A DNA stretch of 64,000 nt from Oceanibacterium hippocampi. Lineage in GTDB: Bacteria > Pseudomonadota > Alphaproteobacteria > Sneathiellales > Sneathiellaceae. How positions within the stretch are numbered: the first letter of the stretch is position 1; each line of letters opens with the position of its first letter. This document shows, piece after piece, positions 1-64,000 of the stretch. The translations under genes were made by a program, and so were the position numbers. The notes under the pieces are model-generated. The model saw nothing but the letters and a program-made list of their open reading frames with translations. It ran no database searches and had not been told where the DNA came from. The DNA is taken from contig NZ_FWFR01000005.1 of the NCBI RefSeq assembly GCF_900172325.1, positions 1 to 64,000 on the forward strand, in the 5' to 3' direction.

Positions 1-2
1 GC

Positions 3-101
3 TGGTATAATCCCGCCAGGCGCCATTCCGCCCTCGGCTATCAGTCACCCATCAACTACGAAAGGAGCGCCCAAACGAGACTGGAATCCCCAAGCCCTTA
101 A
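3..101 (+). CDS. IS3-family transposase OrfB, C-terminal end (partial)
   Basis: The window opens inside a reading frame that encodes WYNPARRHSALGYQ followed by SPINYERS and stops at TAA 99-101. The run RRHSALGY..SPINYE is the typical end of IS3-family OrfB integrase-type transposases, just after the last catalytic region. Only about 32 codons lie inside the window, so whether the full gene is intact cannot be judged. It reads toward the acyl-CoA synthetase gene and marks the left edge of the accessory block. Confidence 0.8.
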   Translation, partial: WYNPARRHSALGYQSPINYERSAQTRLESPSP

Positions 102-145
102 CTGTCCACGAAACCGGGGGAACTCCAACTCCAACTCCAACTCCA
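102..145 (+). mobile_element. Right terminus of the IS3-family element, ending in ACTCCA repeats
   Basis: The 26 bases directly after the transposase stop codon (TGTCCACGAAACCGG, then GGGAACTCCA) look like an IS3-family right inverted repeat, which normally ends in CA. The final ACTCCA occurs four times in tandem at 122-145, so the exact IS boundary could be any of 127, 133, 139 or 145. The left end lies outside the window, so the inverted-repeat match and the target duplication cannot be checked here. Confidence 0.6.
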
Positions 146-308
146 GCCCTGCGCCAGCAGGGCGGCTTCGGGATGGTCCTGCTGGTGGCAGCGCAGTAGG
201 TGGCGGCACCCTTATGTCCAGATGACACTGCCTTGTAGTTCTCGCCCTGAGCTCTCGATCCGTCATCGGGGTGACTTGCGCCACGGTGGGCGAGGCGTCA
301 CCATGTTG
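146..308. other. Short spacer between IS end and acyl-CoA synthetase gene
   Basis: About 160 bases lie between the IS end and the convergent stop of the acyl-CoA synthetase gene. A minus-strand open frame (45-284) crosses it but reads the ACTCCA repeat as a Leu-Glu run and has no recognisable domain or ribosome binding site. I see no gene and no clear terminator here. Confidence 0.5.
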
Positions 309-1931
309 TCATGTCGTCAACGCGGCTCGCAGGAGAGCTTTCTGGATCTTGCCGTTGGCGTTCTTAGGCAAGGCCTCGCGGGTAATTGTCACTGATTCCG
401 GCTGCTTGTAATCGGCCAACTGTTCGGCGCAGTATCGCTGAATATTTGCCACAGTGAGCGTCGATTGGTCGGTAATAACGACCACTGCATGGACCCGTTC
501 ACCGAGTACCGGGTCCGGGCGGCCGATAATGGCGCATTCGACGACGCCGTCCAGGCCATTCAGGACGTTTTCGACCTCGGCGCTGAAAATCTTGAAACCT
601 CCGCGATTGATCATGTCCTTGCGGCGATCGTAGACGCGGACGAAGCCTTGGGCGTCGATCGACCCAATGTCGCCGGATCTCCAGTATCCGTCGACGAATT
701 CCCTGTTGTTGGCGTCGGGGCGTCTCCAGTAGCCGGGCACCACCATCGGCCCGGCGATCCAGAGCTCGCCCGCGGTCCCGGGCGACACCTCCCGATTGTT
801 CTCGTCCATCACCTTGACGTTGCCGCACGGCACAACCTGGCCCACGCTGTCGCGATGATCGCGCCATGTCTCGATGGGCATGATGGTCGTCGGCGACGTG
901 GTTTCGGTCGCACCGTAGGCATTGGTGAGTTCCAGGTGCGGGAGCTTGCGTATCAGCGCCTCGATCGTCGCGACGGGCATCGGCGCGCCGCCGAAACAAC
1001 CGATCCGCCAGGCTGAAAGATCGTAGCGATCGATTTCCGGGTTCATGGCGCAAAGGGTGTAGATGGTCGGCACCACGATCGTGTAGCTGATCCGCTCCTG
1101 GCTCATGAGTGCGAGGAAAGCAGGGGTCTTGTAGGCTGCTCGCATCAGTACGACGCAACCCCCGGCGGCCATTGTCGTAAGGGCAACACCGACCAGTCCG
1201 GTGACGTGGGAGAGCGGCACGGCGACAAGTGCGCGGTCCGTTTCTGACAACCCGAAACAGCGGGCAAAGGTGATGCTCGAATGGATGATCCCGAGATGGG
1301 TCAAGGTGGCCCCTTTGGGTTGCCCCGTGGTCCCGGAGGTATAGAGGATGACCGCGATATCTTCCTCGCCGAGTTGAGCAGGGGCGGGTGCCGTGTTGCC
1401 ATTCATCAGGTCGTCAAAGGATAATGCACCCTCGACCATGCCGCCCGTGGCGTACAGGCCGATTACCGTCGGCACGGCCGAACGATCCGGCAGGGAGGTG
1501 GCAAGCTCTGCCTCGAATATGAGCAGTGTCGCGGCGCAGTCGTTGATCAGGAATTCGAGTTCCGCCGCTTGCTGGCGGGTCCCGATCGGCACCGTCAACG
1601 CGCCAAGGCGGCAGCAGGCAAGCAAGGTCGCCAGGAACTGCCAGCGATTGCCGAGAAAGAGGACGACCCGGTCGCCGGCGGTGACACCCGCGCCCGAGAG
1701 TCCGGCCGCGAGCCGCGCGACACGGTCCGCCAACTCGCGGTAGCTGATGGATTCGCCTTCAACGATCGCGGGCCTGTCCGGGTACCGCGCAACAAGGGAA
1801 TCGAACATCGCGCCGATTGTCTCGGGACGATCGGAATAGCAGCGCATCTCGCGGCCGTTGTAATGCCGTTCACTGCGCAGGGTGCCGCCGAGACCACGGG
1901 CCGGCCAGTAGCGATCCTGCAACTTTGTCAC
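309..1931 (-). CDS. Acyl-CoA synthetase / AMP-forming ligase (class I adenylate-forming)
   Basis: A 540-residue AMP-binding ligase that would activate a carboxylic acid to its CoA thioester through an acyl-adenylate. The P-loop-like motif YTSGTTGQPKG lies near residue 200, the adenine-site motif YGATET near 340, and the hinge and C-terminal region (GGFKIFSAEVE..NGKIQK) are present, so the length is complete. The gene lies 31 bases downstream of the GntR regulator gene on the same strand and is probably cotranscribed with it. The substrate is unknown. The divergent importer and the acyl-CoA dehydrogenase suggest it primes the acid taken up by that system. Confidence 0.9.
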   Translation of the reverse strand: MTKLQDRYWPARGLGGTLRSERHYNGREMRCYSDRPETIGAMFDSLVARYPDRPAIVEGESISYRELADRVARLAAGLSGAGVTAGDRVVLFLGNRWQFLATLLACCRLGALTVPIGTRQQAAELEFLINDCAATLLIFEAELATSLPDRSAVPTVIGLYATGGMVEGALSFDDLMNGNTAPAPAQLGEEDIAVILYTSGTTGQPKGATLTHLGIIHSSITFARCFGLSETDRALVAVPLSHVTGLVGVALTTMAAGGCVVLMRAAYKTPAFLALMSQERISYTIVVPTIYTLCAMNPEIDRYDLSAWRIGCFGGAPMPVATIEALIRKLPHLELTNAYGATETTSPTTIMPIETWRDHRDSVGQVVPCGNVKVMDENNREVSPGTAGELWIAGPMVVPGYWRRPDANNREFVDGYWRSGDIGSIDAQGFVRVYDRRKDMINRGGFKIFSAEVENVLNGLDGVVECAIIGRPDPVLGERVHAVVVITDQSTLTVANIQRYCAEQLADYKQPESVTITREALPKNANGKIQKALLRAALTT

Positions 1932-1962
1932 GATTTCCTCCCGGACGATGAAACAGCGCGTC

Positions 1963-2676
1963 CTACACGCCCGTTTTCGGCAACTTGTCGAGAAGGGCGG
2001 AGCCGCCGATCAGGATGTCGTCGCCAATGGCTTTACGTGCCATTTCCGGGTCTCGTCGGCGAAGTGCGTCGAGCACCAGGACATGGCCGTGGGTCTGACC
2101 GTGGAATGGCTTGCTCCTGCCGTCATAGAGGTAGGAAAGGACCGGACCGAACTGGATCCAGAGATTTTGAACGATGCTGAAGAGAACAGGTGAGCGGGCG
2201 AGCCGGCAAAGACCGAAATGGAAATTCTCGTTCTCCTCCAGAGCCGCCGCAAAATCCTTGCTGCCCTCTGTCTTCAGATAACGCTCGTGGGTCGCTGCGA
2301 GCGCTGCAATGTCCGCCTCCGTCACCAGACTCGCTGCGCGGGCTGCTCCGTCACCTTCAAGCAGGATTCGGAGGTCACGGATCTCGATACTACGGGCGAA
2401 GTCGAGTTCCGGGACCATGACCGTTCCGCGCTCGTCGAGCGCGAGCGCGTTTTCGGAAACGAGCCGGAGCAGAGACTCACGCACCGGCGTCACGCTTATC
2501 CCCAGTTCGGCCGCCACTTGGCGTGCGACAAGCTTCTGGCCCGGCCGTAGCCGGCTTCGCATCAAGGACGCGCGGATTGCTGCATATGCTTGCTGGCTGA
2601 TGCTCTCCTTGCTGATCCGATCCCCGAAGGGACGGGCCAATTTCTCCGTCGGCGTGGTGATTAGGCCATATGGCAT
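1963..2676 (-). CDS. GntR-family (FadR/FCD type) transcriptional regulator
   Basis: A 237-residue regulator with an N-terminal winged helix (about residues 25-90, with SQQAYAAIRASLMRSRLRPG and GISVTPVRESL) and an all-alpha FCD ligand domain (about 95-225). FCD regulators usually bind carboxylic acids and repress nearby catabolic operons. It is divergent from the ABC importer operon across an AT-rich gap holding a perfect 12-bp palindrome (2715-2726), which makes autoregulation and control of the importer likely. The effector cannot be inferred. Confidence 0.9.
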   Translation of the reverse strand: MPYGLITTPTEKLARPFGDRISKESISQQAYAAIRASLMRSRLRPGQKLVARQVAAELGISVTPVRESLLRLVSENALALDERGTVMVPELDFARSIEIRDLRILLEGDGAARAASLVTEADIAALAATHERYLKTEGSKDFAAALEENENFHFGLCRLARSPVLFSIVQNLWIQFGPVLSYLYDGRSKPFHGQTHGHVLVLDALRRRDPEMARKAIGDDILIGGSALLDKLPKTGV

Positions 2677-2714
2677 AGAAACCTCGTTGACAGTGTCCGG
2701 CCGGTAGGCTTAGC

Positions 2715-2726
2715 TTGTTATAACAA
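2715..2726. promoter_or_regulatory. Candidate GntR operator (TTGTTATAACAA palindrome)
   Basis: This perfect 12-bp palindrome lies in the only AT-rich stretch between the divergent GntR gene and the ABC importer operon. TAACAAATAA repeats follow directly. FCD-type GntR operators are short palindromes of this kind, so assignment to the adjacent regulator is plausible but inferred. Confidence 0.55.
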
Positions 2727-2839
2727 ATAACAAATAATTCACAACAGAGTTTCGGGAACCGGGTGATGCGACCGTCGACGGTAACCGAGAATAAGGCCGG
2801 GTGACCGATGGGGCATCGGCTGTGACGAAGGGAGTGTCC

Positions 2840-3838
2840 ATGTCCGATACCGCGGTACCCAGTGCGCGTGCGGGTGGCTACAGGCCCAATCAGGCGGTTA
2901 TCGTACTCGGGCTGACGGCGACACTCTTCGTTCTCCTCGGTGCCTCGCTCCCCGGTTTTCTCGCTCTCGGCAATCTCTTCACGCTGATCCGAGGTGTTTC
3001 GATCCTCGGTATTCTCGGCCTCGGGATGGCTGTCGTAGTGATCGGGCGCGGCATAGATCTCTCGCAGATCGCGACGCTCGCGGTATCCGCCGCGATCGCC
3101 GTGACGTTAGTCAATTCCGGCATGCCGGTAAGCGTCGGCCTCGCGATCGGCCTCGTCATCGCTGTGGTGATCGGAATCGCCAACGGCTTCCTGATATCGG
3201 TGATCGAGATCCCGGCGCTTTTCACCACTCTGGCTTCCACCCTCTTTATCCTCGGCGTTACCCGCGCGTTCGTCGTGCCGCACTACCAGGTCTTTCTCGA
3301 GCCGGGACATGAAACGTTCCTGACCTTGGGCGGCGCTCTCGACAACGGCCTGCCGATGCCGGTAGTCGCCTTCGTTTTGGCCGCCGTCGCGCTGCATCTC
3401 TTTCTCTCGCGAACGGTTCTCGGCCGATTCATCTATGCCCATGGCGATAATGCGCAGGCGGCGCGGCTGTCGGGGATCGCCACGCGGCCGCTCACGATGC
3501 TCGAATATGGGATCTGTTCCGCCTTTGGCTATCTGGGTGGAGCGATCATGGTTGCCTCGACGTCGCTGATCCACTTGCAGATCGCGGAATCGACCATGAT
3601 CTTCGACGTCATACTGGTGGTGGTTCTGGGCGGGGTCAGCCTCGTCGGCGGCCGCGGAAATGTCCTCAGCGTGGTCGCCGGCACGTTGTTGATCGGCGTT
3701 CTGCTGAACGCCATGACCATCTTGAATCTCGATCTCCAGACCCAGGACATGATCAAGGGGACGGTGCTGCTCGTCGCCATCATGGCTGACAGTTATTTCC
3801 ATCCTCGCGACGAAGAGACTGCGAAGCAGGGAGACTAG
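2840..3838 (+). CDS. Sugar-type ABC transporter permease (RbsC/BPD_transp_2 family)
   Basis: An inner-membrane permease of about 332 residues with roughly nine or ten hydrophobic segments and the family signatures GIDLSQIATLAV and GGVSLVGGRGN. ATG at 2840 is preferred because GGGAG lies eight bases upstream; a GTG at 2801 would add 13 residues. It is the first gene of the importer operon and is followed by the binding protein, a second permease and a double ATPase. Two different permeases imply a heterodimeric channel. The true substrate may not be a sugar, because the neighbours are acyl-CoA enzymes. Confidence 0.9.
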   Translation: MSDTAVPSARAGGYRPNQAVIVLGLTATLFVLLGASLPGFLALGNLFTLIRGVSILGILGLGMAVVVIGRGIDLSQIATLAVSAAIAVTLVNSGMPVSVGLAIGLVIAVVIGIANGFLISVIEIPALFTTLASTLFILGVTRAFVVPHYQVFLEPGHETFLTLGGALDNGLPMPVVAFVLAAVALHLFLSRTVLGRFIYAHGDNAQAARLSGIATRPLTMLEYGICSAFGYLGGAIMVASTSLIHLQIAESTMIFDVILVVVLGGVSLVGGRGNVLSVVAGTLLIGVLLNAMTILNLDLQTQDMIKGTVLLVAIMADSYFHPRDEETAKQGD

Positions 3839-3908
3839 CGACTGCAAGAGACGGCGGCGTCCTCAGCGCCGTTCGACCAACCGAAATCCGAACGAATGGG
3901 AGGGAATA

Positions 3909-4928
3909 ATGTCTTCGAGATCATTTCTATCGACCGGAACCCGGGTGGCGCTCGCCACGCTGGCGATAGGCGTCGCGGGCGCGGCGATTGCCAGCAGCGC
4001 CGATGCGGCCGATCCGCGCCAGCAGCTCTTCGAGAAGTTCGAATCCGCGGTCAAAGGGAAGAAAGTGGCCTGGGTGCCGGTTTGGCTCGGCGTCTTGGAG
4101 TCGGAATGGACGCGCGTCATGCAGCAGAATTTCGACAATTACGGCATCGAACTCACAGTTCGTGATCCGAACTTCAAGTCGGACGTACAGCTTCAGGCGG
4201 TTAGCACGCTGATCAACGAGAAGCCCGACATTCTGGTCGTCCAGAACCCGACCACGACCTTGCTCGCCCGGGAACTCAAGCGTGCGATGAGCCTCGGCAT
4301 CAAGGTGATCCAGGTCAACATGTCATCGAACACCACGACCGATGCCTATGTCGGTGCGGACGTTCCGAAGATGGGACGACTGCTGGCGAAGGAGGCCCTT
4401 GATGCGTGCGGAGGCGGCAAGAGTTCCGGCAAGGTCGCTATTCTCCAGGGCGAGGCAACGGCGGCCTATTCGCTCGACATGACCAATGCGGCGACCGCGG
4501 TGCTCAAGACCGATCCCTCGATCGACATCGTCTCGTCGCAACCGGTCAACTGGGACGCCAACAAGGCGTCGGAAATCACCACCAACGTCCTGCAGCAACA
4601 TCCGGATCTCTGCGCCATCATCAGTGTCTGGGGGCCGCAAACGGCAGGCGCCGCCCAAGCCGTGAAGAACGCCGGCAAGCTGGGCAAGATCAAGATCTTC
4701 GTGGCGAGTGACGGCCAGCCGGCCGACTGCGACATGGTCGAGCAGGGCCTCTACACGAAGAACCTCTCCTACACTGCCGATCTGCAGGGCGAGGCAATCG
4801 TCAATGCGGCGCTGGCGCTGTTGCAAGACGACCGTCCCGCGGGCTCAACCCAGTACGCGTTCTATACCACCAATTACTGGGTCAGCGGTCCCCAGGACCG
4901 CCAGTATTGCTTCGTCGTGCCGGAGTAA
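3909..4928 (+). CDS. Periplasmic substrate-binding protein of sugar-type ABC importer
   Basis: A 339-residue protein with an N-terminal signal peptide (about residues 1-35, cleaved after SADA) and a periplasmic binding protein fold of the ribose-binding/LacI-like type (VQNPTTTLLARELKRA, VGADVPKMGRLLA, GEATAAYS). GGGAGGG precedes the ATG. It sits between the two permease genes, and a strong hairpin follows its stop (4960-4990), which may protect or enrich its mRNA, as is usual for binding proteins needed in excess. The ligand is unknown. Confidence 0.9.
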   Translation: MSSRSFLSTGTRVALATLAIGVAGAAIASSADAADPRQQLFEKFESAVKGKKVAWVPVWLGVLESEWTRVMQQNFDNYGIELTVRDPNFKSDVQLQAVSTLINEKPDILVVQNPTTTLLARELKRAMSLGIKVIQVNMSSNTTTDAYVGADVPKMGRLLAKEALDACGGGKSSGKVAILQGEATAAYSLDMTNAATAVLKTDPSIDIVSSQPVNWDANKASEITTNVLQQHPDLCAIISVWGPQTAGAAQAVKNAGKLGKIKIFVASDGQPADCDMVEQGLYTKNLSYTADLQGEAIVNAALALLQDDRPAGSTQYAFYTTNYWVSGPQDRQYCFVVPE

Positions 4929-4959
4929 TCGCGACCGTTTTCGCTATCCGATGACCGAA

Positions 4960-4990
4960 CCGTCGCCCGATTCCCGCGATCGGGCGACGG
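4960..4990 (+). terminator. Strong intercistronic hairpin after the binding-protein gene
   Basis: Perfect 12-bp arms (CCGTCGCCCGAT and its complement) flank a 7-base loop between the binding-protein and second-permease genes. No T-run follows, so full intrinsic termination is unlikely. mRNA stabilisation or partial attenuation fits better. Confidence 0.6.
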
Positions 4991-5015
4991 CGCCACGTAC
5001 AAACGGACTCGCCTG

Positions 5016-7193
5016 ATGAAGCCTCTCCTGCGTCTCTGGTACCGTCATTCTCCGCAGCTGTTCATCAGCGAGCTGCTTGAGAAACGATGGATGGAACCCA
5101 TCGTCCCGTTCATCCTGATGTGCGTCGTGTTCCTGATCTTCATCGTGAGCATCCCGGGATATACCTCGCTCATCCAGTTGCAGCAGTTGATGCGGAGTTT
5201 CCCCGAGCAGGCGTTCGTGGCGATGGCGATGGCGCTCTCGATCCTGTCCGGCGGCATCGACCTCTCGGTCGCGGCGGTCTTCGCGATGGCGAATTTCATC
5301 GCTCTCTATCTTCTCCAGGTTCTCGGACTGCCCTTTCCGGTCGCGGTCCTCGGCACGCTGCTGTGGGGCGCCTGCATCGGCGCGGTGAACGGTGGCCTGA
5401 TCGCCTATGGCAAGACACGTCCGTTCCTGACCACGATTGTGGTGCTGATCATTGTCCGCGCCGCCTATAACAAGCTGACCGCCGCATTCGCTCTCGAACT
5501 CGCCAGCGGCTATGCCGACAGCCCGGTCTGGGACTTCGTCGGGGTCGGCCTGATCTGGGGCATCCCGGTCAACATGGCCTGCCTGGTTGTCATCGGCATC
5601 GTGGCCCATCTCTATCTCACCCGGATACGCTCCGGCGTGCACATCATGGCGGTCGGCTCGAGCCGCAAGGCAGCCCGCCACGCTGGTATCAATGTCAAGC
5701 GCTCGCTGTTCACCACCTATGTCCTGGCCGGGATGCTGGCGTCGTTCGCCGGGCTTCTTTATGCCGCGCGTTTGAACAGCGCCGGTACGGATACCGGGGT
5801 CGGGTGGGAGATCAATGCACTCGCCGCCGCCGTTGTCGGCGGGATCAGTCTGGACGGGGGCCGCGGCACGATCAGCCGGGCACTGATGGGCGCGGCGATC
5901 ATCTTCTTGCTGATCAACGGACTGGTTCAACTCGGCACGCATGGCAGTCTGACAACCGCGACGATCGGCTTCATTCTGCTTGCCGCCGTCGGCTTCAACA
6001 TCAAGTTCGTCAAGAACAAGGGCAAGATCCTCCAGAAGATCTACGTTAGCCCGAGCTACGTCGAGTTCACCCCGCCAGCTTCGATTGCGCGGGACAGTGG
6101 CAGCGTCTTTGCCGAGAACGATCGCTTGAAGGACGTCGAGGCGGTTGCGCTCGATCGCATCGAGGGACCCGAGGATGTCATCCTTGATCAGGACGATCAT
6201 CTCTACACGGTCAATCGCAACGGCTCGATCATCCGCTTCCTGGCGCCGGACTACCAGGAGCGTGAGGAGTTCGCCCGGATCGGCGGACGGCCGCTCGGTC
6301 TCGCCCTCGATCGCGACAAGAATATCCTTGCCTGCGTCGCAGGGATGGGGGTCTACGGTGTCCGCCCGGACCGAACCGTTTTCAAGGTAGCGGAGCAGAC
6401 GAACCGCACCTGGAACCGCCTCAAGGATGATTCCCGCCTCTGGCTGGCGGATGATCTCGATGTCGCGCCGGACGGCAAGATCTATTTCAGCGATGCGACG
6501 ACACGCTACGATCTTTCCGACTGGGCACTCGACGGATTCGAGGGGCGCGGCAACGGCCGCCTTGTATGTCACGATCCGGCGACGGGAAAGTCCCGGACGA
6601 TCCTGAAAAACCTGGCATTTCCGAACGGCGTCTGCATTTCGCACGACGGCATGGCGGTGCTATGGGCCAGCACCTGGTTGTGCCGGATCTATCGCTACTG
6701 GATCGCCGGCGAGCGGACGGGTGAACTCGAGATCCTCGTCGACAACCTGCCGGGCTATCCCGACAACATCAACCGCGCCTCGGATGGCAATTACTGGCTC
6801 GCCTTCGTTGGTCTGCGCGCGCCGGTCTACGATCTGGCGATGGCCGACCCGGCCTTCCGAAGCCGCATGGTGAAGCAGATTCCGCCGGACGAATGGCTTT
6901 GCCCGGGCCTCAATTATGGTTGCGTGATCAAGTTCGACGACGCCGGCTCCGTCTTGGAATCGCTCTGGGATCCGGGGGCGGAATCCCATCCGACGATCAC
7001 GTCCATGCGGGAGCACAAGGGCTACCTCTATATCGGCGGGCTGGAAAATAACCGGATCGGCCGGTTGAAGTTGCCCGCTGCCGACAAGGAATGGACCGGC
7101 TGGGAGTCTTACTGGGGCAAGAAACGTCGAGACGGGCGGAAAGACCAGACCGCGGCGGCAGGCGAAGGAGGCACCCATGTCGCTCGCTCGTGA
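5016..7193 (+). CDS. ABC permease fused to a strictosidine-synthase/SMP-30-like beta-propeller
   Basis: A 725-residue fusion. Residues about 25-330 are a second sugar-type permease, with the signatures SGGIDLSVAAVF near 78 and GGISLDGGRGT near 275. After a basic linker (about 331-365), residues about 370-690 form a six-bladed propeller-like domain with repeated strand motifs (GPEDVILDQDDHLYT, ADDLDVAPDGKIYFSD, FPNGVCISHDG, GYPDNINRASDGNYW), as in gluconolactonase and strictosidine-synthase-like proteins. No frameshift separates the parts. RbsC-type permeases usually end in the cytoplasm, which would place the propeller inside the cell next to the ATPase. Enzyme activity is unproven. The next gene encodes a free homologue. 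Confidence 0.88.
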   Translation: MKPLLRLWYRHSPQLFISELLEKRWMEPIVPFILMCVVFLIFIVSIPGYTSLIQLQQLMRSFPEQAFVAMAMALSILSGGIDLSVAAVFAMANFIALYLLQVLGLPFPVAVLGTLLWGACIGAVNGGLIAYGKTRPFLTTIVVLIIVRAAYNKLTAAFALELASGYADSPVWDFVGVGLIWGIPVNMACLVVIGIVAHLYLTRIRSGVHIMAVGSSRKAARHAGINVKRSLFTTYVLAGMLASFAGLLYAARLNSAGTDTGVGWEINALAAAVVGGISLDGGRGTISRALMGAAIIFLLINGLVQLGTHGSLTTATIGFILLAAVGFNIKFVKNKGKILQKIYVSPSYVEFTPPASIARDSGSVFAENDRLKDVEAVALDRIEGPEDVILDQDDHLYTVNRNGSIIRFLAPDYQEREEFARIGGRPLGLALDRDKNILACVAGMGVYGVRPDRTVFKVAEQTNRTWNRLKDDSRLWLADDLDVAPDGKIYFSDATTRYDLSDWALDGFEGRGNGRLVCHDPATGKSRTILKNLAFPNGVCISHDGMAVLWASTWLCRIYRYWIAGERTGELEILVDNLPGYPDNINRASDGNYWLAFVGLRAPVYDLAMADPAFRSRMVKQIPPDEWLCPGLNYGCVIKFDDAGSVLESLWDPGAESHPTITSMREHKGYLYIGGLENNRIGRLKLPAADKEWTGWESYWGKKRRDGRKDQTAAAGEGGTHVARS

Positions 7194-8298
7194 CATCGTT
7201 GACCGCATTTTCTTTCCCAACCGCGATGTTCACGCGATCCCGGTTCTCGATGGCGGCTTCTCGCCCAACAAGCGGCTCGACGCGGCCCGGACACTCGTCC
7301 AGTTCGAGAAACCCGACGGGCTCGCCGCCGGACCGGACGGCCGGCTCTATGTATCGGCCGGTTCGACCGTCTTTGCCTGCTCCGGCGACGGCTTCGGCAC
7401 GGTCGAGCGCTTCGCCGGGACGGACGGTCCGGCTGGCGCGCTCGCCTGGACACCGAACAACCGCCTGCTTGTTGCCGTCGAAGGCCGCGGGGTTCACGCG
7501 TTCGAGGTGGATGGCAAATCCACCGGCATCCTGGAGACGGTCGAGCGCAAGCCGCTTCGATGTGTGACCGGGCTCGCGGTCGCGGCCGACGGCATGGTCT
7601 ATGCGACCGAGGGATCAGACCGGAACGTCACCGGCGACTGGCTGGTCGATCTGATGCAGAACCGCAAGGGCCGCGGACGGCTGGTCGTTTGTGACGAGGA
7701 TCTGTCCGAAGGCCGGACGGTGCAGGGCGGCCTTTCCTGGCCGGCCGGCGTCGCTGTCGCCCATGACGAGGCGGAGATACTGGTGACCGAAGCGTGGAGT
7801 CACCGGCTTTCCGCGGTGTCGCGCCCGAACGGCGCGGTTCGCGTGCTGAAGCGGAATTTCGCGGGCTATCCTGGCCGGATTGTCCGTGGCAGTGCCGGCG
7901 ATTACTGGGTCGCATTCTTCGCGCTCCGCACGCAACTGACCGAGTTCGTCCTCCGCGAGACGAGTTTTCGCGTGAAGATGATGGATCGTGTGCCGCCGGA
8001 ACTGTGGATCGGGCCGTCGCTTGGCGACCATGTCGATTATCGGGAACCGACCCAGGTCGGCCGTATCAAAAAGCTCGGCATTCAGAAGCCGTGGGCACCG
8101 GCGCGGTCTTACGGCCTGATCGCCCGAATCGATGGCGACGGCGAGGCGCACGAGAGCCTGCACAGTCGGGTCTCGGGGCATCTGCACGGCATCACCGCCG
8201 CCGCGGAAATAGCCGGTCGACTCTACGTCTTGTCGCGCGGCCATGGTCAGCTTGCCGTCATTCCGCTTTCGGCGGTCGAGGAAGGAGGAGTGGCATGA
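7177..8298 (+). CDS. SMP-30/strictosidine-synthase-like beta-propeller protein
   Basis: A 373-residue protein with no signal peptide, so it is probably cytoplasmic. It resembles the propeller half of the upstream fusion: GYPGRIVRGSAGDYWVAF matches GYPDNINRASDGNYWLAF, and RVPPELW matches QIPPDEW. Its start (GGAGG then ATG 7177) lies inside the upstream gene, overlapping by 17 bases, and its stop overlaps the ATPase start as ATGA, so translation is coupled on both sides. The family includes metal-dependent lactonases and esterases. A lactone- or ester-opening role on the imported compound is an inference. Confidence 0.8.
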   Translation: MSLARDIVDRIFFPNRDVHAIPVLDGGFSPNKRLDAARTLVQFEKPDGLAAGPDGRLYVSAGSTVFACSGDGFGTVERFAGTDGPAGALAWTPNNRLLVAVEGRGVHAFEVDGKSTGILETVERKPLRCVTGLAVAADGMVYATEGSDRNVTGDWLVDLMQNRKGRGRLVVCDEDLSEGRTVQGGLSWPAGVAVAHDEAEILVTEAWSHRLSAVSRPNGAVRVLKRNFAGYPGRIVRGSAGDYWVAFFALRTQLTEFVLRETSFRVKMMDRVPPELWIGPSLGDHVDYREPTQVGRIKKLGIQKPWAPARSYGLIARIDGDGEAHESLHSRVSGHLHGITAAAEIAGRLYVLSRGHGQLAVIPLSAVEEGGVA

Positions 8299-9827
8299 GC
8301 GCGTCCGAGCAGGAGCCGATTTTCCGCGTCGTGAAGGGCAGCAAGGTTTATGGCGGCGTGCACGCCATCGACGGCGTTGACTTTGATTTGCGGCCCGGCG
8401 AGATCCACGCCCTGCTCGGCGAGAACGGGGCGGGCAAGTCGACGCTTTGCAAGGCCGCCGCCGGTGCGATCAAACTGACCTCGGGCGATTGTTTTCTGGG
8501 CGGCGAGAAGGTTTCCTTTGGCTCGCCCGGCGAGGCGCTCCGGGCCGGCGTTGTCATGGTCTATCAGGAGACCAGCCTCGTCCCTTCGATGACCGTCGCG
8601 CAAAATCTCGAACTGGGCATGGAAAAGCAGTTCACCAACTATCGCCGGATCAATATTGCGGCCCAGCAGTCGCAGCAGGCGCTGAACTTCAACGTCGATC
8701 CGCTGGCTCTGGTTGAAACGCTCGGGACCGCGAAGCGACAGATGGTCGAGATCGCCCGTGCGGTGCGTCATAACGCCCGGGTGATCATTTTCGACGAACC
8801 CACGGCGAGCCTGACGCCGGAGGAAATCCAGCATCTTTTCCACCTTCTCAGACGGCTGAGGTCGGAGGGTGTCGGGATCATCTTCATCTCGCACGCACTT
8901 GAGGAAGCCCTGAAGATCGCCGATCGGATCACCGTGTTGCGCGATGGCAAGCTTGTCTCGACGCAACCGGCGGTCGGGCTGGATCGGGCTCGGATCGTCC
9001 GGATGATGGTTGGCCGCGATGTCGCGGTGACGCATTATTCCGCGCAGCCGAACGACGATGCGCTGGCGTCCGGAGGCGTCCGGCCAGAACGCAGGCGCAA
9101 GGTGCTTGCGGTCGAGAATGTGACGATGGGCAATGTCGTGAAGAACATGTCGTTCTCGGTTTATGCCGGCGAGGTCGTCGGCATGGCCGGACTTGTCGGG
9201 GCTGGCCGGACCGAGGTTGCGCATGTCATCTGCGGAGCCCGGAAAAGAAATTTCCTGCGCGGCGGCATGGTCTATCTCAACGGCCGCCCGGTGCGTTACC
9301 GGGTCCCGCGCCAGGCCGTCCGCGACGGCATCGTCTACATCACTGAGGATCGGAAGCTCGACGGCTTCTTCGAGACCATGACCGCCGACGACAATATCTA
9401 TCTCGGCTATCTTGCAGCGCCCAAGGGACGGCGCTTTCTCTATTCGCTTGCCGAACGAAAGGCGGTCGCCGAACGCTGGGTATCCAACCTGGGGATCTCG
9501 GCGCTGAAACGTAGCCTGAAGATCATCGAATACTCCGGCGGCAACCAGCAGAAGGTGGTGGTGGCCAAGTCACTCGCGCAGGAGCCGTCGGTTGTCATCT
9601 TCGACGAGCCGACCCGAGGCGTCGATGTCGGGGCGATCCCGCAGATCCATGCGGCGATCCGCGGCCTGGCGGCGGACGGCAAGGCGGTGATCGTCATCTC
9701 GTCCTATCTGCCCGAGGTTCTCGCTGTTTCGGACCGGATCCTGGTCGCCCGCGCCGGCCGGATCGTCGAGGAGATGCCGGCGGCGGACGCGACCGAAGAG
9801 AAGATCATGTATGCCGCAATTCACTGA
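8295..9827 (+). CDS. Sugar-type ABC transporter ATPase with two nucleotide-binding domains
   Basis: A 510-residue RbsA/MglA-like ATPase. The first domain has a normal Walker A (GENGAGKST) and Walker B (VIIFDEPT), but its signature region reads LGTAKRQMVEIARA instead of LSxGxxQ. The second domain has the family's degenerate P-loop (GLVGAGRTE), a normal signature (YSGGNQQKVVVAKSL) and VIIFDEPTRGVDVGA. ATG 8295 follows GGAGG and overlaps the previous stop. A longer upstream frame is an overlap artefact. It powers the importer together with the two permeases. Confidence 0.9.
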   Translation: MSASEQEPIFRVVKGSKVYGGVHAIDGVDFDLRPGEIHALLGENGAGKSTLCKAAAGAIKLTSGDCFLGGEKVSFGSPGEALRAGVVMVYQETSLVPSMTVAQNLELGMEKQFTNYRRINIAAQQSQQALNFNVDPLALVETLGTAKRQMVEIARAVRHNARVIIFDEPTASLTPEEIQHLFHLLRRLRSEGVGIIFISHALEEALKIADRITVLRDGKLVSTQPAVGLDRARIVRMMVGRDVAVTHYSAQPNDDALASGGVRPERRRKVLAVENVTMGNVVKNMSFSVYAGEVVGMAGLVGAGRTEVAHVICGARKRNFLRGGMVYLNGRPVRYRVPRQAVRDGIVYITEDRKLDGFFETMTADDNIYLGYLAAPKGRRFLYSLAERKAVAERWVSNLGISALKRSLKIIEYSGGNQQKVVVAKSLAQEPSVVIFDEPTRGVDVGAIPQIHAAIRGLAADGKAVIVISSYLPEVLAVSDRILVARAGRIVEEMPAADATEEKIMYAAIH

Positions 9828-9872
9828 TCGCGGGGGGCGGCCCGAATCCGCAGGCAGGAGGCAGTCAAGGCG

Positions 9873-11105
9873 ATGATTTACCAGATGTCGGGCAAGGTCA
9901 GTGTGTTGAAGTCCAGATTGGAGGACTTCATGGATCGTCATGTCTATCCCAACGAAGAGCGTTTCTATCGCGAGGCCGAGGAGCTTGGCCCGTGGAAAGT
10001 CTACCCGGTGATCGAGGAACTGAAACCCCTCGCGAAAGAGGCGGGTCTCTGGAATCTCTTTCTGCCCGAGAGCGAGCATGGCGCCGGCCTTTCCAACCTC
10101 GAGTATGCACCGCTTTGCGAGGTCATGGGGCGCTCGCACCTGGCGCCCGAGGTCTTCAACTGCTCGGCGCCGGATACCGGCAACATGGAGGTGCTCGCGC
10201 GCTACGGCACGGCGGAGCACGAGGAACGCTGGCTGAAGCCGTTGCTCGCCGGCGAAATCCGTTCCTGTTTCGCGATGACCGAGCCTGCGGTCGCGTCGTC
10301 GGACGCGACCAATATCGAAAGCAGGATCGTCAGGGATGGCGATGACTACGTCATCAATGGCCGCAAGTGGTACACCACCAACGCAACCGATCCGCGCTGC
10401 AAGGTTGCAATCTTCATGGGCAAGACCGATCCGGATAATCCGAATCGCCATCTCCAGCAGTCGATGATCCTCGTGCCGATGGATACACCCGGTGTGAAGG
10501 TGCTCCGCCCGTTGCCGGTCTTTGGCTTCTACGGTGTTCCGGATCGCGCCTCGGAGGTGATCTTCGAGAATGTGCGGGTGCCGGCTTCCAACATGCTGCT
10601 CGGCGAAGGGCGTGGCTTCGAGATCGCCCAGGGCCGCCTCGGTCCGGGACGCATCCATCACTGCATGCGACTGATCGGCCTCGCCGAACGGACGCTGGAG
10701 AAGATGTGCATCCGGGCTGCCAGTCGCGTTGCCTTCGGCAAAGCGGTATCAGAGCAAACCGTCACGCAGGAGCGGATCGCCGAATCCAGGATCATGATCG
10801 AACAGTCGCGCTTGCTCACCCTGAACGCAGCGCATCTGATGGACACGGTCGGGAACAAGCAGGCCAGGGCCGAGATCGCGATGATCAAGGTCGCCGTGCC
10901 GAACATGGCGTGCCGCGTCGTCGACTGGGCGATCCAGGTTCATGGCGGCGGCGGGACCAGCAACGATTTCGGTCTCACCGCAGCCTATGCGACGGCGCGT
11001 CTGCTCCGGATCGCGGACGGGCCGGACGAGGTCCACCGCAACCAGATCGCAAGGCTCGAACTTCGCAAATACTACAATCGGCCGCCGGCTTCGGCGGCCG
11101 AGTAA
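9873..11105 (+). CDS. Acyl-CoA dehydrogenase family protein
   Basis: A 410-residue FAD-dependent acyl-CoA dehydrogenase: an N-terminal helical domain, the middle beta domain with [16 protein letters not shown], and a C-terminal helical domain ending in the typical [28 protein letters not shown] Shine-Dalgarno sequence, GGAGG, lies upstream of ATG 9873; ATG 9885 is an alternative start. It follows the ATPase gene by 45 bases and precedes a broken 3-hydroxyacyl-CoA dehydrogenase gene, so the operon once encoded at least two beta-oxidation-type steps on the imported and CoA-activated acid. Confidence 0.9.
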
Positions 11106-11149
11106 CGAGCGGCGCGGGGCATGCATATTCGAGCAGTAGGAGAAGACAA

Positions 11150-11268
11150 TTGACTGACGAACGGATCGGCGTTGTGGGCGCCGGGCTGATGGAGCGGGAG
11201 ATGGCGTTCGTTTTCGCGCATGCCGGTCATGACATCGTCAAGAGTGACCAAACAGACGAACCGTTGGC
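11150..11268 (+). pseudogene. 3-hydroxyacyl-CoA dehydrogenase, N-terminal remnant
   Basis: The frame opens at TTG 11150 after AGGAGAAGA and encodes the Rossmann start of a 3-hydroxyacyl-CoA dehydrogenase (ERIGVVGAGLMEREMAFVFA, then HAGHDIVKSDQTDEPLAAAL). After about 40 residues the similarity stops and antisense IS3 orfA sequence begins. The last glycine of GxGxxG is Glu here (GAGLME), so the stump has probably also decayed by point mutation. A functional product is not expected. The exact junction lies between about 11255 and 11290. Confidence 0.75.
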
Positions 11269-11505
11269 GGCGGCGTTGCCGAGCATCGCCTCCGCCAACA
11301 GTGTCTTCGGCTCGGCCTTCTCATCTTCCAGCGCCCGAAGTTTACGGGCGTCGGGAACCTCCAGCCCGCCATACTTGGCCTTCCACTTGTAATGGGTGGT
11401 GCTGCTGATCCCGTGCTTGCGGCACACATCGGCAGTCGCCATCCTCGCCTCCTGCTCCTTCAGCACCGCGATGATCTGCTCTTCCTTAAACCGTGAACGC
11501 TTCAT
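11265..11505 (-). pseudogene. IS3-family transposase OrfA, 3'-truncated
   Basis: On the minus strand the ATG at 11505, preceded by GGAGGAGA, starts MKRSRFKEEQIIAVLKEQEA and continues through the helix-turn-helix (ATADVCRKHGISSTT) and YKWKAKYGGLEV to LLAEAMLGNAA. This is typical OrfA of an IS3-family element, complete to about 80 of 88 residues. The end is replaced by sequence of the dehydrogenase stump, and orfB is absent on this side. It cannot make the OrfAB transposase. Confidence 0.85.
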
Positions 11506-11524
11506 CCGTCCGTCTCCTCCTATC

Positions 11525-11619
11525 GACAGACTCTACCTTCAGATGGGGAAGTTTGCGGGGCTCACGTCAATCGTGACAGACTCTACTTTAGCCTGGAGGA
11601 GCTTGCGGGGCTCACGTCA
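11525..11619 (-). repeat. Two direct copies of an IS3 terminus (45 bp each)
   Basis: Copies at 11525-11569 and 11575-11619 share GACAGACTCTAC, TGG, TTGCGGGGCTCACGTCA and most bases between. On the minus strand each begins TGACGTGAGCCCCGCAA, which fits a left IS end just upstream of orfA. They lie in the same orientation, five bases apart, as expected from a tandem or nested insertion rather than from the two inverted ends of one element. Confidence 0.75.
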
Positions 11620-11621
11620 GG

Positions 11622-11755
11622 GGTCGCTCCGCCAAAGGGGGCGTGCGGCCGCCGGTGGTGTAGAAGCTCATCCAGGCGGATCCGTCTGAGAAGTTCGATA
11701 AAAATGTTGTTGAGGAAGCGTCCGCGGCCATCCATAGAGAGGCTTATATTTCAGA
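11622..11755 (-). pseudogene. IS3-family transposase OrfB, internally deleted remnant
   Basis: The minus strand encodes ISLSMDGRGRFLNNIFIE, a conserved block before the last catalytic Glu region of IS3 OrfB. A deletion of about 70 bases follows, then, after a one-base frame slip, WMSFYNHRRPHAPFGG, the conserved C-terminal block. The remnant runs straight into the IS terminus at 11619. Together with the orfA fragment it shows that at least two element copies recombined here. Confidence 0.7.
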
Positions 11756-11858
11756 AAGTGCTGCTGGCGCCTGTCGAGTTCGAATGACAGCCGGAGATGA
11801 GCGCCGAGGGCGTCTGGAGAACTCGGGGCTATTCACGTGAGTGAGAACAGGCGTCCGG
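11756..11858. other. Spacer between IS debris and sulfatase stop codon
   Basis: About 100 bases have no recognisable gene. A short minus-strand open frame (11744-11926) has no ribosome binding site or known motif. The left breakpoint of the IS-associated rearrangement should lie here. Confidence 0.4.
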
Positions 11859-13520
11859 TTACACGTTATTTCCCGGGCGCGCCGGAATCGTACTGAGATT
11901 CTCCTGGGGCACTTCTGAGCCGTCAAAGAGACCGAGAAGGATGCCGCGCCTGAGAAACTTTCCGCTCATTGCGTCGAGTTCCCTATCGGAGATCGCAGTG
12001 CGTTGTGACAGGCGTCGGGCCCAGGCATGCAAGTGCTCGTAGAGGCGAGCGCGCTCTGACTCGTAGGCCGGGTCTCGCCCCAGGTCGATCAATTCTTCCG
12101 GATCGCTCTGCAGATCGAAGAACATGGGAGGCATCCCCCCTTCGGCATGAACCAGCTTCCAACGGCCATCGAAGGCCATGAAGAGACGCGCGTCGCGGTG
12201 CGTGACGCCGACCCTCTCGGCAATCGGCGTCGTCGAATAATCCATCTCGCTGATCACTACGTTCCGCCAATTCTCCGAGGACTTCCCGTGCAATAGCCCA
12301 TTCAGCGTACGGCCCTCGACGATATGGGAGGGGATTTCCCCGCCGGCGGCTTCGATGAAGGTAGCGGCAAGATCGATTGCCTCGACAAGCGCGTCGCAGG
12401 TCTGTCCGCGCGTGAAATCGGCTTCCGGTCGGGGGTCGTAAATGATCAAGGGAATCTTGACCGAACAGTCGTGGAAGAAATTCTTCTCACCTAGCCAGTG
12501 ATCACCGAGGTAGTCACCGTGGTCTGACGTCACGACGATCATCGTGTCCTCCATGCGCCCGGCTCGTTCGAGTTCCGCGAACAGCCGGCCCATCTGGTCG
12601 TCAGCCTGCTTGATCAGCCCCATGTAGGAAGGGATCGCCTTCTCCCGCACTTCCTGCCTTGAGAACGATCGCGCAACCAGTGTCTGCATATAGGCATCGA
12701 AGACCGGGTGCGGGTCCCGTTTTTCATCGTCGCTACGCACCGGCGGCAACACCTGGCCGGGACCGTACATGGTGTTATAGGGGGCCGGAACCACATAGGG
12801 CCAGTGAGGCTTGATGTAGCTAAGGTGACAGAGCCAACGATGATCGTCCCGGCCCGGTTCGGTGAGAAAGTCGATTGCTCGGCTGGTGAGCCAGGGTGTT
12901 TCGCTGTCCTCTTCGGCGACATTGGCCGGTCGGTCGATGTATTTCATGAACCAGCCCGAGGTAATCTCGCCGTCTTCAAGGGTTACCGCATTGGCGTGTT
13001 CGGTCCAGCCGTTGCGGCTATTGTATCCCTTGGCCGCCAGATACTCGTTGTAGGGCGAGGGGCGCGGGTCATAGGCGCCGTCCGGGCCCTCGGTCCAGAG
13101 CCCGTCATCGCGCACCACTACGTCGAACCCGCACTCCGAGACCCTCGCGCCGATCAACGAATCCGGCGCGATTCCGAGGCGTTCCAGGCCCTTTGCATCC
13201 GCTTCCATATGGGTCTTCCCGACCAGGAAGGCGTCCATACCCACCTCGCGCAAGTGGTCGCCCAATGTCAGTTCACCCACCTTGAGCGGAAAGTTGTTGC
13301 GCTGCGCGCCGTGGCTCTGGACATAGCGCCCGGTGTAGAAGCTCATCCGCGACGATCCGCAGATCGGCGACTGCACGTAGGCATTGGTGAATCGCAGACC
13401 CTTCGACGCCAGCCGGTCAAGATGCGGAGTCTGCAGATGCGGATGCCCGGTGCAGCTGAGATAGTCCCAGCGAAGCTGATCGAACATTATGAAAAGGATA
13501 TTGCGAACAGTACGGGGCAT
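11859..13520 (-). CDS. Sulfatase / alkaline-phosphatase-superfamily hydrolase
   Basis: About 553 residues from ATG 13520; a TTG at 13538 would add six. The metal site NILFIMFDQLRWD is near the N-terminus, and the nucleophile motif CGSSRMSFYTGRY places Cys at about residue 54. This CxSxR form is expected to be matured to formylglycine. GKTHME and VVTSDHGDYLGDHW supply further metal and active-site residues. No signal peptide is seen, so the enzyme should be cytoplasmic. It would cleave a sulfate, phosphate or phosphonate ester. It is the last gene of the TRAP-led operon, 39 bases after the alpha/beta-fold gene. Confidence 0.88.
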   Translation of the reverse strand: MPRTVRNILFIMFDQLRWDYLSCTGHPHLQTPHLDRLASKGLRFTNAYVQSPICGSSRMSFYTGRYVQSHGAQRNNFPLKVGELTLGDHLREVGMDAFLVGKTHMEADAKGLERLGIAPDSLIGARVSECGFDVVVRDDGLWTEGPDGAYDPRPSPYNEYLAAKGYNSRNGWTEHANAVTLEDGEITSGWFMKYIDRPANVAEEDSETPWLTSRAIDFLTEPGRDDHRWLCHLSYIKPHWPYVVPAPYNTMYGPGQVLPPVRSDDEKRDPHPVFDAYMQTLVARSFSRQEVREKAIPSYMGLIKQADDQMGRLFAELERAGRMEDTMIVVTSDHGDYLGDHWLGEKNFFHDCSVKIPLIIYDPRPEADFTRGQTCDALVEAIDLAATFIEAAGGEIPSHIVEGRTLNGLLHGKSSENWRNVVISEMDYSTTPIAERVGVTHRDARLFMAFDGRWKLVHAEGGMPPMFFDLQSDPEELIDLGRDPAYESERARLYEHLHAWARRLSQRTAISDRELDAMSGKFLRRGILLGLFDGSEVPQENLSTIPARPGNNV

Positions 13521-13559
13521 GGAATGATCCGAATTCAATTAAGTGCGGCGCGACAGATT

Positions 13560-14393
13560 TCAGCGAACCCGACCATGATCAAGGAATTCACGGGCAATGC
13601 TGTTGAAGGTCTCCGGTTGCTGCCAATGGACGAACCGCCCGCCGCCCTCGATCAGTCCGGCCTCCCGGAAGTTCCTCATGCCGGCAAGAACCTCGGGGTT
13701 GTCCTTGAACGGATCGTCCGCGCCGCAGATGCCGAGAACCGGAATGTCGAGCTTCTCGAAACGCGGTATCAGGTCGGGCACCGAAGACGCCACTTCAAGC
13801 ATGCCGCTGCGATAGTGCGCGGCAGAATGGCTGGCCATCAGTTCTATTGCTGGTTCACGCATCGGGTCGCCCTCGGGGGGGATGACCATATACATGGTCT
13901 TGCCGCCCTCGCGGCGTAGCAACTCGACAAGCGCTTTCTTGCCGCCGGCTTCCAGGGTCGCTGCGGAACGGCGGCCGGCCACTTCCCAGCGCTCAAGGTA
14001 GGATAGCGCATCGTGTAACTCGCTCCAGGCGCCGATAAGCATGGATTCCACGCGTTCGGGATTCTGGTTTGCGAAGTTGGCGGCGATGGTCGTGCCGAAG
14101 GCCAGTGCCACGAAGCGCGGGCGCTGCATACCGAAATGGTCGAGCAATGCCCGCAAATCGCGGGTCTGGTTCTCCACCGAGTAACCGAAAGTCGAGTTGT
14201 CGCTGCCGTGATGACCACGTCGGTCATAGGCTAGGCAACGGTGATCCCTCATGAACTCGAGGATTTGCGGTTCCCAGTAGGCCTTGCCGTGAATCTCGCC
14301 GTGGATAAAGACGATATCCTTGTCACCCGCGCCTTCGAACCAGCAGGAAAAGTCATTTCCATTGGCCCGCGCGATCCTGTTCTCGAACGGCAT
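13560..14393 (-). CDS. Alpha/beta-hydrolase-fold protein lacking the nucleophile serine
   Basis: A 277-residue alpha/beta-hydrolase fold protein. It has the oxyanion-loop motif FIHGEIHG, a GADDPF acid loop and the late FVHWQQPE histidine. At the nucleophile elbow, where GxSxG is expected, it reads ALAFG, so Ala98 replaces the serine. It may be non-hydrolytic, cofactorless in another way, or inactive. ATG 14393 is chosen because GGAGGAACA lies just upstream; the TTG 15 bases earlier is part of that site. It follows the SDR gene by 15 bases and precedes the sulfatase gene. Confidence 0.85.
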   Translation of the reverse strand: MPFENRIARANGNDFSCWFEGAGDKDIVFIHGEIHGKAYWEPQILEFMRDHRCLAYDRRGHHGSDNSTFGYSVENQTRDLRALLDHFGMQRPRFVALAFGTTIAANFANQNPERVESMLIGAWSELHDALSYLERWEVAGRRSAATLEAGGKKALVELLRREGGKTMYMVIPPEGDPMREPAIELMASHSAAHYRSGMLEVASSVPDLIPRFEKLDIPVLGICGADDPFKDNPEVLAGMRNFREAGLIEGGGRFVHWQQPETFNSIAREFLDHGRVR

Positions 14394-14408
14394 GCATTGT
14401 TCCTCCAA

Positions 14409-15164
14409 TTATTGAAACTGCGGGCGCGCGGGGCCGAGGCGCTCGACAAGCATCGTCTGAAACGCCGCCGGGTCGCGACGCAGCAATTCGACCGCTTCGG
14501 CCGCCGGTCCGGGGAAGAGCTCATTCTTTCCCTCCTCGATGGCGGCAATGATCATTGCGGCGAGTTCGTTCCTGTCGATTTTCGGCAAGTCGAGGTGACG
14601 GCTCATCTCGGTATCGACAACTTGCGGATAGACGCCGAGCACGCCTACTCCCATTGGTGCCAGTTCCGCGCGAGCCGCGATGGTGGCAATATGCGCCGCC
14701 GCCTTGCTGGCGGAATAACCGGCCATCGCCGGATTGCTGACCACGCCGACGAAACTGAGCAGATTGGTGATATGACCCCTGCCGTGGCGCGCCATGGCAG
14801 GGGCAAAGGCTAGCATCATCGCCAGTGTACCAAGGTAGTTGACCTCGATTTCAGCCTTGGCCTTCTGGAGCAGGTCATCGGTGAACAGCCGCGCGTTGGC
14901 GTTTATTCCCGCGTTGTTGATCAGAATGGTGACATGATCGGCCCACCGGTCGGCGGCAGTCGTCACTCCCCCGGGATCGGTAATGTCGAGCGCCAGCGGC
15001 ATGACACGGGGATGAACGATTTCCGGTGCCGTGCGGTCTGCGGCGATCACTTTAGTGGCGCCGTTCTCCAGCAACACTTCGACAAGGGCACCGCCGATGC
15101 CACCGCTCGCGCCGGTGACCAACGCCGTGGCGCCCCGAACCTGTATCCCGGCAAAGTCAGCCAT
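14409..15164 (-). CDS. Short-chain dehydrogenase/reductase
   Basis: A 251-residue classical SDR with the cofactor motif TGASGGIG near residue 18, the NNAG structural motif, an active-site Ser in LLSFVG and the catalytic YSASK. It would oxidise or reduce a hydroxy/keto group with NAD(P). Its start overlaps the end of the dienelactone hydrolase gene by 8 bases, which shows tight coupling in the TRAP-led operon. The substrate is unknown. Confidence 0.9.
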   Translation of the reverse strand: MADFAGIQVRGATALVTGASGGIGGALVEVLLENGATKVIAADRTAPEIVHPRVMPLALDITDPGGVTTAADRWADHVTILINNAGINANARLFTDDLLQKAKAEIEVNYLGTLAMMLAFAPAMARHGRGHITNLLSFVGVVSNPAMAGYSASKAAAHIATIAARAELAPMGVGVLGVYPQVVDTEMSRHLDLPKIDRNELAAMIIAAIEEGKNELFPGPAAEAVELLRRDPAAFQTMLVERLGPARPQFQ

Positions 15165-16389
15165 CTTCGCATTCCGTCCAATTCGGCATCAGTTCGTTGG
15201 AGGGCAGACTCGGATCAAGCAATTTTTTCGCGGCAGAAACACCACTGACCGGAAGCCCTCGTGGATCGAGTAGTCCGATCTGCACCAGGACGCTGGCCTG
15301 ATCCCAGTAGATGTGTTCGTTGTAGAGTTTATTGCCCCGGAAGCGAATTACGCTGACGAAGGGAATCTCGACATACTTCCCGGTCGGGGGCACGCCGGGC
15401 AGCATCCAGTCCATTTCGCTGTCATGGGTGAAACAGAGGATGACCTCGTTCACCACCCGGTCGGCGCCAATCGTGCGGGAGACCGGGATGCCCTTGATAT
15501 CGACCGGGTTCTTGGGGATGAAGTGATTGGCATAGAAGCGTCTCAGCCGCTTCTTGCCATAGCCGCCGGTCAGGGTCGGAATGTGGTTCACATACGGTTC
15601 GTCGACCATGGTCATCATGGTCTCATCAGCGTCGCGGGCCTCGAATTCGCAGGCACGATGCGCTTCCCACAAGGCATTGAGATCGTACCAGGGTCCAATC
15701 ACCCTGCGCAGAACCGACAGGGAACGGCTGTAGGCCATGTCGGCGGCTGTCTTGAAATAGGTTTTGCGGCCCGGGTTGGCGAAAGCATGTCCGGCCTCGG
15801 GGTAGGAGTAGATCTCTATCTCGTGGTTGTCGGCGAAACATTTGCGCAAGGAAGTGACATCGTCGGGCCCCATGAAGGGGTCTTCGGTTCCCACATGGAT
15901 GACGGTCGGAACCGGGATGTCGTCGCCGACTTGCAGCACGCGTTTAAGTCCAACCGGATAATAGGCCACAGCGCAGTCCACATGTCCGGCCGCCGCAGCG
16001 CCAATCGCAAGTCGGGCGCCCATGCAATGGCCCAGCGCGGCGACCCGACCCTTGCAGAAGTCCAGTTTCTTCAGGGTAGCGACCACGTCGGCGATATCGG
16101 CGATCGCCTGGGCGTCGTCGAGCCCCTGACCAAGAGCCATCGCGCGTTTCAGATCCCCGCCTTCATCTCGCAAGGCGAGCCTCGGTTCGCTGCGCCAGAA
16201 TATGTCGGGGGCGGCGACCACATAGCCCTCTTCGGCGAGCGAGTCGGCTATCCCCTGTATGTCCTCGGTGACGCCGAAGATCTCCTGCAGAAGAACCAAC
16301 CCAGGGCCGCTGCCCTTTGCCGGGCGCGCAAGATAAGCGCCGAAAGTTCCGCCGTGTGCAGATCGGATATCGATCCAGTTTCCGGACAT
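15157..16389 (-). CDS. Dienelactone hydrolase fused to a C-terminal SnoaL/NTF2-like domain
   Basis: A 410-residue two-domain protein. Residues about 1-228 are a dienelactone hydrolase with Cys122 in GHCMG, Asp170 and His201, plus the QEIFG motif typical of carboxymethylenebutenolidase. Residues about 235-395 look like an NTF2/SnoaL-type cone domain (YGKKRLRRFYANHF, VIRFRGNKLYNEHIYWDQ). ATG 16389 is preferred; the longer frame runs back into the TRAP permease gene. It probably opens a lactone or enol-lactone, and the second domain may bind or isomerise the same compound. Confidence 0.85.
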   Translation of the reverse strand: MSGNWIDIRSAHGGTFGAYLARPAKGSGPGLVLLQEIFGVTEDIQGIADSLAEEGYVVAAPDIFWRSEPRLALRDEGGDLKRAMALGQGLDDAQAIADIADVVATLKKLDFCKGRVAALGHCMGARLAIGAAAAGHVDCAVAYYPVGLKRVLQVGDDIPVPTVIHVGTEDPFMGPDDVTSLRKCFADNHEIEIYSYPEAGHAFANPGRKTYFKTAADMAYSRSLSVLRRVIGPWYDLNALWEAHRACEFEARDADETMMTMVDEPYVNHIPTLTGGYGKKRLRRFYANHFIPKNPVDIKGIPVSRTIGADRVVNEVILCFTHDSEMDWMLPGVPPTGKYVEIPFVSVIRFRGNKLYNEHIYWDQASVLVQIGLLDPRGLPVSGVSAAKKLLDPSLPSNELMPNWTECEDG

Positions 16390-16412
16390 GCACTTGTTCT
16401 CCAACGATCCAT

Positions 16413-17705
16413 TCAGTTGAGCAGGCGAGGCAGCCACAACGCCATCACAGGGGCCACGATCACCAGGATCAGGCCGGCGATATTGGCGGCGACAAAGGGC
16501 GAAACGCCTGCGAAAATTCGCCATACCGAGACATGCGGCGCCAGGTTCTTGACGATGAATACGTTCATGCCAAGTGGCGGTGTGATCAGGCCCAATTCAA
16601 CAACGATTACCACCACGACCCCGAACCAGAGCGGATCGTAACCTAGGCCGATAGCGATCGGAGTGAATACGGGCGCCGTGAGGATCATTGCTGCGAGACT
16701 GTCGAAGACACAGCCCAGCAGCAGGTAGACACCGCAGATCACCGCGATCACCGCTAGGGGAGGAATTGAAAGTGTTTCGATCAGGGTCACCAGTTCCGCG
16801 GTTAACCCGGAGATGGTCAGGAAGGTGTTGAAAACCAGCGCTGAGCCGACCACCAGCAGCAGAGATGCGGTGGTCAAAACCGCTTCGGTCAATGCCCCCC
16901 GCAGCGCACTCCAGGATGCCGCCTTGCGCAAAATCATGATTATCAGCGCCCCGGCCGCGCCGATGCCGGCGGCTTCGGTCGGCGTGAACACACCCAGGTA
17001 CATGCCGCCGAGTACAATCAGGAAGAGAAGTCCGACAGTGGCGGTACGCCGCATCGTGGCCAGGCGCTCCCGCCAGTTCGCCCGGCGGGCGGGCTGACCA
17101 AGGGAGGGACGCCACAGCACGACCAGCCAGGCCGCGCACATGTAGAGGAAAGCCAGGAGCAGGCCGGGGATCAAGGCGGCCATGAAAAGCCCGGTGATAT
17201 CGGTTTCGGTGAGGATGCCGAAGATCACAAGCGGCACCGAGGGCGGTATCAGGATGCCGAGCGTCCCGCCAGCCGCGACAGCCCCGCAAGCGAACCCGTC
17301 GTCGTAGTCATGGCGCTTCATCTGAGGCAGAGAAACACGCGACATCGTGGCGGCGGTCGCGATCGAACTGCCGCAAACTGCGGAGAACGCCGCGCTCGCT
17401 CCAATCGTGGCATGGGCCATTCCGCCGCGGATATGTCCTAGCCAGGCGCGCGCGCTGTCAAATAGGTCGTCGGCCAGTCCGGCGCGGTGGATAAACGCCC
17501 CCATCAGCACGAAGAGTGGAATGACCGAAAATCCGTAGGACGAGAATGCGTCGGTAATCTGTTGTCCGACGACCGATCCAGCGGCTTCGAAGCCGCGGAC
17601 GCTCGCGAAGCCCACGACGCCAACCGAAAGCAGGCCGATAGCCAGCGGTACACCGGCGAAACACAATGCGAACAGAATCACGAAGCCGATGAGCGCGGTG
17701 ATCAC
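16413..17705 (-). CDS. TRAP transporter large permease (DctM family)
   Basis: A 430-residue membrane protein with about 12 hydrophobic segments and the DctM signatures GAFIHRAGLADDLF, CGSSIATAATMSRV and GGTLGILIPPSVPLVI. Translation is set to the GTG at 17705, which overlaps the DctQ stop as GTGA; the longer frame upstream is an overlap artefact. With DctQ and DctP it forms a sodium-driven importer for an organic acid or anion. The downstream enzymes probably use the cargo. Confidence 0.9.
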   Translation of the reverse strand: MITALIGFVILFALCFAGVPLAIGLLSVGVVGFASVRGFEAAGSVVGQQITDAFSSYGFSVIPLFVLMGAFIHRAGLADDLFDSARAWLGHIRGGMAHATIGASAAFSAVCGSSIATAATMSRVSLPQMKRHDYDDGFACGAVAAGGTLGILIPPSVPLVIFGILTETDITGLFMAALIPGLLLAFLYMCAAWLVVLWRPSLGQPARRANWRERLATMRRTATVGLLFLIVLGGMYLGVFTPTEAAGIGAAGALIIMILRKAASWSALRGALTEAVLTTASLLLVVGSALVFNTFLTISGLTAELVTLIETLSIPPLAVIAVICGVYLLLGCVFDSLAAMILTAPVFTPIAIGLGYDPLWFGVVVVIVVELGLITPPLGMNVFIVKNLAPHVSVWRIFAGVSPFVAANIAGLILVIVAPVMALWLPRLLN

Positions 17706-18223
17706 GATACGCTCTCCTCGTCGCTGGGCTCGAGTTTCCTTCCGTTCAGGGCATCCCACGCCTGGATCAGAACGATGATCGCGCTGGCCAGGGCCATGGC
17801 CGCCATAACCAAGATCATCGGCGCTTGGGGTAGTTCGAGGTAGCCAATCACGTCCTTGTACTCTATCGCTTCCATCGCCGCGCCCCAGAGCAGCCAGGCC
17901 AAGATCGTGAAGACCACGGCACTGAAGCACAGCACCAGGAAGCCACGCAGCCGCTCCAGCACGTGAGTGGCGGGTCCGGTCAGGAGCCCGAGAGTGATAT
18001 GGCCGCCCCGATACGTGACGGCTGGCAATGCACAAGAGACCGCGACAGCCAGCGCAATGCGAATTATCTCGTTTGCGCCAGTCAGCGGCCGGCCGGCAAG
18101 AAACCGGCCCGTGACGTCTATGACGGTGAGCGTCATCATTACGAGCAATGCAAACCCCGCCACTGCGACCAAAACGGTCGCCAAGAACGCACTTTTCTGG
18201 CGCAATGACGGTGCAATGCTCAT
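17702..18223 (-). CDS. TRAP transporter small permease (DctQ family)
   Basis: A 173-residue protein with four predicted transmembrane segments (about residues 12-35, 48-68, 88-110 and 132-155) and the DctQ-like TVIDVTGRFLAGRPLTGANEII. It sits between the binding protein and the large permease, with four-base spacing and overlap on the two sides, as usual for TRAP operons. Confidence 0.88.
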   Translation of the reverse strand: MSIAPSLRQKSAFLATVLVAVAGFALLVMMTLTVIDVTGRFLAGRPLTGANEIIRIALAVAVSCALPAVTYRGGHITLGLLTGPATHVLERLRGFLVLCFSAVVFTILAWLLWGAAMEAIEYKDVIGYLELPQAPMILVMAAMALASAIIVLIQAWDALNGRKLEPSDEESVS

Positions 18224-18227
18224 CGGC

Positions 18228-19262
18228 CTACTCCGCGGCCACGTCGGCCTGGGCTTGACGGTAGAATTTCAGGGCCGCCGCGCCATCTGCGACCCCCTTC
18301 GCCTCAACGCTCGCGATCCAATCGGTCGCAATGGGGGCGAAGGCGTGTGCGAGGTCCTTTCGCAGATCGTCCGGGAGGGTGACGAATTTCACGCCGTCGG
18401 CTTCAAGTTGTTTGATTATCGCCTGGTTGCGGGTATCCACCGTCTCCAGCATGCGGGCGAACTGCTCGCCCGAAACCGACATGATTGCTTTGCGGTTCTC
18501 TTCGGATAGGCGCCGCCATTTTTTTTCGTTCATGACGAGCGCAAATGTACCGGCGGTGCCCAGATCCCCCATATCGGTAGCTGTTTTGGTATAGGGGGCA
18601 AGATTGAAGCCGACCACGTCAATCGGCGTGACCGCTACAAAGGCATCAACCATGCCTTTACTGACCAGTTCGAAATAACGAAACGCTGGACCGGCGACGA
18701 CACCCGAACTGACCGCCCCAAATGCCTGTGCGGCGATGCCGGGTGTAGTTGCGATCCGTGCGGATTTCATCTCTTCGAGCGAGGAAATTGCCTCCCCGTT
18801 GGTGCCGAACATCATTTGCGGCGGCAAGGCAAACAGCGACAGGAGACGGAGGCGGTCGAATTCATTCGCCTTCTCGAAGTACGCCTCATGCGTACGCCAA
18901 AGGGCTACTGACATGGCCTTCGTGTTGGTGGTCGGGCCGGGAACCGCCCCGATCAGGAGCGTTGTGAGTCGGTTTGGAACCACGCCGGCGAACTGCACGG
19001 TCACATCAGCAATTCCGTCCTGCACCATGTCCAGTTGCTTGGGGGGCGGGGCAAGGCTGGAAGCGGCAAAGCTGACGGTAACGTCACCGTGGGTAGCCTC
19101 GGCAACCTTGTCGGCCCAGGGTTTCAGAACATCCTTCACAAGCACGTGCTGCGGCGGAAAGAAGGTGCTGAACAGCAGTTCTGTTCCCGCGTTTGCGCTA
19201 ACGGCAGTGAAACTCGTTGCAATGACGGCCGCGAGTGCCGTGCCAACTAGAGATCGTGTCAT
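18228..19262 (-). CDS. TRAP transporter substrate-binding protein (DctP family)
   Basis: A 344-residue periplasmic protein with a signal peptide (about residues 1-25, cleaved near VSANA) and a DctP fold (STFFPPQHVLVKDVLKPWAD, MVQDGIADVTVQFAG, GEAISSLEEMKSARI). ATG 19262 follows CAGGGAG. The Arg that usually clamps the carboxylate cannot be assigned with certainty. It is the first gene of the operon and follows the LysR gene by 100 bases on the same strand. Confidence 0.88.
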   Translation of the reverse strand: MTRSLVGTALAAVIATSFTAVSANAGTELLFSTFFPPQHVLVKDVLKPWADKVAEATHGDVTVSFAASSLAPPPKQLDMVQDGIADVTVQFAGVVPNRLTTLLIGAVPGPTTNTKAMSVALWRTHEAYFEKANEFDRLRLLSLFALPPQMMFGTNGEAISSLEEMKSARIATTPGIAAQAFGAVSSGVVAGPAFRYFELVSKGMVDAFVAVTPIDVVGFNLAPYTKTATDMGDLGTAGTFALVMNEKKWRRLSEENRKAIMSVSGEQFARMLETVDTRNQAIIKQLEADGVKFVTLPDDLRKDLAHAFAPIATDWIASVEAKGVADGAAALKFYRQAQADVAAE

Positions 19263-19362
19263 TTTCCGTTTCTCCCTGAAGGATGTGAACTGTACGGCGT
19301 TCCTCACCGGGAAAAATATGCGCCGACGTCGATATGAGAGAAAGGAACAAATAATTAGGTGA

Positions 19363-20346
19363 CTATGTCATCTTTGATATATCTAAGGGGGCGGGTCCGG
19401 CCTGGTTTGTCGCTAGTTCACGCACCAGCGCCGCGAAACGCGATAGGGTGGGCGTTGGCTCGTCGTCTGAAAAGTACAATCCAACCGGGCCAAGCTTGCC
19501 GGTCATCGGCAGGGCCAGTTCGGTCAGCACGCCATTCTTCGTGTAGTACGGCGCAACATGGCGTGAGAATAACGTGATCATGTCGGTGTGGCGCAGCAGC
19601 GTCTCGTTGACCACGACAGAACGGGATTCAATTAAATCCTCCGGAAAGCGCACTCCGGCGTTGACAAATTCTGATTCAAAACGGGTCCGCATCGGGGTGC
19701 CTTGTGGCGTCACCAGCCATGGATATTCTCTCGCCGCCGCCCAGTTTGGCCGAGCTGCGAGACGCAGGGGGTGACTGGCCCGAACAACGGCAACGACTTG
19801 TTCCTCGTACAGTTCTTCTGATCGGATGCCCTGAAGCACAGCACCCTGTATCCGGCCAATCACGACATCCAATTCGCGCCTTAGAAGCGCGTCGAGCAGG
19901 GGGACCAACGTGTCCTCAGTGACGGCGATGCTGACCTTTGGGGCGGTGGCGCGGAATCTGAGGATTGCGGTCGGCAGCAACTCCGAGACCACGGCATGCA
20001 GCACCCCGATCCGCAAGCGCCCGGCACGGCCCTGGCGCATCGCCTCCATCCGGTCAGAGATGCTCTCCGCTTCTCCCAGCACCTTCTCCGCAAAACCCAG
20101 AAACTGCACGCCGAGCGTCGTCAGGCGCAATGTCTTGCCGCGAAGGAAAAGCGGCGCGCCGATGTCCTGCTCTAGCTCGCGCAACCATTTCGAAAGCGCG
20201 GGCTGCGTCATGTTCAGCATGTCCGCGGCGGCCGACTGGCTGCCGGAACTGACCAGGGTCGAGAAGATCTCAAGGTGTCGGATCTTTAGGCGTCGGGTCC
20301 AGGAGGCATAATTCATCATATTCTTTAGGTTATACCAACCCAACAA
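19363..20346 (-). CDS. LysR-family transcriptional regulator
   Basis: About 327 residues (318 or 317 if the ATG at 20319 or 20316 is used). The N-terminal winged helix contains IRHLEIFSTLVSSGSQSAAA, then NMTQPALSKWLRELE; a periplasmic-binding-like co-inducer domain follows (about residues 100-300). It lies between the nitrilase/gentisate operon, transcribed away from it, and the TRAP operon on its own strand, so it may control either or both. The 69-base gap to the nitrilase gene should hold its operator. Confidence 0.88.
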   Translation of the reverse strand: MLGWYNLKNMMNYASWTRRLKIRHLEIFSTLVSSGSQSAAADMLNMTQPALSKWLRELEQDIGAPLFLRGKTLRLTTLGVQFLGFAEKVLGEAESISDRMEAMRQGRAGRLRIGVLHAVVSELLPTAILRFRATAPKVSIAVTEDTLVPLLDALLRRELDVVIGRIQGAVLQGIRSEELYEEQVVAVVRASHPLRLAARPNWAAAREYPWLVTPQGTPMRTRFESEFVNAGVRFPEDLIESRSVVVNETLLRHTDMITLFSRHVAPYYTKNGVLTELALPMTGKLGPVGLYFSDDEPTPTLSRFAALVRELATNQAGPAPLDISKMT

Positions 20347-20415
20347 ATAGTTCCTAGAAATAATAGCTGATTACCGGAATGCTGGGCTGGCGTAATCGAA
20401 AAGGACGGATGCGAC

Positions 20416-21459
20416 ATGACACCCGACACTTTCCTGGGCCAGTTCAAGGCAGCGGCTGTGCAGGCAGCCCCGGTTTATCTGGACGCAATGGCGACGGCAG
20501 AGAAGGCGTCTCGCCTGATCGCCGAGGCCGGCAGCGAGGGCGCTCGGCTGGTCGTGTTCCCGGAGGTCTTCGTGCCAGGCTATCCGTACTGGAACTGGAT
20601 CACGGATCCGGTCAGCGGCAGTGTCTGGTTCGAGAGGCTGGTGAAGGCCTCTGTATTCGTACCTGGACCCGAGATCGAGTTAGTCTGCCGGGCGGCGGCG
20701 GCACATGACACGTATGTTGTGATCGGCGTGAATGAGCGTAGCTCGGTGTCGCTGGGCGCGCTTTACAACACGCTGGTCTTCATCGGGCCCGATGGCCGGA
20801 TCCTCGGCAAGCATCGCAAGCTCGTGCCGACCTGGGCGGAAAAGCTGACATGGACCGGCGGCGACGGTTCATCACTGAAAGTCTATGACACGCAGATCGG
20901 CCCGCTCGGTGGGCTGGCTTGTGGCGAAAACACCAATACCTTGGCTCGCTTCGCGTTGCTGGCGCAGGGTGAGCTGGTCCACACCGCAAGCTATATTTCG
21001 CTTCCGGTGGCGCCGCCCGACTACGACATGGCCGAAGCGATCCGACTGCGGGCACAGTCACATAGCTTCGAGGGCAAGGTCTATACGGTGGTGTCCACGT
21101 CGACAGTTTCCGAAGAGATCATTGCTGCGATGGAAACGGTACGCCCTGATGCACGCGCCATGCTCGAGCGCAAGTCGAGTGCCTTCTCCGGCATCATTGG
21201 TCCGGATGGACGGGTTGTCGGCGAGGGGCTGGTGGATGAGGAGGGGATCGTCTACGCCGATATCGATCTCGGAAAATGTATCCAGCCCAAGCAGATGCAT
21301 GACATCACAGGGCACTACAATCGTTTCGACGTGTTCCAGTTGAAACTCAACCGGAAGGCGCAGTTACCGATTTTCCTGGGCCGCAATCCGGACACCGATG
21401 GTGGCGTGGAAGCAGAGCCCGAGGCCGGGTCGTTCGAGCTCTCCGAACCGCAAGCGTGA
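20416..21459 (+). CDS. Nitrilase-family carbon-nitrogen hydrolase
   Basis: A 347-residue nitrilase with the Glu50 (FPEVFVPGYPYW), Lys135 (HRKLVPT) and Cys169 (GLACGENTN) triad. The CGENTN context and the length fit true nitrilases, which turn a nitrile into an acid and ammonia, rather than amidases. It is the first gene of an operon with a ring-cleaving dioxygenase, an FAH-family hydrolase and maleate isomerase, so an aromatic nitrile entering a gentisate-like pathway is a reasonable guess. The substrate is not proven. Confidence 0.9.
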   Translation: MTPDTFLGQFKAAAVQAAPVYLDAMATAEKASRLIAEAGSEGARLVVFPEVFVPGYPYWNWITDPVSGSVWFERLVKASVFVPGPEIELVCRAAAAHDTYVVIGVNERSSVSLGALYNTLVFIGPDGRILGKHRKLVPTWAEKLTWTGGDGSSLKVYDTQIGPLGGLACGENTNTLARFALLAQGELVHTASYISLPVAPPDYDMAEAIRLRAQSHSFEGKVYTVVSTSTVSEEIIAAMETVRPDARAMLERKSSAFSGIIGPDGRVVGEGLVDEEGIVYADIDLGKCIQPKQMHDITGHYNRFDVFQLKLNRKAQLPIFLGRNPDTDGGVEAEPEAGSFELSEPQA

Positions 21460-21473
21460 CAGGGGAGCGAACC

Positions 21474-22616
21474 ATGAGCGACGTTGACAAGAGAGACGAC
21501 CGCCTGGGCCGTGCCCGGGTGCGGGATACAGCCGAGTTGGAGGACTACTACGCGGATCTCGCGGGATTCGAGACCGGTGCACTATGGACCGTGGCCAATG
21601 ACATCGAGCCTTGGGAGCCGACGCCGAAATCGACCCCGGTCCTCTGGCGTTTCGCCGATTTGCGGCCGCATGTCGTGCGTGCGATCGATCTGGTCCGTCC
21701 GGAGGATGCAGGGCGCCGGGTGGTCTATCTGCGCAATCCGAAGCGGCGCGAGGTCAGCGCCGCCTGTGGCTGGCTGTTCTCCGGCATCCAGGTGATGAAG
21801 GCCGGGGAACGCGCGGGAGCACACAAGCATGCCGCCTCAGCGCTCCGCTTTATCATGGAGGGCCAGGGAGCCTATACCATTGTCGATGGTCATAAGGTCA
21901 CGCTTGGTGCACGCGACTTTGTGCTGACCCCGAACGGATCCTGGCACGAGCACGGCGTCGCCGGCAACGGGAGCACATGCATTTGGCAGGACGGGCTGGA
22001 CATCCCTCTGACAAACGCTCTTGAAGCAAATTTCTACGCCGTGCACCGGGACGATTACCAGGTCACCACTCTGCCTGTAAATGACAGTCCGCTGAGTTAT
22101 GGCGCCCCGGGTCTGCGACCGGCCCTGGACAGGTGGGACAAGCCCTATTCGCCGTTGCTCTGCTACCGCTGGGAGCCAACCTACGAGGCGCTGCAAAACT
22201 ATTCGATGGTCACCGACGGCTCGCCTTACGACGGCGTGAAGATGGATTACGTCAACCCGACGACCGGTGGCGACCCAATGCTGACCATGGGCGCCTCGAT
22301 GCAGTTGTTGCGACCGGCTGAGCATACCAAGGCACACCGCCACACGGGCAACGTAATATACCAGGTTGCCAAGGGCGAAGGCTATTCGGTCATCGGCGGC
22401 CAGCGCTTCGATTGGCGGGAGAAGGACATCTTCTGTGTGCCGCCTTGGACCTGGCATGAACATTGTAATCTGCAGGACGGCGATGACGCCTGCCTGTTCT
22501 CCTTCAACGACATGCCGGTGATGAAGAAGCTCGGCTTCTATGCCGAGCAGGCCCTGAACGAAAATGGTGGTCATCAGGTCGCTCCCCATCGCACCAGGAA
22601 CGGATTCGACACATGA
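21474..22616 (+). CDS. Gentisate 1,2-dioxygenase-like double-cupin ring-cleavage enzyme
   Basis: A 380-residue bicupin. The first cupin has HKHAASALRFIMEG near residue 120 and a later WHEHG; the second has HRHTGNVIYQVAKGEG and WHEH. This matches the gentisate/salicylate/1-hydroxy-2-naphthoate dioxygenase family, which uses Fe(II) and O2 to open the ring between adjacent carboxyl- and hydroxyl-bearing carbons. ATG 21474 follows AGGGGAG; the GTG at 21456 is less likely. The product would be maleylpyruvate or an analogue. Confidence 0.88.
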   Translation: MSDVDKRDDRLGRARVRDTAELEDYYADLAGFETGALWTVANDIEPWEPTPKSTPVLWRFADLRPHVVRAIDLVRPEDAGRRVVYLRNPKRREVSAACGWLFSGIQVMKAGERAGAHKHAASALRFIMEGQGAYTIVDGHKVTLGARDFVLTPNGSWHEHGVAGNGSTCIWQDGLDIPLTNALEANFYAVHRDDYQVTTLPVNDSPLSYGAPGLRPALDRWDKPYSPLLCYRWEPTYEALQNYSMVTDGSPYDGVKMDYVNPTTGGDPMLTMGASMQLLRPAEHTKAHRHTGNVIYQVAKGEGYSVIGGQRFDWREKDIFCVPPWTWHEHCNLQDGDDACLFSFNDMPVMKKLGFYAEQALNENGGHQVAPHRTRNGFDT

Positions 22617-23530
22617 AACTGGTTACGTATCGTGCCTCGGCCGAGGCGGAAGGTCGTCTTGGTGTTATCCATGACGGGATGGTCATCGATGTCGAGCGGC
22701 TTGGACGAGCAGCGGGGTCAGCCTTCGCCTCGACAATGCTCGGATTGATCGACGAGGGGCCCGATGCGCTGGCTGCCCTCGATCGAGCACTCGAGGTGAC
22801 GGAAAGCAAGCGTCCGGTGGGGATTGCCGTTCCACTCGAGAACGTGCGCTTGCTGGCGCCAATTCCGCGTCCGCGCAAGAACATCTTCGGTATCGGGCTG
22901 AACTACGTCGAACATGTAGCGGAAAGCGCCAAAGCGCTCGACACGTCCAAGAGCTTGCCGGAGAAACCGATTGTGTTCTCGAAACCGCCAACTTCGGTGA
23001 TCGCGGATGGCGAGCCGATTCTGCACAATGCGGCGATGACGCGACAGCTCGATTGGGAGGTCGAACTGGCCGTGATCATAGGCAAACGCGCCACACGGAT
23101 CTCGAAAGACAAGGCGATGAGCCACGTCTTCGGGTATTCGGTGATCAACGATGTCTCTGCACGGGACAACCGGCGCGCAGGACAGTGGATTTTTTCCAAG
23201 GGCCAGGACAGCTACTGCCCATTCGGCCCGGCCATCATTACCGCCGAGGAAATCGGAAACCCGCATGATCTCGTTCTCTGGCTGAAGAAGAACGGCGAGG
23301 AGAAGCAGCGCTCCAGTACGAAGCACATGCTTTTCGATATCCCGACGCTCATCGCGGATATCTCTTCTGGCATCACGCTCGAACCAGGCGACATCATTGC
23401 AACCGGCACCCCGGCAGGCGTCGGTGCGGGCCGCGACCCACAGGAATGGATGTGGCCGGGCGATGTCATCGAATGCGGGGTCGACGGGATCGGTGTGCTT
23501 CGCAATCCCGTCGTGAAGATCGGAGACTGA
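22613..23530 (+). CDS. Fumarylacetoacetate hydrolase family protein (probable maleylpyruvate hydrolase)
   Basis: A 305-residue FAH-fold hydrolase. The core motif GIGLNYVEHVAES and the metal-binding region DWEVELAVIIGK..FGYSVINDVSARD are present, along with GDIIATGTPAGVG. The start overlaps the dioxygenase stop as ATGA. Because the next gene encodes maleate isomerase, direct hydrolysis of maleylpyruvate to maleate and pyruvate fits better than the fumarylpyruvate route. No glutathione-type maleylpyruvate isomerase gene lies nearby. Confidence 0.88.
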   Translation: MKLVTYRASAEAEGRLGVIHDGMVIDVERLGRAAGSAFASTMLGLIDEGPDALAALDRALEVTESKRPVGIAVPLENVRLLAPIPRPRKNIFGIGLNYVEHVAESAKALDTSKSLPEKPIVFSKPPTSVIADGEPILHNAAMTRQLDWEVELAVIIGKRATRISKDKAMSHVFGYSVINDVSARDNRRAGQWIFSKGQDSYCPFGPAIITAEEIGNPHDLVLWLKKNGEEKQRSSTKHMLFDIPTLIADISSGITLEPGDIIATGTPAGVGAGRDPQEWMWPGDVIECGVDGIGVLRNPVVKIGD

Positions 23531-23533
23531 TCG

Positions 23534-24286
23534 ATGGTCTCCAGCTACAAGATCGGCCAGATCGTGCCTTCCTCCAACCTGACGATGGAGCGCGAGATCC
23601 CGGCCATGTTGCGCGCCCGCGAGGCGGTATTGCCGGAGCGATTTTCCTTCCACTCCAGTCGGATGCGGATGCGGAAAGTAACCGCGGCGGAACTGAAGAC
23701 AATGGACCGTGACAGCGATCGCTGCGCGCTGGAGTTGTCAGACGCGGATGTCGACGTGTTGGGTTATGCCTGCCTGGTGGCGATCATGTCGATGGGCAAG
23801 GGCTATCACCGCGAAAGTCAGGAACGACTGCACAAGGTGACCGTAGACAACGGCCATCCTGCGCCTGTCGTCAGCTCCGCCGGCGCGCTGGTCGCTGGGC
23901 TGCATCTAATGGGGGCAAAGCGGATCTCTATCGTCACGCCCTACGTGCGGCCGCTGACTGATATGGTAGCAGAATACATTGAGGCGGAAGGGGTCGAGGT
24001 CAGCGATTCCATCGCGCTTGAAATCCCGGACAATCTGGAGGTGGCTGCACAGGATCCAATGAACCTGATGGACATATACAAGCAGGTGAACCTGAAAAAC
24101 ATCGATGCGCTGGTGTTGTCGGCCTGCGTTCAGATGCCTTCGCTTGCGGCGATCCAGATGGTCGAGGACGAATGCGGCATCCCGGTGCTCTCGGCCGCAG
24201 TCGCCACCACACATCAGATGCTCACCGCCCTTGGTCTCGAAGCACGAGTGCCAGGTTGCGGAAATTTGCTCTCGGGAAAATACTGA
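23534..24286 (+). CDS. Maleate cis-trans isomerase
   Basis: A 250-residue Asp/Glu-racemase-superfamily enzyme. IGQIVPSSNLTMEREIPAML, FHSSRMRMRKVT, two candidate catalytic cysteines (GYACLVA near residue 78 and LSACVQMPS near 195) and VVSSAGAL are strongly conserved features of maleate isomerases. It turns maleate into fumarate for the TCA cycle. It begins three bases after the hydrolase stop and is the last gene of the nitrilase operon. Only decayed DNA follows. Confidence 0.88.
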   Translation: MVSSYKIGQIVPSSNLTMEREIPAMLRAREAVLPERFSFHSSRMRMRKVTAAELKTMDRDSDRCALELSDADVDVLGYACLVAIMSMGKGYHRESQERLHKVTVDNGHPAPVVSSAGALVAGLHLMGAKRISIVTPYVRPLTDMVAEYIEAEGVEVSDSIALEIPDNLEVAAQDPMNLMDIYKQVNLKNIDALVLSACVQMPSLAAIQMVEDECGIPVLSAAVATTHQMLTALGLEARVPGCGNLLSGKY

Positions 24287-24394
24287 CTTTCGGGTCGTGG
24301 GGGCAGCCAATTGACAGGCATGGCTGTGACTACCGCACCTCGAAATCAGCGTGATGATGTGGCGGTCTTGTCGGCCCTCGACTGTGCCGTTGAG
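24287..24394. other. Non-coding stretch after the maleate isomerase gene
   Basis: No ribosome-bound start, terminator hairpin or known motif is seen. Short open frames here overlap each other and have no family match that I recognise. It joins the operon end to the methyltransferase debris. Confidence 0.4.
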
Positions 24395-24754
24395 TCAATC
24401 CGGAATGCCCATCCGTAGGGACAGGTCGACGACCTGAGAAATTTGGCCAATGATACGTCTGGCGGCCTCCTCCGTGACCCGATCAAGCCCCTCAAGGTGC
24501 AAAGTGACCAAGTAGAGGCCCCGGTCGGGGACCACTGCACCGAGTTCCCGGAAATCCCTGAACGCCGTGATCATTTCAGGTTCCTGGATCAGTTCGGCAT
24601 CCGAGCGGTCCTTGACATCGCGCTTGTCGGTGAAGGGCTAGAAGTTCGAGTCGTATTTGATCCCGTAGGGCAGGTCGATGCAGATCGTCTGCACCTTCGA
24701 GATGGTGTTGCTGGCGGCTGCGCGGATTCCCTCGCCCAGCGAGAAACTTCCGCA
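24395..24754 (-). pseudogene. DNA methyltransferase (Type III Mod-like) remnant
   Basis: The minus strand encodes VQTICIDLPYGIKYDSNF, then an in-frame TAG (24638-24640), then PFTDKRDVKDRSDAELIQEP and EMITAFRD. This is the catalytic region of Mod-type adenine methyltransferases, where the motif IYIDPPYGIKYxSNFQ is usual. The catalytic DPPY is DLPY here. Downstream of AFRD the reading continues as a different, unrecognised sequence (LYLVTLHLEGLDRVTEEAAR) to TGA at 24395. No start or other methylase domains remain, so it is a non-functional fragment of a restriction-modification gene. Confidence 0.65.
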
Positions 24755-24820
24755 ACGGACGGCACCCGAACTGCTGCCGATGGGCAATAGCGCTCTTCAA
24801 ATGCTGGATCAGCCACAACA

Positions 24821-24999
24821 TTCCCTGAGACCACCGCTTAACTCCCTGTTCTTCCCCAGGAACTCCCTGATTACACAATCGGGTTTCCCTGTTCCATCCC
24901 GCAGGGAAATGCCTTCAAGTAATTGAAAATGCGCGTATATTCCGGACGGTTTGGCGCGATCTCCTCTCAAGCAGCGGCGAATTCCCTGTATTTTCCCTG
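24821..24999. repeat. Cluster of (T/C)TCCCTG heptamers
   Basis: TTCCCTG or CTCCCTG occurs at 24821, 24842, 24863, 24885, 24982 and 24993, and its complement CAGGGAA at 24902. The first four are 21-22 bases apart. The regular spacing suggests a decayed tandem repeat or a helically phased protein-binding array. No gene covers it convincingly. Confidence 0.5.
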
Positions 25000-25336
25000 T
25001 AAATGCACTGACGACGGGAGAGACGGGTTCGCAGACGACTGCAAGCACCGCCAGCGCCTACCGTGAGCGCCCTTTCCGTTCATCGCCGCGCACCGGAAAC
25101 CCCGGAGAACCGCACCTTGCGGCAGCCGGTTTGCGGGCCGTCGCGGTCGCGCTTCGGATCTCTGAAGTCGCCAGTTCTTGCCGGCCTCCCGTCTCTTGCG
25201 CCGCATCCTGCCGGTCGCGCGAAAGGGCGGCTCCGACGGGCCCGGTTGGACGGATCTCGCCCGTCGAACGCCGCTTGACGGCGGACGAACCCCAGTGGAA
25301 GGGCAGTCACGCAAGGCCCGCCGGGCCAGTGTGCCG
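25000..25336. other. Gene-free region upstream of the convergent channel stop
   Basis: Several overlapping open frames on both strands use GC-skewed codons without recognisable domains. A GGCCC/GGGCC hairpin near 25311-25325 lies just beyond the channel stop and could be a weak terminator, but no T-run follows. Confidence 0.4.
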
Positions 25337-26107
25337 TCAACGTTTGCGCAGGTCGGTGCGCAGCTCGGCGATGGCGACGCGCAGTTCAGCGACTTCCTTG
25401 GCCAGATCGGCGCGTTCCTCGGCCGCCTTTTCGTCGGCCGCGCCATGCATGGCGTTAACGATGATGGCGATGAAGAGGTTCAGCACGATGAAGGAGGTAA
25501 CCAGAATGAACGGGACGAAGAAGATCCAGGCGTAGGGGTGCTCGGTCATCACCGGACGCACGATCCCCATGGACCAGGATTCCAGCGTCATGATCTGGAA
25601 AAGCGAGTAGAGCGAGGCGCCGATCGAGCCGAACCAGTCGGGGAAACCGGCACCGAACAGCTTCGTCGCCATCACCGCCGAGACATAGAACACCAGGAAT
25701 AGCAACACGATCACCGAGCCCATCGCCGGAATTGCCGACAACAGCCCCTGGATCACCTGGCGCAGGCGCGGCATCACCGACAACAGTCGAAGCACGCGCA
25801 AGACGCGCAGTGCGCGGAGCACCGAGACCGCTTCGCCTGCCGGCACCAGTGCGATGCCGACGACCGCGAAGTCGAACACGTTCCAGCCGCTGAGGAAGAA
25901 ACGGTGGCGGTAGACGATCAGCTTGATCATCAGTTCGACGACGAAAATGGCCAGAGCGGCCCGGTCCAGCAGCCGTAACCAGTCGCCGAAGCCGGCCATG
26001 GCCGCGGGCCAGGTTTCCAGGCCCAGCACCAACGCATTGACCAGGATAACGACGATCAATCCGTTCTGTACGCGGTTCGATTCGATGAAGCGTCGGAGTT
26101 GCTGCAT
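25337..26107 (-). CDS. Bacterial voltage-gated sodium channel (NaChBac/BacNav type)
   Basis: A 256-residue six-helix channel subunit. S1-S3 cover about residues 15-90. S4 carries arginines every third position (Arg98, 101, 104, 107). S5 is about 122-150. The pore loop holds the filter TLESW at 174-178, identical to that of BacNav channels, and S6 is about 192-220. The tail 224-256 is a heptad-like coiled coil that should hold the tetramer together. Length and layout match a full subunit. It may couple to sodium-driven processes such as TRAP uptake, motility or pH homeostasis; the sequence does not show which. Confidence 0.92.
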   Translation of the reverse strand: MQQLRRFIESNRVQNGLIVVILVNALVLGLETWPAAMAGFGDWLRLLDRAALAIFVVELMIKLIVYRHRFFLSGWNVFDFAVVGIALVPAGEAVSVLRALRVLRVLRLLSVMPRLRQVIQGLLSAIPAMGSVIVLLFLVFYVSAVMATKLFGAGFPDWFGSIGASLYSLFQIMTLESWSMGIVRPVMTEHPYAWIFFVPFILVTSFIVLNLFIAIIVNAMHGAADEKAAEERADLAKEVAELRVAIAELRTDLRKR

Positions 26108-26116
26108 GGGCGCGGC

Positions 26117-26329
26117 CTAACCAGCGCTTGCCAATGAAGCTTGCGGACCCTGTCGCAGGGCCGCGCGGGACGCGGCGAAACCGAAGATGCCGGACAGAGA
26201 GAAGTCCCTCAGCACCCTGAGCCGCACGGCGTTGATCTTCACCTGGGCGGCAGCGGCCATCAGGGCGATACCGACCAAGGATTCCCGTCGCCGGAAATCG
26301 TCGATAGCTTCCCGCAGCCGCGCCGTCAT
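26117..26329 (-). CDS. Small hypothetical protein upstream of the sodium channel gene
   Basis: A 70-residue frame starts at ATG 26329 with GGGAG seven to eight bases upstream and ends nine bases before the channel start, in the same orientation. The N-terminal half is amphipathic (REAIDDFRRRESLVG); the middle (LVGIALMAAAAQVKI) is mildly hydrophobic. I recognise no family. The start signal and spacing suggest a cotranscribed small protein, but codon evidence is modest and it could be leader sequence. Confidence 0.4.
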   Translation of the reverse strand: MTARLREAIDDFRRRESLVGIALMAAAAQVKINAVRLRVLRDFSLSGIFGFAASRAALRQGPQASLASAG

Positions 26330-26341
26330 CAGTCATCTCCC

Positions 26342-26730
26342 GGTCGGTTCATCCCAAAAGGCAATGCGGGAACTCCAATCCGGGATACCCGGTCAGTTGA
26401 CCGAGAGCCCGGTCTCTCGGATCGACTCGGCCGGTTCTCTCGGAGGAATCTCCGGATCCGGCAATCACGCAACCGGAACCGGGGCCGCGCCGGCGGTCCT
26501 GGAACGGATGCCGGTTGGCGGAGCGTTGCCGGAGCGTATCGGAATGAGTTTCCTCGAGACTGGCGGAGTCGCCGCATCGCCTTCGGTCATATAAAGATCC
26601 CGTCTGCTTTTTCAACAGGTTAACGGCCGATGTGCGTTCCGGCGTCAAACCGGGCCAGGAGCCGGAAAGCACAAGGCGGATCAGCTCACTGGGTTCGTCG
26701 CGTCGGCCCCGTCAGCCCGGCACGCGACCG
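26342..26730. other. 389-bp region between SecDF 3' end and small ORF
   Basis: No credible gene. It contains an inverted repeat CCGAGAG/CTCTCGG at 26401-26420 and a direct echo of CTCTCGG at about 26435. Promoter elements for the channel operon (minus strand) should lie at the left of this list entry's right half, but no clear -35/-10 pair is visible. Confidence 0.4.
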
Positions 26731-29175
26731 TCATGTCATGACCGGCACTCCCGCATTTCGGCGTTCGAGCCAGGCCAGCAGCGGACCGGCGACGAAGAGC
26801 GACGAGGTGGTCGCGATGATGACGCCGGCGATCATCGGCCGGGCGAAATCGGAGACCGCCGGGCCGCCCCAGATCGCCATGGGGATCAGCGCCGCGAGCG
26901 TCGTGCCGGAGGTGAAGACGCAGCGCGCCAGTACCTGGTTCAGGCTCCGGTCGATCAGGCTTCGCAGGTCGCCGGACGCGTCGGCCCGCATGGCCTCGCG
27001 GACCCGGTCATAGACCACGACCTTGTCGTTCACCGAATATCCGATCAGGGTGAGCAGCGCGACGACGGTGGTCAGGTTGAACTCCCAGCCCGTCAGCATG
27101 ATCACGCCGAGCGTCTTGGTCACGTCGAGCGCCAGCACGACGATTGCCGAGGCCGCGAAGCGCCATTCGAAGCGCAGCCAGATGTAGGCGAGCATCGCGA
27201 GCACCGCCGCGGCGAGGGCCATCGCGCCGATCCAGGCAAGTTCGCCGCTGACCGTCGGGCCGACCAGGTCGATCCGGGCGAAGGCGGCATCGCTCACGAC
27301 GGTCCGAACGGCGGCCTCGAGTGCCCCGACGGTCGCCTGCGTTGCCTCGCCCTGCAGGCGCAACAGGACCTCGGTCGGCGCCCCGAAGGTCTGCAGCGTG
27401 ACGTCGCCGAAGTCGCCGAGGGCCGCGCGCAACCCGGCCAGGGGGATCGCCTTCGTCGCGGTGACCGCCATCTGCACGCCGCCGGTGAAATCGACGCCCC
27501 AGCGCGGCCCCGGCCACACGATGGCGGCAAGGGAGAGCGCGGTCAGGAGCGCCGACAGCGTCAGCGCGGCCCGCCCGTGGCGCAGGAACGACCGGCTTCC
27601 CGGCGCGGGGACCCGCCCGACGAGCGGCGGGATTTCCAGCCGTGCCAGGCGGCGCCGACGCACCCATCCCTCCATCACGATCCGCATCAGGGTGATCGCG
27701 GTGAACATCGAGACAAGGATGCCGATGCTCATGGTCACGGCGAAGCCCCGGATCGCCCCGGCGCCCAGCAGGAAGAGCAGCAACATCGCCAGAAGGGTGG
27801 TGACGTTGGCGTCGAGGATGGTCGACCAGGCCTTGTCGTAGCCCCGCGTCAGCGCCAGCGCGGCGCGGGCGCCGCCGGCGGTTTCCTCCCGGATCCGGCT
27901 GAAGATCAGGATATTGGCGTCGACGGCGATACCGAGGCAGAGAATGATGCCGGCGATCCCGGGCAGGGTCAGCGTCGCCCCGAGCAGGCCGAGTAAGGCC
28001 AGCGTCAGGGCCACGTTCAGGCCGAGAACGGCGGATGCGAGCAGCCCCCATGGCCCGTAGAGGCCGACCATGGTGGCGACCACCAGGGCGAGCCCGACCA
28101 GTCCCGTGACCAGCCCGGAGCGGATCGAATCCGCCCCCAGCGAGGCGCCGACGGTGCGTTCCTCGATCACCTCGAACGATGCCGGGAGTGCGCCCGAGTT
28201 CAGGATGACCGCCAGCGTCTGCGTTTCCCCGGTCGTGAAATCGCCGGTGATCTGACCCTTGCCGCCCATGATCGCCTGCCGGATCACGGGCGCGGTCAGC
28301 ACTTGGCCGTCGAGGATGATGGCGAACTGCCGGCCGACATTGGCCGCCGTGATCTCGCCGAAGGTCCGGGCCCCGGCGGCATCGAGGCTGAAGGTCACGG
28401 CCGGCTGGCCGGTCTGCTGGTCGAACCCGGCCGCCGCGCTCTTCAGGTGGTCGCCACGCAGCGCCACCCTGTCCGCGACCGCCAGCCTTCCGCCGCCGCG
28501 CAGGGGCAGCAGGCTGTAACCCGGCCGCGCCGTCGTTGCGCCTTCGTCGACGAGATGGAAGCTCATCTGCGCCGTCGAGCCGAGCAACTGGCGCAGGTGG
28601 CCCGGGTCGTCCACGCCGGGCAGCTGCACGAGGATGCGGTCCTCGCCGACCCGGCTGACCCGCGGTTCGGACACGCCGATCTCGTCGATCCGGTGGCGGA
28701 TGACTTCAAGGCTTTTCGTCGCCGCGTCGGAGGCCATGCGGTCGAGCGCTGCGCTGCCCAGTCCGATGCGGATCTGCCCGCCGCTTCGATCGACGGTGAG
28801 GCGCGGCGGTTCGCCCGGCCGGCGGTATGCCGCTGCCAGGCTTTCCAGCGCGGCGGCCGTTCCGGGCGTGTCGGGAAGGATGAAATCCGAGCCGTCCCTC
28901 TGCAGGGTGCGCGGATCCGCACCACCGGCGCGCAGCAGGTCGCGCAGGCTGTCCGACAACTCGCGGGTCGCGGTCCGGGCGAGGTCCGCGCGGTCGACGG
29001 CGAGCAGAAGATGCGCGCCGCCCTGCAGGTCGAGGCCGAGCGAAACACTATTGGCCGAGAGGAAGGCCGGCAGCGACGCGCGCGTCCTGTCGGTGAGGAA
29101 ATTCGGGAGCGCCATCAGGATCCCGAGGATCAGGATGATGGCATAGGTCGCGAGGACCCAGATCGGTCTGCGCAT
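26731..29175 (-). CDS. secDF: Fused SecD-SecF protein translocase subunit
   Basis: An 814-residue fusion. The SecD half (about 1-515) has the N-terminal anchor, GLDLQGGAHLLL near 50, the large periplasmic P1 domain and the transmembrane motif GIAVDANILIFSRIREE. The SecF half (about 530-814) has WGVDFTGGVQM, then a second six-helix bundle with LIGYSVNDKVVVYDRVRE. It uses the proton or sodium gradient to pull exported proteins across the membrane. Proteobacteria usually encode secD and secF separately, so this may be an extra copy. AAGGAAA precedes the ATG. Confidence 0.92.
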   Translation of the reverse strand: MRRPIWVLATYAIILILGILMALPNFLTDRTRASLPAFLSANSVSLGLDLQGGAHLLLAVDRADLARTATRELSDSLRDLLRAGGADPRTLQRDGSDFILPDTPGTAAALESLAAAYRRPGEPPRLTVDRSGGQIRIGLGSAALDRMASDAATKSLEVIRHRIDEIGVSEPRVSRVGEDRILVQLPGVDDPGHLRQLLGSTAQMSFHLVDEGATTARPGYSLLPLRGGGRLAVADRVALRGDHLKSAAAGFDQQTGQPAVTFSLDAAGARTFGEITAANVGRQFAIILDGQVLTAPVIRQAIMGGKGQITGDFTTGETQTLAVILNSGALPASFEVIEERTVGASLGADSIRSGLVTGLVGLALVVATMVGLYGPWGLLASAVLGLNVALTLALLGLLGATLTLPGIAGIILCLGIAVDANILIFSRIREETAGGARAALALTRGYDKAWSTILDANVTTLLAMLLLFLLGAGAIRGFAVTMSIGILVSMFTAITLMRIVMEGWVRRRRLARLEIPPLVGRVPAPGSRSFLRHGRAALTLSALLTALSLAAIVWPGPRWGVDFTGGVQMAVTATKAIPLAGLRAALGDFGDVTLQTFGAPTEVLLRLQGEATQATVGALEAAVRTVVSDAAFARIDLVGPTVSGELAWIGAMALAAAVLAMLAYIWLRFEWRFAASAIVVLALDVTKTLGVIMLTGWEFNLTTVVALLTLIGYSVNDKVVVYDRVREAMRADASGDLRSLIDRSLNQVLARCVFTSGTTLAALIPMAIWGGPAVSDFARPMIAGVIIATTSSLFVAGPLLAWLERRNAGVPVMT

Positions 29176-29214
29176 GGCAATTTCCTTGCTAGGAAAGTCG
29201 TACTCGAGTTCGCG

Positions 29215-29601
29215 TCAGGACGCGTTCGAGGGCGGCCCCCTTGCAGGCGGACAGTCGACCGGGCGACACGGCCGGAGGCTGGACCGGAACGGCCCGACGG
29301 TCTCGGCGATGCGTGGATCGGGTTCCCGATCCGGTGCGGGATCGGACGGGTCGGCGTCGGGGGCATCCGCCTGTGTCGCGGCCAGCCGCTGGACCGATGG
29401 CATGATGGCGGTCGTCTGCCATTGCGCCGCGACGGCCCCGTCATCGGACCGGGGCGCCGTCTGACCCGGCGCGGGATTATTCCCGGCCGACGACAGGCCT
29501 GGGGCCTGGCCCAGCACCAGGCCCAGTACCAGGCCCAGCGCCAGACCCAGCATCAGGCAGCGTGTCGCGAACAGGCGCGTGCCGGCGGATATCCCCGTCA
29601 T
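29215..29601 (-). CDS. Small exported or membrane-anchored protein of unknown function
   Basis: A 128-residue frame whose ATG overlaps the antiporter stop as ATGA, and whose stop lies 39 bases before secDF, so it fits the operon. The N-terminus has a hydrophobic stretch (CLMLGLALGLVLGLVLG) made by an imperfect DNA repeat, suitable as a signal or anchor. The rest is Pro-, Ala- and Asp-rich and probably disordered. No family is recognised. Low complexity makes the call uncertain. Confidence 0.5.
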   Translation of the reverse strand: MTGISAGTRLFATRCLMLGLALGLVLGLVLGQAPGLSSAGNNPAPGQTAPRSDDGAVAAQWQTTAIMPSVQRLAATQADAPDADPSDPAPDREPDPRIAETVGPFRSSLRPCRPVDCPPARGPPSNAS

Positions 29602-30509
29602 CGCGCCGCCCAGACGTATGCCGCGTAGGCGACCAGCAGCGCCGCCCCGGCAACACGCCCGATGGACGGCCGCGTGAGCAGGATCGCGGTCAACAGGCCC
29701 GACGTCGCGATCATCACCGGCAGGTCGAACACAAGGAAACGGCCGGCCACCGGGATCGGCGTGATCACCGCGGTCAGGCCGAGGATTCCCAGCACGTTGA
29801 AGATGTTCGATCCGACGATGTTGCCGATGGCGATCTCCGATTGCCGCCGGAACGCGGCGACGAGGGAGGTGGCGAGTTCCGGCAGGGAGGTGCCGACGGC
29901 AACGACCGTGAGGCCGATGAAGGCCTCCGAGATGCCATGAAGGCGCGCGAGGCTCACGGCGCCGTCGACCAGCAGGCGGGCGCCGATCATCAGGGCGGCA
30001 AGGCCGACCGAGACCCAGAGCAGTGCCTGCCAGATCGGCATGCGCCGGACGCCGTCGTCGGCGCCGTCCGCCGCCGCCGTCAGGAAGGCCCAGACCAGGC
30101 TGATCGCCAGGCCGCCGAGCAGCAGGGTGCCGGACAGGCGGCCCATTTCGCCGAGCCAGAAGAGCGGGACGAGGGCCAGCGCGGCAGCCATCATGACAGC
30201 GGTATCGCGGACCAGCGTGCCGCCGACGACGCGGATCGGCCAGATCAGCGCGGACAGCCCGATGATCAGCAGGATATTGCCGATGTTCGAGCCGACGATG
30301 TTGCCGATCGCGATGTCCGGCACGCCCTGCAGCGCCGCGTCCACCGAGACCAGCAGTTCGGGGGTCGAGGTGCCGAAGCCGACGACCGTCAGGCCGATCA
30401 GCAGCGGCGGTATCGCGAAGATCCGCGCAATGCCGACAGCGCCCCGCACGAGAGCCTCCCCACCGAAGAAAAGGCCGAGCAGTCCACCCGTCAGAAGAAG
30501 GTAATCCAC
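29598..30509 (-). CDS. Calcium/sodium antiporter (CaCA family, YrbG-like)
   Basis: A 303-residue membrane protein with ten hydrophobic segments and the two inverted alpha-repeat signatures: GFGTSTPELLVSVDAA..GNIVGSNIGNILL near residues 45-80 and AVGTSLPELATSLVAA..GNIVGSNIFNVLG near 205-240. These form the ion sites of K-independent Na+/Ca2+ exchangers. It sits in an operon with a small membrane protein gene upstream and secDF downstream. Confidence 0.92.
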   Translation of the reverse strand: MDYLLLTGGLLGLFFGGEALVRGAVGIARIFAIPPLLIGLTVVGFGTSTPELLVSVDAALQGVPDIAIGNIVGSNIGNILLIIGLSALIWPIRVVGGTLVRDTAVMMAAALALVPLFWLGEMGRLSGTLLLGGLAISLVWAFLTAAADGADDGVRRMPIWQALLWVSVGLAALMIGARLLVDGAVSLARLHGISEAFIGLTVVAVGTSLPELATSLVAAFRRQSEIAIGNIVGSNIFNVLGILGLTAVITPIPVAGRFLVFDLPVMIATSGLLTAILLTRPSIGRVAGAALLVAYAAYVWAAR

Positions 30510-30554
30510 GCCACTCGCCTCGGCTATCCGTTCACGATCGAACCGGTGAAGACT

Positions 30555-30863
30555 TCAGGAACTGCGCCGTCGCCGCCGCCATCTGGTCCACCTGCGGCGC
30601 AGCCTGATGATCGCGGCCGACACGGCGGGCCGGAGTACCGGCAGGTCGATGGCCAGCAGCAGAAGGCCGAGCGGGACCATCCACAGGCCGAGGATCGGCA
30701 GGAACGACAGCAGGCCGCCGATGACAAGAAGCACCGCGAGCGGGAAACGCAGCAGGAAGCCGGATCTGCCGCGTAGTGCGCCGATCGCCGCCGCGAGACC
30801 CGGCGCCAGGCGGGACAGGGCGCGGAACTGGCGGTCAAGCCGCCGCAGTTGCCGATCGGCCAT
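30555..30863 (-). CDS. Small two-helix membrane protein
   Basis: A 102-residue protein with one long hydrophobic region (about 38-75) that likely forms a helical hairpin (RFPLAVLLVIGGLLSF, then LGLWMVPLGLLLLAIDLP), flanked by Arg-rich ends. Similar small proteins occur widely in proteobacteria without known function; some carry a misleading tRNA-methyltransferase name in databases. It is 45 bases upstream of the antiporter gene on the same strand and probably leads that operon. Confidence 0.7.
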   Translation of the reverse strand: MADRQLRRLDRQFRALSRLAPGLAAAIGALRGRSGFLLRFPLAVLLVIGGLLSFLPILGLWMVPLGLLLLAIDLPVLRPAVSAAIIRLRRRWTRWRRRRRSS

Positions 30864-31137
30864 GCTAGCACCCGGCGGGGATCCGTGCCGCCGCCCCTGC
30901 GCGCGGCTCGCTCGACTGTCGGGAAACTTCCAGATCTGCAGGCATCAAGGGACGTCCGGTGAGGGCGAGCGCGCGCGCCGCCGGCGGGAGCCGAAGGGCA
31001 AGCGATCGCACTCGACGCGATCCGTCCTCACGACACGATGTCGTCAGAGGCTCCGGATCGCCCCCGGAAGTTGTGCATGCGGCAAGGGGCTTGCAAGACC
31101 GGTGCGGGAATAGTTCTGCGCGATGGCCGGACGTGGC
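30864..31137. other. Intergenic region upstream of the antiporter-SecDF operon
   Basis: This 274-base gap lies between the MocR stop and the small membrane protein start, both on the minus strand. An inverted repeat ACGACA-CGA-TGTCGT lies near 31030-31044. It should contain the promoter of the antiporter operon, but no clear consensus boxes are visible. Confidence 0.4.
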
Positions 31138-32640
31138 CTAACCGAAGGCGCGGTTCCTGTCGCATTCCGCGACCGCGTCGGCGAGGCGGCGCATGGCGCT
31201 CGCGATGCTCTTCTCGGAGAGCGCGGCGTAACCGAACAGCAGCGTGTCGCGGACCCGCGGGTTGTCGGCGGTGATGAAGGCCCCGCCGGAGCCCGGCACA
31301 TAGATGCCGACGCCGCGGGCGGCCGACCGCCGTTCGATCTCGCGGGCGTCGCCGAAGCCGGCCGGCAGGCGAAGCGATAGATGCATGCCGCCGCGCATGC
31401 CCCGGATCTCCGCGCCGGGAAAGATCCCGGTCAGCGCCTCGACCAGCAGGTCCCGGCGGCGCTTGTAGATCGCCCGGATCCGGCGCAGGTGGCGCAGGAA
31501 GCCGCCCGACGTCATGAACTCCGCCATCGCCGCCTGTTCCAGCCATGCGTTGCCGTTGCTGGTCAGCGACTTCCATTCCCGGAGCGCGCCGGACAGCGTC
31601 GGCGGCGCGACGATGAAGCCCAGGCGGAGGCCGGCGGCGAGCGATTTCGAGAAGGTCCCGAGGTAAAGCACGCGGCCGCGGCCATCGAGGCCGCGCAGGG
31701 CGGTCAGCGGCGCCCCCTCGTAGCGAAAGTCGCCGTCGTAGTCGTCCTCGATTACGTAGCTGTCGGTCCGCTCGGCCCAGTCCAGCAGGTTCAGGCGCCG
31801 TTCCGGCGACAGCGTGACGCCGAGCGGATACTGATGCGATGGCGTGACATACAGGATGTTCCGCCGACCCGCCGGCAGGCGCGAGACGTCGATGCCGTCA
31901 TGGTCGACCGGGACGGGATGGGGCGTGAATCCGCAACTTTCGAACAGGAAGCGCGAGCCCTGGTAGCAGGGATCCTCGTGCACGAAGGTTCTCGAGAAAC
32001 CGGCCAGTGCGCGCGCGACCAGGTCGAGGCCGTCCTGCGAACCGTTGACGATGACGATGTCGTCGGCCCGGGCCGAGACACCGCGCGCCGGGCCGATATG
32101 TTCGGCAATGCCCTGCCGCAATTCACGCAGGCCCTGCGGGTCCTGGTACTCGGCCAGCCGGGCGCCGCCGTAGCGTACCTTGGCATCGAGGATCCGCCGC
32201 CACTCGTTGGCGGGGAAGGTCGCGGCGTCGACCCGGCCGATCCAGAAATCGTGCTCAAGCCGGCCGCGGTTCGGGCTGATCACGGTCTGCGCCCTGATCC
32301 CGCCCGTGACGGGATGAAGGCCGTCATTGTTGTCATTGGCGAGGGCGTCGCCGTCATCGGCGGCGGCGGTCGCGATTGCCATCGCCGTTTCGGGCAGGGT
32401 GGCGCTGACGAAGGTGCCGACATTGGGCCGGCTCTCGATATAGCCCTCGCTCCGCAGCTGCTCGTAGGCGAGCACGACGGTGTTGCGCGACACGCCGAGC
32501 TGTTCGCTCAGCGCGCGCGAGGCCGGTACCGGATCCCCGCTGCGCAGCTTGTTGTCGAGGATCAGCCGCCTGATCTGCTCGAACAACTGGCGTTGCAGCG
32601 TGCGCGGATCACTCGAACTGATCGCCAGCACGACCTGCAT
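31138..32640 (-). CDS. MocR-family regulator (GntR helix-turn-helix plus aminotransferase domain)
   Basis: A 500-residue protein. The winged helix (about 10-80) contains GDPVPASRALSEQLGVSRNTV and is linked to a class I aminotransferase-like domain (about 120-490) with the PLP lysine in GTFSKSLAAGLRLG. MocR proteins sense PLP or amino compounds and often control vitamin B6 or amine metabolism. ATG 32640 follows AGGGAGGGG; the TTG 18 bases upstream overlaps that site. It lies 84 bases downstream of haoB on the same strand, an unusual partner for haoAB. Confidence 0.9.
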   Translation of the reverse strand: MQVVLAISSSDPRTLQRQLFEQIRRLILDNKLRSGDPVPASRALSEQLGVSRNTVVLAYEQLRSEGYIESRPNVGTFVSATLPETAMAIATAAADDGDALANDNNDGLHPVTGGIRAQTVISPNRGRLEHDFWIGRVDAATFPANEWRRILDAKVRYGGARLAEYQDPQGLRELRQGIAEHIGPARGVSARADDIVIVNGSQDGLDLVARALAGFSRTFVHEDPCYQGSRFLFESCGFTPHPVPVDHDGIDVSRLPAGRRNILYVTPSHQYPLGVTLSPERRLNLLDWAERTDSYVIEDDYDGDFRYEGAPLTALRGLDGRGRVLYLGTFSKSLAAGLRLGFIVAPPTLSGALREWKSLTSNGNAWLEQAAMAEFMTSGGFLRHLRRIRAIYKRRRDLLVEALTGIFPGAEIRGMRGGMHLSLRLPAGFGDAREIERRSAARGVGIYVPGSGGAFITADNPRVRDTLLFGYAALSEKSIASAMRRLADAVAECDRNRAFG

Positions 32641-32724
32641 CTCGAGCCCCTCCCTCAAGGCGGATACTAGCCGAGTATCGCCGGCGGAATGGTACCACAG
32701 GGCCGGGAAGATCTGGGTCCGGAC

Positions 32725-33744
32725 CTATCCGATGGTGCCGGTGGCAAGCCGGTAGACCCAGTATCCGCCTTCCTGGAAAACCAGCGAGGCGTCGGGCACC
32801 TGGCCGAGGCGGGCCGAACTGAAGGGCAGCAACTGGCCGAGCAGGGTGGCGTTGCCGATCGTGTCGGCGAAATAGTAGGCCCTGAGCGCGTTGGCGTCGC
32901 GCCGGATCACCGCATAGGCGGCATAGCCTTCGTCGCGAACCCAGGTCTTCACCAGCTTGCTCGCGTCGTGGACATTGCCGGAGCCGGGGAAATCGCGGAG
33001 GCCGACGGAAAAGCGTTCCGGCGCGGCGACGCCGAGATCGAAGGCGTCGCGAACATGGAGGACGAGGTAGCTGTCCCGGCCCTCGGCCAGGTCGCGGAGA
33101 CGGGCGACGCCATCCGTCGCAGCGGCGCCGAGCGCCTCGACGAACGCGCTGAACAGCGCATCCGCCTGGCGGTCCGGTCCGGGGCGCCAGCGATCCTCTA
33201 TCCCGAGGATCGCCGGCCGGGCGCCGGTCCACGGGTCGGGCAGCCGCACGGTCGCGCGGTCGTCGGCGCCGGCGAGCGGGAAACGCGCCGGCAGCATCGC
33301 GGCCAGCCTGCCCGACAGCGCCGGCATGGCGTAGACGAGACTGTCCGCCGGCAGGTGCGTCCGGAGCGCCTCGACCAGCCGACGCTCCTCATCGACGGAA
33401 ATGTCGGATCGCAGCACCGGCTCGCCGATCTCGCTGGTCCAGCCGACGATCAGGTCCGGCCCGCCGTCCCGGCTCAGGACCTCGCCCCTGGCGACGACCT
33501 TGCCGCCGAAGGCGGTCTTCACGCTGACCGTCATCGGCGTCGCCCCGGGGACCGCCCCGGCGAGCGCCTGCGCGTCACCGGACGGCTGGGCCGCTTCGGC
33601 CATCTCGTAGACGTAGGGCGGCGGCGGATCCTCCGCCTGCAGGGCATAGACGGTGAGAATCCCGCCGGCGATCAGCATCGCCACACCGATCCCGGTCGCG
33701 AGACCGGGCGCGGTGCGGGATTCCGGGATGCCGGCGAGATCCAT
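32725..33744 (-). CDS. haoB: Hydroxylamine oxidation protein HaoB
   Basis: A 339-residue protein with one N-terminal membrane anchor (about 14-36) and a large periplasmic region, placed three bases after haoA. Length, anchor and the regions RLPDPWTGARPAILG, KTWVRDEGYAAYAV and YYFADTIGNATLLGQLLPFSS fit HaoB, the conserved companion encoded after haoA in ammonia and methane oxidisers. Its exact role is unknown; maturation of or electron transfer with HaoA has been proposed. Confidence 0.82.
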   Translation of the reverse strand: MDLAGIPESRTAPGLATGIGVAMLIAGGILTVYALQAEDPPPPYVYEMAEAAQPSGDAQALAGAVPGATPMTVSVKTAFGGKVVARGEVLSRDGGPDLIVGWTSEIGEPVLRSDISVDEERRLVEALRTHLPADSLVYAMPALSGRLAAMLPARFPLAGADDRATVRLPDPWTGARPAILGIEDRWRPGPDRQADALFSAFVEALGAAATDGVARLRDLAEGRDSYLVLHVRDAFDLGVAAPERFSVGLRDFPGSGNVHDASKLVKTWVRDEGYAAYAVIRRDANALRAYYFADTIGNATLLGQLLPFSSARLGQVPDASLVFQEGGYWVYRLATGTIG

Positions 33745-33747
33745 TGC

Positions 33748-35454
33748 TCAGTCCCGCCGGCGGCGGCGGATCGCCGGCAGCAGCAGGAGCGCGAGGCCGA
33801 ATCCCGCCAGCGCGACGCCGGCGCCGCCCGCGGCGGCCCGTTTCACGGGTGTGTCGAGATCGAGCAGCCCGCGCTTGTCGCCACCGGACTCCAGCATCTC
33901 GACGCGCTGCAGCAATGCCGCCTTCTCGCGCAGCTGCGTGTCGGCATCCTTGATCCGCGCCAGGCTGCGGATCAGGCGCGACCAGCCCTCCGAGTAGGTG
34001 AAGCCGCCCGGATGCACGTGGGCCAGGCCCTTGAAGTGCTTCATGACATGCTGTTCCCACATCTCGGCGAACTCGTAGTCGATGGCGGTCGGGAAGTTCC
34101 CGGACGAGAAGAACAGGCCGGCAAAGGCGCCCGGGCTGTCGGCATCGGGCTTCGGCGGCGCCGGGCGGTTGGTCGTCTGGCCAACCAGCAGCTTGTCCTC
34201 GTAGAGCCGGTTCATCACGCCGCGGGCTTCCTTGACGAGCTCGATGCCCTGCTTCGTGCCCTCGTCCATCATGTCGAGGTAGGCGCGGGCGAAGGACGGC
34301 GAATGGCAGTTGGAACAGGTCGTGACCCACGATTCCTTGCGGTCCTGGAACCATTCGTGGCCCAGGTTCTCGGCGATTTCCGGCTTCGGTTCGAAGCCCC
34401 AGCGCACCTTGCGGACCAGGTTGTGACCGTATTCGCCCTCATATTCCATGTGACAGGTCTGGCAGGTCGGGCCGGTCTGCCCGCCCGCGCCGAAGGCCGT
34501 CGAAAGCGGCTGCTGCCAATCCCAGTCATGGCCCTGCGTGGCATAGACAACGCCGTGCTTGGACATGCTGAAGGCTTCGAACTCGTTGTGATCGACGCCG
34601 TTGTGACAGGTCGAGCAGGTCTCCGGCTTGCGCGCCTCGGCGGCCGAGAACTCGTGGCGGGTATGGCAGGAATTGCAGGTGTTCTGCATGGTGTGGCAGA
34701 GCGAGCAGCCATCGGCGACCTCGCGCTGTTCCATGCCGGCCCAGATCGCGGTCTCGACGTTGGCCTGCCATGACAGGGCATGCGACGGCCGGCCGGCCGG
34801 CCATTGCTCCTGCGGCCAGGTGAGCGTGTCGCGCTCGGACTCGCGCTCGGCGAACTGCTGCACGTGGCACTGCCCGCAATCGGCCGCGTCGGGCATCTTG
34901 AGGTCGGCCTTGTGATTGCCCTTCAGCGCACCGACCCTCATGTGGCAGTCGATGCAGCCGACGTCATCGAGGTTCTGACCCTCGGGCAGCACGCCCATCG
35001 AATGCAGGTTCGCCTCGACCTGGTCGATGAGCTCCTTCTTGTAGGCGCGTGAATCCCCGGCCGGCAGGCCGCGGATCTCGTCCAGGTCGCCGTGCACGCT
35101 CTTCTGCCACGAATGGACCCAGCCGGGCGTCACGGTCGAATGGCATTCGACGCATTCCTCGCGGGTCGCCTCGAAATCCATGTCGGGCGCCACATAGAGC
35201 GTCTTCGGATCGAGATAGCGGGTGAACGGCGTCGGCTGCCAGAGCTCGCCGAACGCGCCCTTTCCGTGCCCCTTGCCGGGATCGTAGTAGCGCTTGATCA
35301 GCGCGCCGTAGAGATCCTTCGGTGGGGCGTCCCGGGTCAGACCGAGTGCCTCGTAGGTCTCGTCCGGGATGTCGGCGCCCGCCGGCGGCGAAGCGGCGAG
35401 CAGGAGCGGCAGGAAGAACATTCCGAAAAACAGGTGCAAGCAGTGGCGTAGCAT
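33748..35454 (-). CDS. haoA: Octaheme hydroxylamine oxidoreductase HaoA
   Basis: A 568-residue multiheme c-type cytochrome with a signal peptide (about 1-27, cleaved after PPAGA). Eight CxxCH sites start at Cys101, 167, 193, 250, 260, 280, 331 and 380, the HAO pattern. The fourth would carry the P460 catalytic heme. A Tyr at 487 (GGFTYSEGW) lies in the C-terminal region where HAO supplies the tyrosine cross-link, but alignment by eye is not decisive. A final helix (about 543-562) followed by RRRRRD should anchor it in the membrane. It oxidises hydroxylamine in the periplasm. No electron-accepting cytochrome c gene is in the window. Confidence 0.93.
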   Translation of the reverse strand: MLRHCLHLFFGMFFLPLLLAASPPAGADIPDETYEALGLTRDAPPKDLYGALIKRYYDPGKGHGKGAFGELWQPTPFTRYLDPKTLYVAPDMDFEATREECVECHSTVTPGWVHSWQKSVHGDLDEIRGLPAGDSRAYKKELIDQVEANLHSMGVLPEGQNLDDVGCIDCHMRVGALKGNHKADLKMPDAADCGQCHVQQFAERESERDTLTWPQEQWPAGRPSHALSWQANVETAIWAGMEQREVADGCSLCHTMQNTCNSCHTRHEFSAAEARKPETCSTCHNGVDHNEFEAFSMSKHGVVYATQGHDWDWQQPLSTAFGAGGQTGPTCQTCHMEYEGEYGHNLVRKVRWGFEPKPEIAENLGHEWFQDRKESWVTTCSNCHSPSFARAYLDMMDEGTKQGIELVKEARGVMNRLYEDKLLVGQTTNRPAPPKPDADSPGAFAGLFFSSGNFPTAIDYEFAEMWEQHVMKHFKGLAHVHPGGFTYSEGWSRLIRSLARIKDADTQLREKAALLQRVEMLESGGDKRGLLDLDTPVKRAAAGGAGVALAGFGLALLLLPAIRRRRRD

Positions 35455-35681
35455 GACGGCAGTCCGATCCGGCTGTTCGAACGAGCCTCAAGCATCGCAG
35501 GCCTCTTGTATAAGCGTAGGTCCATGTAATGGGAAAATCATGGAGCCGGATGTCGGTGACGACCGGTGCCGGTATCGCCGCACGCGCCGCTCAACCATTT
35601 GTGTCCTCCGAGGCATCGCACCGTGACTTTGACGGGTGGCCGGAACGGGATAAGACTGGTCGATAATCGACAGGGGTCCCG
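35455..35681. promoter_or_regulatory. Divergent promoter region between haoA and the LuxR-family gene
   Basis: 227 bases separate two divergent starts. No strong -35/-10 or -24/-12 pair could be read, but both the haoAB operon and the regulator must be transcribed from here. The regulator could bind here and control haoAB as well as its downstream operon. Confidence 0.5.
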
Positions 35682-38354
35682 GTGACGCGAATGCCGACAA
35701 GAGAAGACGATCTTCGGGTCGTTCCGCCGACCAAGTGCTGGCCGCCGGCCTGCCATATGCGACTGGTCGCCCGCGACCGGCTGTCCTCGGTGGCCGGGCG
35801 GCTCGACCGCCTGCGCCTGGTCTGCGTGACCGCCCCGGCCGGCAGCGGCAAGAGCACGCTGATGACCCAGTGGCACGGGATGCTGGCCGAGGGGGAGGCC
35901 GCCTGGCTGTCGCTGGAACGCGCCGACCGGGAACCGGCCAACTTCGCGGCCGCGCTCGCGGCGGCCCTGAAGGGCAGGGTTCCGTCGCTGGGCGCCGCCT
36001 TGCAGGCGATCCTGTCCTCGCCCGAGCCCGTGTTGCTCCGCCGTACCGTCGATCATGTCCTGGTCGAACTGGCGATGCACGACCGGCGTTTCGTGCTGAT
36101 GCTGGACGATGCCCATCACCTGATCGGCAGCGGGGCGGAAGAGGCGCTGGCCCGGCTGATCGCCCAGGCGCCGCCGTCGCTCACCGTCGTCGTCGGTTCG
36201 CGCGACCGGCTTTCGCTGCCGATTTCGCGGCTGCTGCTGAGCGGCAGCGCGCTTGAGATCGGCTGGGACGAGCTTCGCTTCACGGCCGGGGAGGCGGGAA
36301 TCCTGCTCAACGAGGCGGCCGGTGACGGTCTCGGCGCCGATATCGTGGACGTCGTGACGCGCCGCACCGAGGGGTGGGCGACCGGGCTCCAGCTCGCCGC
36401 GATGACACTCCGCCAGCGGCCCGACGGCGCCGACCTGCGCTCGCTGTCCGGCCGCAGCGTCGATGTCGCGAATTACCTGCTCGAGGACGTGTTCAGCGCG
36501 CTGGCCCCGTCCGACCGTGATTTCCTGATGAATACCTCGGTTCTCGACCGCTTCAGCGCCGGGCTGGCCGAGGCGGTGTCCGGCCGGGACGACGCGCGGG
36601 CGATCATCGAGCGGCTGGAGCACGGCAACCTGTTCCTGTTGCGGCTCGACGACCGGCGGGAGTGGTTCCGCTACCATCACCTGTTCCAGGAGTTCCTGCA
36701 GAGCCGGCTCGACGTCGCCCATCCGGGCCGGCGGGATGACCTCTATCGCCGTGCCGCGCACTGGTGCGAGGCCGCCGACCTGCTGCGGGAGGCGATGACC
36801 TATGCCCGGCGGGGCCGGCACATGGAGCACCTGGCCGACCTGCTGGAGCGGGCGGGTCGGCAGATGTTCCGCCATGGCGACTTCAAGTCGCTGCGCGACT
36901 GGCTTGCCGTCCTGCCGCCGGGAACCCTGCAAAACCGGCGCGAGCTGTGCGTTCTCGCCGGCTGGGCCCATGCCTATCTGGGCGAGATCGCGGCGGCGCG
37001 GACCTGCGCGGCGATGGCGGCGAGTAGCCTTGCGCCCGAGGACCGCGCGACGCGGGCGGAACTGGCGGTCATGCGCACGACATTCGGCGTGATCCAGGCG
37101 GACGAGCCGGAGTCGCACGACCTGCCGTCGAATGTCGTCGACCATCTGCCGTCCGACAAGCCGGCGCTGCTCGGCTTCGGCCATGTCGCCGTCGGTTACA
37201 CGCTTCGCGCGGAAGGCCGGCTCGACGATGCGCTGGCGGCGTTCGAGCGCGGCATCGCCATCACCGAGCGCCCGGAAACCGCCCTGGTCAACCTGCTGGC
37301 CCGCTTCAATATCGGCGCGCTGCTGGTGTTCATGGGACGTCCGGCCTCGGCCGAGGAGCGGCTGCGCCAATCGCTCGAGGTGGCCCGGGCACGCGGCTGG
37401 GACGAGAGCATCGGGGCCGGCTTTCTCAACGTGCAGCTCGGCATCGCGCTCCGCGAGCAGAACCGGCTGCGCGACAGCATCGCCGCGCTCGGCCGGGGCA
37501 TCGAACTGCTCGAGGCGGGCGAGGGCTATGGCTATCTCGGCGTCGGGCTGGCCGAGCGCGCCCGCAGCCATCGCGCCGCCGGCAACGGCAACGCCGCCGC
37601 CCAGGATCGCGACGCGGCGCGCCGCCTTGCCGACGAACGCGGGATCACGCGGGTCCGTTTCCGGGTCGATCTGCTGGACGCGCGGACCGCGCTCGGCGGC
37701 GGACGGCTGGACGAGGCGCTGGCCTGCCTGGAACAGTTGCGGAGCGGGCTGGTCCCGCCGTCGGACGACGGCGGCGTGCTCAACGAGAAATACGAGATCT
37801 TCCTCGTGCAATGGTGCCGGCTGCTGCATGGCCAGCTGCGCATGGCGGAAGTGGTCCGGGTCGCCGGACTCGGCGTCGGCAGTGCGCTGGCCGCCGGCCG
37901 GCACCGGAACGCGGTCGCCTTCCTGGTCCTCCAGGCGGCGGCCTGGAAGGGGCTTGGCGTTCCCGGCAAGGTTCGCGACAAGCTCGTGCGTGCGCTCGAG
38001 CTGGTTCGCGGCGAGGGCTGCGTGCGGCCGTTCCTTGCCGCCGGCACGACGCTGCTCGACGATCTCGCGGAGCTGGCCGGTGATCGCGCGCTGGCCGCTT
38101 CGGTGGTGCCGGTTCTCGCCGCCCTCGGCCGCCATTCGGAGGCGACAGACATCCCGATCCCGGTATTGCGATACCGCGAGACGCAGATCATCGGGCTGCT
38201 CACCCACGGCCTGCGCAACCGGGAGATCGGCGAGCGCCTGCGGATCTCCGAGGAAACCGTGAAATGGTATCTCAAGCAGCTCTACGAGAAGCTCGAGGTG
38301 CGCTCCCGGACCGAGGCCGTGCAGAAGGCTCGGGAGTACAACCTGCTCGCCTGA
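35682..38354 (+). CDS. MalT-type LuxR-family ATP-dependent transcriptional activator
   Basis: An 890-residue STAND regulator. The Walker A APAGSGKST lies near 51-59, Walker B-like VLMLDDAHH near 140, and a long helical TPR-like region (about 350-800) should bind the inducer. The C-terminal LuxR helix-turn-helix is about 825-885 (LRNREIGERLRISEETVKWYL). The start is GTG 35682 or ATG 35691. Such proteins oligomerise on ATP and inducer to activate nearby operons. It directly precedes the acyl-CoA ligase/ABC transporter operon and is divergent from haoAB. Confidence 0.9.
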   Translation: MTRMPTREDDLRVVPPTKCWPPACHMRLVARDRLSSVAGRLDRLRLVCVTAPAGSGKSTLMTQWHGMLAEGEAAWLSLERADREPANFAAALAAALKGRVPSLGAALQAILSSPEPVLLRRTVDHVLVELAMHDRRFVLMLDDAHHLIGSGAEEALARLIAQAPPSLTVVVGSRDRLSLPISRLLLSGSALEIGWDELRFTAGEAGILLNEAAGDGLGADIVDVVTRRTEGWATGLQLAAMTLRQRPDGADLRSLSGRSVDVANYLLEDVFSALAPSDRDFLMNTSVLDRFSAGLAEAVSGRDDARAIIERLEHGNLFLLRLDDRREWFRYHHLFQEFLQSRLDVAHPGRRDDLYRRAAHWCEAADLLREAMTYARRGRHMEHLADLLERAGRQMFRHGDFKSLRDWLAVLPPGTLQNRRELCVLAGWAHAYLGEIAAARTCAAMAASSLAPEDRATRAELAVMRTTFGVIQADEPESHDLPSNVVDHLPSDKPALLGFGHVAVGYTLRAEGRLDDALAAFERGIAITERPETALVNLLARFNIGALLVFMGRPASAEERLRQSLEVARARGWDESIGAGFLNVQLGIALREQNRLRDSIAALGRGIELLEAGEGYGYLGVGLAERARSHRAAGNGNAAAQDRDAARRLADERGITRVRFRVDLLDARTALGGGRLDEALACLEQLRSGLVPPSDDGGVLNEKYEIFLVQWCRLLHGQLRMAEVVRVAGLGVGSALAAGRHRNAVAFLVLQAAAWKGLGVPGKVRDKLVRALELVRGEGCVRPFLAAGTTLLDDLAELAGDRALAASVVPVLAALGRHSEATDIPIPVLRYRETQIIGLLTHGLRNREIGERLRISEETVKWYLKQLYEKLEVRSRTEAVQKAREYNLLA

Positions 38355-38383
38355 ATCCCGCAGGATTGTTTCACACCCCACCA

Positions 38384-38407
38384 TTCACCACCCGTTCGGG
38401 GGGTGAA
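38384..38407. promoter_or_regulatory. Inverted repeat upstream of the acyl-CoA ligase operon
   Basis: TTCACCACCC and GGGGGGTGAA form imperfect 10-bp arms around GTTC, about 90 bases before the ligase start. It could be an activator site for the upstream MalT-type regulator or the terminator of its gene. No T-run follows, which favours a binding site. Confidence 0.4.
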
Positions 38408-38493
38408 GGTCCGAGGTCGCCAAACTAGTCTCCCGGAAAACGACAACCGGCCCGGGAGATGGCCGGAATCCTTCCTCAGGAGCGAAACGCACC

Positions 38494-40050
38494 ATGAATC
38501 TGGCCGCGCTGCTGCAGCGTGCGGGCCGGGCGGATTTCAACCGTCCGGCCCTCGTCCTCGGCACTGACGTTACCGCGACCTACGGCGCGCTGGCACGCGA
38601 CGCGGCGGTGCTCGGCCGGGCGCTGCGCGAGACCCTCGGCCTCGGCGCCGGTGACCGTGTCGCGATCGTCATGCGGAACGTGCCGGACTATGTGACGGTG
38701 CTGTTCGGCGCCTGGTGGGGCGGCCTGAGCGTGGTGCCGGCAAACGCCAAGCTGCATCCGAAGGAAATCGACTACATCCTGCGGGACAGCGGCGCCCGGG
38801 TCTGCTTCGTGACCCCGGATCTCGCGCCGTCCGTCGAGGGGACGAGCGCGGTCGCGGACGGCCAGGTGCGCGTGATCGAGGCCGGTTCGGCGGACTGGCG
38901 CGTGCTGCTCGAGACCGAACCGCTCGACGAACCGCTCACCGTCGAGGCCGATGCGATGGCCTGGCTGTTCTACACCTCCGGGACGACGGGCCGCCCGAAG
39001 GGAGCGATGCTCAGCCATCGCAACCTGTTCAGCATGACGGCCTGCTACTTCGCCGATGTCGACGCGATCGGGGCGGGCGACTGCATCGTTCATGCCGCCC
39101 CGATGAGCCACGGTTCGGGTCTCTACATCCTGCCCCACGTTGCCCAGGCGGCGGCCCAGGTCATTCCGGAAAGCGGCGGCTTCGACCCGGCCGAGATCTT
39201 CGCCCTGATGCGGGCGCACCGGGGCCTTTCGATGTTCGCGGCGCCGACCATGGTGCACCGGCTGAACGTCACGGCCGAGCAGGCCGACCCGGACACCGGC
39301 AACCTGAAGAGCATCATCTACGGCGGCGGGCCGATGTATCTCGCCGACTGCAAGCGCGCCTTCGCGCTGTTCGGGCCGAAGCTGATCCAGATCTATGGTC
39401 AGGGCGAGAGCCCGATGACCATCACCGCGCTGTCTCGGGCCCGCCACGCCGAGGCGATCGCGCGCGGCGACGACGCGCTGCTGGGCTCGGTCGGCGTGGC
39501 GCAGATGCTGGCCGACGTGCGGGTGACCGATGAAGGCGGAACGCCGCTGCCTGCCGGGGAGACCGGCGAGGTGGTCGTGCGCGGCCCGCAGGTGATGCCG
39601 GGCTACTGGCGCCAGCCGGACGCCACCGCCGCCACCATCCGCGACGGCTGGCTCCATACCGGCGACATGGGCGCAATGGCGGCTGACGGCTGTCTAACCC
39701 TCAAGGATCGCTCGAAGGACGTCATCATTTCCGGCGGCACCAACATCTATCCGCGCGAGGTGGAGGAGGCGCTGCTGCTTCATCCCGCGGTCCGGGAAGT
39801 CTCGGTGATCGGCCGGCCGGTCGCCGACTGGGGCGAGGAGGTCGTCGCCTTCGTCGTCCCGCGCCCCGGCGCGACGGTCGGCGCGGCCGACCTGGACGGC
39901 CATGTCCGCGACCACATCGCCCGCTTCAAGCGCCCCAGGCACTACCGCTTCTTGGAGGCCCTGCCGAAGAACCACTACGGCAAGGTCGCCAAGATCACCC
40001 TGCGCGAATGGCTCGACAAGGAAACAGAGCCCGCGCCTCCGCCAACCTGA
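38494..40050 (+). CDS. Acyl-CoA synthetase / AMP-forming ligase
   Basis: A 518-residue AMP-binding ligase with FYTSGTTGRPKGA near 165, IYGQGESPMTITAL in the acceptor region, LHTGDMG and a C-terminal lid (KDVIISGGTNIYPREVEEAL..YGKVAKITL). It would make a CoA thioester from the acid imported by the transporter encoded downstream. CTCAGGAG lies about 14 bases before the ATG. The binding-protein gene follows after 14 bases. Confidence 0.9.
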   Translation: MNLAALLQRAGRADFNRPALVLGTDVTATYGALARDAAVLGRALRETLGLGAGDRVAIVMRNVPDYVTVLFGAWWGGLSVVPANAKLHPKEIDYILRDSGARVCFVTPDLAPSVEGTSAVADGQVRVIEAGSADWRVLLETEPLDEPLTVEADAMAWLFYTSGTTGRPKGAMLSHRNLFSMTACYFADVDAIGAGDCIVHAAPMSHGSGLYILPHVAQAAAQVIPESGGFDPAEIFALMRAHRGLSMFAAPTMVHRLNVTAEQADPDTGNLKSIIYGGGPMYLADCKRAFALFGPKLIQIYGQGESPMTITALSRARHAEAIARGDDALLGSVGVAQMLADVRVTDEGGTPLPAGETGEVVVRGPQVMPGYWRQPDATAATIRDGWLHTGDMGAMAADGCLTLKDRSKDVIISGGTNIYPREVEEALLLHPAVREVSVIGRPVADWGEEVVAFVVPRPGATVGAADLDGHVRDHIARFKRPRHYRFLEALPKNHYGKVAKITLREWLDKETEPAPPPT

Positions 40051-40064
40051 AGGGAGACCAAGAG

Positions 40065-41279
40065 ATGAAAGCGTTACTGACCGGTGCCTGTTGCGCACTG
40101 GCATTTGCCGGACTGGGCGGCGTTGCCCAGGCGGCGGGCATTTCCGGCGATGTCGTGAAGATCGGCGTCCTGAACGACCAGTCCGGCGTCTATTCTGACG
40201 CGACCGGCCCGGGCTCCACGCTGGCCGCGCAGATGGCGGTCGAGGAATTCGGCGGCAAGGTGCTGGGCGCGCCGATCGAGATCGTCGTCGCCGACCACCA
40301 GAACAAGGCCGACATCGCCGCCGGCATCGCCAACCGCTGGATCGACGACGAGGGCGTCGACGCCATCACCGACCTGCCGAACTCGTCGGCCATGCTGGCG
40401 GTGCAGGAAATCATGCGCAACAAGAAGCGCATCCTGCTGGAAAGCGGCGGCGGGTCGAGCGACTTCACCGGCACCCATTGCTCGCCCTACGGCTTCCACT
40501 GGACCTATGACACCTACAGCCTCGCCAAGGTGACCGGCAGCGCCATCACCAAGGAAGGCAGCAAGAAGTGGTTCAACGTGGTCGTCGACTATGCCTTCGG
40601 CGAGGCGCTGAACCGCGACCTGACGAAGGCCGTGGTCGAGTCCGGCGGCGAGGTCATCGGCGAGGTCAAGCACCCGATCAGCAATGCCGACTTCTCGTCC
40701 TACCTGCTGCAGGCGCAGGGTTCCGGCGCCGACGTGATCGGCCTGCTGAATGCCGGCGGCGACACCACCACGGCGGTCAAGCAGGCGGCCGAGTTCGGCA
40801 TCACCCAGGCGGGCCAGAAGCTTGCCGGCCTGCTCGTGTTCGTGAACACGATCAAGGCGCTTGGCCTCGATACCGCGCAGGGCCTGCAGTTCACCGCCGC
40901 CTTCTACTGGGACCTGAATGACGAGACCCGGGCCTGGTCGCAGAAATTCTACGACCGCCACGGCGCCATGCCGTCCTTCATCCAGGCCGGCGTCTACTCG
41001 GCCGTCCTGCACTATCTGAAGGCCATCGAGGCGGCCGGCACCGACGATGCCGACGCCGTCGCCGACATGATGCGGAAGACCCCGGTGAACGACATGTTCG
41101 CCAAGAACGGCAAGATCCGCGCCGACGGCCGCATGGTCCACGAGATGTATCTGATGGAGGTGAAGAAGCCGTCGGAAGCCTCCGACAACGAGTGGGACCT
41201 GATGAAGCTGGTTCGCGCCGTGCCGGGCGAGGAAGCCTTCCGCCCGCTCAACGAAGGCGGTTGCCCGCTGGTCAAGTAA
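40065..41279 (+). CDS. Branched-chain amino-acid-type ABC transporter substrate-binding protein
   Basis: A 404-residue periplasmic protein with a signal peptide (about 1-23, ending VAQAA) and a type I binding fold (VVKIGVLNDQSGVYSD, GPGSTLAAQMAVEEFGG, LLESGGGSSDFTG). GGGAG lies ten bases before ATG 40065; the longer frame starts inside the ligase gene. Relatives of this family often bind aromatic or other carboxylates rather than leucine, and the ligase neighbour supports an acid ligand. Confidence 0.9.
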   Translation: MKALLTGACCALAFAGLGGVAQAAGISGDVVKIGVLNDQSGVYSDATGPGSTLAAQMAVEEFGGKVLGAPIEIVVADHQNKADIAAGIANRWIDDEGVDAITDLPNSSAMLAVQEIMRNKKRILLESGGGSSDFTGTHCSPYGFHWTYDTYSLAKVTGSAITKEGSKKWFNVVVDYAFGEALNRDLTKAVVESGGEVIGEVKHPISNADFSSYLLQAQGSGADVIGLLNAGGDTTTAVKQAAEFGITQAGQKLAGLLVFVNTIKALGLDTAQGLQFTAAFYWDLNDETRAWSQKFYDRHGAMPSFIQAGVYSAVLHYLKAIEAAGTDDADAVADMMRKTPVNDMFAKNGKIRADGRMVHEMYLMEVKKPSEASDNEWDLMKLVRAVPGEEAFRPLNEGGCPLVK

Positions 41280-41340
41280 GTGCGTGGCCGGGGCGGGGCC
41301 AAGGCTCTCCCCGGCCGTCTCTCTTTCGGGAATTCATGTC

Positions 41341-42141
41341 ATGAGCAAGGATTTCGACGGCCGTTCGGTGATCGTCCTCGGCGCGGGTTCGGTCGGTCCG
41401 GGCTGGGGCAACGGCAAGGCCTGCGCCGTCCGCTTCGCCCGCGAGGGCGCCCGGGTGCTCTGCGTCGACATCAACGCCGCGGCGGCCGAGGAAACCGCCG
41501 CCATCATCGCCCGTGAAGGCGGCAAGGCGCTCGCCCACAAGGCCGACGTCACCCGTTCGGACGACATCGAGGCGCTGGTCGCCCGCTGCGTCGAGACCTG
41601 GGGCGGCGTCGATGTCCTGCATCACAATGTCGGCATCGCCCGGGTCGGCGGCTGCGTCGACCTGCCGGAAGACGACTGGCGCCACATCATGGACGTCAAC
41701 CTGACCAGTGCCTTCCTGGCCTGCAAGCATGTCCTGCCGGTGATGGAACGGCAGGGCAAGGGGGCCATCGTCGCCACGGGTTCGGTTGCCGGCATCCGCT
41801 ATACCGGCGTGCCCTACGTCACCTATTACGCCAGCAAGGCGGCGCTCCAGCATCTGATGACCTCTGTGGCGCTGGAGTATGCCGCGAAGGGCATTCGCGC
41901 GAACACCGTGCTGCCCGGACTGATGCATACGCCGATGATCTTCCAGGGGCTGCCCGACGCCTACGCCGACGGCGACGCCGACCGGATGATCGCGGTGCGC
42001 GAACAGCAATGCCCGACCGGCGCAATGGGCGACGCCTGGGACGTCGCCGAGGCGGTCCTCTACCTGGCCTCGGACCGCGCCAAGTACGTCACCGGCACGA
42101 CGCTCGCCGTCGACGGCGGCATCTCGATGAAGTTCACCTGA
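41341..42141 (+). CDS. Short-chain dehydrogenase/reductase
   Basis: A 266-residue SDR with an atypical glycine motif (LGAGSVGPGWGNG), an NVG structural motif, Ser in TGSVAG and the YYASK catalytic pair. ATG 41341 is taken because the frame upstream is only intergenic. It lies between the binding-protein and ATPase genes of the importer, so it probably acts on the imported compound or its CoA ester. The exact reaction is unknown. Confidence 0.88.
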   Translation: MSKDFDGRSVIVLGAGSVGPGWGNGKACAVRFAREGARVLCVDINAAAAEETAAIIAREGGKALAHKADVTRSDDIEALVARCVETWGGVDVLHHNVGIARVGGCVDLPEDDWRHIMDVNLTSAFLACKHVLPVMERQGKGAIVATGSVAGIRYTGVPYVTYYASKAALQHLMTSVALEYAAKGIRANTVLPGLMHTPMIFQGLPDAYADGDADRMIAVREQQCPTGAMGDAWDVAEAVLYLASDRAKYVTGTTLAVDGGISMKFT

Positions 42142-42223
42142 CGAGAACCTGACGATCCGTGCCCCGGCGGGCCGAGGCCCGCCCGGCATTCCTTGAATCC
42201 AGATCGCCCCGGGAGGATAACCG

Positions 42224-42982
42224 ATGGCCGAAGTCGCCATCCGCACCGAGAACCTGAGTGTCAGCTTCGCCGGCTTTCGCGCCGTCGACGGCGTCGATCT
42301 GTCCGTCGAGGCGGGAACGATTCATGCGCTCATAGGCCCCAACGGCGCGGGCAAGACGACCTGTTTCAACCTGATCACCAAGTTCATCCGCCCCTCCTCG
42401 GGACGGATCTGGCTGGGCGAACAGGACATCACCGCGCTCGAACCCGATGCCGTGGCCCGTCTCGGCATGGTCCGGTCGTTCCAGATTTCCGCGGTCTTTC
42501 CCGGCCTCAGCGTGCTCGAGAACGTTCGTGTCGCGCTGCAGCCGACGCTCGGCGTGACCTTCCAGTTCTGGCGCTCGAACCGCATTCTCAGGCGTCTCGA
42601 CGACCAGGCGATGGCGCTGCTCGACCGGGTCGGCATGGCCGCCGTCGCCGGCGAGCGGGCGGCGGACCTTTCCTACGGCCGCAAGCGGGTGCTGGAAATC
42701 GCGACGACACTGGCGCTCGATCCCTCGGTCCTGCTGCTCGACGAGCCGATGGCCGGAATGGGGGCGGAGGATGTCGCCATGGTCGCCAACCTGATCCGCG
42801 AGGTCGGGCGCAACCGGACGATCCTGATGGTCGAGCACAATCTCTCGGTCGTCGCCGACCTGTCGGACCGCATCACCGTGCTGCAGCGCGGCCAGATCCT
42901 GGCCGAGGGCAGCTATGCCGAGGTCTCCTCGGACCGGCGGGTCATCGAGGCCTACATGGGCGAGGAGGTGACCGATGCCTGA
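42224..42982 (+). CDS. Branched-chain-type ABC transporter ATPase (LivG-like)
   Basis: A 252-residue ATPase with Walker A GPNGAGKTT, Walker B VLLLDEPMAGMG and a signature region read as LSYGRKRVLEIATTLA. LivG-type features include the long insertion after the Q-loop (PTLGVTFQFWRSNRILRR). GGGAGGA precedes the ATG, and its stop overlaps the LivF-like start by 8 bases. Confidence 0.92.
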   Translation: MAEVAIRTENLSVSFAGFRAVDGVDLSVEAGTIHALIGPNGAGKTTCFNLITKFIRPSSGRIWLGEQDITALEPDAVARLGMVRSFQISAVFPGLSVLENVRVALQPTLGVTFQFWRSNRILRRLDDQAMALLDRVGMAAVAGERAADLSYGRKRVLEIATTLALDPSVLLLDEPMAGMGAEDVAMVANLIREVGRNRTILMVEHNLSVVADLSDRITVLQRGQILAEGSYAEVSSDRRVIEAYMGEEVTDA

Positions 42983-43676
42983 CCTGCTGACGATCCGCGA
43001 TCTCCATGCCTGGTACGGCGAAAGCCATGTCCTGCACGGTGTGACGCTGTCCGTACCGGAAGGGCAGGTGGTCACGCTTCTCGGCCGCAACGGCGCCGGC
43101 AAGACCTCGACCCTGCGCGCCATCATGGGCGCCGGCATCACCCGCAAGGGCAGCGTGCAACTCGGCGACAGCGAACTGTCGAGCCTCGCCCCGCACCGCA
43201 TCCCGCGCCTCGGCGTCGCCTGGTGCCCCGAGGAGCGCGGCATCTTCGCCAGCCTGTCGGTGGCGGAGAACCTCGCCCTGCCGCCGGTCCTGCTGGCGGG
43301 TGGCATGTCGACCGAGGAGGTGCTGGACCTGTTCCCCCGGCTCCGCGAGAAGGCCGGCGGGCAGGGCACCAAGCTGTCCGGCGGCGAACAGCAGATGCTC
43401 GCCATCGGGCGCATCCTGCGGACAGGCGCGCGCCTGCTGCTGCTCGACGAACCGACCGAGGGCCTGGCCCCGGTCATCGTCCAGCAGATCGGCCAGATCA
43501 TCTCGGTCCTGCGGGAGCGCGGCTTCACCATCCTGCTGGTCGAGCAGAACTTCAAGTTCGCCAGCCGCCTGGCCGACCGCCACTACGTGGTCGAGCACGG
43601 CCAGGTCGTCGACTGTGTCGAGCGCGCCGACCTTGCCGCCGGCCGGGGCCGCCTCGAAACCTATCTGGGAGTGTGA
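42975..43676 (+). CDS. Branched-chain-type ABC transporter ATPase (LivF-like)
   Basis: A 233-residue ATPase with Walker A GRNGAGKTS, signature LSGGEQQMLAIGR and Walker B LLLLDEPTEGLAP, the classic LivF pattern including EERGIFASLSVAENL. It pairs with the LivG-like ATPase. The permease gene follows five bases after its stop. Confidence 0.92.
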   Translation: MPDLLTIRDLHAWYGESHVLHGVTLSVPEGQVVTLLGRNGAGKTSTLRAIMGAGITRKGSVQLGDSELSSLAPHRIPRLGVAWCPEERGIFASLSVAENLALPPVLLAGGMSTEEVLDLFPRLREKAGGQGTKLSGGEQQMLAIGRILRTGARLLLLDEPTEGLAPVIVQQIGQIISVLRERGFTILLVEQNFKFASRLADRHYVVEHGQVVDCVERADLAAGRGRLETYLGV

Positions 43677-43681
43677 CCGCC

Positions 43682-44569
43682 ATGACGGAAATCTTCGGCG
43701 TGCCCATGCCGGTACTGCTCGGCCAGATCCTGATCGGGCTGATCAACGGGTCGTTCTACGCGGTGCTCAGTCTCGGGCTGGCACTGATCTTCGGCCTCCT
43801 GAACATCATCAACTTCGCCCATGGCGCGCTCTACATGCTCGGCGCCTTCGTCGCCTACTGGCTGCTCAACCTGCTCGGCATCCCCTACTGGGGGGCACTG
43901 CTCCTTGCACCGCTCGCGGTCGGCGTTTTCGGGGTTCTGCTGGAGCGTGTACTGCTCAAGCCGATCGCCGGGCTCGACCATCTCTACGGCCTGCTGCTGA
44001 CCTTCGGGCTGGCGCTGATCCTCGAGGGCGTGCTGCGCGACGGCTACGGCAGCACCGGCATGCCCTACGCCATCCCGGACGGGCTGAAGGGCGGCTTCAA
44101 CCTCGGCTTCATGTTCATGCCGACCTACCGCGCCTGGGTGATCGTCGCCTCGCTCGCGGTCTGCCTCGGGACCTGGCTGCTGGTCGAGAAGACACCGCTC
44201 GGCGCGCGGCTCAGGGCGGCGACCGAGAACCCGACGCTGGTTCGCGCCTTCGGCATCAACGTACCGCTGATGATCACGCTCACCTTCGGCTTCGGCGCCG
44301 CGCTGGCCGCCTTCGCCGGTGTCCTGGCGGCGCCGATCTACGCGGTCAACCCGACGATGGGCGCCAACCTGATCATCGTCGTCTTCGCCGTCGTGGTGAT
44401 CGGCGGCATGGGCTCGATCCTCGGCGCCATCACCACCGGTTTCATGCTCGGCCTCATCGAGGGGCTCACCAAGGTCTATTACCCGGAAGGCTCGGCCATG
44501 GTCGTCTTCGTCATCATGGCGATCGTTCTCCTGGTCAAGCCGGCCGGCCTGTTCGGAAAGGCTTCGTGA
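43682..44569 (+). CDS. Branched-chain-type ABC transporter permease (LivH-like)
   Basis: A 295-residue permease with about eight transmembrane segments and the LivH signatures INGSFYAVLSLGLALIFGLLN and NFAHGALYMLGAF, then GGMGSILGAITTGF. ATG 43682 is five bases after the LivF-like stop; a much longer frame upstream is an overlap artefact. Its TGA overlaps the next ATG. Confidence 0.92.
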   Translation: MTEIFGVPMPVLLGQILIGLINGSFYAVLSLGLALIFGLLNIINFAHGALYMLGAFVAYWLLNLLGIPYWGALLLAPLAVGVFGVLLERVLLKPIAGLDHLYGLLLTFGLALILEGVLRDGYGSTGMPYAIPDGLKGGFNLGFMFMPTYRAWVIVASLAVCLGTWLLVEKTPLGARLRAATENPTLVRAFGINVPLMITLTFGFGAALAAFAGVLAAPIYAVNPTMGANLIIVVFAVVVIGGMGSILGAITTGFMLGLIEGLTKVYYPEGSAMVVFVIMAIVLLVKPAGLFGKAS

Positions 44570-45564
44570 TGTCCACGCGCTCCGTCATCGTTTTCCTGCT
44601 CGTGGTCGCTCTGCTGGCCGCCGCGCCCTTCGTCGTCTATCCGGTGTTCCTGATGAAGGCGCTCCTGTTCGCGCTCTTCGCCTCGGCCTTCAACCTGCTG
44701 CTCGGCTATGTCGGCCTGCTGTCCTTCGGCCATGCCGCATTCTTCGGATTCGCCGCCTATGTCTCGGCCCACGTGGTCAAGGTCTGGGAATGGGGACCGG
44801 AAGGCGGCATCGTCGCCGGCACCGCGGTCGCCGCGGCGCTCGGCCTGGTCTTCGGCTGGCTGGCGATCCGCCGGCAGGGCATCTATTTCGCGATGGTCAC
44901 CCTGGCGCTCGCCCAGATGGTTTATTTCGTCAGCCTGCAGGCGAGCTTCACCCATGGCGAGGACGGCATCCAGGCGGTGCCCCGGCGGCCGCTGTTCGGG
45001 ATCGTCGACATCTCGGACAATCTCAGCCTCTATTTCTTCGTCGCGGTGGTCGCGGTCGCCGGCATGCTGCTCGTCCGGCGGGCCATCCACAGCCCCTTCG
45101 GCGAGGTCCTGCGGGCGATCCGCGAGAACGAGCAGCGGGCCCGCTCGCTCGGCTTCCGGGTCGACCGCTACAAGCTGCTCGCTTTCGTGCTGTCGGCCGC
45201 GCTCGCCGGCGTCGCCGGGTCGACCAAGATCCTGGTCTTCCAGCTCGCATCCCTGAGCGACGTCGAATGGATGATGTCGGGCGAGGTCGTGCTGATGGCG
45301 CTGATCGGCGGCATGGGCACGGTTTGGGGACCGGCGCTCGGCGCCGTGGTCATCGTCGCCATGCAGAACTACCTGGCCCAGTTCGGCGCCATGGTGACGA
45401 TCCTGCAGGGCATCATCTTCGTTGCCGTGGTGCTCCTGTTCCGGCGCGGGATCGTCGGCGAGGCGCTGGCTTTCTGGGAGAAGCGCCGCAAGGCCGGAGC
45501 GGCGGACGACACGGCGTCCGCGACGCTGCCGGAGCGCCAGGGAAAGGCGGCCCCGGGGGAATGA
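44569..45564 (+). CDS. Branched-chain-type ABC transporter permease (LivM-like)
   Basis: A 331-residue permease with about nine transmembrane segments and LivM motifs ASAFNLLLGYVGLLSFGHAAFF, LRAIRENEQRARSLG and LIGGMGTVWGP. Its start overlaps the LivH-like stop as TGATG. It completes a five-part importer (binding protein, two permeases, two ATPases). A GC-rich inverted repeat follows the stop. Confidence 0.92.
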   Translation: MSTRSVIVFLLVVALLAAAPFVVYPVFLMKALLFALFASAFNLLLGYVGLLSFGHAAFFGFAAYVSAHVVKVWEWGPEGGIVAGTAVAAALGLVFGWLAIRRQGIYFAMVTLALAQMVYFVSLQASFTHGEDGIQAVPRRPLFGIVDISDNLSLYFFVAVVAVAGMLLVRRAIHSPFGEVLRAIRENEQRARSLGFRVDRYKLLAFVLSAALAGVAGSTKILVFQLASLSDVEWMMSGEVVLMALIGGMGTVWGPALGAVVIVAMQNYLAQFGAMVTILQGIIFVAVVLLFRRGIVGEALAFWEKRRKAGAADDTASATLPERQGKAAPGE

Positions 45565-45580
45565 GACGCGCCCGGGCAGG

Positions 45581-45603
45581 CGGCCGGCGTCAGGCGCCGG
45601 CCG
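45581..45603. terminator. GC-rich inverted repeat at the convergent LivM/MatB junction
   Basis: Perfect 9-bp arms (CGGCCGGCG/CGCCGGCCG) with a 5-base loop sit in the 25-base gap between convergent genes and overlap the malonyl-CoA synthetase stop. It is a likely shared transcription stop for both directions, although no T-run is present. Confidence 0.5.
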
Positions 45604-47116
45604 TCCCGGCGAACAGGTCGCGATAGGTCTCGCGCAGGATGTTCTTCTGCACCTTGCCCATGGTGTTCCGGGGCAGTTCGTCGACCACGATCAGCCGCTT
45701 CGGCTGCTTGTAGCGGGCCAGCTGTCGGCCGAGCGCCTCGGCGATCCGCGCGACATCGGGCGTGGCGCCGGACTCGGGTACGAGAACGCCGACGACGCCT
45801 TCGCCGAAATCCGGATGCGGTACGCCGATCACCGCGCTCTCGCGTACTGCTTCCTGCTCGTCGAGGACCAGTTCGACCTCCTTCGGGTAGACGTTGAAGC
45901 CGCCCGAGATGATCAGGTCCTTGCCGCGCCCGACGATCTGGATGTAGCCGTCGGCGTCGCGCAGGCCGAGATCGCCGGTGATGAAGAAGCCGTCCTCGCG
46001 GAACTCCTCGGCGGTCTTATCCGGCATCTGCCAGTAGCCCTTGAAGACGTTCGGGCCGCGGACCTCGATCCGGCCGATCTCGCCGGCGGCGAGCTCCGCG
46101 CCGTTCTCCTGGTCGGCGATGCGGATCTCGATTCCGGGCAGCGGGAACCCGACCGTCCCGGCACGACGCTCGGCGTCATAGGGGTTGGAGCTGTTCATGC
46201 CGGTCTCGGTCATACCGTAGCGCTCGAGGATCCGGTGCCCGGTGCGCTGTTCGAAGCGCTGGTGCGTTTCGGCGAGCAGCGGTGCGCTGCCAGAGACGAA
46301 GAGCCGCATGTGGCCGGCCGTCTCCCGGGTGAAGCGCGGCTCGTCGAGCAGGCGGGTATAGTAGGTCGGTACACCCATCATGGTGGTCGCGCCGGGCAGG
46401 GCGTCGAGCACGGCGCCGATCTCGAACCTGGGCAGGAAGATCATCGCCGCGCCGGCCAGCAGGCTGGTGTTGATCGCCACGAACAGGCCGTGCGCGTGGA
46501 AGATCGGCAGCGCATGCAGCAGCGTGTCGGCGGCGGTGATCCGCCACAGCCCGGTCAGCGCCCGGGCGTTCGACAGCAGGTTGTCGTGGGTCAGCATCGC
46601 CCCTTTCGAGCGCCCGGTCGTGCCCGAGGTATAGAGCAGCACCGCGAGGTCGTCGGGACCCCGCGATACCGCCTCGAAGTCTTCCGGCTGTTCGGCGGCG
46701 AGCCCAGGCAGGCTGCCGCCGCCATTGCCGTCGAGGGTGAGCAGGTTGGCCCCGTTCGCGGCCGCGACGGCACTAAGTTCGGCCTCGGCGGCGGGATCGC
46801 AGACCACGAGCCCAGGCGTCGCGTCGCCCACGAAATAGCCGATCTCGTGTGTCGTGTAGGCGGTGTTGAGCGGCAGGAAGACGATTCCGCTCGCCATGCA
46901 GGCGCCGTAGAGCGAGAGCGCCTCGGGCGACTTCTCGACCTGCATCGCCAGACGGTCGCCGGCCTGCAGGCCGGCGGCACGGAGCGCGTTGGCGTAGCGC
47001 CCGACCGAAGCAAGGAAGGCGCGATAGCTGGTCCGCGAGCCGTCCGGCAGATGCAGGAAGACCGCCTCGCTGTCCAGATGGGGACGGAGCAGTGCGTCGA
47101 AGAGCACGTTCGCCAT
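45590..47116 (-). CDS. matB: Malonyl-CoA synthetase (MatB-like)
   Basis: A 508-residue AMP-forming ligase. LLYTSGTTGRSKGAMLTH near 163, SGSAPLLAETHQRFEQRTGH and ERYGMTETGMNSSNPYDAERR near 290-310 match the malonyl-CoA synthetase group, where an Arg in ERR..GTVG binds the second carboxylate. The lid lysine is in PRNTMGKVQK. It makes malonyl-CoA, or methylmalonyl-CoA in some members, from the free acid. It follows the enoyl-CoA hydratase gene by three bases. Confidence 0.85.
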   Translation of the reverse strand: MANVLFDALLRPHLDSEAVFLHLPDGSRTSYRAFLASVGRYANALRAAGLQAGDRLAMQVEKSPEALSLYGACMASGIVFLPLNTAYTTHEIGYFVGDATPGLVVCDPAAEAELSAVAAANGANLLTLDGNGGGSLPGLAAEQPEDFEAVSRGPDDLAVLLYTSGTTGRSKGAMLTHDNLLSNARALTGLWRITAADTLLHALPIFHAHGLFVAINTSLLAGAAMIFLPRFEIGAVLDALPGATTMMGVPTYYTRLLDEPRFTRETAGHMRLFVSGSAPLLAETHQRFEQRTGHRILERYGMTETGMNSSNPYDAERRAGTVGFPLPGIEIRIADQENGAELAAGEIGRIEVRGPNVFKGYWQMPDKTAEEFREDGFFITGDLGLRDADGYIQIVGRGKDLIISGGFNVYPKEVELVLDEQEAVRESAVIGVPHPDFGEGVVGVLVPESGATPDVARIAEALGRQLARYKQPKRLIVVDELPRNTMGKVQKNILRETYRDLFAGTAGA

Positions 47117-47119
47117 CGC

Positions 47120-47932
47120 TCAGCGTCCCCGGAAGACCGCGGGACGCTTCTCGGCGAAGGCCCGGCGGCCCTCGGCGTAATCCTCGCTGGCAAAGCAGGC
47201 GGCGACCATCGCCTCGAGCGCGGCATGGTCACGCTCCGCCGCCGGTCGGGCGCAGGCGCGGATCGCGGCCTTGGCGGCGGCAATCGTCATCGGCGCGTTG
47301 CCGGCGATCCGGCCGCTCAGCTCGTCGACCGCGGCGTCGAGTTCCGCGGCCGGCACGACGCGGCTGACCAGTCCCATGCGGAGCGCCTCCTCGGCGCTCA
47401 TCAGGCGGCCCGAGAACAGCACCTCGGCGGCGACCGACGGGCCGGCGATATCGTAAAGCTTCTTGATCCCGGCGAAGCCGTAGCCGAGCCCGAGCTTGGC
47501 CGCGGTGATGCCGAAGCGGCTTTCCGGCGTGCAGATGCGGATGTCGCAGGCGAGCGCGAGCCCCATGCCGCCGCCGACGCAATAGCCGTGAATGCGCGCG
47601 ATGGTCGGCTTCGGCAGCCGGTAGAGCGCCCGGTCGGCACCCTCGGAGACCTCGTTGTAATGCCGGACCTTCTCCGGCGAGGCGCGCACCGCCTCGAACT
47701 CGGAAATATCGGCGCCCGAGACGAAGGCGCGATCGCCGGCGCCGCGCAGGATCACGACCCGCACCCCGTCGTCCTTCGCGAAACTGTCCATGGCCTGCCC
47801 GAGTTCCGTCCACATCGCCAGGCTCATCGCGTTCATCTTGCCCGGGTTGTCGAACGTGATCCGGCCATACGGCCCGTCCCGGGTCACATGCACCTGTCCG
47901 GAACCGGTTGCGTCTTGGCGATTGCTGCTCAT
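47120..47932 (-). CDS. Enoyl-CoA hydratase/isomerase family protein
   Basis: A 270-residue crotonase-fold enzyme with the oxyanion-hole segments SGADISEFE near 70 and HGYCVGGGMGLALACDIRI near 115. The second classical catalytic Glu is not obvious (RFGITAAKLGLGYGF), so it may be an isomerase, hydrolase or decarboxylase rather than a hydratase. ATG 47932 follows GAGAG; the longer frame upstream has no support. It is cotranscribed with matB. Confidence 0.85.
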   Translation of the reverse strand: MSSNRQDATGSGQVHVTRDGPYGRITFDNPGKMNAMSLAMWTELGQAMDSFAKDDGVRVVILRGAGDRAFVSGADISEFEAVRASPEKVRHYNEVSEGADRALYRLPKPTIARIHGYCVGGGMGLALACDIRICTPESRFGITAAKLGLGYGFAGIKKLYDIAGPSVAAEVLFSGRLMSAEEALRMGLVSRVVPAAELDAAVDELSGRIAGNAPMTIAAAKAAIRACARPAAERDHAALEAMVAACFASEDYAEGRRAFAEKRPAVFRGR

Positions 47933-48312
47933 GCTGGGACTCTCTCGATCGTCATGGACCGTCGCTGGCCGGCCGGCGACGACAAGGGCAGGGGACGGCG
48001 TTCCGGTTGCTCCGGCAAGACATGCGGGAGCCCGGAAACGCGCGATCCTGTCGGCTTTACCGGCCGCGGCACATCGTGGCCGGCAGGGCATTCTGGATAC
48101 AAAAGTTTGAAACCGCTGTCCATCCGGCCGTCTGGGGCGACCGGGCGGCCGGCGATCACGCCGCGACTATCCTCCCGGCGCGTGGGGCGATATCTTTCCC
48201 CCTCCGACGGCTCCATGCAGGACTTGCTTCACGACGTGTTCCCCGACCTGACGACCTTGCCGCCCGACCCTCGGCGTGCCGCTTCCCGCTCCCTCCCGTC
48301 CGGGGCTTGCGC
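47933..48312. other. Divergent intergenic region, enoyl-CoA hydratase / CoA transferase
   Basis: 380 bases without a credible gene. It should hold promoters for both divergent operons. TTCTGGATACAAAAG near 48089-48105 is the only AT-rich spot and may be part of a promoter or operator. The long frames crossing this region lack domains and are overlap artefacts. Confidence 0.45.
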
Positions 48313-49491
48313 ATGAGCGGGGCGCTCGACCATCTCCGGGTGCTCGACCTGACGCGGGTCCGGGCCGGGCCGACCTGCTGCCGGGTGCTCGCCGATTTCG
48401 GCGCCGACGTGATCAAGATCGATGCCCCGGAGGGCCTCGACCCGAATGCCGGCGTGATCGGCCACCGGCACGGCTACGACATGCTGAATCTGCATCGCAA
48501 CAAGCGCTCGCTGACGCTCAACCTGAAGGCACCGGAGGGGCGCGCGCTGTTTCTCGAGATGGCCCGCAACGCCGACATCGTGGTCGAGAATTTCCGCCCC
48601 GACGTGAAGACGCGGCTCGGGCTCGACTACGAGGCGCTTTCGGCGGTCAATCCGCGCATCATCCTGGCCTCGATCTCGGGCTTCGGACAGGACGGTCCCT
48701 ACAGCGACCGGGCCGGCTTCGACCAGATCGCGCAGGGCATGGGCGGGCTGATGGCGGTCACCGGGCGGCCGGGCGAGGGGCCGATGCGGGCAGGCGCGGC
48801 GGTCGCCGATTCCTCGGCCGGGATCTACGCCGCGACCGGGATCCTGATCGCCCTGGCGGAACGGGAGAAATCGGGCCGCGGCCAGTGGCTGCACACCTCG
48901 CTGCTGCAGGCGCAGATCGCGATGATGGATTTCCAGGCGGCGCGCTACCTGGTCGACGGCGAGGTTCCGGGCCAGGCCGGCAACGACCATCCCTTCGCGA
49001 CGCCGATGGGCGTGGTCGCGACCAGCGACGGCCACCTCAACCTCGGCGTCGGTGGCGACGGCCAGTGGCGGGCGCTCTGCCGGGCGATCGATCAGCCCGA
49101 CTGGGGCAGCCATCCGGACTACGCGACCGGGCCTGAACGATTCGCGCATCGGGCGGAAATCTGGGGCCTGCTCAGGCCGATCTTCGCAGGCCGCACGTCG
49201 GCGGACTGGATGACGATCCTGAACGAGCATGACGTGCCGGCCGGTCCGATCTACCGCATGGATGAGGTCTTCGCCGATCCACAGGTCCGCCATCTCGGCA
49301 TCGCCCAGAGCGTGCCGCACCCGGTGCGGGGTGATACCAGGCTGGTCGGCCAGCCGGTCACGCTGACGCGGACGCCGGCGGAAATGCGCCGGGCGGCGCC
49401 TGACGTCGGCCAGGAGACCGACGAGATTCTCAAGGAACACGGCCTCGACGAGGCGCGGATCGCCGATCTGCGTGCCCGGGCCATCATCTAG
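48313..49491 (+). CDS. CaiB/BaiF-family (type III) CoA transferase
   Basis: A 392-residue formyl-CoA-transferase-like enzyme with LDLTRVRAGPTCCRVLADFGADVIKID at the N-terminus, NLHRNKRSLTLNLK, the conserved GFGQDGPY loop and the catalytic Asp in GAAVADSSAGIYAA. It would move CoA between two carboxylic acids. ATG 48313 begins the conserved domain; the extra upstream frame is unsupported. It is followed after 27 bases by an acyl-CoA dehydrogenase gene. Confidence 0.9.
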   Translation: MSGALDHLRVLDLTRVRAGPTCCRVLADFGADVIKIDAPEGLDPNAGVIGHRHGYDMLNLHRNKRSLTLNLKAPEGRALFLEMARNADIVVENFRPDVKTRLGLDYEALSAVNPRIILASISGFGQDGPYSDRAGFDQIAQGMGGLMAVTGRPGEGPMRAGAAVADSSAGIYAATGILIALAEREKSGRGQWLHTSLLQAQIAMMDFQAARYLVDGEVPGQAGNDHPFATPMGVVATSDGHLNLGVGGDGQWRALCRAIDQPDWGSHPDYATGPERFAHRAEIWGLLRPIFAGRTSADWMTILNEHDVPAGPIYRMDEVFADPQVRHLGIAQSVPHPVRGDTRLVGQPVTLTRTPAEMRRAAPDVGQETDEILKEHGLDEARIADLRARAII

Positions 49492-49518
49492 AACACCATC
49501 TGGAGGCGGACGACCGAC

Positions 49519-50709
49519 GTGACCGATACCGATCCCAGCAACTTGGCCATGCCGCTCGGTCCGCAATGGCCCGACATCCGCGACGGCGTCGAACGGCTCT
49601 GCGCCGACTTCCCGAACGAATACTGGCGCAAGCTCGACCACGAGGACGCCTACCCGACGGAATTCGTGCAGACGCTCACCCGCTCGGGATTCCTCGGCGC
49701 CCTGATTCCCGAGGAATATGGCGGCTCCGGACTGCCGATCACGGCTGCCGGCGCGGTCCTTGAGACGATCCACGCGCAGGGCTGCAACGCCGCCGCCTGC
49801 CATGCCCAGATGTACACCATGGGCACCGTGCTGCGGCACGGCTCGGCCGAGCAGAAGGCGCGTTACCTGCCGAAGATCGCGAGCGGTGAATTGCGCCTGC
49901 AGGCGTTCGGCGTGACCGAGCCGACGACCGGCAGCGACACCACCCAGCTCAAGACCCGGGCGGAACCGTTGCCCGGCGGCGGCTATCGCGTCAACGGCCA
50001 GAAGGTCTGGACCAGCCGGGCCTTCGAATCCGACCTGATGCTGCTGCTCGCCCGGACCACGCCGGCCGCCGAGGTCCGCAAGCGCTCGGACGGCATGTCG
50101 GTCTTCCTGATCGACATGCGCGAGGCCCTGGGCCACGGCCTCGAGCTGCGCAAGATCGACGCGATGATCAATCACAACACCTGCGAGGTCTTCATCGACA
50201 ACCTCGAGATCCCGGCCGACAGCCTGATCGGCGAGGAGGGCAAGGGCTTCCGCTACATCGTCGACAGCATGAACGCGGAACGCATCCTGATCGCGTACGA
50301 ATGCATCGGTGACGGCAAGTATTTCACCCGGAAGTCGGTCGAATATGCCAACGAACGGGTCGTCTTCGGTCGCCCCATCGGCGTCAACCAGGGCGTCCAG
50401 TTTCCGGTCGCCAGGGCGCATGCCGACCTGATGGCGGCCGAACTGATGGTCAACAAGGCGGCGGCGATGTACGACGCCGGGCTGAAGGCGGGGGCCGAGG
50501 CCAACATGGCGAAGATGCTGGCCGCCGACGCCTCCTGGCAGGCGGCCGAGGCCTGCATGCAGGTTCACGGCGGCTTTGCCTTTGCCCGCGAGTACGGGAT
50601 CGAGCGGAAATGGCGCGAAACCCGGCTCTACCAGACCGCGCCGATCTCCAAGAACATGATCCTCGCCTATGTCGGCCAGCATGTCCTGGGCCTGCCGCGG
50701 AGTTACTGA
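49519..50709 (+). CDS. Acyl-CoA dehydrogenase family protein
   Basis: A 396-residue flavoenzyme with the N-terminal helical domain, middle domain AFGVTEPTTGSDTTQLKT near 135 and C-terminal MQVHGGFAFAREYGIERKWRE near 350. It begins with GTG 49519 behind CTGGAGG. With the CoA transferase it would activate and desaturate an acyl substrate; the divergent hydratase and MatB could handle later products. The stop lies ten bases from the convergent tonB stop. Confidence 0.9.
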   Translation: MTDTDPSNLAMPLGPQWPDIRDGVERLCADFPNEYWRKLDHEDAYPTEFVQTLTRSGFLGALIPEEYGGSGLPITAAGAVLETIHAQGCNAAACHAQMYTMGTVLRHGSAEQKARYLPKIASGELRLQAFGVTEPTTGSDTTQLKTRAEPLPGGGYRVNGQKVWTSRAFESDLMLLLARTTPAAEVRKRSDGMSVFLIDMREALGHGLELRKIDAMINHNTCEVFIDNLEIPADSLIGEEGKGFRYIVDSMNAERILIAYECIGDGKYFTRKSVEYANERVVFGRPIGVNQGVQFPVARAHADLMAAELMVNKAAAMYDAGLKAGAEANMAKMLAADASWQAAEACMQVHGGFAFAREYGIERKWRETRLYQTAPISKNMILAYVGQHVLGLPRSY

Positions 50710-50719
50710 GCGGACCGCT

Positions 50720-51811
50720 CTAGCGGTCGGTCAGCCGGAAGACGACGGGGACCTCCAGGCGGGCCTCGACCGGCCGGCCGGCCCGGCTCGCCGGCGTATA
50801 ACGCCATGTCCGGACGGCCTCGACGGCCGCCTTGTCGAGCAGCGGGAAACCGCTCGTCGCGGCGATCTCGATGCCGCTGACATCGCCTGACGCGGAGACC
50901 CGGAGACGCAGTAGGACGCGCCCTTCCTGGCCGTTCCGCCGGGCGATGAAGGGATAGCGCGGCCGCGCATTGCCGGCCCGCCCGCCGAGCAGGGTGGGCG
51001 GCGCGCCCGCGCCATCGGCACCCGCCGCCTGCTCGCCCTTCCCGCCGGCCCGGGCCGGCGCGGCAATTGCCGTCGGCGCCAGGGCGACCGCCGCCGACGC
51101 GGATTGCTGAGCGTTGCCGATAGCGTCCGTCCGTGCCGTCACTGTTTCGGTGTCCGGTACGGTGGTCGCGACCGCCGTCCCAGGCGGGCGCGGCGCGGTA
51201 GCAACCGGCTTCTCGTCAGGCAGTGGAACCGCGGGAGGCGGCATCCCCGCGACCGTTTCAGCCGGCGCCGGTAGCGGCGCCGGCAGCGGCGATGGTGCGG
51301 CGGGCTGTTCAGGCGCGATCGCCGACGCCGGGACGGGGGCCGGGGTCGGCGCGGGATCGAGCGATTCGACGGGAGGTGGCATGGCCGAGGCGACGGCTGT
51401 CGGCGGCAATGCCGGTTCGGCGTCGGCGAGGGTAACAGTCCCAGTCGCCGCCGGAACTGTTGCCTCGGCCGCTGCAGGCGGTGCCGCCACGGCCGCGGCC
51501 GCTTCCTCCGGTGCCGGTTTCCCGATCGCCGGCCCGGCCGGGCTGGGCCCGACGGAACGGCGATCGAGGGCGGCCGCACTGACCAGTTCGACGGCAATGG
51601 CCGGCCGGGGCGGGGTTTCCGGTGTGGCTTGCGTCAGCAGGATCGCCGCCAGCGCGGCCCCGTGTACGCCGGCCGAGATCGCGAATGCCGCCATGCCGTC
51701 GCGGCTGAAGCGGCGGAAACGGGCGGAAACCGTGCCGATACCGCTCTTCCGGCCGCGACGGGGGCGGAGTTGGGCGCGGGAGACGGTCGCGATGTCTGCC
51801 GCGAGCAACAT
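50720..51811 (-). CDS. tonB: TonB energy-transducer protein
   Basis: A 363-residue protein with an N-terminal membrane helix (about 40-60), a long Pro/Ala-rich periplasmic spacer (about 75-270) and a C-terminal TonB domain (GRVLLRLRVSASGDVSGIEI..GFPLLDKAAVEAVRTWRYTPA). It transmits the proton-motive force from ExbBD to outer-membrane receptors. It starts directly after the receptor stop and is probably cotranscribed under the cobalamin riboswitch. Confidence 0.9.
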   Translation of the reverse strand: MLLAADIATVSRAQLRPRRGRKSGIGTVSARFRRFSRDGMAAFAISAGVHGAALAAILLTQATPETPPRPAIAVELVSAAALDRRSVGPSPAGPAIGKPAPEEAAAAVAAPPAAAEATVPAATGTVTLADAEPALPPTAVASAMPPPVESLDPAPTPAPVPASAIAPEQPAAPSPLPAPLPAPAETVAGMPPPAVPLPDEKPVATAPRPPGTAVATTVPDTETVTARTDAIGNAQQSASAAVALAPTAIAAPARAGGKGEQAAGADGAGAPPTLLGGRAGNARPRYPFIARRNGQEGRVLLRLRVSASGDVSGIEIAATSGFPLLDKAAVEAVRTWRYTPASRAGRPVEARLEVPVVFRLTDR

Positions 51812-53770
51812 TCAGAACCCGGCGGTGAACCGGACACCGACAAAGCCGCCGATCCCCGGATTGCTGAAGCCCAGCACCTCCTGGTAGTCCTCGTCGAGCA
51901 GGTTCTCGACCCGGGCGTAAAGCTCGACATGTTCCTGAAGGCGATAGGAGGCGGCGACATTGACGAGCACATAGTCGTCGAGCGTCACCCGGTCGCGGTT
52001 GATGAAGAAGTTGGAGAACTGGAAATCCTGCTGCTCGCCGTTGTAGCGGACGCCGAGGTTGACGTTGGCGCGGCCGTCGGCGAAGGCGTAGTTCAGATCG
52101 CCGCTGGCGATATGCCGGGCAAGGCGGATGAGGCGATCGCCGTTGGCGTCCTGGCCGTCGGTGTAGGTGTAGCTCGCGCCAAGCGTCAGCCCTTCGAGAA
52201 GCGTCGCGCGGGCCGCCACCTCGATGCCCCGGATCCGCGAGGTTCCGCTGATATTGATCGCGGTGTTGCCGGCCCCCTGGATCAGGTCGGTGATGCGGTT
52301 GTCGAAATAGGTCACGTCGATGGTCGCGCGCCCGTCGAGGATTTCCTGCTCGACGCCGATGTCCCAGCCCTTGCTCTTCTCCTGGCTGAGGCCGGGATTG
52401 GGCACGAAGGTCGGGCCGAAACCGAACAGTTCGAACAGCGTCGGGTTCTTGACGCCGGTGCCGTAGCTGCCGTGAAGCCGGGTCGCGGTCTCCTCGTGCA
52501 GGTAGGCCGCCGTCACCCGGTAGGTGGTGGCGTCGTCGAAGATCTCGTTGTCGTCGTAACGCATGCTGCCCGACAGGAAGACGCGTTCCCACAGGCCGAC
52601 GCGATATTCGCCGACATAGCCGTTGCTGGTGAGATCGAGATCGGAACCGCCGAAGGGGCTCTTCGTGACCTGGGACTCGTGCTCCCGCTCGGCCAGCAGG
52701 GTCACGGTGTGGCGGGCACCGGCGACGGACGGGGTCTCGAAGAAGACGTTGGTCTGGTAGTCGAACTTCTTCTTCTCGCCCTCGGATTCGAAGGTCACGG
52801 CACCGGCGGCAAGGCTGTCGGCGCTGTCCTCGTTGTAGTCGGCGCCGAGAATATGCTCCCAGGCGCCGTCGAACAGGGTGTATTTCGCCTGCGCCCTGCC
52901 GGTCCACTGTCGCGTCCGGGTCTCGCTGTCGTCATCGACAGTGCGGATGATCCCGGCGACCGCCGGCTGATCGTCGGTCTCCACCGTCGAGTTCACGTGG
53001 CGGACGAAGAGTTCCAGGTCGAGATTGGGAAGCGGCGTCGCGCCGAGACGCATGTCGTAGGTCTGGTTTCGATAGCCGTCGGTTTCGGAATTGCCTTCCG
53101 ATTCGGGCGCGACCGAGACACCGTCCGTCGTCAGGCCGGTACCGCCGAGCGAGTAATGGTAGCGATCGCCACCACCCCGGATCCCGGCGGAAATCTGGCC
53201 GGTCCGCCGCGCGCCCGCCTCGAGGTCGAGATAGGCGGTCGTCTGGCCGCGGCCCTTGCGAGTGATGATGTTGATGACGCCGCCGATGGCGTCACTGCCA
53301 TAGAGCGCGCTCTGCGGTCCGCGCAGAACCTCGATCCGTTCGATGTCGCTGGCGAGGAAGTTGCCGAAATCGAACTCCGACGCGCCGCTCGGATCGTTGA
53401 GTTCCACGCCGTTGATCCGGACCAGCGTGTGGTTCGATTCGGCGCCGCGGATGCGGATCTGGGTGAAGTTGCCGGCGCCGCCGGAGCGACTGACGGCAAT
53501 GCCCGGCACGTCGCGGAGCACGTCGGAGACCAGCCTGACCTGCTTGCGGGCGATCTCGTCGGCGGTGATGACGGTGACCGCGCTGCCGCTTTCCGACGCG
53601 GGCAGGGGCACGCGGCTGGCCGAGACGACGACCTCGGGACCCTGCTCGACCGACGTCTCGGCAGTGGCCGGCACGGCCATTCCGCCGAGCGTGGCGAGGA
53701 CGAGAAAAACCCGGCCCGGCACGATCGAGGCCGAGGTCGATTCAAGGATTCGAATATTGCGGATAGACAT
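51812..53770 (-). CDS. btuB: TonB-dependent cobalamin receptor (BtuB-like)
   Basis: About 652 residues from ATG 53770, with a signal peptide (about 1-38), a TonB box (EVVVSA), plug domain (VTVITADEIARKQVRLVSDVLRD, then RGPQSALYGSDAIGGVINIIT) and a barrel ending in Phe (GGFVGVRFTAGF). The size is close to the E. coli BtuB class. A full cobalamin riboswitch lies upstream, so vitamin B12 or a related corrinoid is the expected cargo. GAAAGGG precedes the start; a longer frame reaches into the leader. Confidence 0.9.
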   Translation of the reverse strand: MSIRNIRILESTSASIVPGRVFLVLATLGGMAVPATAETSVEQGPEVVVSASRVPLPASESGSAVTVITADEIARKQVRLVSDVLRDVPGIAVSRSGGAGNFTQIRIRGAESNHTLVRINGVELNDPSGASEFDFGNFLASDIERIEVLRGPQSALYGSDAIGGVINIITRKGRGQTTAYLDLEAGARRTGQISAGIRGGGDRYHYSLGGTGLTTDGVSVAPESEGNSETDGYRNQTYDMRLGATPLPNLDLELFVRHVNSTVETDDQPAVAGIIRTVDDDSETRTRQWTGRAQAKYTLFDGAWEHILGADYNEDSADSLAAGAVTFESEGEKKKFDYQTNVFFETPSVAGARHTVTLLAEREHESQVTKSPFGGSDLDLTSNGYVGEYRVGLWERVFLSGSMRYDDNEIFDDATTYRVTAAYLHEETATRLHGSYGTGVKNPTLFELFGFGPTFVPNPGLSQEKSKGWDIGVEQEILDGRATIDVTYFDNRITDLIQGAGNTAINISGTSRIRGIEVAARATLLEGLTLGASYTYTDGQDANGDRLIRLARHIASGDLNYAFADGRANVNLGVRYNGEQQDFQFSNFFINRDRVTLDDYVLVNVAASYRLQEHVELYARVENLLDEDYQEVLGFSNPGIGGFVGVRFTAGF

Positions 53771-53867
53771 CTGAGCCCACACCCTTTCGCGATTGCACAA
53801 CATTGCGCATCGCCGCAAACGGTGTTCGTTCCGCTGCCTCACCCCGGGCAACGGTCGGGCGATACTG

Positions 53868-54053
53868 GCGGCGGCAGGTCTCCTGGCTCACGGGTCAAAA
53901 CACATGCCCGGCCTTCCCAGTTTCCCAGTGGCCATTTATCAGGCGTGTGCTCTCCGCTTACAGTTGCGGGGGCAGCCAGGGCTTCGTCCGGATCCGGATG
54001 ACCGTTCCGTGCGTTCCCTGTTCCCTATTGCTTCCCCCGAAGGGGAACCGTCA
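53868..54053 (-). promoter_or_regulatory. Cobalamin (AdoCbl) riboswitch
   Basis: Read on the minus strand, the conserved elements appear in order: GGTTCCCCTTCGGGGGAA, then CTGCCCCCGCAACTGTAAGC, GGCCACTGGGAA (the B12 box region), GGGAAGGCCGGGC and finally AGCCAGGAGACCTGCC. This is the complete class I cobalamin aptamer. About 100 bases of expression platform separate it from the receptor start, with the ribosome binding site as the likely target. B12 should shut off receptor and tonB expression. Confidence 0.95.
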
Positions 54054-54111
54054 CTAAGCGCATGCTGCACTGTCGCCGTGCGCCGGTCAATGCCGCGCGT
54101 GCCGGGGGGTG

Positions 54112-54924
54112 CTAGACGGTCGCTTTTTCGGGCCGGGTGCGGGTCGTCATGTCGCTCAGCCGCGCCTGCAGCTTTTCCGCCTCGGCCTTGAGGAGCGAGA
54201 CCATCCAGCGGACCCGGTCGGGCTCCATGCGCTCGCGGATGGCGGCGATGCTGATCGAGGCGACGACCCGGTCGCGCGGATCGAAGACCGGGATCCCGAC
54301 CGCGCACATCGCGGTCACGATCCGGCCGTCGTTGAAGCTGTAGCCCCGGTTTCGCGTCTCGTCGACGAGGGCGCGGAGCTCGTCCGGGCCGAAGCGCTTG
54401 TAGTCCGCAAGGCGCGGCGCCACGCCGGCAATGGCTTCGGCGATCTCGTCCTGCGGCAGGAAGGAGAGCAGGGCGAGGCTGCCGGCGCCGACGCCAAGCG
54501 GCCGTCGGTCGCCGGTATCGAGGGTCAAGGTCTTGATCGGATAATCGCCGATCTGGCGGTCGAGGCAGAGCGCGTCGAGGCCTTCGCGAACCGAGATGAA
54601 GACGGTATCGCCGGTCTCGCGGGCGAGATGCAGAAGCGACGGACGGGCCACGTCGACGATGTCGTAGCGGGTCGCCAGGTAGCCGAGCCGGACGATCTCG
54701 TAGCCGATGTGATAGCGCCGTGTATCCGGCGACTGGTAGGCGAAGCCGGCCTCGGCGAGCGCGGTCAGCAGCCGATGGGTGGTGGTCTTGCCGAACCCGG
54801 TCGCGCGCGCCACGTCCGACAACCGCCAGCCGTCCATCGCCTCGCCGGCCAGCAGCTTGATGATCGCCGCCGCGCGCGTGACCGATTTCACCGTGCTGTC
54901 GCCTTCCACCGATCGACCCTTCAT
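54112..54924 (-). CDS. IclR-family transcriptional regulator
   Basis: A 270-residue regulator with an N-terminal winged helix (about 12-75: AAAIIKLLAGEAMDGWRLSD, then TGFGKTTTHRLLTALAEAG) and a GAF-like effector domain (about 90-255). It is the last gene of the E1/TRAP/ThDP operon, ten bases after the duplicated-domain gene, and probably regulates that operon. A TTCCG-N5-CGGAA site upstream of the operon (62690-62704) fits an IclR-type operator. Confidence 0.9.
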   Translation of the reverse strand: MKGRSVEGDSTVKSVTRAAAIIKLLAGEAMDGWRLSDVARATGFGKTTTHRLLTALAEAGFAYQSPDTRRYHIGYEIVRLGYLATRYDIVDVARPSLLHLARETGDTVFISVREGLDALCLDRQIGDYPIKTLTLDTGDRRPLGVGAGSLALLSFLPQDEIAEAIAGVAPRLADYKRFGPDELRALVDETRNRGYSFNDGRIVTAMCAVGIPVFDPRDRVVASISIAAIRERMEPDRVRWMVSLLKAEAEKLQARLSDMTTRTRPEKATV

Positions 54925-54934
54925 TCGCTGCCGG

Positions 54935-55792
54935 TCACGGCCGGTCCGGCGTGTCGGCCCAGGCCAGCAATATGTCGCGCGCCGGCGTCAGGGGCCGCGC
55001 GCCGAGCCGTTCCGCGATCCTGTTGACCACCGAGATCTCGCCATCCTCGAAACTGGAGCGCGCCTCGCCGATGCGGGCGCTCGCCGCCGATACGGTGAAG
55101 GCGGCGATGCCGCGCCGGTCGAGCACCTCGAGCCGCGCGATCCCGGCCTGATCGACGCCGACGCCGGCATCGTTGAAGACCGCGGCATAGGCGTCGACCT
55201 TCAGCGCCTTTTCCGGCCGGCCGCCGACCAGGCCGCCGTGCGATCCGGTTACGACGATATGGCCGGCGTCTCCCGGTTCGACCAGGGCCGCCGAATCGAC
55301 CAGCCAGATGCGCCGGCCGCCGCCATCGCGGGCCAGCGAGCGGGCTTCGCCGAGCGCCGGCGGCATGACCGAGCGCAATGGCGCCGCGCGGAGCAGTTCC
55401 GCCGCCGCCATGGTCGGCATGTTGATCTCGACGCCGTGGCGCTGGGCGACCGCGTTGGCGGCGCTGATCCGTCCGCGCGCGACCATGTCGGCGGTATCGC
55501 CGATCCGGCAGCTCGTCGAGGCAACCGCGGCGGCAGCGATCCCGAGCCCGTCCAGATAGGGCAGGGCGCCGATTCCGGCCTCGTCCCGGCCGATCCCGGC
55601 GTCGCACAGTATGACCGCGCGAACGCCTGAACGGGCCGCGAGGTAGCCGGGATAGCGACCGCTATGCGAACCGCAGATGACGACGGCTCCGGGGGCGTCG
55701 TCCGGCAGCACGGTGATCGTGTCGGCAAAAACGATGTCTCCGGATCCGGCCAGGGCCGGCTCGTGCTCCGCGGTTCGGCCGGCGTCAGGCAA
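54935..55792 (-). CDS. Internally duplicated protein of unknown function
   Basis: A 285-residue soluble protein made of two similar halves, about 35-121 and 177-265. Each half has, in order, VxGSHxG (41-45 and 183-187), DAGxGxDxAGI (64-73 and 208-217), GIAA, RIG and a final G.IS..N..A...G. I recognise no named family. The paired GSHxG and DAGxGxD motifs look like an active or ligand site repeated in pseudo-twofold symmetry. Its start overlaps the ThDP enzyme stop by 8 bases, and the IclR gene follows, so it is part of the TRAP-linked pathway. Confidence 0.75.
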   Translation of the reverse strand: MPDAGRTAEHEPALAGSGDIVFADTITVLPDDAPGAVVICGSHSGRYPGYLAARSGVRAVILCDAGIGRDEAGIGALPYLDGLGIAAAAVASTSCRIGDTADMVARGRISAANAVAQRHGVEINMPTMAAAELLRAAPLRSVMPPALGEARSLARDGGGRRIWLVDSAALVEPGDAGHIVVTGSHGGLVGGRPEKALKVDAYAAVFNDAGVGVDQAGIARLEVLDRRGIAAFTVSAASARIGEARSSFEDGEISVVNRIAERLGARPLTPARDILLAWADTPDRP

Positions 55793-57515
55793 CGCGGTCT
55801 CCCTTCCGGACCTGCACGGTCCTGTTGTCGACGCCGGGCAGCATGTGCGCCGGATCGCGGGTGACGACCACGTCGATGACCGTCGGGCCCTCGCGGCCGC
55901 TCATGCCCTGCTTCAGCGCCGCGGCGATGTCGGCCGGGTCCTCGACCCGGATCCCGGTGCAGCCGAGCGCCTCGGCGACCCTGGCGTAGTTGATTTCCTG
56001 CAGGTCGCTCGACTGGTAGTTGCCCTCGCCATACATCAGGTGCTGCAGCGCCTTGACGTAACCGGAGGCGGCGTTGTTGACGATGATCAGGGTGAGCGGC
56101 AGCTTCAGCCGCCGCGCCGTCTCCAGTTCGCCCATGGTCATGTTGAAGCCGCCGTCGCCGGTCAGCGAGACCACCGGCCGCCCCGGCGCGGCGAGCGCGG
56201 CCCCCATCGCGCCCGGCAGGCCGTAGCCGATCGAGGCGAAACCCCGGTCCGGAACGAAGCCCCGGCCGGCCCGCTTGGTGTCGTATAGCAGGCCGCTCCA
56301 GTGCGCCGCGAAGCCGCCGTCGGCGACGAGGATGCCGTCGGCCGGCATGGCCCGGCTGATCTCGGCGAGCAGGCGCGCCATGTTGACCGGCCGCTCGTCC
56401 GAGGTGAGGCGTCCCTCGACCGATTTCCGCCAGGCCGCCATGCGGCCGGCGACTTCGTCGGCATAGCCCTGCTGGCGCGCGCGGATGGCGCCGCTCTCGG
56501 CCTCGAGCGCGACCTGCAGGTCCTGCAGGCCCTCGCGGGCGTCACCCCAGAGGCGGAGGTTCGGTGTGAAGGTTCGGTCGAACTCTTCCGCCACATTGTC
56601 GAGATGGATCACCGTCTTGTCGGCGGCCGGCACCGTGTAGCGCTTGGTCGCGATCTCGCCGAGCTTGCAGCCGACCACGAGGATGCAGTCGGATTCATCG
56701 ATCAGCTTGTTGGCGATCCGGTCGTAGCGTCCGAACAGGCCGGCGTTCAGCGGATCGGTGCAGGCGATCGCGCCCTTGCCGGTCATGGTATGGGCGACCG
56801 GCAGGTTGATCGCGTGGGCGAATGCCTCCGCCGCCGCGGTCGCGTCGCTGATATGGATACCGCCGCCGCACAGCATGATCGGGCGCCGTGCGCCGCCGAG
56901 CAGCCGGGCGGCCCGCGCCAGGTCGTCGCGCGCCGGGCGGCAGCGCAACGCCGGGGTATCCGCGAGACCCGGTTCGACCGCGAAGTCGCTTTCCTCGAAC
57001 GGATGGGTGCCGTGGCAGATATCCTCGGGCACCGCGACCACGACCGGGCCGGGACGGCCGGAGGTGGCGACCCGGAAGGCGCGCCGCACCAGTTCCGGAA
57101 TCCGCTCGATCATCTCGATGCGGATCAGTTCCTTGCAGGCCGGCGCGAGGATTTCCGTCTGCCGGGTCTCCTGGGTCATGTTCTTCCAGGAATGCGCGCG
57201 ATGGGTATCACCGACGAAGACGACCAGCGGCGAGCCGGCATTGAGCGCCTCGACCAGCCCGGTCACCAGGTTGGTCGCGCCCGGGCCAAGCGTCGCGTCG
57301 CAGACCGCGACCCGGCCGGAAACCTTGGCATAGGCGTCGGCGATGAAGACCGCGCAGCGTTCGTCGTTGATCAGGTTGTGATCGAGGCCGAGCCGCCGGG
57401 CGGCGTCGTAGAAGGGCAGCAGCTGGAACCCGCCCATGCCGAACATCGGGCCGACCTCGCAGCCCTTGAGGATCCGGGCGATCGCCTCGCCGCCCGTCAT
57501 TTCATTCAAACTCAC
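55785..57515 (-). CDS. ThDP-dependent enzyme (acetolactate-synthase-like)
   Basis: A 576-residue three-domain enzyme. The N-terminal Pyr domain has the ThDP-activating Glu52 in INDERCAVFIADAYA, the central domain has GGGIHISDATAAAEAF, and the C-terminal PP domain has SLTGDGGFNMTMGELETA..VNN, which binds ThDP and Mg2+. It could decarboxylate a 2-oxo acid or form a C-C bond. The TRAP and E1 neighbours suggest a 2-oxo acid or aldehyde intermediate. True acetolactate synthase is unlikely because no small subunit gene follows. Confidence 0.88.
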   Translation of the reverse strand: MSLNEMTGGEAIARILKGCEVGPMFGMGGFQLLPFYDAARRLGLDHNLINDERCAVFIADAYAKVSGRVAVCDATLGPGATNLVTGLVEALNAGSPLVVFVGDTHRAHSWKNMTQETRQTEILAPACKELIRIEMIERIPELVRRAFRVATSGRPGPVVVAVPEDICHGTHPFEESDFAVEPGLADTPALRCRPARDDLARAARLLGGARRPIMLCGGGIHISDATAAAEAFAHAINLPVAHTMTGKGAIACTDPLNAGLFGRYDRIANKLIDESDCILVVGCKLGEIATKRYTVPAADKTVIHLDNVAEEFDRTFTPNLRLWGDAREGLQDLQVALEAESGAIRARQQGYADEVAGRMAAWRKSVEGRLTSDERPVNMARLLAEISRAMPADGILVADGGFAAHWSGLLYDTKRAGRGFVPDRGFASIGYGLPGAMGAALAAPGRPVVSLTGDGGFNMTMGELETARRLKLPLTLIIVNNAASGYVKALQHLMYGEGNYQSSDLQEINYARVAEALGCTGIRVEDPADIAAALKQGMSGREGPTVIDVVVTRDPAHMLPGVDNRTVQVRKGDRVA

Positions 57516-57542
57516 TCACTATCTCCTGGAATTGGAGCCATG

Positions 57543-58841
57543 TCAGATCCGGAAGCCGAGCACATGCGGCAGCCACAGGGCGATTTGCGGGAACATGATC
57601 ACGAGCAGCATCGCGATGCCCATGCACAGAACCAGCCAGAGAATCCACGGCACCGTCGCCTCCATCGTCACGCGCGCGATCTTCGCGGTGACGATCAGGT
57701 TGACGGCGACCGGCGGGGTGAACTGTCCGATCGCGATGTTCATCGCCATCACGACGCCGAACCAGGTGAGGTTCCAGCCGAAGGCGGTCGCGATCGGGAC
57801 CAGCAGCGGCAGGGTGATCAGGTAGATCGATACCCCGTCGAGGATCATCCCGCAGACCAGCAGCAGCACCATGATGAGCCCCAGCACGACGGTGCCGTTG
57901 CCGCTGAAGGCGAGAATCTCGCGAGCCGCGTGGTCGAAGGCGCCGAGCGTCGATCCGGCCCAGGCGAACAGCCCGGCGAGCGAGATGATCACCAGGATGA
58001 CGGCCGAGGTCTCGGCGCTGTCGGCCAGGACCCGCCAGGCGTCGGACCAGCGCATGCTGCGATAGATGAAGACACCGACGAAGAAGCCGTAGGCGACCGC
58101 GACGGCGGCCGCCTCGGTCGGCGTGAACAGGCCGGAGCGCAGGCCGCCCAGGATGATGACCGGCGCCATCAGGCCGGGCACCGCGCCGCGCAGGCTGGGC
58201 CAGAAGGGCGGCCGCTCGGAGCCTTCGGCGGCGCCGAAATCATGGCGGCGGCTGAGGAAGATCGTCGGCAGGATGACCGCGAGCCCGGCCAGCAGGCCGG
58301 GAAACAGGCCGGCGGCGAACAGCGCCCTGAGGTCGACGCCCGGAACCAGGATCGAGTAGACGATGAGCGCGATCGAGGGCGGGATCAGGATCGCGGTCGA
58401 GGCCGAGGCGGCGATCACGCTGGCGGAGAATTCGCGGGGATAACCGGCCTTCAGCATGGTCGGAATCATGATCGTGGCGACCGCGGCGGCGTCCGCCGGG
58501 CCGGAGCCGGACATCCCGCCCATGATCAGGCAGACCATGGTCGCGACGACGGCGAGCCCGCCGCGCCGGGGGCCGACGATCGACTGGGCGAAGGTGACCA
58601 GCCGGGCGGCCACGCCGGAACGCTCGAACACCATGCCGGTCAGCACGAAGAGCGGGATGGCGATCAGCGGATACTTGGCGACCGAGGCATAGGTGTTGCT
58701 GCCGACCATGGCGACGGTGTTCAGGTCGAGGCCGACGGCCACCGCCGCGGCGCCGGCAAGTCCGAGCGCCACGGCAATCGGCGTGCCGAGGGCGAGCAGG
58801 ACGATGAAGACGCCCAGCAGCAGGAAATTGGCGGTAATCAC
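57543..58841 (-). CDS. TRAP transporter large permease (DctM family)
   Basis: A 432-residue membrane protein with about 12 hydrophobic segments, starting at a GTG that overlaps the DctQ stop (GTGA). It has DctM motifs IPLFVLTGMVFERSG, MGGMSGSGPADAAAVATIM and ASASTAILIPPSIALIVY. It forms a second TRAP importer with the two upstream gene products. The longer frame upstream overlaps dctQ and is not coding. Confidence 0.9.
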   Translation of the reverse strand: MITANFLLLGVFIVLLALGTPIAVALGLAGAAAVAVGLDLNTVAMVGSNTYASVAKYPLIAIPLFVLTGMVFERSGVAARLVTFAQSIVGPRRGGLAVVATMVCLIMGGMSGSGPADAAAVATIMIPTMLKAGYPREFSASVIAASASTAILIPPSIALIVYSILVPGVDLRALFAAGLFPGLLAGLAVILPTIFLSRRHDFGAAEGSERPPFWPSLRGAVPGLMAPVIILGGLRSGLFTPTEAAAVAVAYGFFVGVFIYRSMRWSDAWRVLADSAETSAVILVIISLAGLFAWAGSTLGAFDHAAREILAFSGNGTVVLGLIMVLLLVCGMILDGVSIYLITLPLLVPIATAFGWNLTWFGVVMAMNIAIGQFTPPVAVNLIVTAKIARVTMEATVPWILWLVLCMGIAMLLVIMFPQIALWLPHVLGFRI

Positions 58842-59368
58842 GCCCGCCCCCGGATTGTGGCGATCAGCCGGCCGAGGATCCTGAGCAGGATGACGAAGCC
58901 GAGGATGGGCAGCCAGATCGTGTAGATCCAGGTCGGATAGCCGAGGCCGGGCGAGGTCTGCTCGAAGCGATACTCGTCCCACGTCAGTTCGCCGCCATAC
59001 CAGACGATCAGCGCGAACATGAAGAAGGAGGCCAGCGCCGCGAGGACCTCGCAGGTCAGCCGCGCGCGCGGCGGCAGCCGGTCCAGCAGGAAGACGATGC
59101 GGATATTCTCGTTGGTGGCGAATGCCAGCGAGGCGCCGACGAAGGTCATGATGACCATCAGGAAGACCGAGAATTCTTCCGTGAAGGCGAACGACACGTC
59201 GGTCGCGTAGCGGACCACCACGTTGGCGAAGCTGATCAGGCAGATCAGGCCCATGGCGAGCGCGCCCAGCGATCGCTCGATCGAGATCGGGACGCGGGCA
59301 TGGGGCGCTTCGCCGCGAATCGATTCCGCGGCAGGCGGTTCAGTGCGGGAATCTGACACGTTGTTCAC
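58838..59368 (-). CDS. TRAP transporter small permease (DctQ family)
   Basis: About 176 residues from GTG 59368, or three fewer from GTG 59359; a longer frame would run into the binding-protein gene. Four transmembrane segments are visible (about 30-50, 60-82, 96-118 and 140-165) with the DctQ-like VVVRYATDVSFAFTEEFSVFL. Both possible starts are GTG and lack a strong ribosome site. A hairpin lies 13 bases upstream, so initiation may be weak. Confidence 0.82.
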   Translation of the reverse strand: MNNVSDSRTEPPAAESIRGEAPHARVPISIERSLGALAMGLICLISFANVVVRYATDVSFAFTEEFSVFLMVIMTFVGASLAFATNENIRIVFLLDRLPPRARLTCEVLAALASFFMFALIVWYGGELTWDEYRFEQTSPGLGYPTWIYTIWLPILGFVILLRILGRLIATIRGRA

Positions 59369-59380
59369 CGTGTTCTGGAA

Positions 59381-59405
59381 GGGGTGGGCGCCCGGCGCCC
59401 ACCCC
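59381..59405 (-). terminator. Hairpin between TRAP binding-protein and small-permease genes
   Basis: Perfect 12-bp arms (GGGGTGGGCGCC and its complement) meet around a single base, so a stem of about 10 bp with a short loop will form. It sits in the 52-base gap between the dctP-like stop and the dctQ-like start. There is no T-run. It probably stabilises the binding-protein mRNA or limits read-through. Confidence 0.6.
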
Positions 59406-59420
59406 CCGTCAGGATGCCGT

Positions 59421-60443
59421 TCAGCGCTTGGCGATCGATTCTTCCGCCATGGTGACGAGATCGGCGCCGATCTTTTCCTTCCACTCGGCATAGACGCCAC
59501 GGGTGGCGTCGACGAAGGCCTGCCGTTCCGCGTCGCTCAGCCGGACGACCTTGACGCCGAGCGCCTCGAGCGAGGTCACCGCGGAATCGTCGCCGCCGGT
59601 CAGGCCCTTGCGGGCGATCTCGACGCCTTCCGCGCCGGCATCGACCGCCGCCTGGCGGACGATGGCTTGGTCTTCCGGCGTGAAGTTGTTCCAGACGTCC
59701 TGGTTGACCGCGAAGATCAGCGGATCGGCCACGTAGCCCCAGAGCGTGAGGTTCGATTGGCCGACTTCATGGATCTTGGCGATGGCGAAGACGCTGAGCG
59801 GGTTCTCCTGGCCGTCGACGGCCCCGGTGGTCAGCGCCGGCTTGGCGTCGGCCCAGCTCATCTGGGTCGGGTTGGCGCCAAGCGCGGTGAAGGTGTCGTT
59901 GAACAGCGGCGAGCCGACCACGCGCATCTTGAGGCCCTTCAGGTCGGCCGGCGTGCGGATCGGATGCTTCGAGTTCGAGACCTCACGGAAGCCGTTCTCG
60001 GCCCAGGCAAGCGGCTCGACGCCCTTCTCGCGCAGGATGGCGAACAGTTTCTCGCCGACCGGACCCTGCGTCAGGGCGTCGATCGCCGCGTAGTCCGGCA
60101 TCAGGAAGGGCAGGGAGAAGAGGTTCAGTTCCTTGACCTGGGGCGACCAGTTGATGGTCGAGCCGACCGACATGTCGATGATGCCGCGGCGCATCGCCGT
60201 GAATTCCTTGGTCTGGTCGCCGGAGACCAGCTGGGTGCCCGGATAGACCTTCATCTTGATCCGCCCATCGGTCCGCTCGCCGACCAGCGCGGCCCATTTC
60301 TCGGCCGCGATGCCCCACGGGAACGGCGCCGGGACGACGGTGGAAATCTTGTACTCTTCCTTGTAGTCGGCGGCGCCGGCCGGCATGCCGGTCATCGCCG
60401 CCAGGCCTGCAAGCAGGGCCAGACTCAATAAACGCTTGGACAT
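59421..60443 (-). CDS. TRAP transporter substrate-binding protein (DctP family)
   Basis: A 340-residue periplasmic protein with a signal peptide (about 1-24, ending PAGAA). It has ISTVVPAPFPWGIAAEKWAA, YPGTQLVSGDQTKEFTAMRRG and GLKMRVVGSPLFNDTFTALGANPT; the last holds the Arg that usually binds the ligand carboxylate in DctP proteins. AAGGGAGAAGG precedes ATG 60443. It follows the E1 beta gene by 35 bases. The cargo is likely a carboxylate used by the flanking ThDP enzymes. Confidence 0.9.
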   Translation of the reverse strand: MSKRLLSLALLAGLAAMTGMPAGAADYKEEYKISTVVPAPFPWGIAAEKWAALVGERTDGRIKMKVYPGTQLVSGDQTKEFTAMRRGIIDMSVGSTINWSPQVKELNLFSLPFLMPDYAAIDALTQGPVGEKLFAILREKGVEPLAWAENGFREVSNSKHPIRTPADLKGLKMRVVGSPLFNDTFTALGANPTQMSWADAKPALTTGAVDGQENPLSVFAIAKIHEVGQSNLTLWGYVADPLIFAVNQDVWNNFTPEDQAIVRQAAVDAGAEGVEIARKGLTGGDDSAVTSLEALGVKVVRLSDAERQAFVDATRGVYAEWKEKIGADLVTMAEESIAKR

Positions 60444-60478
60444 GGTTCCTTCTCCCTTGTTGATTCTTTTCGACACAA

Positions 60479-61453
60479 TCACTGACCGGTCATATCGCGG
60501 GCCGCGGCGACAACCGCCTCGGCCGTCACCCGGACCTCGTTCTCGAGCGGCGGGGCATAGCTGATCGGCACCCGGGGCGCGCCGAGCCGGCGGACCGGGG
60601 CCTTCAGCGCGGCGTGGCAGGACTCGGCCACGGTCGCCGCGATCTCGGCGCCGAAACCGGCGACGGCGACCGCTTCATGGACGACCAGCAGACGGCCGGT
60701 CTTCTCGACGCTCGCCAGTACCGCGTCGCGATCCCACGGCCACAGCGTCCGCAGGTCGAGCAGGTCGGTCTCGATCCCGAGGCCGGCCAGTTCGCCCGCC
60801 GCCTGTTCGGCGGTATGCACCGCGGCCGACCAGGAGACGATCGTCAGGTCGCCGCCTTCGCGCACCAGGCGCGCCTTGCCGAACGGCGCGACGTCGTCGC
60901 CCTCGGGCACCTCGCCCTCGAGCGGCCAGAGCCCCTTGTGCTCCATGAAGACCACCGGATCGTCGCAGCGGATCGCCGCCTTGAGCAGCGCCCGGTTGTC
61001 CGCCGGCGTCGACGGCACGGCGACCACGAGCCCCGGGATATGCGCGTACCAGGCTTCCAGCGACTGCGAATGCTGGGCGGCCGACGAGCGCCACATGCCG
61101 ATCGGTTCGCGGACGACGATCGGCACCCGGGTCTGCCCGCCGAACATGTAGCGGGCCTTGGCCGCCTGGTTGACCAGTTCGTCGACGGCGCAGAGCGCGA
61201 AGTCCGAGAAGCGCATCTCGACGATCGGACGGGTGCCCATCATCGCCGCACCGACGGCGGCGCCGACGATGCAGGATTCGGAAATCGGCGCGTCGGAGAT
61301 ACGATCGGGCCCGAACTGCTCGGCCAGTCCCTTGTACTGGCCGAAGACGCCGCCCCGGCCGAGATCCTCGCCGACCGCCCAGACCAGCGGATCGCGCTCC
61401 ATCTCCTCGGCGACGGCGACGCGGGAGGCTTCGAGATAACTCAGGCGTCGCAT
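60479..61453 (-). CDS. 2-Oxoacid dehydrogenase E1 component, beta subunit
   Basis: A 324-residue transketolase-like beta subunit of pyruvate/acetoin/branched-chain E1 type: VGEDLGRGGVFGQYKGLAEQFG, DAPISESCIVGAAVGAAMMG, and the C-terminal domain LTIVSWSAAVHTAEQAA..LLVVHEAVAVAGFGAEIAA. It pairs with the alpha subunit encoded directly upstream (stop and start share one base). No E2 or E3 gene lies in the operon, so these must be shared from elsewhere, or the complex works differently. Confidence 0.9.
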   Translation of the reverse strand: MRRLSYLEASRVAVAEEMERDPLVWAVGEDLGRGGVFGQYKGLAEQFGPDRISDAPISESCIVGAAVGAAMMGTRPIVEMRFSDFALCAVDELVNQAAKARYMFGGQTRVPIVVREPIGMWRSSAAQHSQSLEAWYAHIPGLVVAVPSTPADNRALLKAAIRCDDPVVFMEHKGLWPLEGEVPEGDDVAPFGKARLVREGGDLTIVSWSAAVHTAEQAAGELAGLGIETDLLDLRTLWPWDRDAVLASVEKTGRLLVVHEAVAVAGFGAEIAATVAESCHAALKAPVRRLGAPRVPISYAPPLENEVRVTAEAVVAAARDMTGQ

Positions 61454-62460
61454 CAGTAGGCCCTCTCACGCGGGTCGCCGATATCCTGGACATCGGTGAA
61501 GGCAAGTTCCCGTGCCGGCCAGTCGGTATTCCTCGCGGTTTCGCTGGCCTGCTTCATTTCCCGTTCCGCCGCCGCCGCGACGGCTGCGAGATCGGCGTCC
61601 GCCACCCCTGCGCCGGCCAGCACCTTGCGGGTATTCGCGATCGGGTCGTTCCGCCAGCGTTCCTCGACCTCCGCCTGCGGGCGATAGGGCGCGGTGTCGG
61701 CGCTGGTGTGCCCGGTCAGCCGGTAGGTGCGAGCGAGCAGGAAACGCGGCGTGCCGCGGCGCGCCACCTCGATCAGTTCGCGCGCCGCCTCGTCGACCGC
61801 AAGCAGGTCGTTGCCATCGACGGTCTCGGCCTTTATGCCGATGGCCTCGGCACGCGCCGCCGGGCCGTCGCCGCTGGTCATCGACTGGGTCCGCGTCGTC
61901 GAGGCGAAGCCGTTGTCCTCGCAGACGAACAGGATCGGCAGCTTGAAGACACCGGCCCAGTTGAGGCCCTCGAGAAACGGGCCGCGATTGATCGCGCCAT
62001 CGCCGAAGAAACAGACGACGACCCGGTCCTCGCGCTTGAGCTTGATCGCGTGCGCGGCGCCGGCGGCGATGTTGATGTTCGCCGCGACGACCCCGTTGGC
62101 CCCGAGCATGCCGACTTCGAAATCGGCGATATGCATCGAGCCGCCCTTGCCCTGGCTGGTGCCGCCGGCGCGTCCGAACAGCTCGCGCATCATGGCCAGC
62201 GCGTCGGCACCCTTGGCCATGGTGTGGCCATGGCCACGGTGGGTCGACAGGATGATGTCGTCGCGGCGCAGGTTGCTGCACACGCCGACCGCGACGGCCT
62301 CCTGGCCGATCGAGGGGTGAATCGCGCCAAGCACGAGCTTTTCCTCGGCCGCCGCGATCGCGGCCTTCTCGAACTCGCGGATCCGGCACATCTCGCGGAA
62401 CTGGGCGAGGTGGCGATCGACATTCAGATTGGAGGCGATCGATGAGCTACGTCCTGGCAC
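61453..62460 (-). CDS. 2-Oxoacid dehydrogenase E1 component, alpha subunit
   Basis: A 335-residue E1 alpha subunit with HRGHGHTMAKGADALAMM, GGSMHIADFEVGMLGANGVVAA and the ThDP-Mg motif FFGDGAINRGPFLEGLNWA..EDNGFASTT. Together with E1 beta it would decarboxylate a 2-oxo acid, or cleave acetoin, onto a lipoyl group. It is the first gene of the E1/TRAP/ThDP operon. An IclR-type operator candidate lies 230 bases upstream. Confidence 0.9.
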   Translation of the reverse strand: MPGRSSSIASNLNVDRHLAQFREMCRIREFEKAAIAAAEEKLVLGAIHPSIGQEAVAVGVCSNLRRDDIILSTHRGHGHTMAKGADALAMMRELFGRAGGTSQGKGGSMHIADFEVGMLGANGVVAANINIAAGAAHAIKLKREDRVVVCFFGDGAINRGPFLEGLNWAGVFKLPILFVCEDNGFASTTRTQSMTSGDGPAARAEAIGIKAETVDGNDLLAVDEAARELIEVARRGTPRFLLARTYRLTGHTSADTAPYRPQAEVEERWRNDPIANTRKVLAGAGVADADLAAVAAAAEREMKQASETARNTDWPARELAFTDVQDIGDPRERAY

Positions 62461-63001
62461 TCCGACTCTTCCCTATCTAGGTTCCGAACGTGGAAGCGGG
62501 GAGCCGGCATTTGCCGATGGTCCGGGCACGAGGCGCACACGTGTGTCGTGGCGGGCGCGCGTCGGGCAGGCGAACCCTGACGATCGCTCGTGCCGATACC
62601 AGTTTCCCCCTCCGAAAGCACGCTGCACTTTCTTCGTGTGGACAGTTTCTTCTGTGCATCCGATGGCCGAACGAGTTGACAACAATTCGTTCCGTACAGC
62701 GGAATTTCGAAGAGGCTATTATGGAACAAAACGCCGGTCAATCCTCGATTCACCGCCTGGTTATCGGCATTCTGCAACCGCTGGTTCCGACGTTTCCGGA
62801 GCGCCTCGGGAGCATCCAATTACCGCGCGAGAAAGGTCTGCTCCAAGCCGCTCCGGAAACCCGAAATCGTTGAAACGGGTATGGTTTGGAGCAAACCATT
62901 AAGGCGAAAATCGACCCCGATTCTGTAAAAATTCTTTTCATTCCTCCCGGGCCGGTGTCGGGATAGGTCGAAAAACTCAACGGAATCAAACATTACTGAT
63001 A
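62461..63001. other. Divergent intergenic region, E1 operon / PEP-CTERM gene
   Basis: About 540 bases with no credible gene. Short frames on both strands lack ribosome sites and family motifs. The region is distinctly more AT-rich than its surroundings and holds the candidate IclR operator at 62690-62704 and, at its right edge, a sigma-54 promoter. The E1 operon promoter should lie on the minus strand near 62650-62750. Confidence 0.5.
62690..62704. promoter_or_regulatory. Candidate IclR-family operator (TTCCG-N5-CGGAA)
   Basis: TTCCG TACAG CGGAA is a perfect interrupted palindrome in the leader region of the E1/TRAP operon, whose last gene encodes an IclR regulator. Many IclR-family operators have this TTCCG-N5-CGGAA form. 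The assignment is an inference from form and position. Confidence 0.5.
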
Positions 63002-63016
63002 TGGCATTAAACTTGC
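63002..63016 (+). promoter_or_regulatory. Sigma-54 (-24/-12) promoter of the PEP-CTERM gene
   Basis: TGGCAT-TAAAC-TTGC has the invariant GG and GC doublets exactly ten bases apart, as required by sigma-54 RNA polymerase. Transcription would begin near 63028, leaving a leader of about 65 bases. PEP-CTERM genes in exosortase genomes are often controlled by sigma-54 with the PrsK/PrsR two-component system, which supports the call. Confidence 0.8.
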
Positions 63017-63094
63017 GATATGGCCCTGCACAACCTCTTGATTCGGACCAGATCCGATGCCAAGGCCATAGAAGAAGTGAAAAGGGGTAATGCC

Positions 63095-63697
63095 ATGAAG
63101 AAGGGCATGTTCTTAGCCGGCGCGATCGCGGCCTGCGTCATGTTCGCGGGGGCTGCGCAGGCGACGGTCATCAATCTCGCCACGGGCGGCGATGCGACCA
63201 CGACGTCGTTCTCCAAGGCGGGTATTTCCGGCACGATTTCCGCGCGCAGCGGCGGCAATTCCTATCCGGGCAACAATGCGCTCAACAGCAACGTGATCAA
63301 TCAGGACGCGTTCGGTCTCGGCATCAAGCTGAATAGCAATGATGACCCGGACGTTGACGGGCGGAACACCATCGAGTGGCTGGTCTTCGACTTTGCCTCC
63401 GCCGTCACCCTGAACAGCATCTCGTTCAGCGACGACAACCTTAGCGGCAACTGGGACGTCTGGATTTCCCTGGCCGGTGCGGTCACGAAGGTCGGCAACG
63501 GCTCGACCCAGAATCCCTTCACCTCGGGCCTCGGCGTCCTCGTCGACCGCTTCGTCGTGAAGGCCGACAGCAACAGCGATTCCTGGCGTGTCGGGAGCTT
63601 CGACGCGACCGCGGTGCCGGAACCGGCGACGCTCGGCCTGTTCGGCCTCGGCCTGCTGGGCCTGGGTCTCGCGTCCCGCCGTCGCAAGGTCGCCTGA
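63095..63697 (+). CDS. PEP-CTERM sorting-domain protein
   Basis: A 200-residue exported protein. The signal peptide (about 1-23, ending GAAQA) is followed by an Asn/Ser-rich domain, and the C-terminus is a classic PEP-CTERM tail: VPEPATLGLFG, a glycine/leucine helix, then RRRK. Exosortase (EpsH/XrtA-like) would cleave at PEP and pass the protein to the cell surface or an exopolysaccharide matrix. ATG 63095 starts the signal peptide and follows AAAAGGGG. No exosortase gene is in the window. Confidence 0.92.
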   Translation: MKKGMFLAGAIAACVMFAGAAQATVINLATGGDATTTSFSKAGISGTISARSGGNSYPGNNALNSNVINQDAFGLGIKLNSNDDPDVDGRNTIEWLVFDFASAVTLNSISFSDDNLSGNWDVWISLAGAVTKVGNGSTQNPFTSGLGVLVDRFVVKADSNSDSWRVGSFDATAVPEPATLGLFGLGLLGLGLASRRRKVA

Positions 63698-63727
63698 CCG
63701 ACCTTTTACGACGCGTGGCGTAACGCG

Positions 63728-63771
63728 AAAAAAGCGTGGCGGCGGCTCCCCTGAGCCGCCGCCATCTTTTT
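63728..63771. terminator. Bidirectional intrinsic terminator
   Basis: A 12-bp stem (TGGCGGCGGCTC/GAGCCGCCGCCA, 63737-63764) with a 4-base loop is flanked by an A-run at 63728-63733 and CTTTTT at 63766-63771. It can stop transcription from both the PEP-CTERM gene and the convergent hydratase gene. Confidence 0.9.
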
Positions 63772-63792
63772 GCGCGATCGGTGGAACGCCGC

Positions 63793-64000
63793 TCAGCGTC
63801 CGGTGAAGTTCGCCTGGCGCTTCTCGACGAAATGGGCGACGCCCTCGCGGAAGTCCTCGCTCCGGAAGCTCTCCGCCATTTCCCGGTTGCCGACGGCGAC
63901 CGCCTCGGCGAGCGTCTCGAACTGGGCCGCGTAGACCTGCCGTTTCATGACCGCCATCGAACGCGGCGAGACGTTTTGGGCCAGATCGGCGGCGTAGGCG
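63793..64000 (-). CDS. Enoyl-CoA hydratase, C-terminal part (cut by window end)
   Basis: The minus strand encodes the last 68 residues of a crotonase-family enzyme: NVSPRSMAVMKRQVYAAQFE, then ESFRSEDFREGVAHFVEKRQ and a TGA at 63793-63795. This tail is typical of enoyl-CoA hydratases. The catalytic part lies beyond the window, so function beyond the family cannot be given. Confidence 0.85.
   Translation of the reverse strand, partial: AYAADLAQNVSPRSMAVMKRQVYAAQFETLAEAVAVGNREMAESFRSEDFREGVAHFVEKRQANFTGR

Follow-up and report, generated by a model that had tools for sequence, protein, structure and literature searches.

The window analysed here, a stretch of 64,000 nucleotides of Oceanibacterium hippocampi, corresponds to contig 11 of an 18-contig assembly (4.83 Mb, 99.41% complete). 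It contains haoA and haoB, followed 67 bp beyond haoB on the minus strand by a gene for a MocR-family regulator, for which we propose the name haoR, and preceded, at a distance of 63 bp from the haoA ATG, by a direct repeat that is a candidate operator for HaoR (Table 1). A previous sequence-only reading had assigned positions 32725-35454 to an octaheme hydroxylamine oxidoreductase (HAO) with HaoB, and the two open reading frames lie at exactly these coordinates. Its gene list holds for haoA and haoB, but it overlooked the MocR gene and the direct repeat, which are more telling on how the system works. A conserved Met at codon 7 of haoR (32640) may be the true start of this gene.

Table 1. Features of the haoA-haoB-haoR locus and their positions in the window.
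Feature	Position	Strand	Description
haoA	33748..35454	minus	octaheme hydroxylamine oxidoreductase, 568 aa, 8 CxxCH
HaoA Tyr487	codon 33994-33996	minus	equivalent of the cross-link tyrosine, counted on the structure alignment
haoB	32725..33744	minus	membrane-anchored HaoB, 339 aa, TIGR04392
haoR (name proposed here)	31138..32658	minus	MocR-family regulator, 506 aa from TTG at 32658
HaoR PLP lysine K338	codon 31645-31647	minus	aligned with the GabR lysine in GTFSKSL
candidate HaoR operator	35517..35547	minus	direct repeat GGCTCCA-N17-GGACCTA, 24-bp period

HaoA has a signal peptide-like N-terminus and a hydrophobic anchor at its C-terminus, and its residues 27-557 align with the Nitrosomonas europaea-type HAO structures 6m0p, 4fas and 1fgj (E-values of 3e-190 to 9e-190), the match to the Kuenenia HAO-like proteins being far weaker (about 1e-42 to 1e-47). 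The features of an aerobic HAO are present, namely eight c-type heme motifs and, as judged from the sequence, the cross-link tyrosine: Tyr487 aligns with Tyr467 of the N. europaea enzyme (NeHAO), which cross-links to the P460 heme. This tyrosine is invariant in the nine HaoA proteins aligned and in all 80 named haoA loci. The sequence-only reading had pointed out that its absence would speak against an oxidising enzyme; since the tyrosine is in place, hydroxylamine oxidation is the likely activity of HaoA. The nearest HaoA relatives are found in a Hyphomicrobiales MAG (89% identity), two Mesorhizobium isolates from roots (85-86%) and a Steroidobacteraceae MAG from the Gammaproteobacteria (80%), and HAO was absent from all 24 sister-genus genomes, the family sample holding one sister genus. 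The restriction to one genus within this sample, together with close kin across classes, suggests horizontal transfer. The G+C content of haoA (0.665), haoB (0.715) and the mocR gene (0.69) is near that of the window (0.654), and composition therefore adds nothing on the question of transfer.

HaoB passes the TIGR04392 (haoB_nitrify) model with 247.1 bits against a cut-off of 200. Its predicted model (pLDDT 89.9) resembles the C-terminal globular domain of STT3/PglB, with VIA Z-scores of 12.4 to 3aag_A (178 residues, 4.4 Å) and 10.9 to 3vu0_A (144 residues, 3.6 Å), unrelated rows lying near Z 4; the best Foldseek rows also belong mostly to the STT3/PglB family, but with E-values of 1.7e-3 or weaker. 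A profile of 24 HaoB sequences meets STT3 exactly at the WWD motif (E 0.04), STT3 making up five of the seven rows, and no STT3 family was found by Pfam in the same 24 proteins. The WWD motif is present in 15 of the 24 and missing from the window HaoB and its subclade. As a lead, this resemblance suggests that HaoB may be a peptide-binding domain anchored in the membrane, with HaoA as a possible target.

The sequence-only reading had also claimed that amo/pmo genes are missing and that no c554 or cM552 gene lies nearby, and both absences were borne out. The AMO/pMMO family PF02461 (amoA/pmoA) gave zero matches in the whole host genome, while both positive controls, Nitrosovibrio and Methylotuvimicrobium, were matched; from its gene content, the host does not appear to oxidise ammonia. 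Because haoA is alone among the window's open reading frames of 90 or more codons in containing a CxxCH motif, there is no c554 or cM552 gene near haoA. The searches for nirK and for c-type acceptors that the same reading had proposed returned, in the host genome, no NirK above the TIGR02376 cut-off of 296 (two weak partial matches, 36 and 29 bits) and, for the acceptors, none near haoA but one PF13435 (C554-family) match elsewhere, a 452-aa protein on a different contig. With PF02461 absent and neither cycA nor cycB next to haoAB, this is not a nitrifier module with AMO. HaoA is like its Nitrosomonas counterpart (1fgj/4fas/6m0p) in its eight CxxCH motifs, the cross-link tyrosine, a full-length identity of about 50% and the adjoining haoB, whereas the locus differs from that of Nitrosomonas in the lack of AMO in the genome and of c554/cM552 beside haoA, and in the adjacent MocR regulator. 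The organic-acid setting stressed in the sequence-only reading turned out to be background, and no window gene other than haoB and mocR is a conserved neighbour of haoA across the 80 named loci. A MalT/LuxR-type gene (35682-38354) was considered as a member of the system and rejected, as it has no relative in these loci at E 1e-10. PADLOC gave only a weak HTH match.

HaoR consists of a GntR wHTH domain (PF00392) and an aminotransferase-like PLP domain (PF00155), the combination that defines the MocR subfamily, and GabR and PdxR are the best Foldseek rows for its predicted model. In quick trees, calculated without bootstrap, the haoA-linked MocR proteins grouped in a single clade, separate from the remaining MocR proteins, with SH-aLRT 100 (42 and 44 rows); when non-hao relatives were added, the clade, now of 46, had an SH-aLRT of 85 only and the order of the first branches was unsettled. 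The residues of the PLP site Asp305, Tyr307 and Arg345 are conserved at 97% or more across the clade, and the PLP lysine is retained in 40 of 42 members. Arg replaces it at loci L081 and L084, two exceptions that any proposal of a PLP switch must explain.

A haoR relative was found at 32 of the 80 named haoA loci. The order haoA-haoB-haoR is shared by Mesorhizobium, Roseovarius, the Ruegeria pomeroyi megaplasmid and the Steroidobacteraceae and Hyphomicrobiales MAGs; at other loci haoR comes after cycAB (L073, L074, L081, L084, L086, L090, L091 and L110), or lies upstream, either on the same strand (L060, L062, L064-L066 and L069) or divergently (L058, L061, L063 and L077). As its position varies in this way, the link between haoR and haoA survives rearrangement. 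Among the 34 loci whose flanks reach at least 2.5 kb upstream and 5 kb downstream, haoR is present in 23 of the 31 outside Nitrosomonas, Nitrosospira and Nitrosovibrio and in none of the three inside; of the eight without it outside the Nitrosomonadaceae, six belong to methanotrophs and the other two are L115 and L117. The identities of HaoA and HaoR co-vary over 31 pairs (r 0.815, reached by 0 of 2000 permutations).

PF02461 was not matched in any of the 32 haoR-linked named genomes, many of which are MAGs of unknown completeness, so that each single absence is weak. A strict rule that haoR occurs only where AMO is lacking is ruled out by two further genomes with linked haoR, G552 (with pmoA) and G796 (with amoA). 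In the tree, the HaoR protein of G552, which belongs to the same class as the host, groups with that of Methylocystis. In Nitrosovibrio sp. Nv4 one hao cluster reads haoA-haoB-cycA-cycB-mocR and adjoins amoCAB; none of the other 18 Nitrosomonadaceae genomes has a MocR match at E 1e-40, which leaves 18 of the 19 genomes of this family without haoR. Likewise, five of the six class-sample genomes with an aerobic-type HAO have no MocR protein of the clade, and the HaoR relative of the three Methylocystis genomes searched is encoded away from hao.

The repeat upstream of haoA is conserved as well. In the window and in seven relatives (8/8 loci), GGNCCYA-N17-GGNCYTA precedes haoA with the same 24-bp period, and the pattern GGNYCYA-N17-GGNYCYA, picked by eye from these eight related loci, has its single match in the 4.83-Mb genome at the site listed in Table 1, compared with 58 matches for a reversed-pattern control. 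A half-site matrix built from the eight loci was then run on 25 held-out mocR-linked loci (440 kb), counting hits of at least 12 bits. At the 24-bp spacing it gave 18 hits in 15 of the 25 loci, 14 of which (in 12 loci) fall within 350 bp of where haoA or haoR is listed to start. The remaining four lie at -91 to +47 bp of a listed cycA start, which places them in or close to the gap between haoB and cycA. This spacing is outstanding, as every other one from 10 to 40 gives at most five near hits. A binomial value of 9e-13 for the held-out loci overstates independence, because there is some kinship among the 25. Among 300 column-permuted matrices three reached 14 near hits, and two of them, reading GGCACTA, a variant of this half-site, match sites in other subclades and so hint at a broader half-site. 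Loosening the pattern brings in L063, L080 and L120 as well and reveals minor peaks at 34 and 35 bp, which may reflect a third box. Across the loci, the repeat is thus found upstream of haoA, of haoR and of cycA; within the window no copy was found before haoR, and a Sigma-70 promoter scan of 35400-35720 found nothing. According to a survey of MocR regulators, these proteins often bind direct repeats, apo-PdxR preferring them and PLP-bound PdxR not, and the TauR direct repeat described there, CTGGACYTAA (PMC5320631), resembles the half-site of the window.

HAO itself, and HAO in a non-nitrifier, are already known kinds. Methylocystis SC2 is described as using a haoA-haoB pair for detoxification, and methanotroph haoAB is like the present pair, with the difference that those hosts make hydroxylamine with pMMO (PMC3794950). 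The R. pomeroyi DSS-3 megaplasmid (NC_006569) has haoA (73% identity), haoB and a MocR gene (57%) arranged as in the window and with the same repeat, the MocR gene being annotated only as 'PLP-dependent aminotransferase family protein'. Unlike the window, this cassette continues into ccmF/G/H, hemA, ccmE and genes for a truncated haemoglobin and a cbb3 oxidase, a context that suggests a respiratory use there. PdxR, GabR and TauR are described with the architecture of HaoR, a GntR wHTH and a fold-type I PLP domain, and with a direct-repeat operator; HaoR differs in its presumed target, a hydroxylamine oxidoreductase, and the word 'hydroxylamine' is absent from the main text of the survey (PMC5320631). 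The Alcaligenes dirammox dnf cluster is reported to be governed by a MocR protein, DnfR, which, compared by description only, is like HaoR in belonging to hydroxylamine-metabolism genes and unlike it in controlling the diiron DnfABC instead of HAO, the dnf cluster being unrelated to hao (PMC12575085). In Nitrosococcus oceani a 'GntR' gene, Noc0891, stands directly before haoA (Noc0892) and, by its table annotation only, resembles haoR in being a GntR-type gene adjoining haoA (PMC3772326). In the open-licence PMC literature, no link between HAO and a MocR protein was found besides the non-HAO Alcaligenes dnf papers and the Noc0891 row, an unnamed sighting being possible among the cytochrome targets in the supplement of PMC5320631. 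As far as this literature shows, haoAB and haoR, together with the repeat, thus apparently form a new, self-contained regulatory module.

In our view, the locus is probably an autonomous and inducible hydroxylamine-oxidation cassette, haoA-haoB-haoR, that has probably moved horizontally and is controlled by HaoR via the repeat, an interpretation that we hold with reasonable rather than strong confidence. HaoA would be exported and would acquire eight c-hemes, and its catalytic centre would gain the cross-link between tyrosine and heme. Because the host has no AMO, the source of hydroxylamine must be outside the cell or incidental, and the substrate would come from neighbours (ammonia oxidisers, anammox bacteria) or from side reactions. 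The electrons would pass to the general c-type pool instead of c554/cM552, and detoxification and a supply of extra electrons, singly or together, are possible uses of the enzyme. HaoR would bind the direct repeat upstream of haoA and control the operon, including its own gene. Hydroxylamine is a classic reagent for stripping PLP from lysine as the oxime, and we propose, on the basis of this chemistry, that it is the signal for HaoR: it would react with the PLP-lysine aldimine to give the oxime, and the altered or apo HaoR that remains would, by analogy with apo-PdxR, adopt a direct-repeat-binding, activating state in which haoAB is switched on. We tentatively suggest that HaoR may be a dedicated covalent hydroxylamine sensor of this PLP-oxime type, a switch kept with HAO across those alpha-, beta- and gammaproteobacteria that feed on hydroxylamine released by other organisms or withstand it.

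HaoR might instead control haoAB while reading PLP status or an amino compound, like PdxR, TauR and GabR, with hydroxylamine acting perhaps indirectly through PLP depletion. The five MocR proteins tested, four of them members of the clade, all pass the NCBIfam PdxR model NF052282 (window HaoR, 425.7 bits; cut-off, 320), but this model is unspecific, since a background MocR protein from the sister genus (L134) passes it too, with 434 bits. The likeness of the half-site to that of TauR points in the same direction, as does the continuation of the Ruegeria cassette into ccm genes and hemA, whose product is a PLP enzyme; against this, what the haoR neighbourhoods have in common is haoA, and no pyridoxine, PLP-biosynthesis or amino-acid gene is common to them. 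At the position of GabR Arg430, which holds the effector carboxylate, the window HaoR has Ala and the clade has small residues, in a part of the alignment close to a gap. A small residue at this position would fit a ligand without a carboxylate, but it is compatible with PLP sensing as well, because PdxR-like background proteins also lack the aspartate-aminotransferase-type arginine. Overall, we consider such a signal rather unlikely.

Two further explanations concern the role of haoR and the direction of the enzyme. The patchy distribution of HAO, with none in the sister genus and the nearest HaoA proteins in Mesorhizobium and in Hyphomicrobiales and gammaproteobacterial MAGs, would also agree with haoR being a passenger that moves with haoAB by horizontal transfer and has no regulatory role. 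Such a passenger is improbable given that the linkage persists through many gene arrangements and that the repeat recurs upstream of haoA, haoR and cycA. That the HAO runs in reverse and reduces nitrite or hydroxylamine, in the manner of the octaheme nitrite reductases, seems to us very improbable: those enzymes have the same fold and fall under the same family model, PF13447, which HaoA matches, but HaoA is far closer to the aerobic HAO (about 1e-190) than to the Kuenenia HAO-like proteins (about 1e-42), the cross-link tyrosine can be read from the sequence at every named locus, and HaoB is present. A reductive, ONR-like role was set aside on these grounds.

If the covalent-sensor reading of HaoR is true, the classic poison of PLP enzymes would itself be the signal. 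A HaoR that responds to hydroxylamine would be a candidate component for biosensors, and a case open to testing in which PLP acts as the reactive sensor and not as a cofactor. Nitrification and anammox leak hydroxylamine, a reactive intermediate from which NO and N2O can form, and a regulated HAO cassette in organisms without AMO would serve to mark, at the gene level, cross-feeding on hydroxylamine or its detoxification. Several carriers of the cassette are cultured or are known from reactor MAGs; the isolate names PRO, OFTM and AOB suggest that several of the carrier MAGs come from nitrogen-removal reactors.

Members of the HaoR clade also occur outside hao loci. In random samples of 387 class and 397 phylum genomes, HaoR matches of at least 350 bits were found in five genomes, two with haoA (the host, G000, and G552) and three without (G065, G319 and G537). 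A strict rule confining the clade to haoA genomes is thus ruled out by these three and by a Jannaschia plasmid copy (L122), which has genes for a cupin and for an FAD oxidoreductase nearby. In G537, and in the weaker match G677, the MocR gene adjoins a gene for a double-cupin protein. In G065 and G319 the protein is a MocR-MOSC-rubredoxin fusion, recognised by Pfam in the former and by eye in the latter, and the HaoR clade may accordingly also govern other N-hydroxyl chemistry.

In the spacing of half-site pairs, the elements of the direct repeat (24-bp period) upstream of haoA that forms the candidate operator of the MocR-family regulator HaoR, minor peaks were also found at 34 and 35 bp (L080, L120 and other loci), and every pair so spaced falls close to a haoA or mocR start. 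On these sequence patterns, the two spacings hint at a third box in the candidate operator.

haoA shares its upstream region with a divergent MalT-like gene, and a search of the 80 named haoA loci found no relatives of this regulator. One hao cluster of Nitrosovibrio sp. Nv4 (L164) is closed by a MocR gene and directly adjoined by amoCAB; around another copy (L095), no MocR gene was found inside 10 kb.

HaoR relatives also occur in other gene settings, in two genomes next to a double EutQ-like cupin protein and in two fused to MOSC and rubredoxin domains, the Pfam basis for the fusion being the L201 protein only, of the two. Both genomes with the fusion belong to the same family and are without haoA. 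YcbX/mARC-type MOSC proteins have N-hydroxylated compounds as substrates.

The predicted fold of HaoB resembles the C-terminal domain of the STT3/PglB oligosaccharyltransferase. The WWD motif is present in 15 of the 24 aligned HaoB proteins, where it lines up with WWDYG of STT3; unlike most of these, the HaoB of the window has lost it.

Features discussed, by locus
Feature	Locus	Coordinates	Strand	Remark
haoB	window	32725-33744	-	
MalT-like LuxR-family regulator gene	window	35682-38354		divergent from haoA
MocR-MOSC-rubredoxin fusion	L201	7865-10480	-	Pfam
MocR-MOSC-rubredoxin fusion	L202	2919-5582	+	
HaoR relative, adjoining cupin	L215	8213-10924		
HaoR relative, adjoining cupin	L216	8424-10790		
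hao cluster with MocR gene	L164	9952-16321		
C554-family match, 452 aa	L214	4846-6204	+	same genome as the window, different contig
ORF of at least 1200 codons, LVIVD repeats, several c-heme motifs	L214	7390-11001	-	
hao cassette and following genes	L121	9914-21491		megaplasmid

Elsewhere in the window's genome, the gene for the protein with the C554-family match lies close to the LVIVD-repeat ORF. After the hao cassette on the Ruegeria pomeroyi megaplasmid (L121) come another, second set of cytochrome c maturation genes, hemA, a gene for a truncated haemoglobin and cbb3 oxidase genes.

Follow-up and report, generated by a model that had tools for sequence, protein, structure and literature searches.

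A gene in an operon of Oceanibacterium hippocampi encodes a protein that is a true internal duplication of one domain, and that domain is a variant of a known, uncharacterized one. The protein belongs, with good support, to a module with a distinct subfamily of ThDP-dependent enzymes and a lone 2-oxo acid dehydrogenase E1-alpha/E1-beta pair. All coordinates below refer to the window, the whole stretch of 64,000 nucleotides that was analyzed.

Results

Operon and gene signals

The preliminary description of this DNA had placed the gene in a TRAP operon with an IclR gene, and both identities were confirmed with Pfam and NCBIfam (Table 1). It had also described the gene as translationally coupled to both the ThDP and the IclR genes. 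For the ThDP gene this holds: its final 8 nt are overlapped by the TTG start of the two-domain gene (ThDP stop at 55787–55785) and, since a Shine-Dalgarno-like sequence precedes that TTG by 6 nt and lies within the ThDP gene, coupling is well supported. The IclR gene, however, is part of the same operon but begins 10 nt past the stop of the two-domain gene, with no overlap. Plus-strand ORFs across the two-domain gene are shadow frames, as every homolog matches the minus strand. The operon also contains an E1-alpha/E1-beta pair (60479–62460) that was absent from the preliminary description, and no E2 or E3 gene was recognized in the neighborhood of this pair. Elsewhere in the window (63020–63697, plus strand) is a gene for a protein that ends with a PEP-CTERM-like sorting signal (VPEPATLGLFGLGLLGLGLASRRRKVA).

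Table 1. Features of the two-domain gene and its operon in the window
Feature	Position	Strand	Basis and remarks
IclR-type regulator	54112..54924	minus	Pfam/NCBIfam
Two-domain DUF1805-like protein, CDS	54935..55792	minus	285 aa + stop; TTG start at 55792, TGA at 54937-54935; translation, homologs, AF2 model
Repeat 1 (residues 20-140)	55373..55735	minus	GSHSG, DAGIGRDEAGI, CRIGD, GRISAAN
GSHSG of repeat 1 (residues 41-45)	55658..55672	minus	Translation
DAGIGRDEAGI of repeat 1 (residues 64-74)	55571..55603	minus	Translation and profile alignment; in the hairpin that DUF1805 lacks
Repeat 2 (residues 162-280)	54953..55309	minus	GSHGG, DAGVGVDQAGI, ARIGE, GEISVVN; folds alone
GSHGG of repeat 2 (residues 183-187)	55232..55246	minus	Translation
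DAGVGVDQAGI of repeat 2 (residues 208-218)	55139..55171	minus	Translation
Shine-Dalgarno-like GGAAGGGAG	55799..55807	minus	6 nt upstream of the TTG start, within the ThDP gene
ThDP-dependent enzyme, acetolactate-synthase superfamily, distinct subfamily	55785..57515	minus	GPMFGMGGFQLLPFY, NDER, GCKLGEIATKRY, NNAASGYVKALQ
TRAP large permease DctM	57543..58982	minus	ORF as listed; true start probably near 58840
TRAP small permease DctQ	58838..59500	minus	Pfam/NCBIfam
TRAP substrate-binding protein DctP	59421..60482	minus	Pfam/NCBIfam
2-oxo acid dehydrogenase E1 beta	60479..61453	minus	Pfam/NCBIfam
2-oxo acid dehydrogenase E1 alpha	61453..62460	minus	Pfam/NCBIfam

Two copies of a DUF1805-like domain

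An internal duplication had been proposed from two motifs, GSHxG and DAGxGxDxAGI, that recur in each half. The halves are 40% identical over 111 amino acids (blastp, E = 2e-19) and the half-profiles align at E = 2e-40 over 125 columns (hhalign); as this similarity reaches far past the two motifs, chance is excluded. The order of the motifs is indeed identical, whereas their spacing, which had been described as the same, is near-equal, at 23 residues in half 1 and 25 in half 2, where there is a 2-residue insertion. An AlphaFold2 model of the whole protein, made with 72 homologs as input (pLDDT 94.4, pTM 0.90), has strands and helices in the same order in both halves, and half 2 modeled alone from 83 half-sequences reached pLDDT 95.4 and pTM 0.90. 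Structure prediction, which had been put forward as a check, agrees with the duplication in the order of these elements.

In every fold search of the PDB, 1qw2 (TA1206, DUF1805/COG3377) ranked first, and it was the sole standing match. Foldseek gave a probability of 0.97–0.98 (E 0.05–0.18), and VIA gave Z scores of 8.3 for the whole model (94/102 residues, 3.1 Å) and 7.5 for half 2 alone, compared with 5.9 and 5.0, respectively, for the next-best structures. As a Z near 8 is modest, we read these model comparisons as placing the window protein and TA1206 in the same superfamily but not the same family. Sequence profiles gave a similar picture. The PF08827 (DUF1805) score of the window protein, 13.7 bits (E = 0.075), does not reach the gathering threshold of 29.5 bits; a distant relative, L017, exceeds this cut-off at 31.7 bits, and 52 of 72 relatives match Pfam DUF1805 at E < 0.01. 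Local hhalign comparison to a profile of four DUF1805 sequences, including YunC of B. subtilis, gave 61–76% probability, versus 0.1% with reversed columns, and the alignment of the window-family profile to that of DUF1805 is significant over the C-terminal part only.

When the sequences are aligned by eye, the GSHGG loop falls on the GSKGY loop of DUF1805, and the NDAGxGxDxAGI hairpin is missing from DUF1805. The window protein and DUF1805/COG3377 proteins such as TA1206 and YunC have in common a GS[H/K]G loop and a C-terminal A...G(I/V)..GM helix region. However, DUF1805 proteins are single domains of ~100 amino acids rather than two repeats of ~120, lack the hairpin that both window repeats possess, and have Lys in the loop where the window family has His. 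Since the gathering score is missed and the domain differs, we rejected full assignment to DUF1805 (PF08827) and name the protein DUF1805-like. DUF1805/COG3377 is itself uncharacterized (PMC9425974). The preliminary description had called the protein unrecognized, and this stands insofar as profile searches assigned it to no characterized family, and neither Pfam and NCBIfam nor the fold searches listed acetolactate decarboxylase, a regulatory subunit of the ACT type or other known families; but both halves are distantly related to DUF1805/TA1206.

Misleading Pfam IMS matches, down to 7e-9, arise from a 30-residue helix motif (S..N..A...GV..GM...A) that the window family has in common with DUF1805 and with the Y-family DNA polymerases. 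Kinship to these polymerases (IMS, PF00817) was rejected because the Pfam and PDB matches span only ~30 residues of this one motif. Matches L107–L115, of 354–389 amino acids, are compatible with DNA polymerase IV in both length and helix motif.

Distribution, conserved residues, and phylogeny

A pattern search of genome contigs returned 488 matches, 404 of which encode relatives; the 80 that we kept come from Pseudomonadota, Poribacteria, Latescibacterota, Gemmatimonadales and Actinomycetota. More relatives reside on haloarchaeal and Rhodococcus plasmids and, wherever annotated, all are hypothetical. The two-domain family is present in 60 of 389 sampled alphaproteobacterial genomes. A search for single-domain relatives, also suggested earlier, found them, and seven were looked at.

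A half-by-half comparison shows a recurrent set of Asp, Ser-His, Asn-Asp, Asp, Arg, Ser and Asn. Of 136 two-domain relatives, 130 (the window protein among them) carry Ser-His in each half; the pair is also present in 7/7 single-domain relatives, in all of which the D/SH/ND/D/R/N set is nearly complete. Outgroup paralogs (L154, L018, L017 and L167) have lost Ser-His from one or both halves. A composite site made from the Ser of one half and the His of the other was considered, with SY/GH or SY/AH occurring in three paralogs, but is contradicted by L165, L016 and L167. The O. hippocampi genome itself encodes a diverged paralog (L154:7842–8681; contig C6, 894841–895680, minus strand; 33–34% identity) in which SY and GH replace the SH pairs and which adjoins NIPSNAP, cupin, IclR, ferredoxin-reductase-like and TRAP genes.

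In a quick tree of the halves, in which support is modest, most first halves of the main clade group together, as do most second halves, and single-domain forms lie near the base. The two halves of L165 pair with each other, which suggests more than one duplication, and L165 is possibly an independent one; this two-domain relative (L165:7774–8646) adjoins genes for a BKACE-like enzyme and TRAP. A quick, midpoint-rooted tree of 92 proteins has the link to ThDP genes spanning a clade of 83 sequences, although some loci within it have no ThDP gene nearby. The outgroup consists of the C6 paralog and plasmid copies from Rhodococcus and Aminobacter, and haloarchaeal copies branch between. Single-domain relatives from one alphaproteobacterial family (L161–L164) adjoin GNAT acetyltransferase and LysR genes and, mostly, also WrbA-like flavodoxin genes. 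At L037:8001–8804 and L046:5370–6245, the matched stretch contains one in-frame stop, possibly reflecting a pseudogene or an assembly error.

Linkage to a ThDP subfamily and an E1 pair

Among 88 loci, where neighboring genes were called by our own procedure, a ThDP gene lies within ~8 kb in 65; both ThDP and E1 genes are present in 47 and neither in 19. With ~10 ThDP genes of the acetolactate-synthase superfamily and two E1-alpha genes that are clear in the 4.83 Mb O. hippocampi genome, linkage by chance would be expected at a level of a few percent. Gene order varies. In Roseomonadaceae, the E1-alpha/beta genes are divergent from the two-domain gene, which is followed by the ThDP gene, and in the window's own family (L155–L157) the order is IclR-E1-ThDP-TRAP with the two-domain gene divergent. 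One locus (L173:2172–8044, genome G494) has two E1-alpha/beta pairs flanking the ThDP and two-domain genes.

Co-occurrence with the ThDP gene, which the preliminary description had proposed to search for, also holds genome-wide. We defined the ThDP subfamily by a score of at least 699 bits (paralogs in the O. hippocampi genome score at most 330 bits) and compared presence and absence across 389 genomes, all from Alphaproteobacteria. The subfamily is present in 45 genomes from 27 genera, and 45/45 also encode the two-domain family (hypergeometric log10 P = −45.6 by genome and −30 by genus, with shared ancestry uncorrected). In several of these genomes, the ThDP and two-domain genes occupy separate contigs or lie at a distance of hundreds of kb; among such separated genes, the two-domain gene adjoins E1-alpha/beta in L219, L220 and L222, and the ThDP gene does so in L229. 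That co-occurrence persists at a distance, with E1 neighbors, argues for a shared pathway over mere hitch-hiking. As 15 genomes contain the two-domain protein or single-domain form without the ThDP subfamily, the family cannot serve this enzyme alone.

The co-occurrence with TRAP genes, proposed for the same search, did not hold as a conserved unit: relatives are served by TRAP, TctC or ABC systems, and a TRAP-specific role was rejected on this ground. Since the transporters are interchangeable, the conserved unit is the ThDP enzyme, E1-alpha/beta and the two-domain protein, not the TRAP operon.

Partner enzymes

Like other members of the acetolactate synthase superfamily, the ThDP partner has TPP_enzyme N/M/C domains, a catalytic Glu and a GDG...NN motif; its closest solved chain is BbmA. 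However, the best NCBIfam model gives it 389 of 673 bits and its signatures are distinct. The four sequences listed in Table 1 are common to 62 loci and absent from six paralogs in the O. hippocampi genome, one of which is a sulfoacetaldehyde acetyltransferase (NCBIfam). Acetolactate synthases carry ARFDDRVTG where the partner has GCKLGEIATKRY, and this replacement suggests that the partner probably uses a second substrate other than theirs. The E1 pair matches E1 alpha/beta models and pyruvate dehydrogenase E1 structures. While the other E1 of this genome, on contig C6, is apparently followed by an E2-type lipoyl-domain reading frame, no such gene was recognized near the pair in the module.

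Discussion

What might the module act upon? The substrates of OiaK and OiaX are 3-oxo-isoapionate and its 4-phosphate; 3-oxo-isoapionate, a hydroxylated acid of the acetolactate type, has the acetolactate skeleton and belongs to the alpha-hydroxy-beta-keto acids. Haloarchaeal family members adjoin genes for TRAP, an SDR, an HpcH-type aldolase, an OiaK-like kinase, an OiaX-like RuBisCO-like protein and a PGDH_C dehydrogenase, and members in Acetobacteraceae and Variovorax adjoin an OiaK-like kinase and/or an OiaX-like RuBisCO-like gene; L021 occurs with an OiaX-like gene and L033 with an OiaK-like kinase, and a second, related gene accompanies each. As the OiaK/OiaX-like matches, at 443 and 429 bits, are well below the equivalog cut-off of 700, the substrate class is a guess. 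Nevertheless, an acetolactate-synthase-like ThDP enzyme and OiaK/OiaX-like neighbors indicate one class of intermediate, and we infer that the intermediate of the window module may be of the acetolactate type. The enzymes of the 3-oxo-isoapionate pathway, including the RuBisCO-like decarboxylase step, are cited in PMC6302742. This pathway resembles ours in that genes like those for its OiaK kinase and OiaX decarboxylase lie beside family members, but it has no known component from the two-domain family, and the window operon lacks OiaK and OiaX.

Our tentative reading is that the conserved module includes a putative two-site acid-base enzyme that processes an acetolactate-type intermediate. 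The two-domain protein would be a small enzyme in which the residues that recur in each repeat (Asp, Ser-His, Asn-Asp, Asp, Arg and Asn) putatively form two equivalent sites, located either within the individual repeats or where the repeats meet across the pseudo-two-fold. Two equivalent acid-base sites would be the simplest reading of the symmetric conservation, and the earlier suggestion of two active sites is consistent with the presence of Ser-His in both halves of nearly all two-domain relatives; since Ser-His is lost in the outgroup paralogs, a binding role fits as well. Single-domain relatives would form the same site pair as homodimers. The chemistry would be isomerization, tautomerization or epimerization rather than redox, and the substrate an acetolactate-type alpha-hydroxy-beta-keto or alpha-ketol intermediate, possibly derived from a branched sugar acid imported via the TRAP system. 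The protein might make the form that is cleaved by the ThDP enzyme or, alternatively, process the output of that enzyme. We rank this putative isomerase, tautomerase or epimerase role on an alpha-ketol first, though still as a doubtful choice, a subunit or regulator second and a Ser-His hydrolase third.

As acetolactate synthase has small regulatory subunits, could the two-domain protein assist or regulate the ThDP enzyme or the E1 pair as a subunit without catalytic activity of its own, with a ligand bound in each repeat? Translational coupling of the kind implied by the 8-nt overlap is common among subunits, the ThDP subfamily never occurs without the two-domain protein among the 389 genomes, and Ser-His is degenerate in some paralogs. 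We nonetheless consider a subunit unlikely, as Pfam (no ACT match at E ≤ 10) and fold searches revealed neither an ACT domain nor another known regulatory fold, the two genes are far apart in several genomes, and the family occurs in haloarchaeal, Rhizobium and Rhodococcus catabolic clusters with no enzyme of the ThDP subfamily nearby.

Conservation of Ser-His and Asp in both repeats, in catabolic operons that sometimes include CoA ligases and amidohydrolases, could also be explained by a Ser-His hydrolase of a lactone, ester or amide that opens a ring or releases an acid before the ThDP step. This is improbable, since Ser and His stand side by side in a loop rich in glycine, an arrangement that differs from the usual hydrolase triads, and no hydrolase fold was prominent in the fold searches. 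Least probable of all is a general metabolite-damage or carbonyl-handling protein with no fixed partner, recruited to many catabolic operons. The varied neighbors (SDR, cupin, NIPSNAP, CMD, VOC, BKACE and HpcH aldolase) and the several paralogs within one genome would be accommodated, but in the large clade to which the window protein belongs, the link to E1 genes and a single ThDP subfamily is tight. Given this inheritance together with one ThDP enzyme, the two-domain protein, which we favor as an acid-base enzyme, is probably a missing step of an undescribed degradation pathway.

In the literature searched, we found no published function for the two-domain family, the DUF1805 superfamily, 1qw2 or this operon combination. 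It is possible, with a likelihood that we place just short of even, that a new enzyme family with tandem DUF1805-like domains and two acid-base sites, a lone E1 pair and a ThDP subfamily that is likewise new together constitute an undescribed catabolism of acetolactate-type compounds or branched sugar acids in several phyla, with relatives in 3-oxo-isoapionate-like pathways of bacteria and haloarchaea, and that they provide the first functional handle on DUF1805/COG3377. Since the linkage defines a testable module, the finding is of more interest than the raw observation. The exclusive genome-wide link to the ThDP enzyme, which holds through rearrangement and separation of the genes, makes the pathway directly testable, with assays offered by the ThDP and E1 enzymes and substrate leads by the transporter and regulator.
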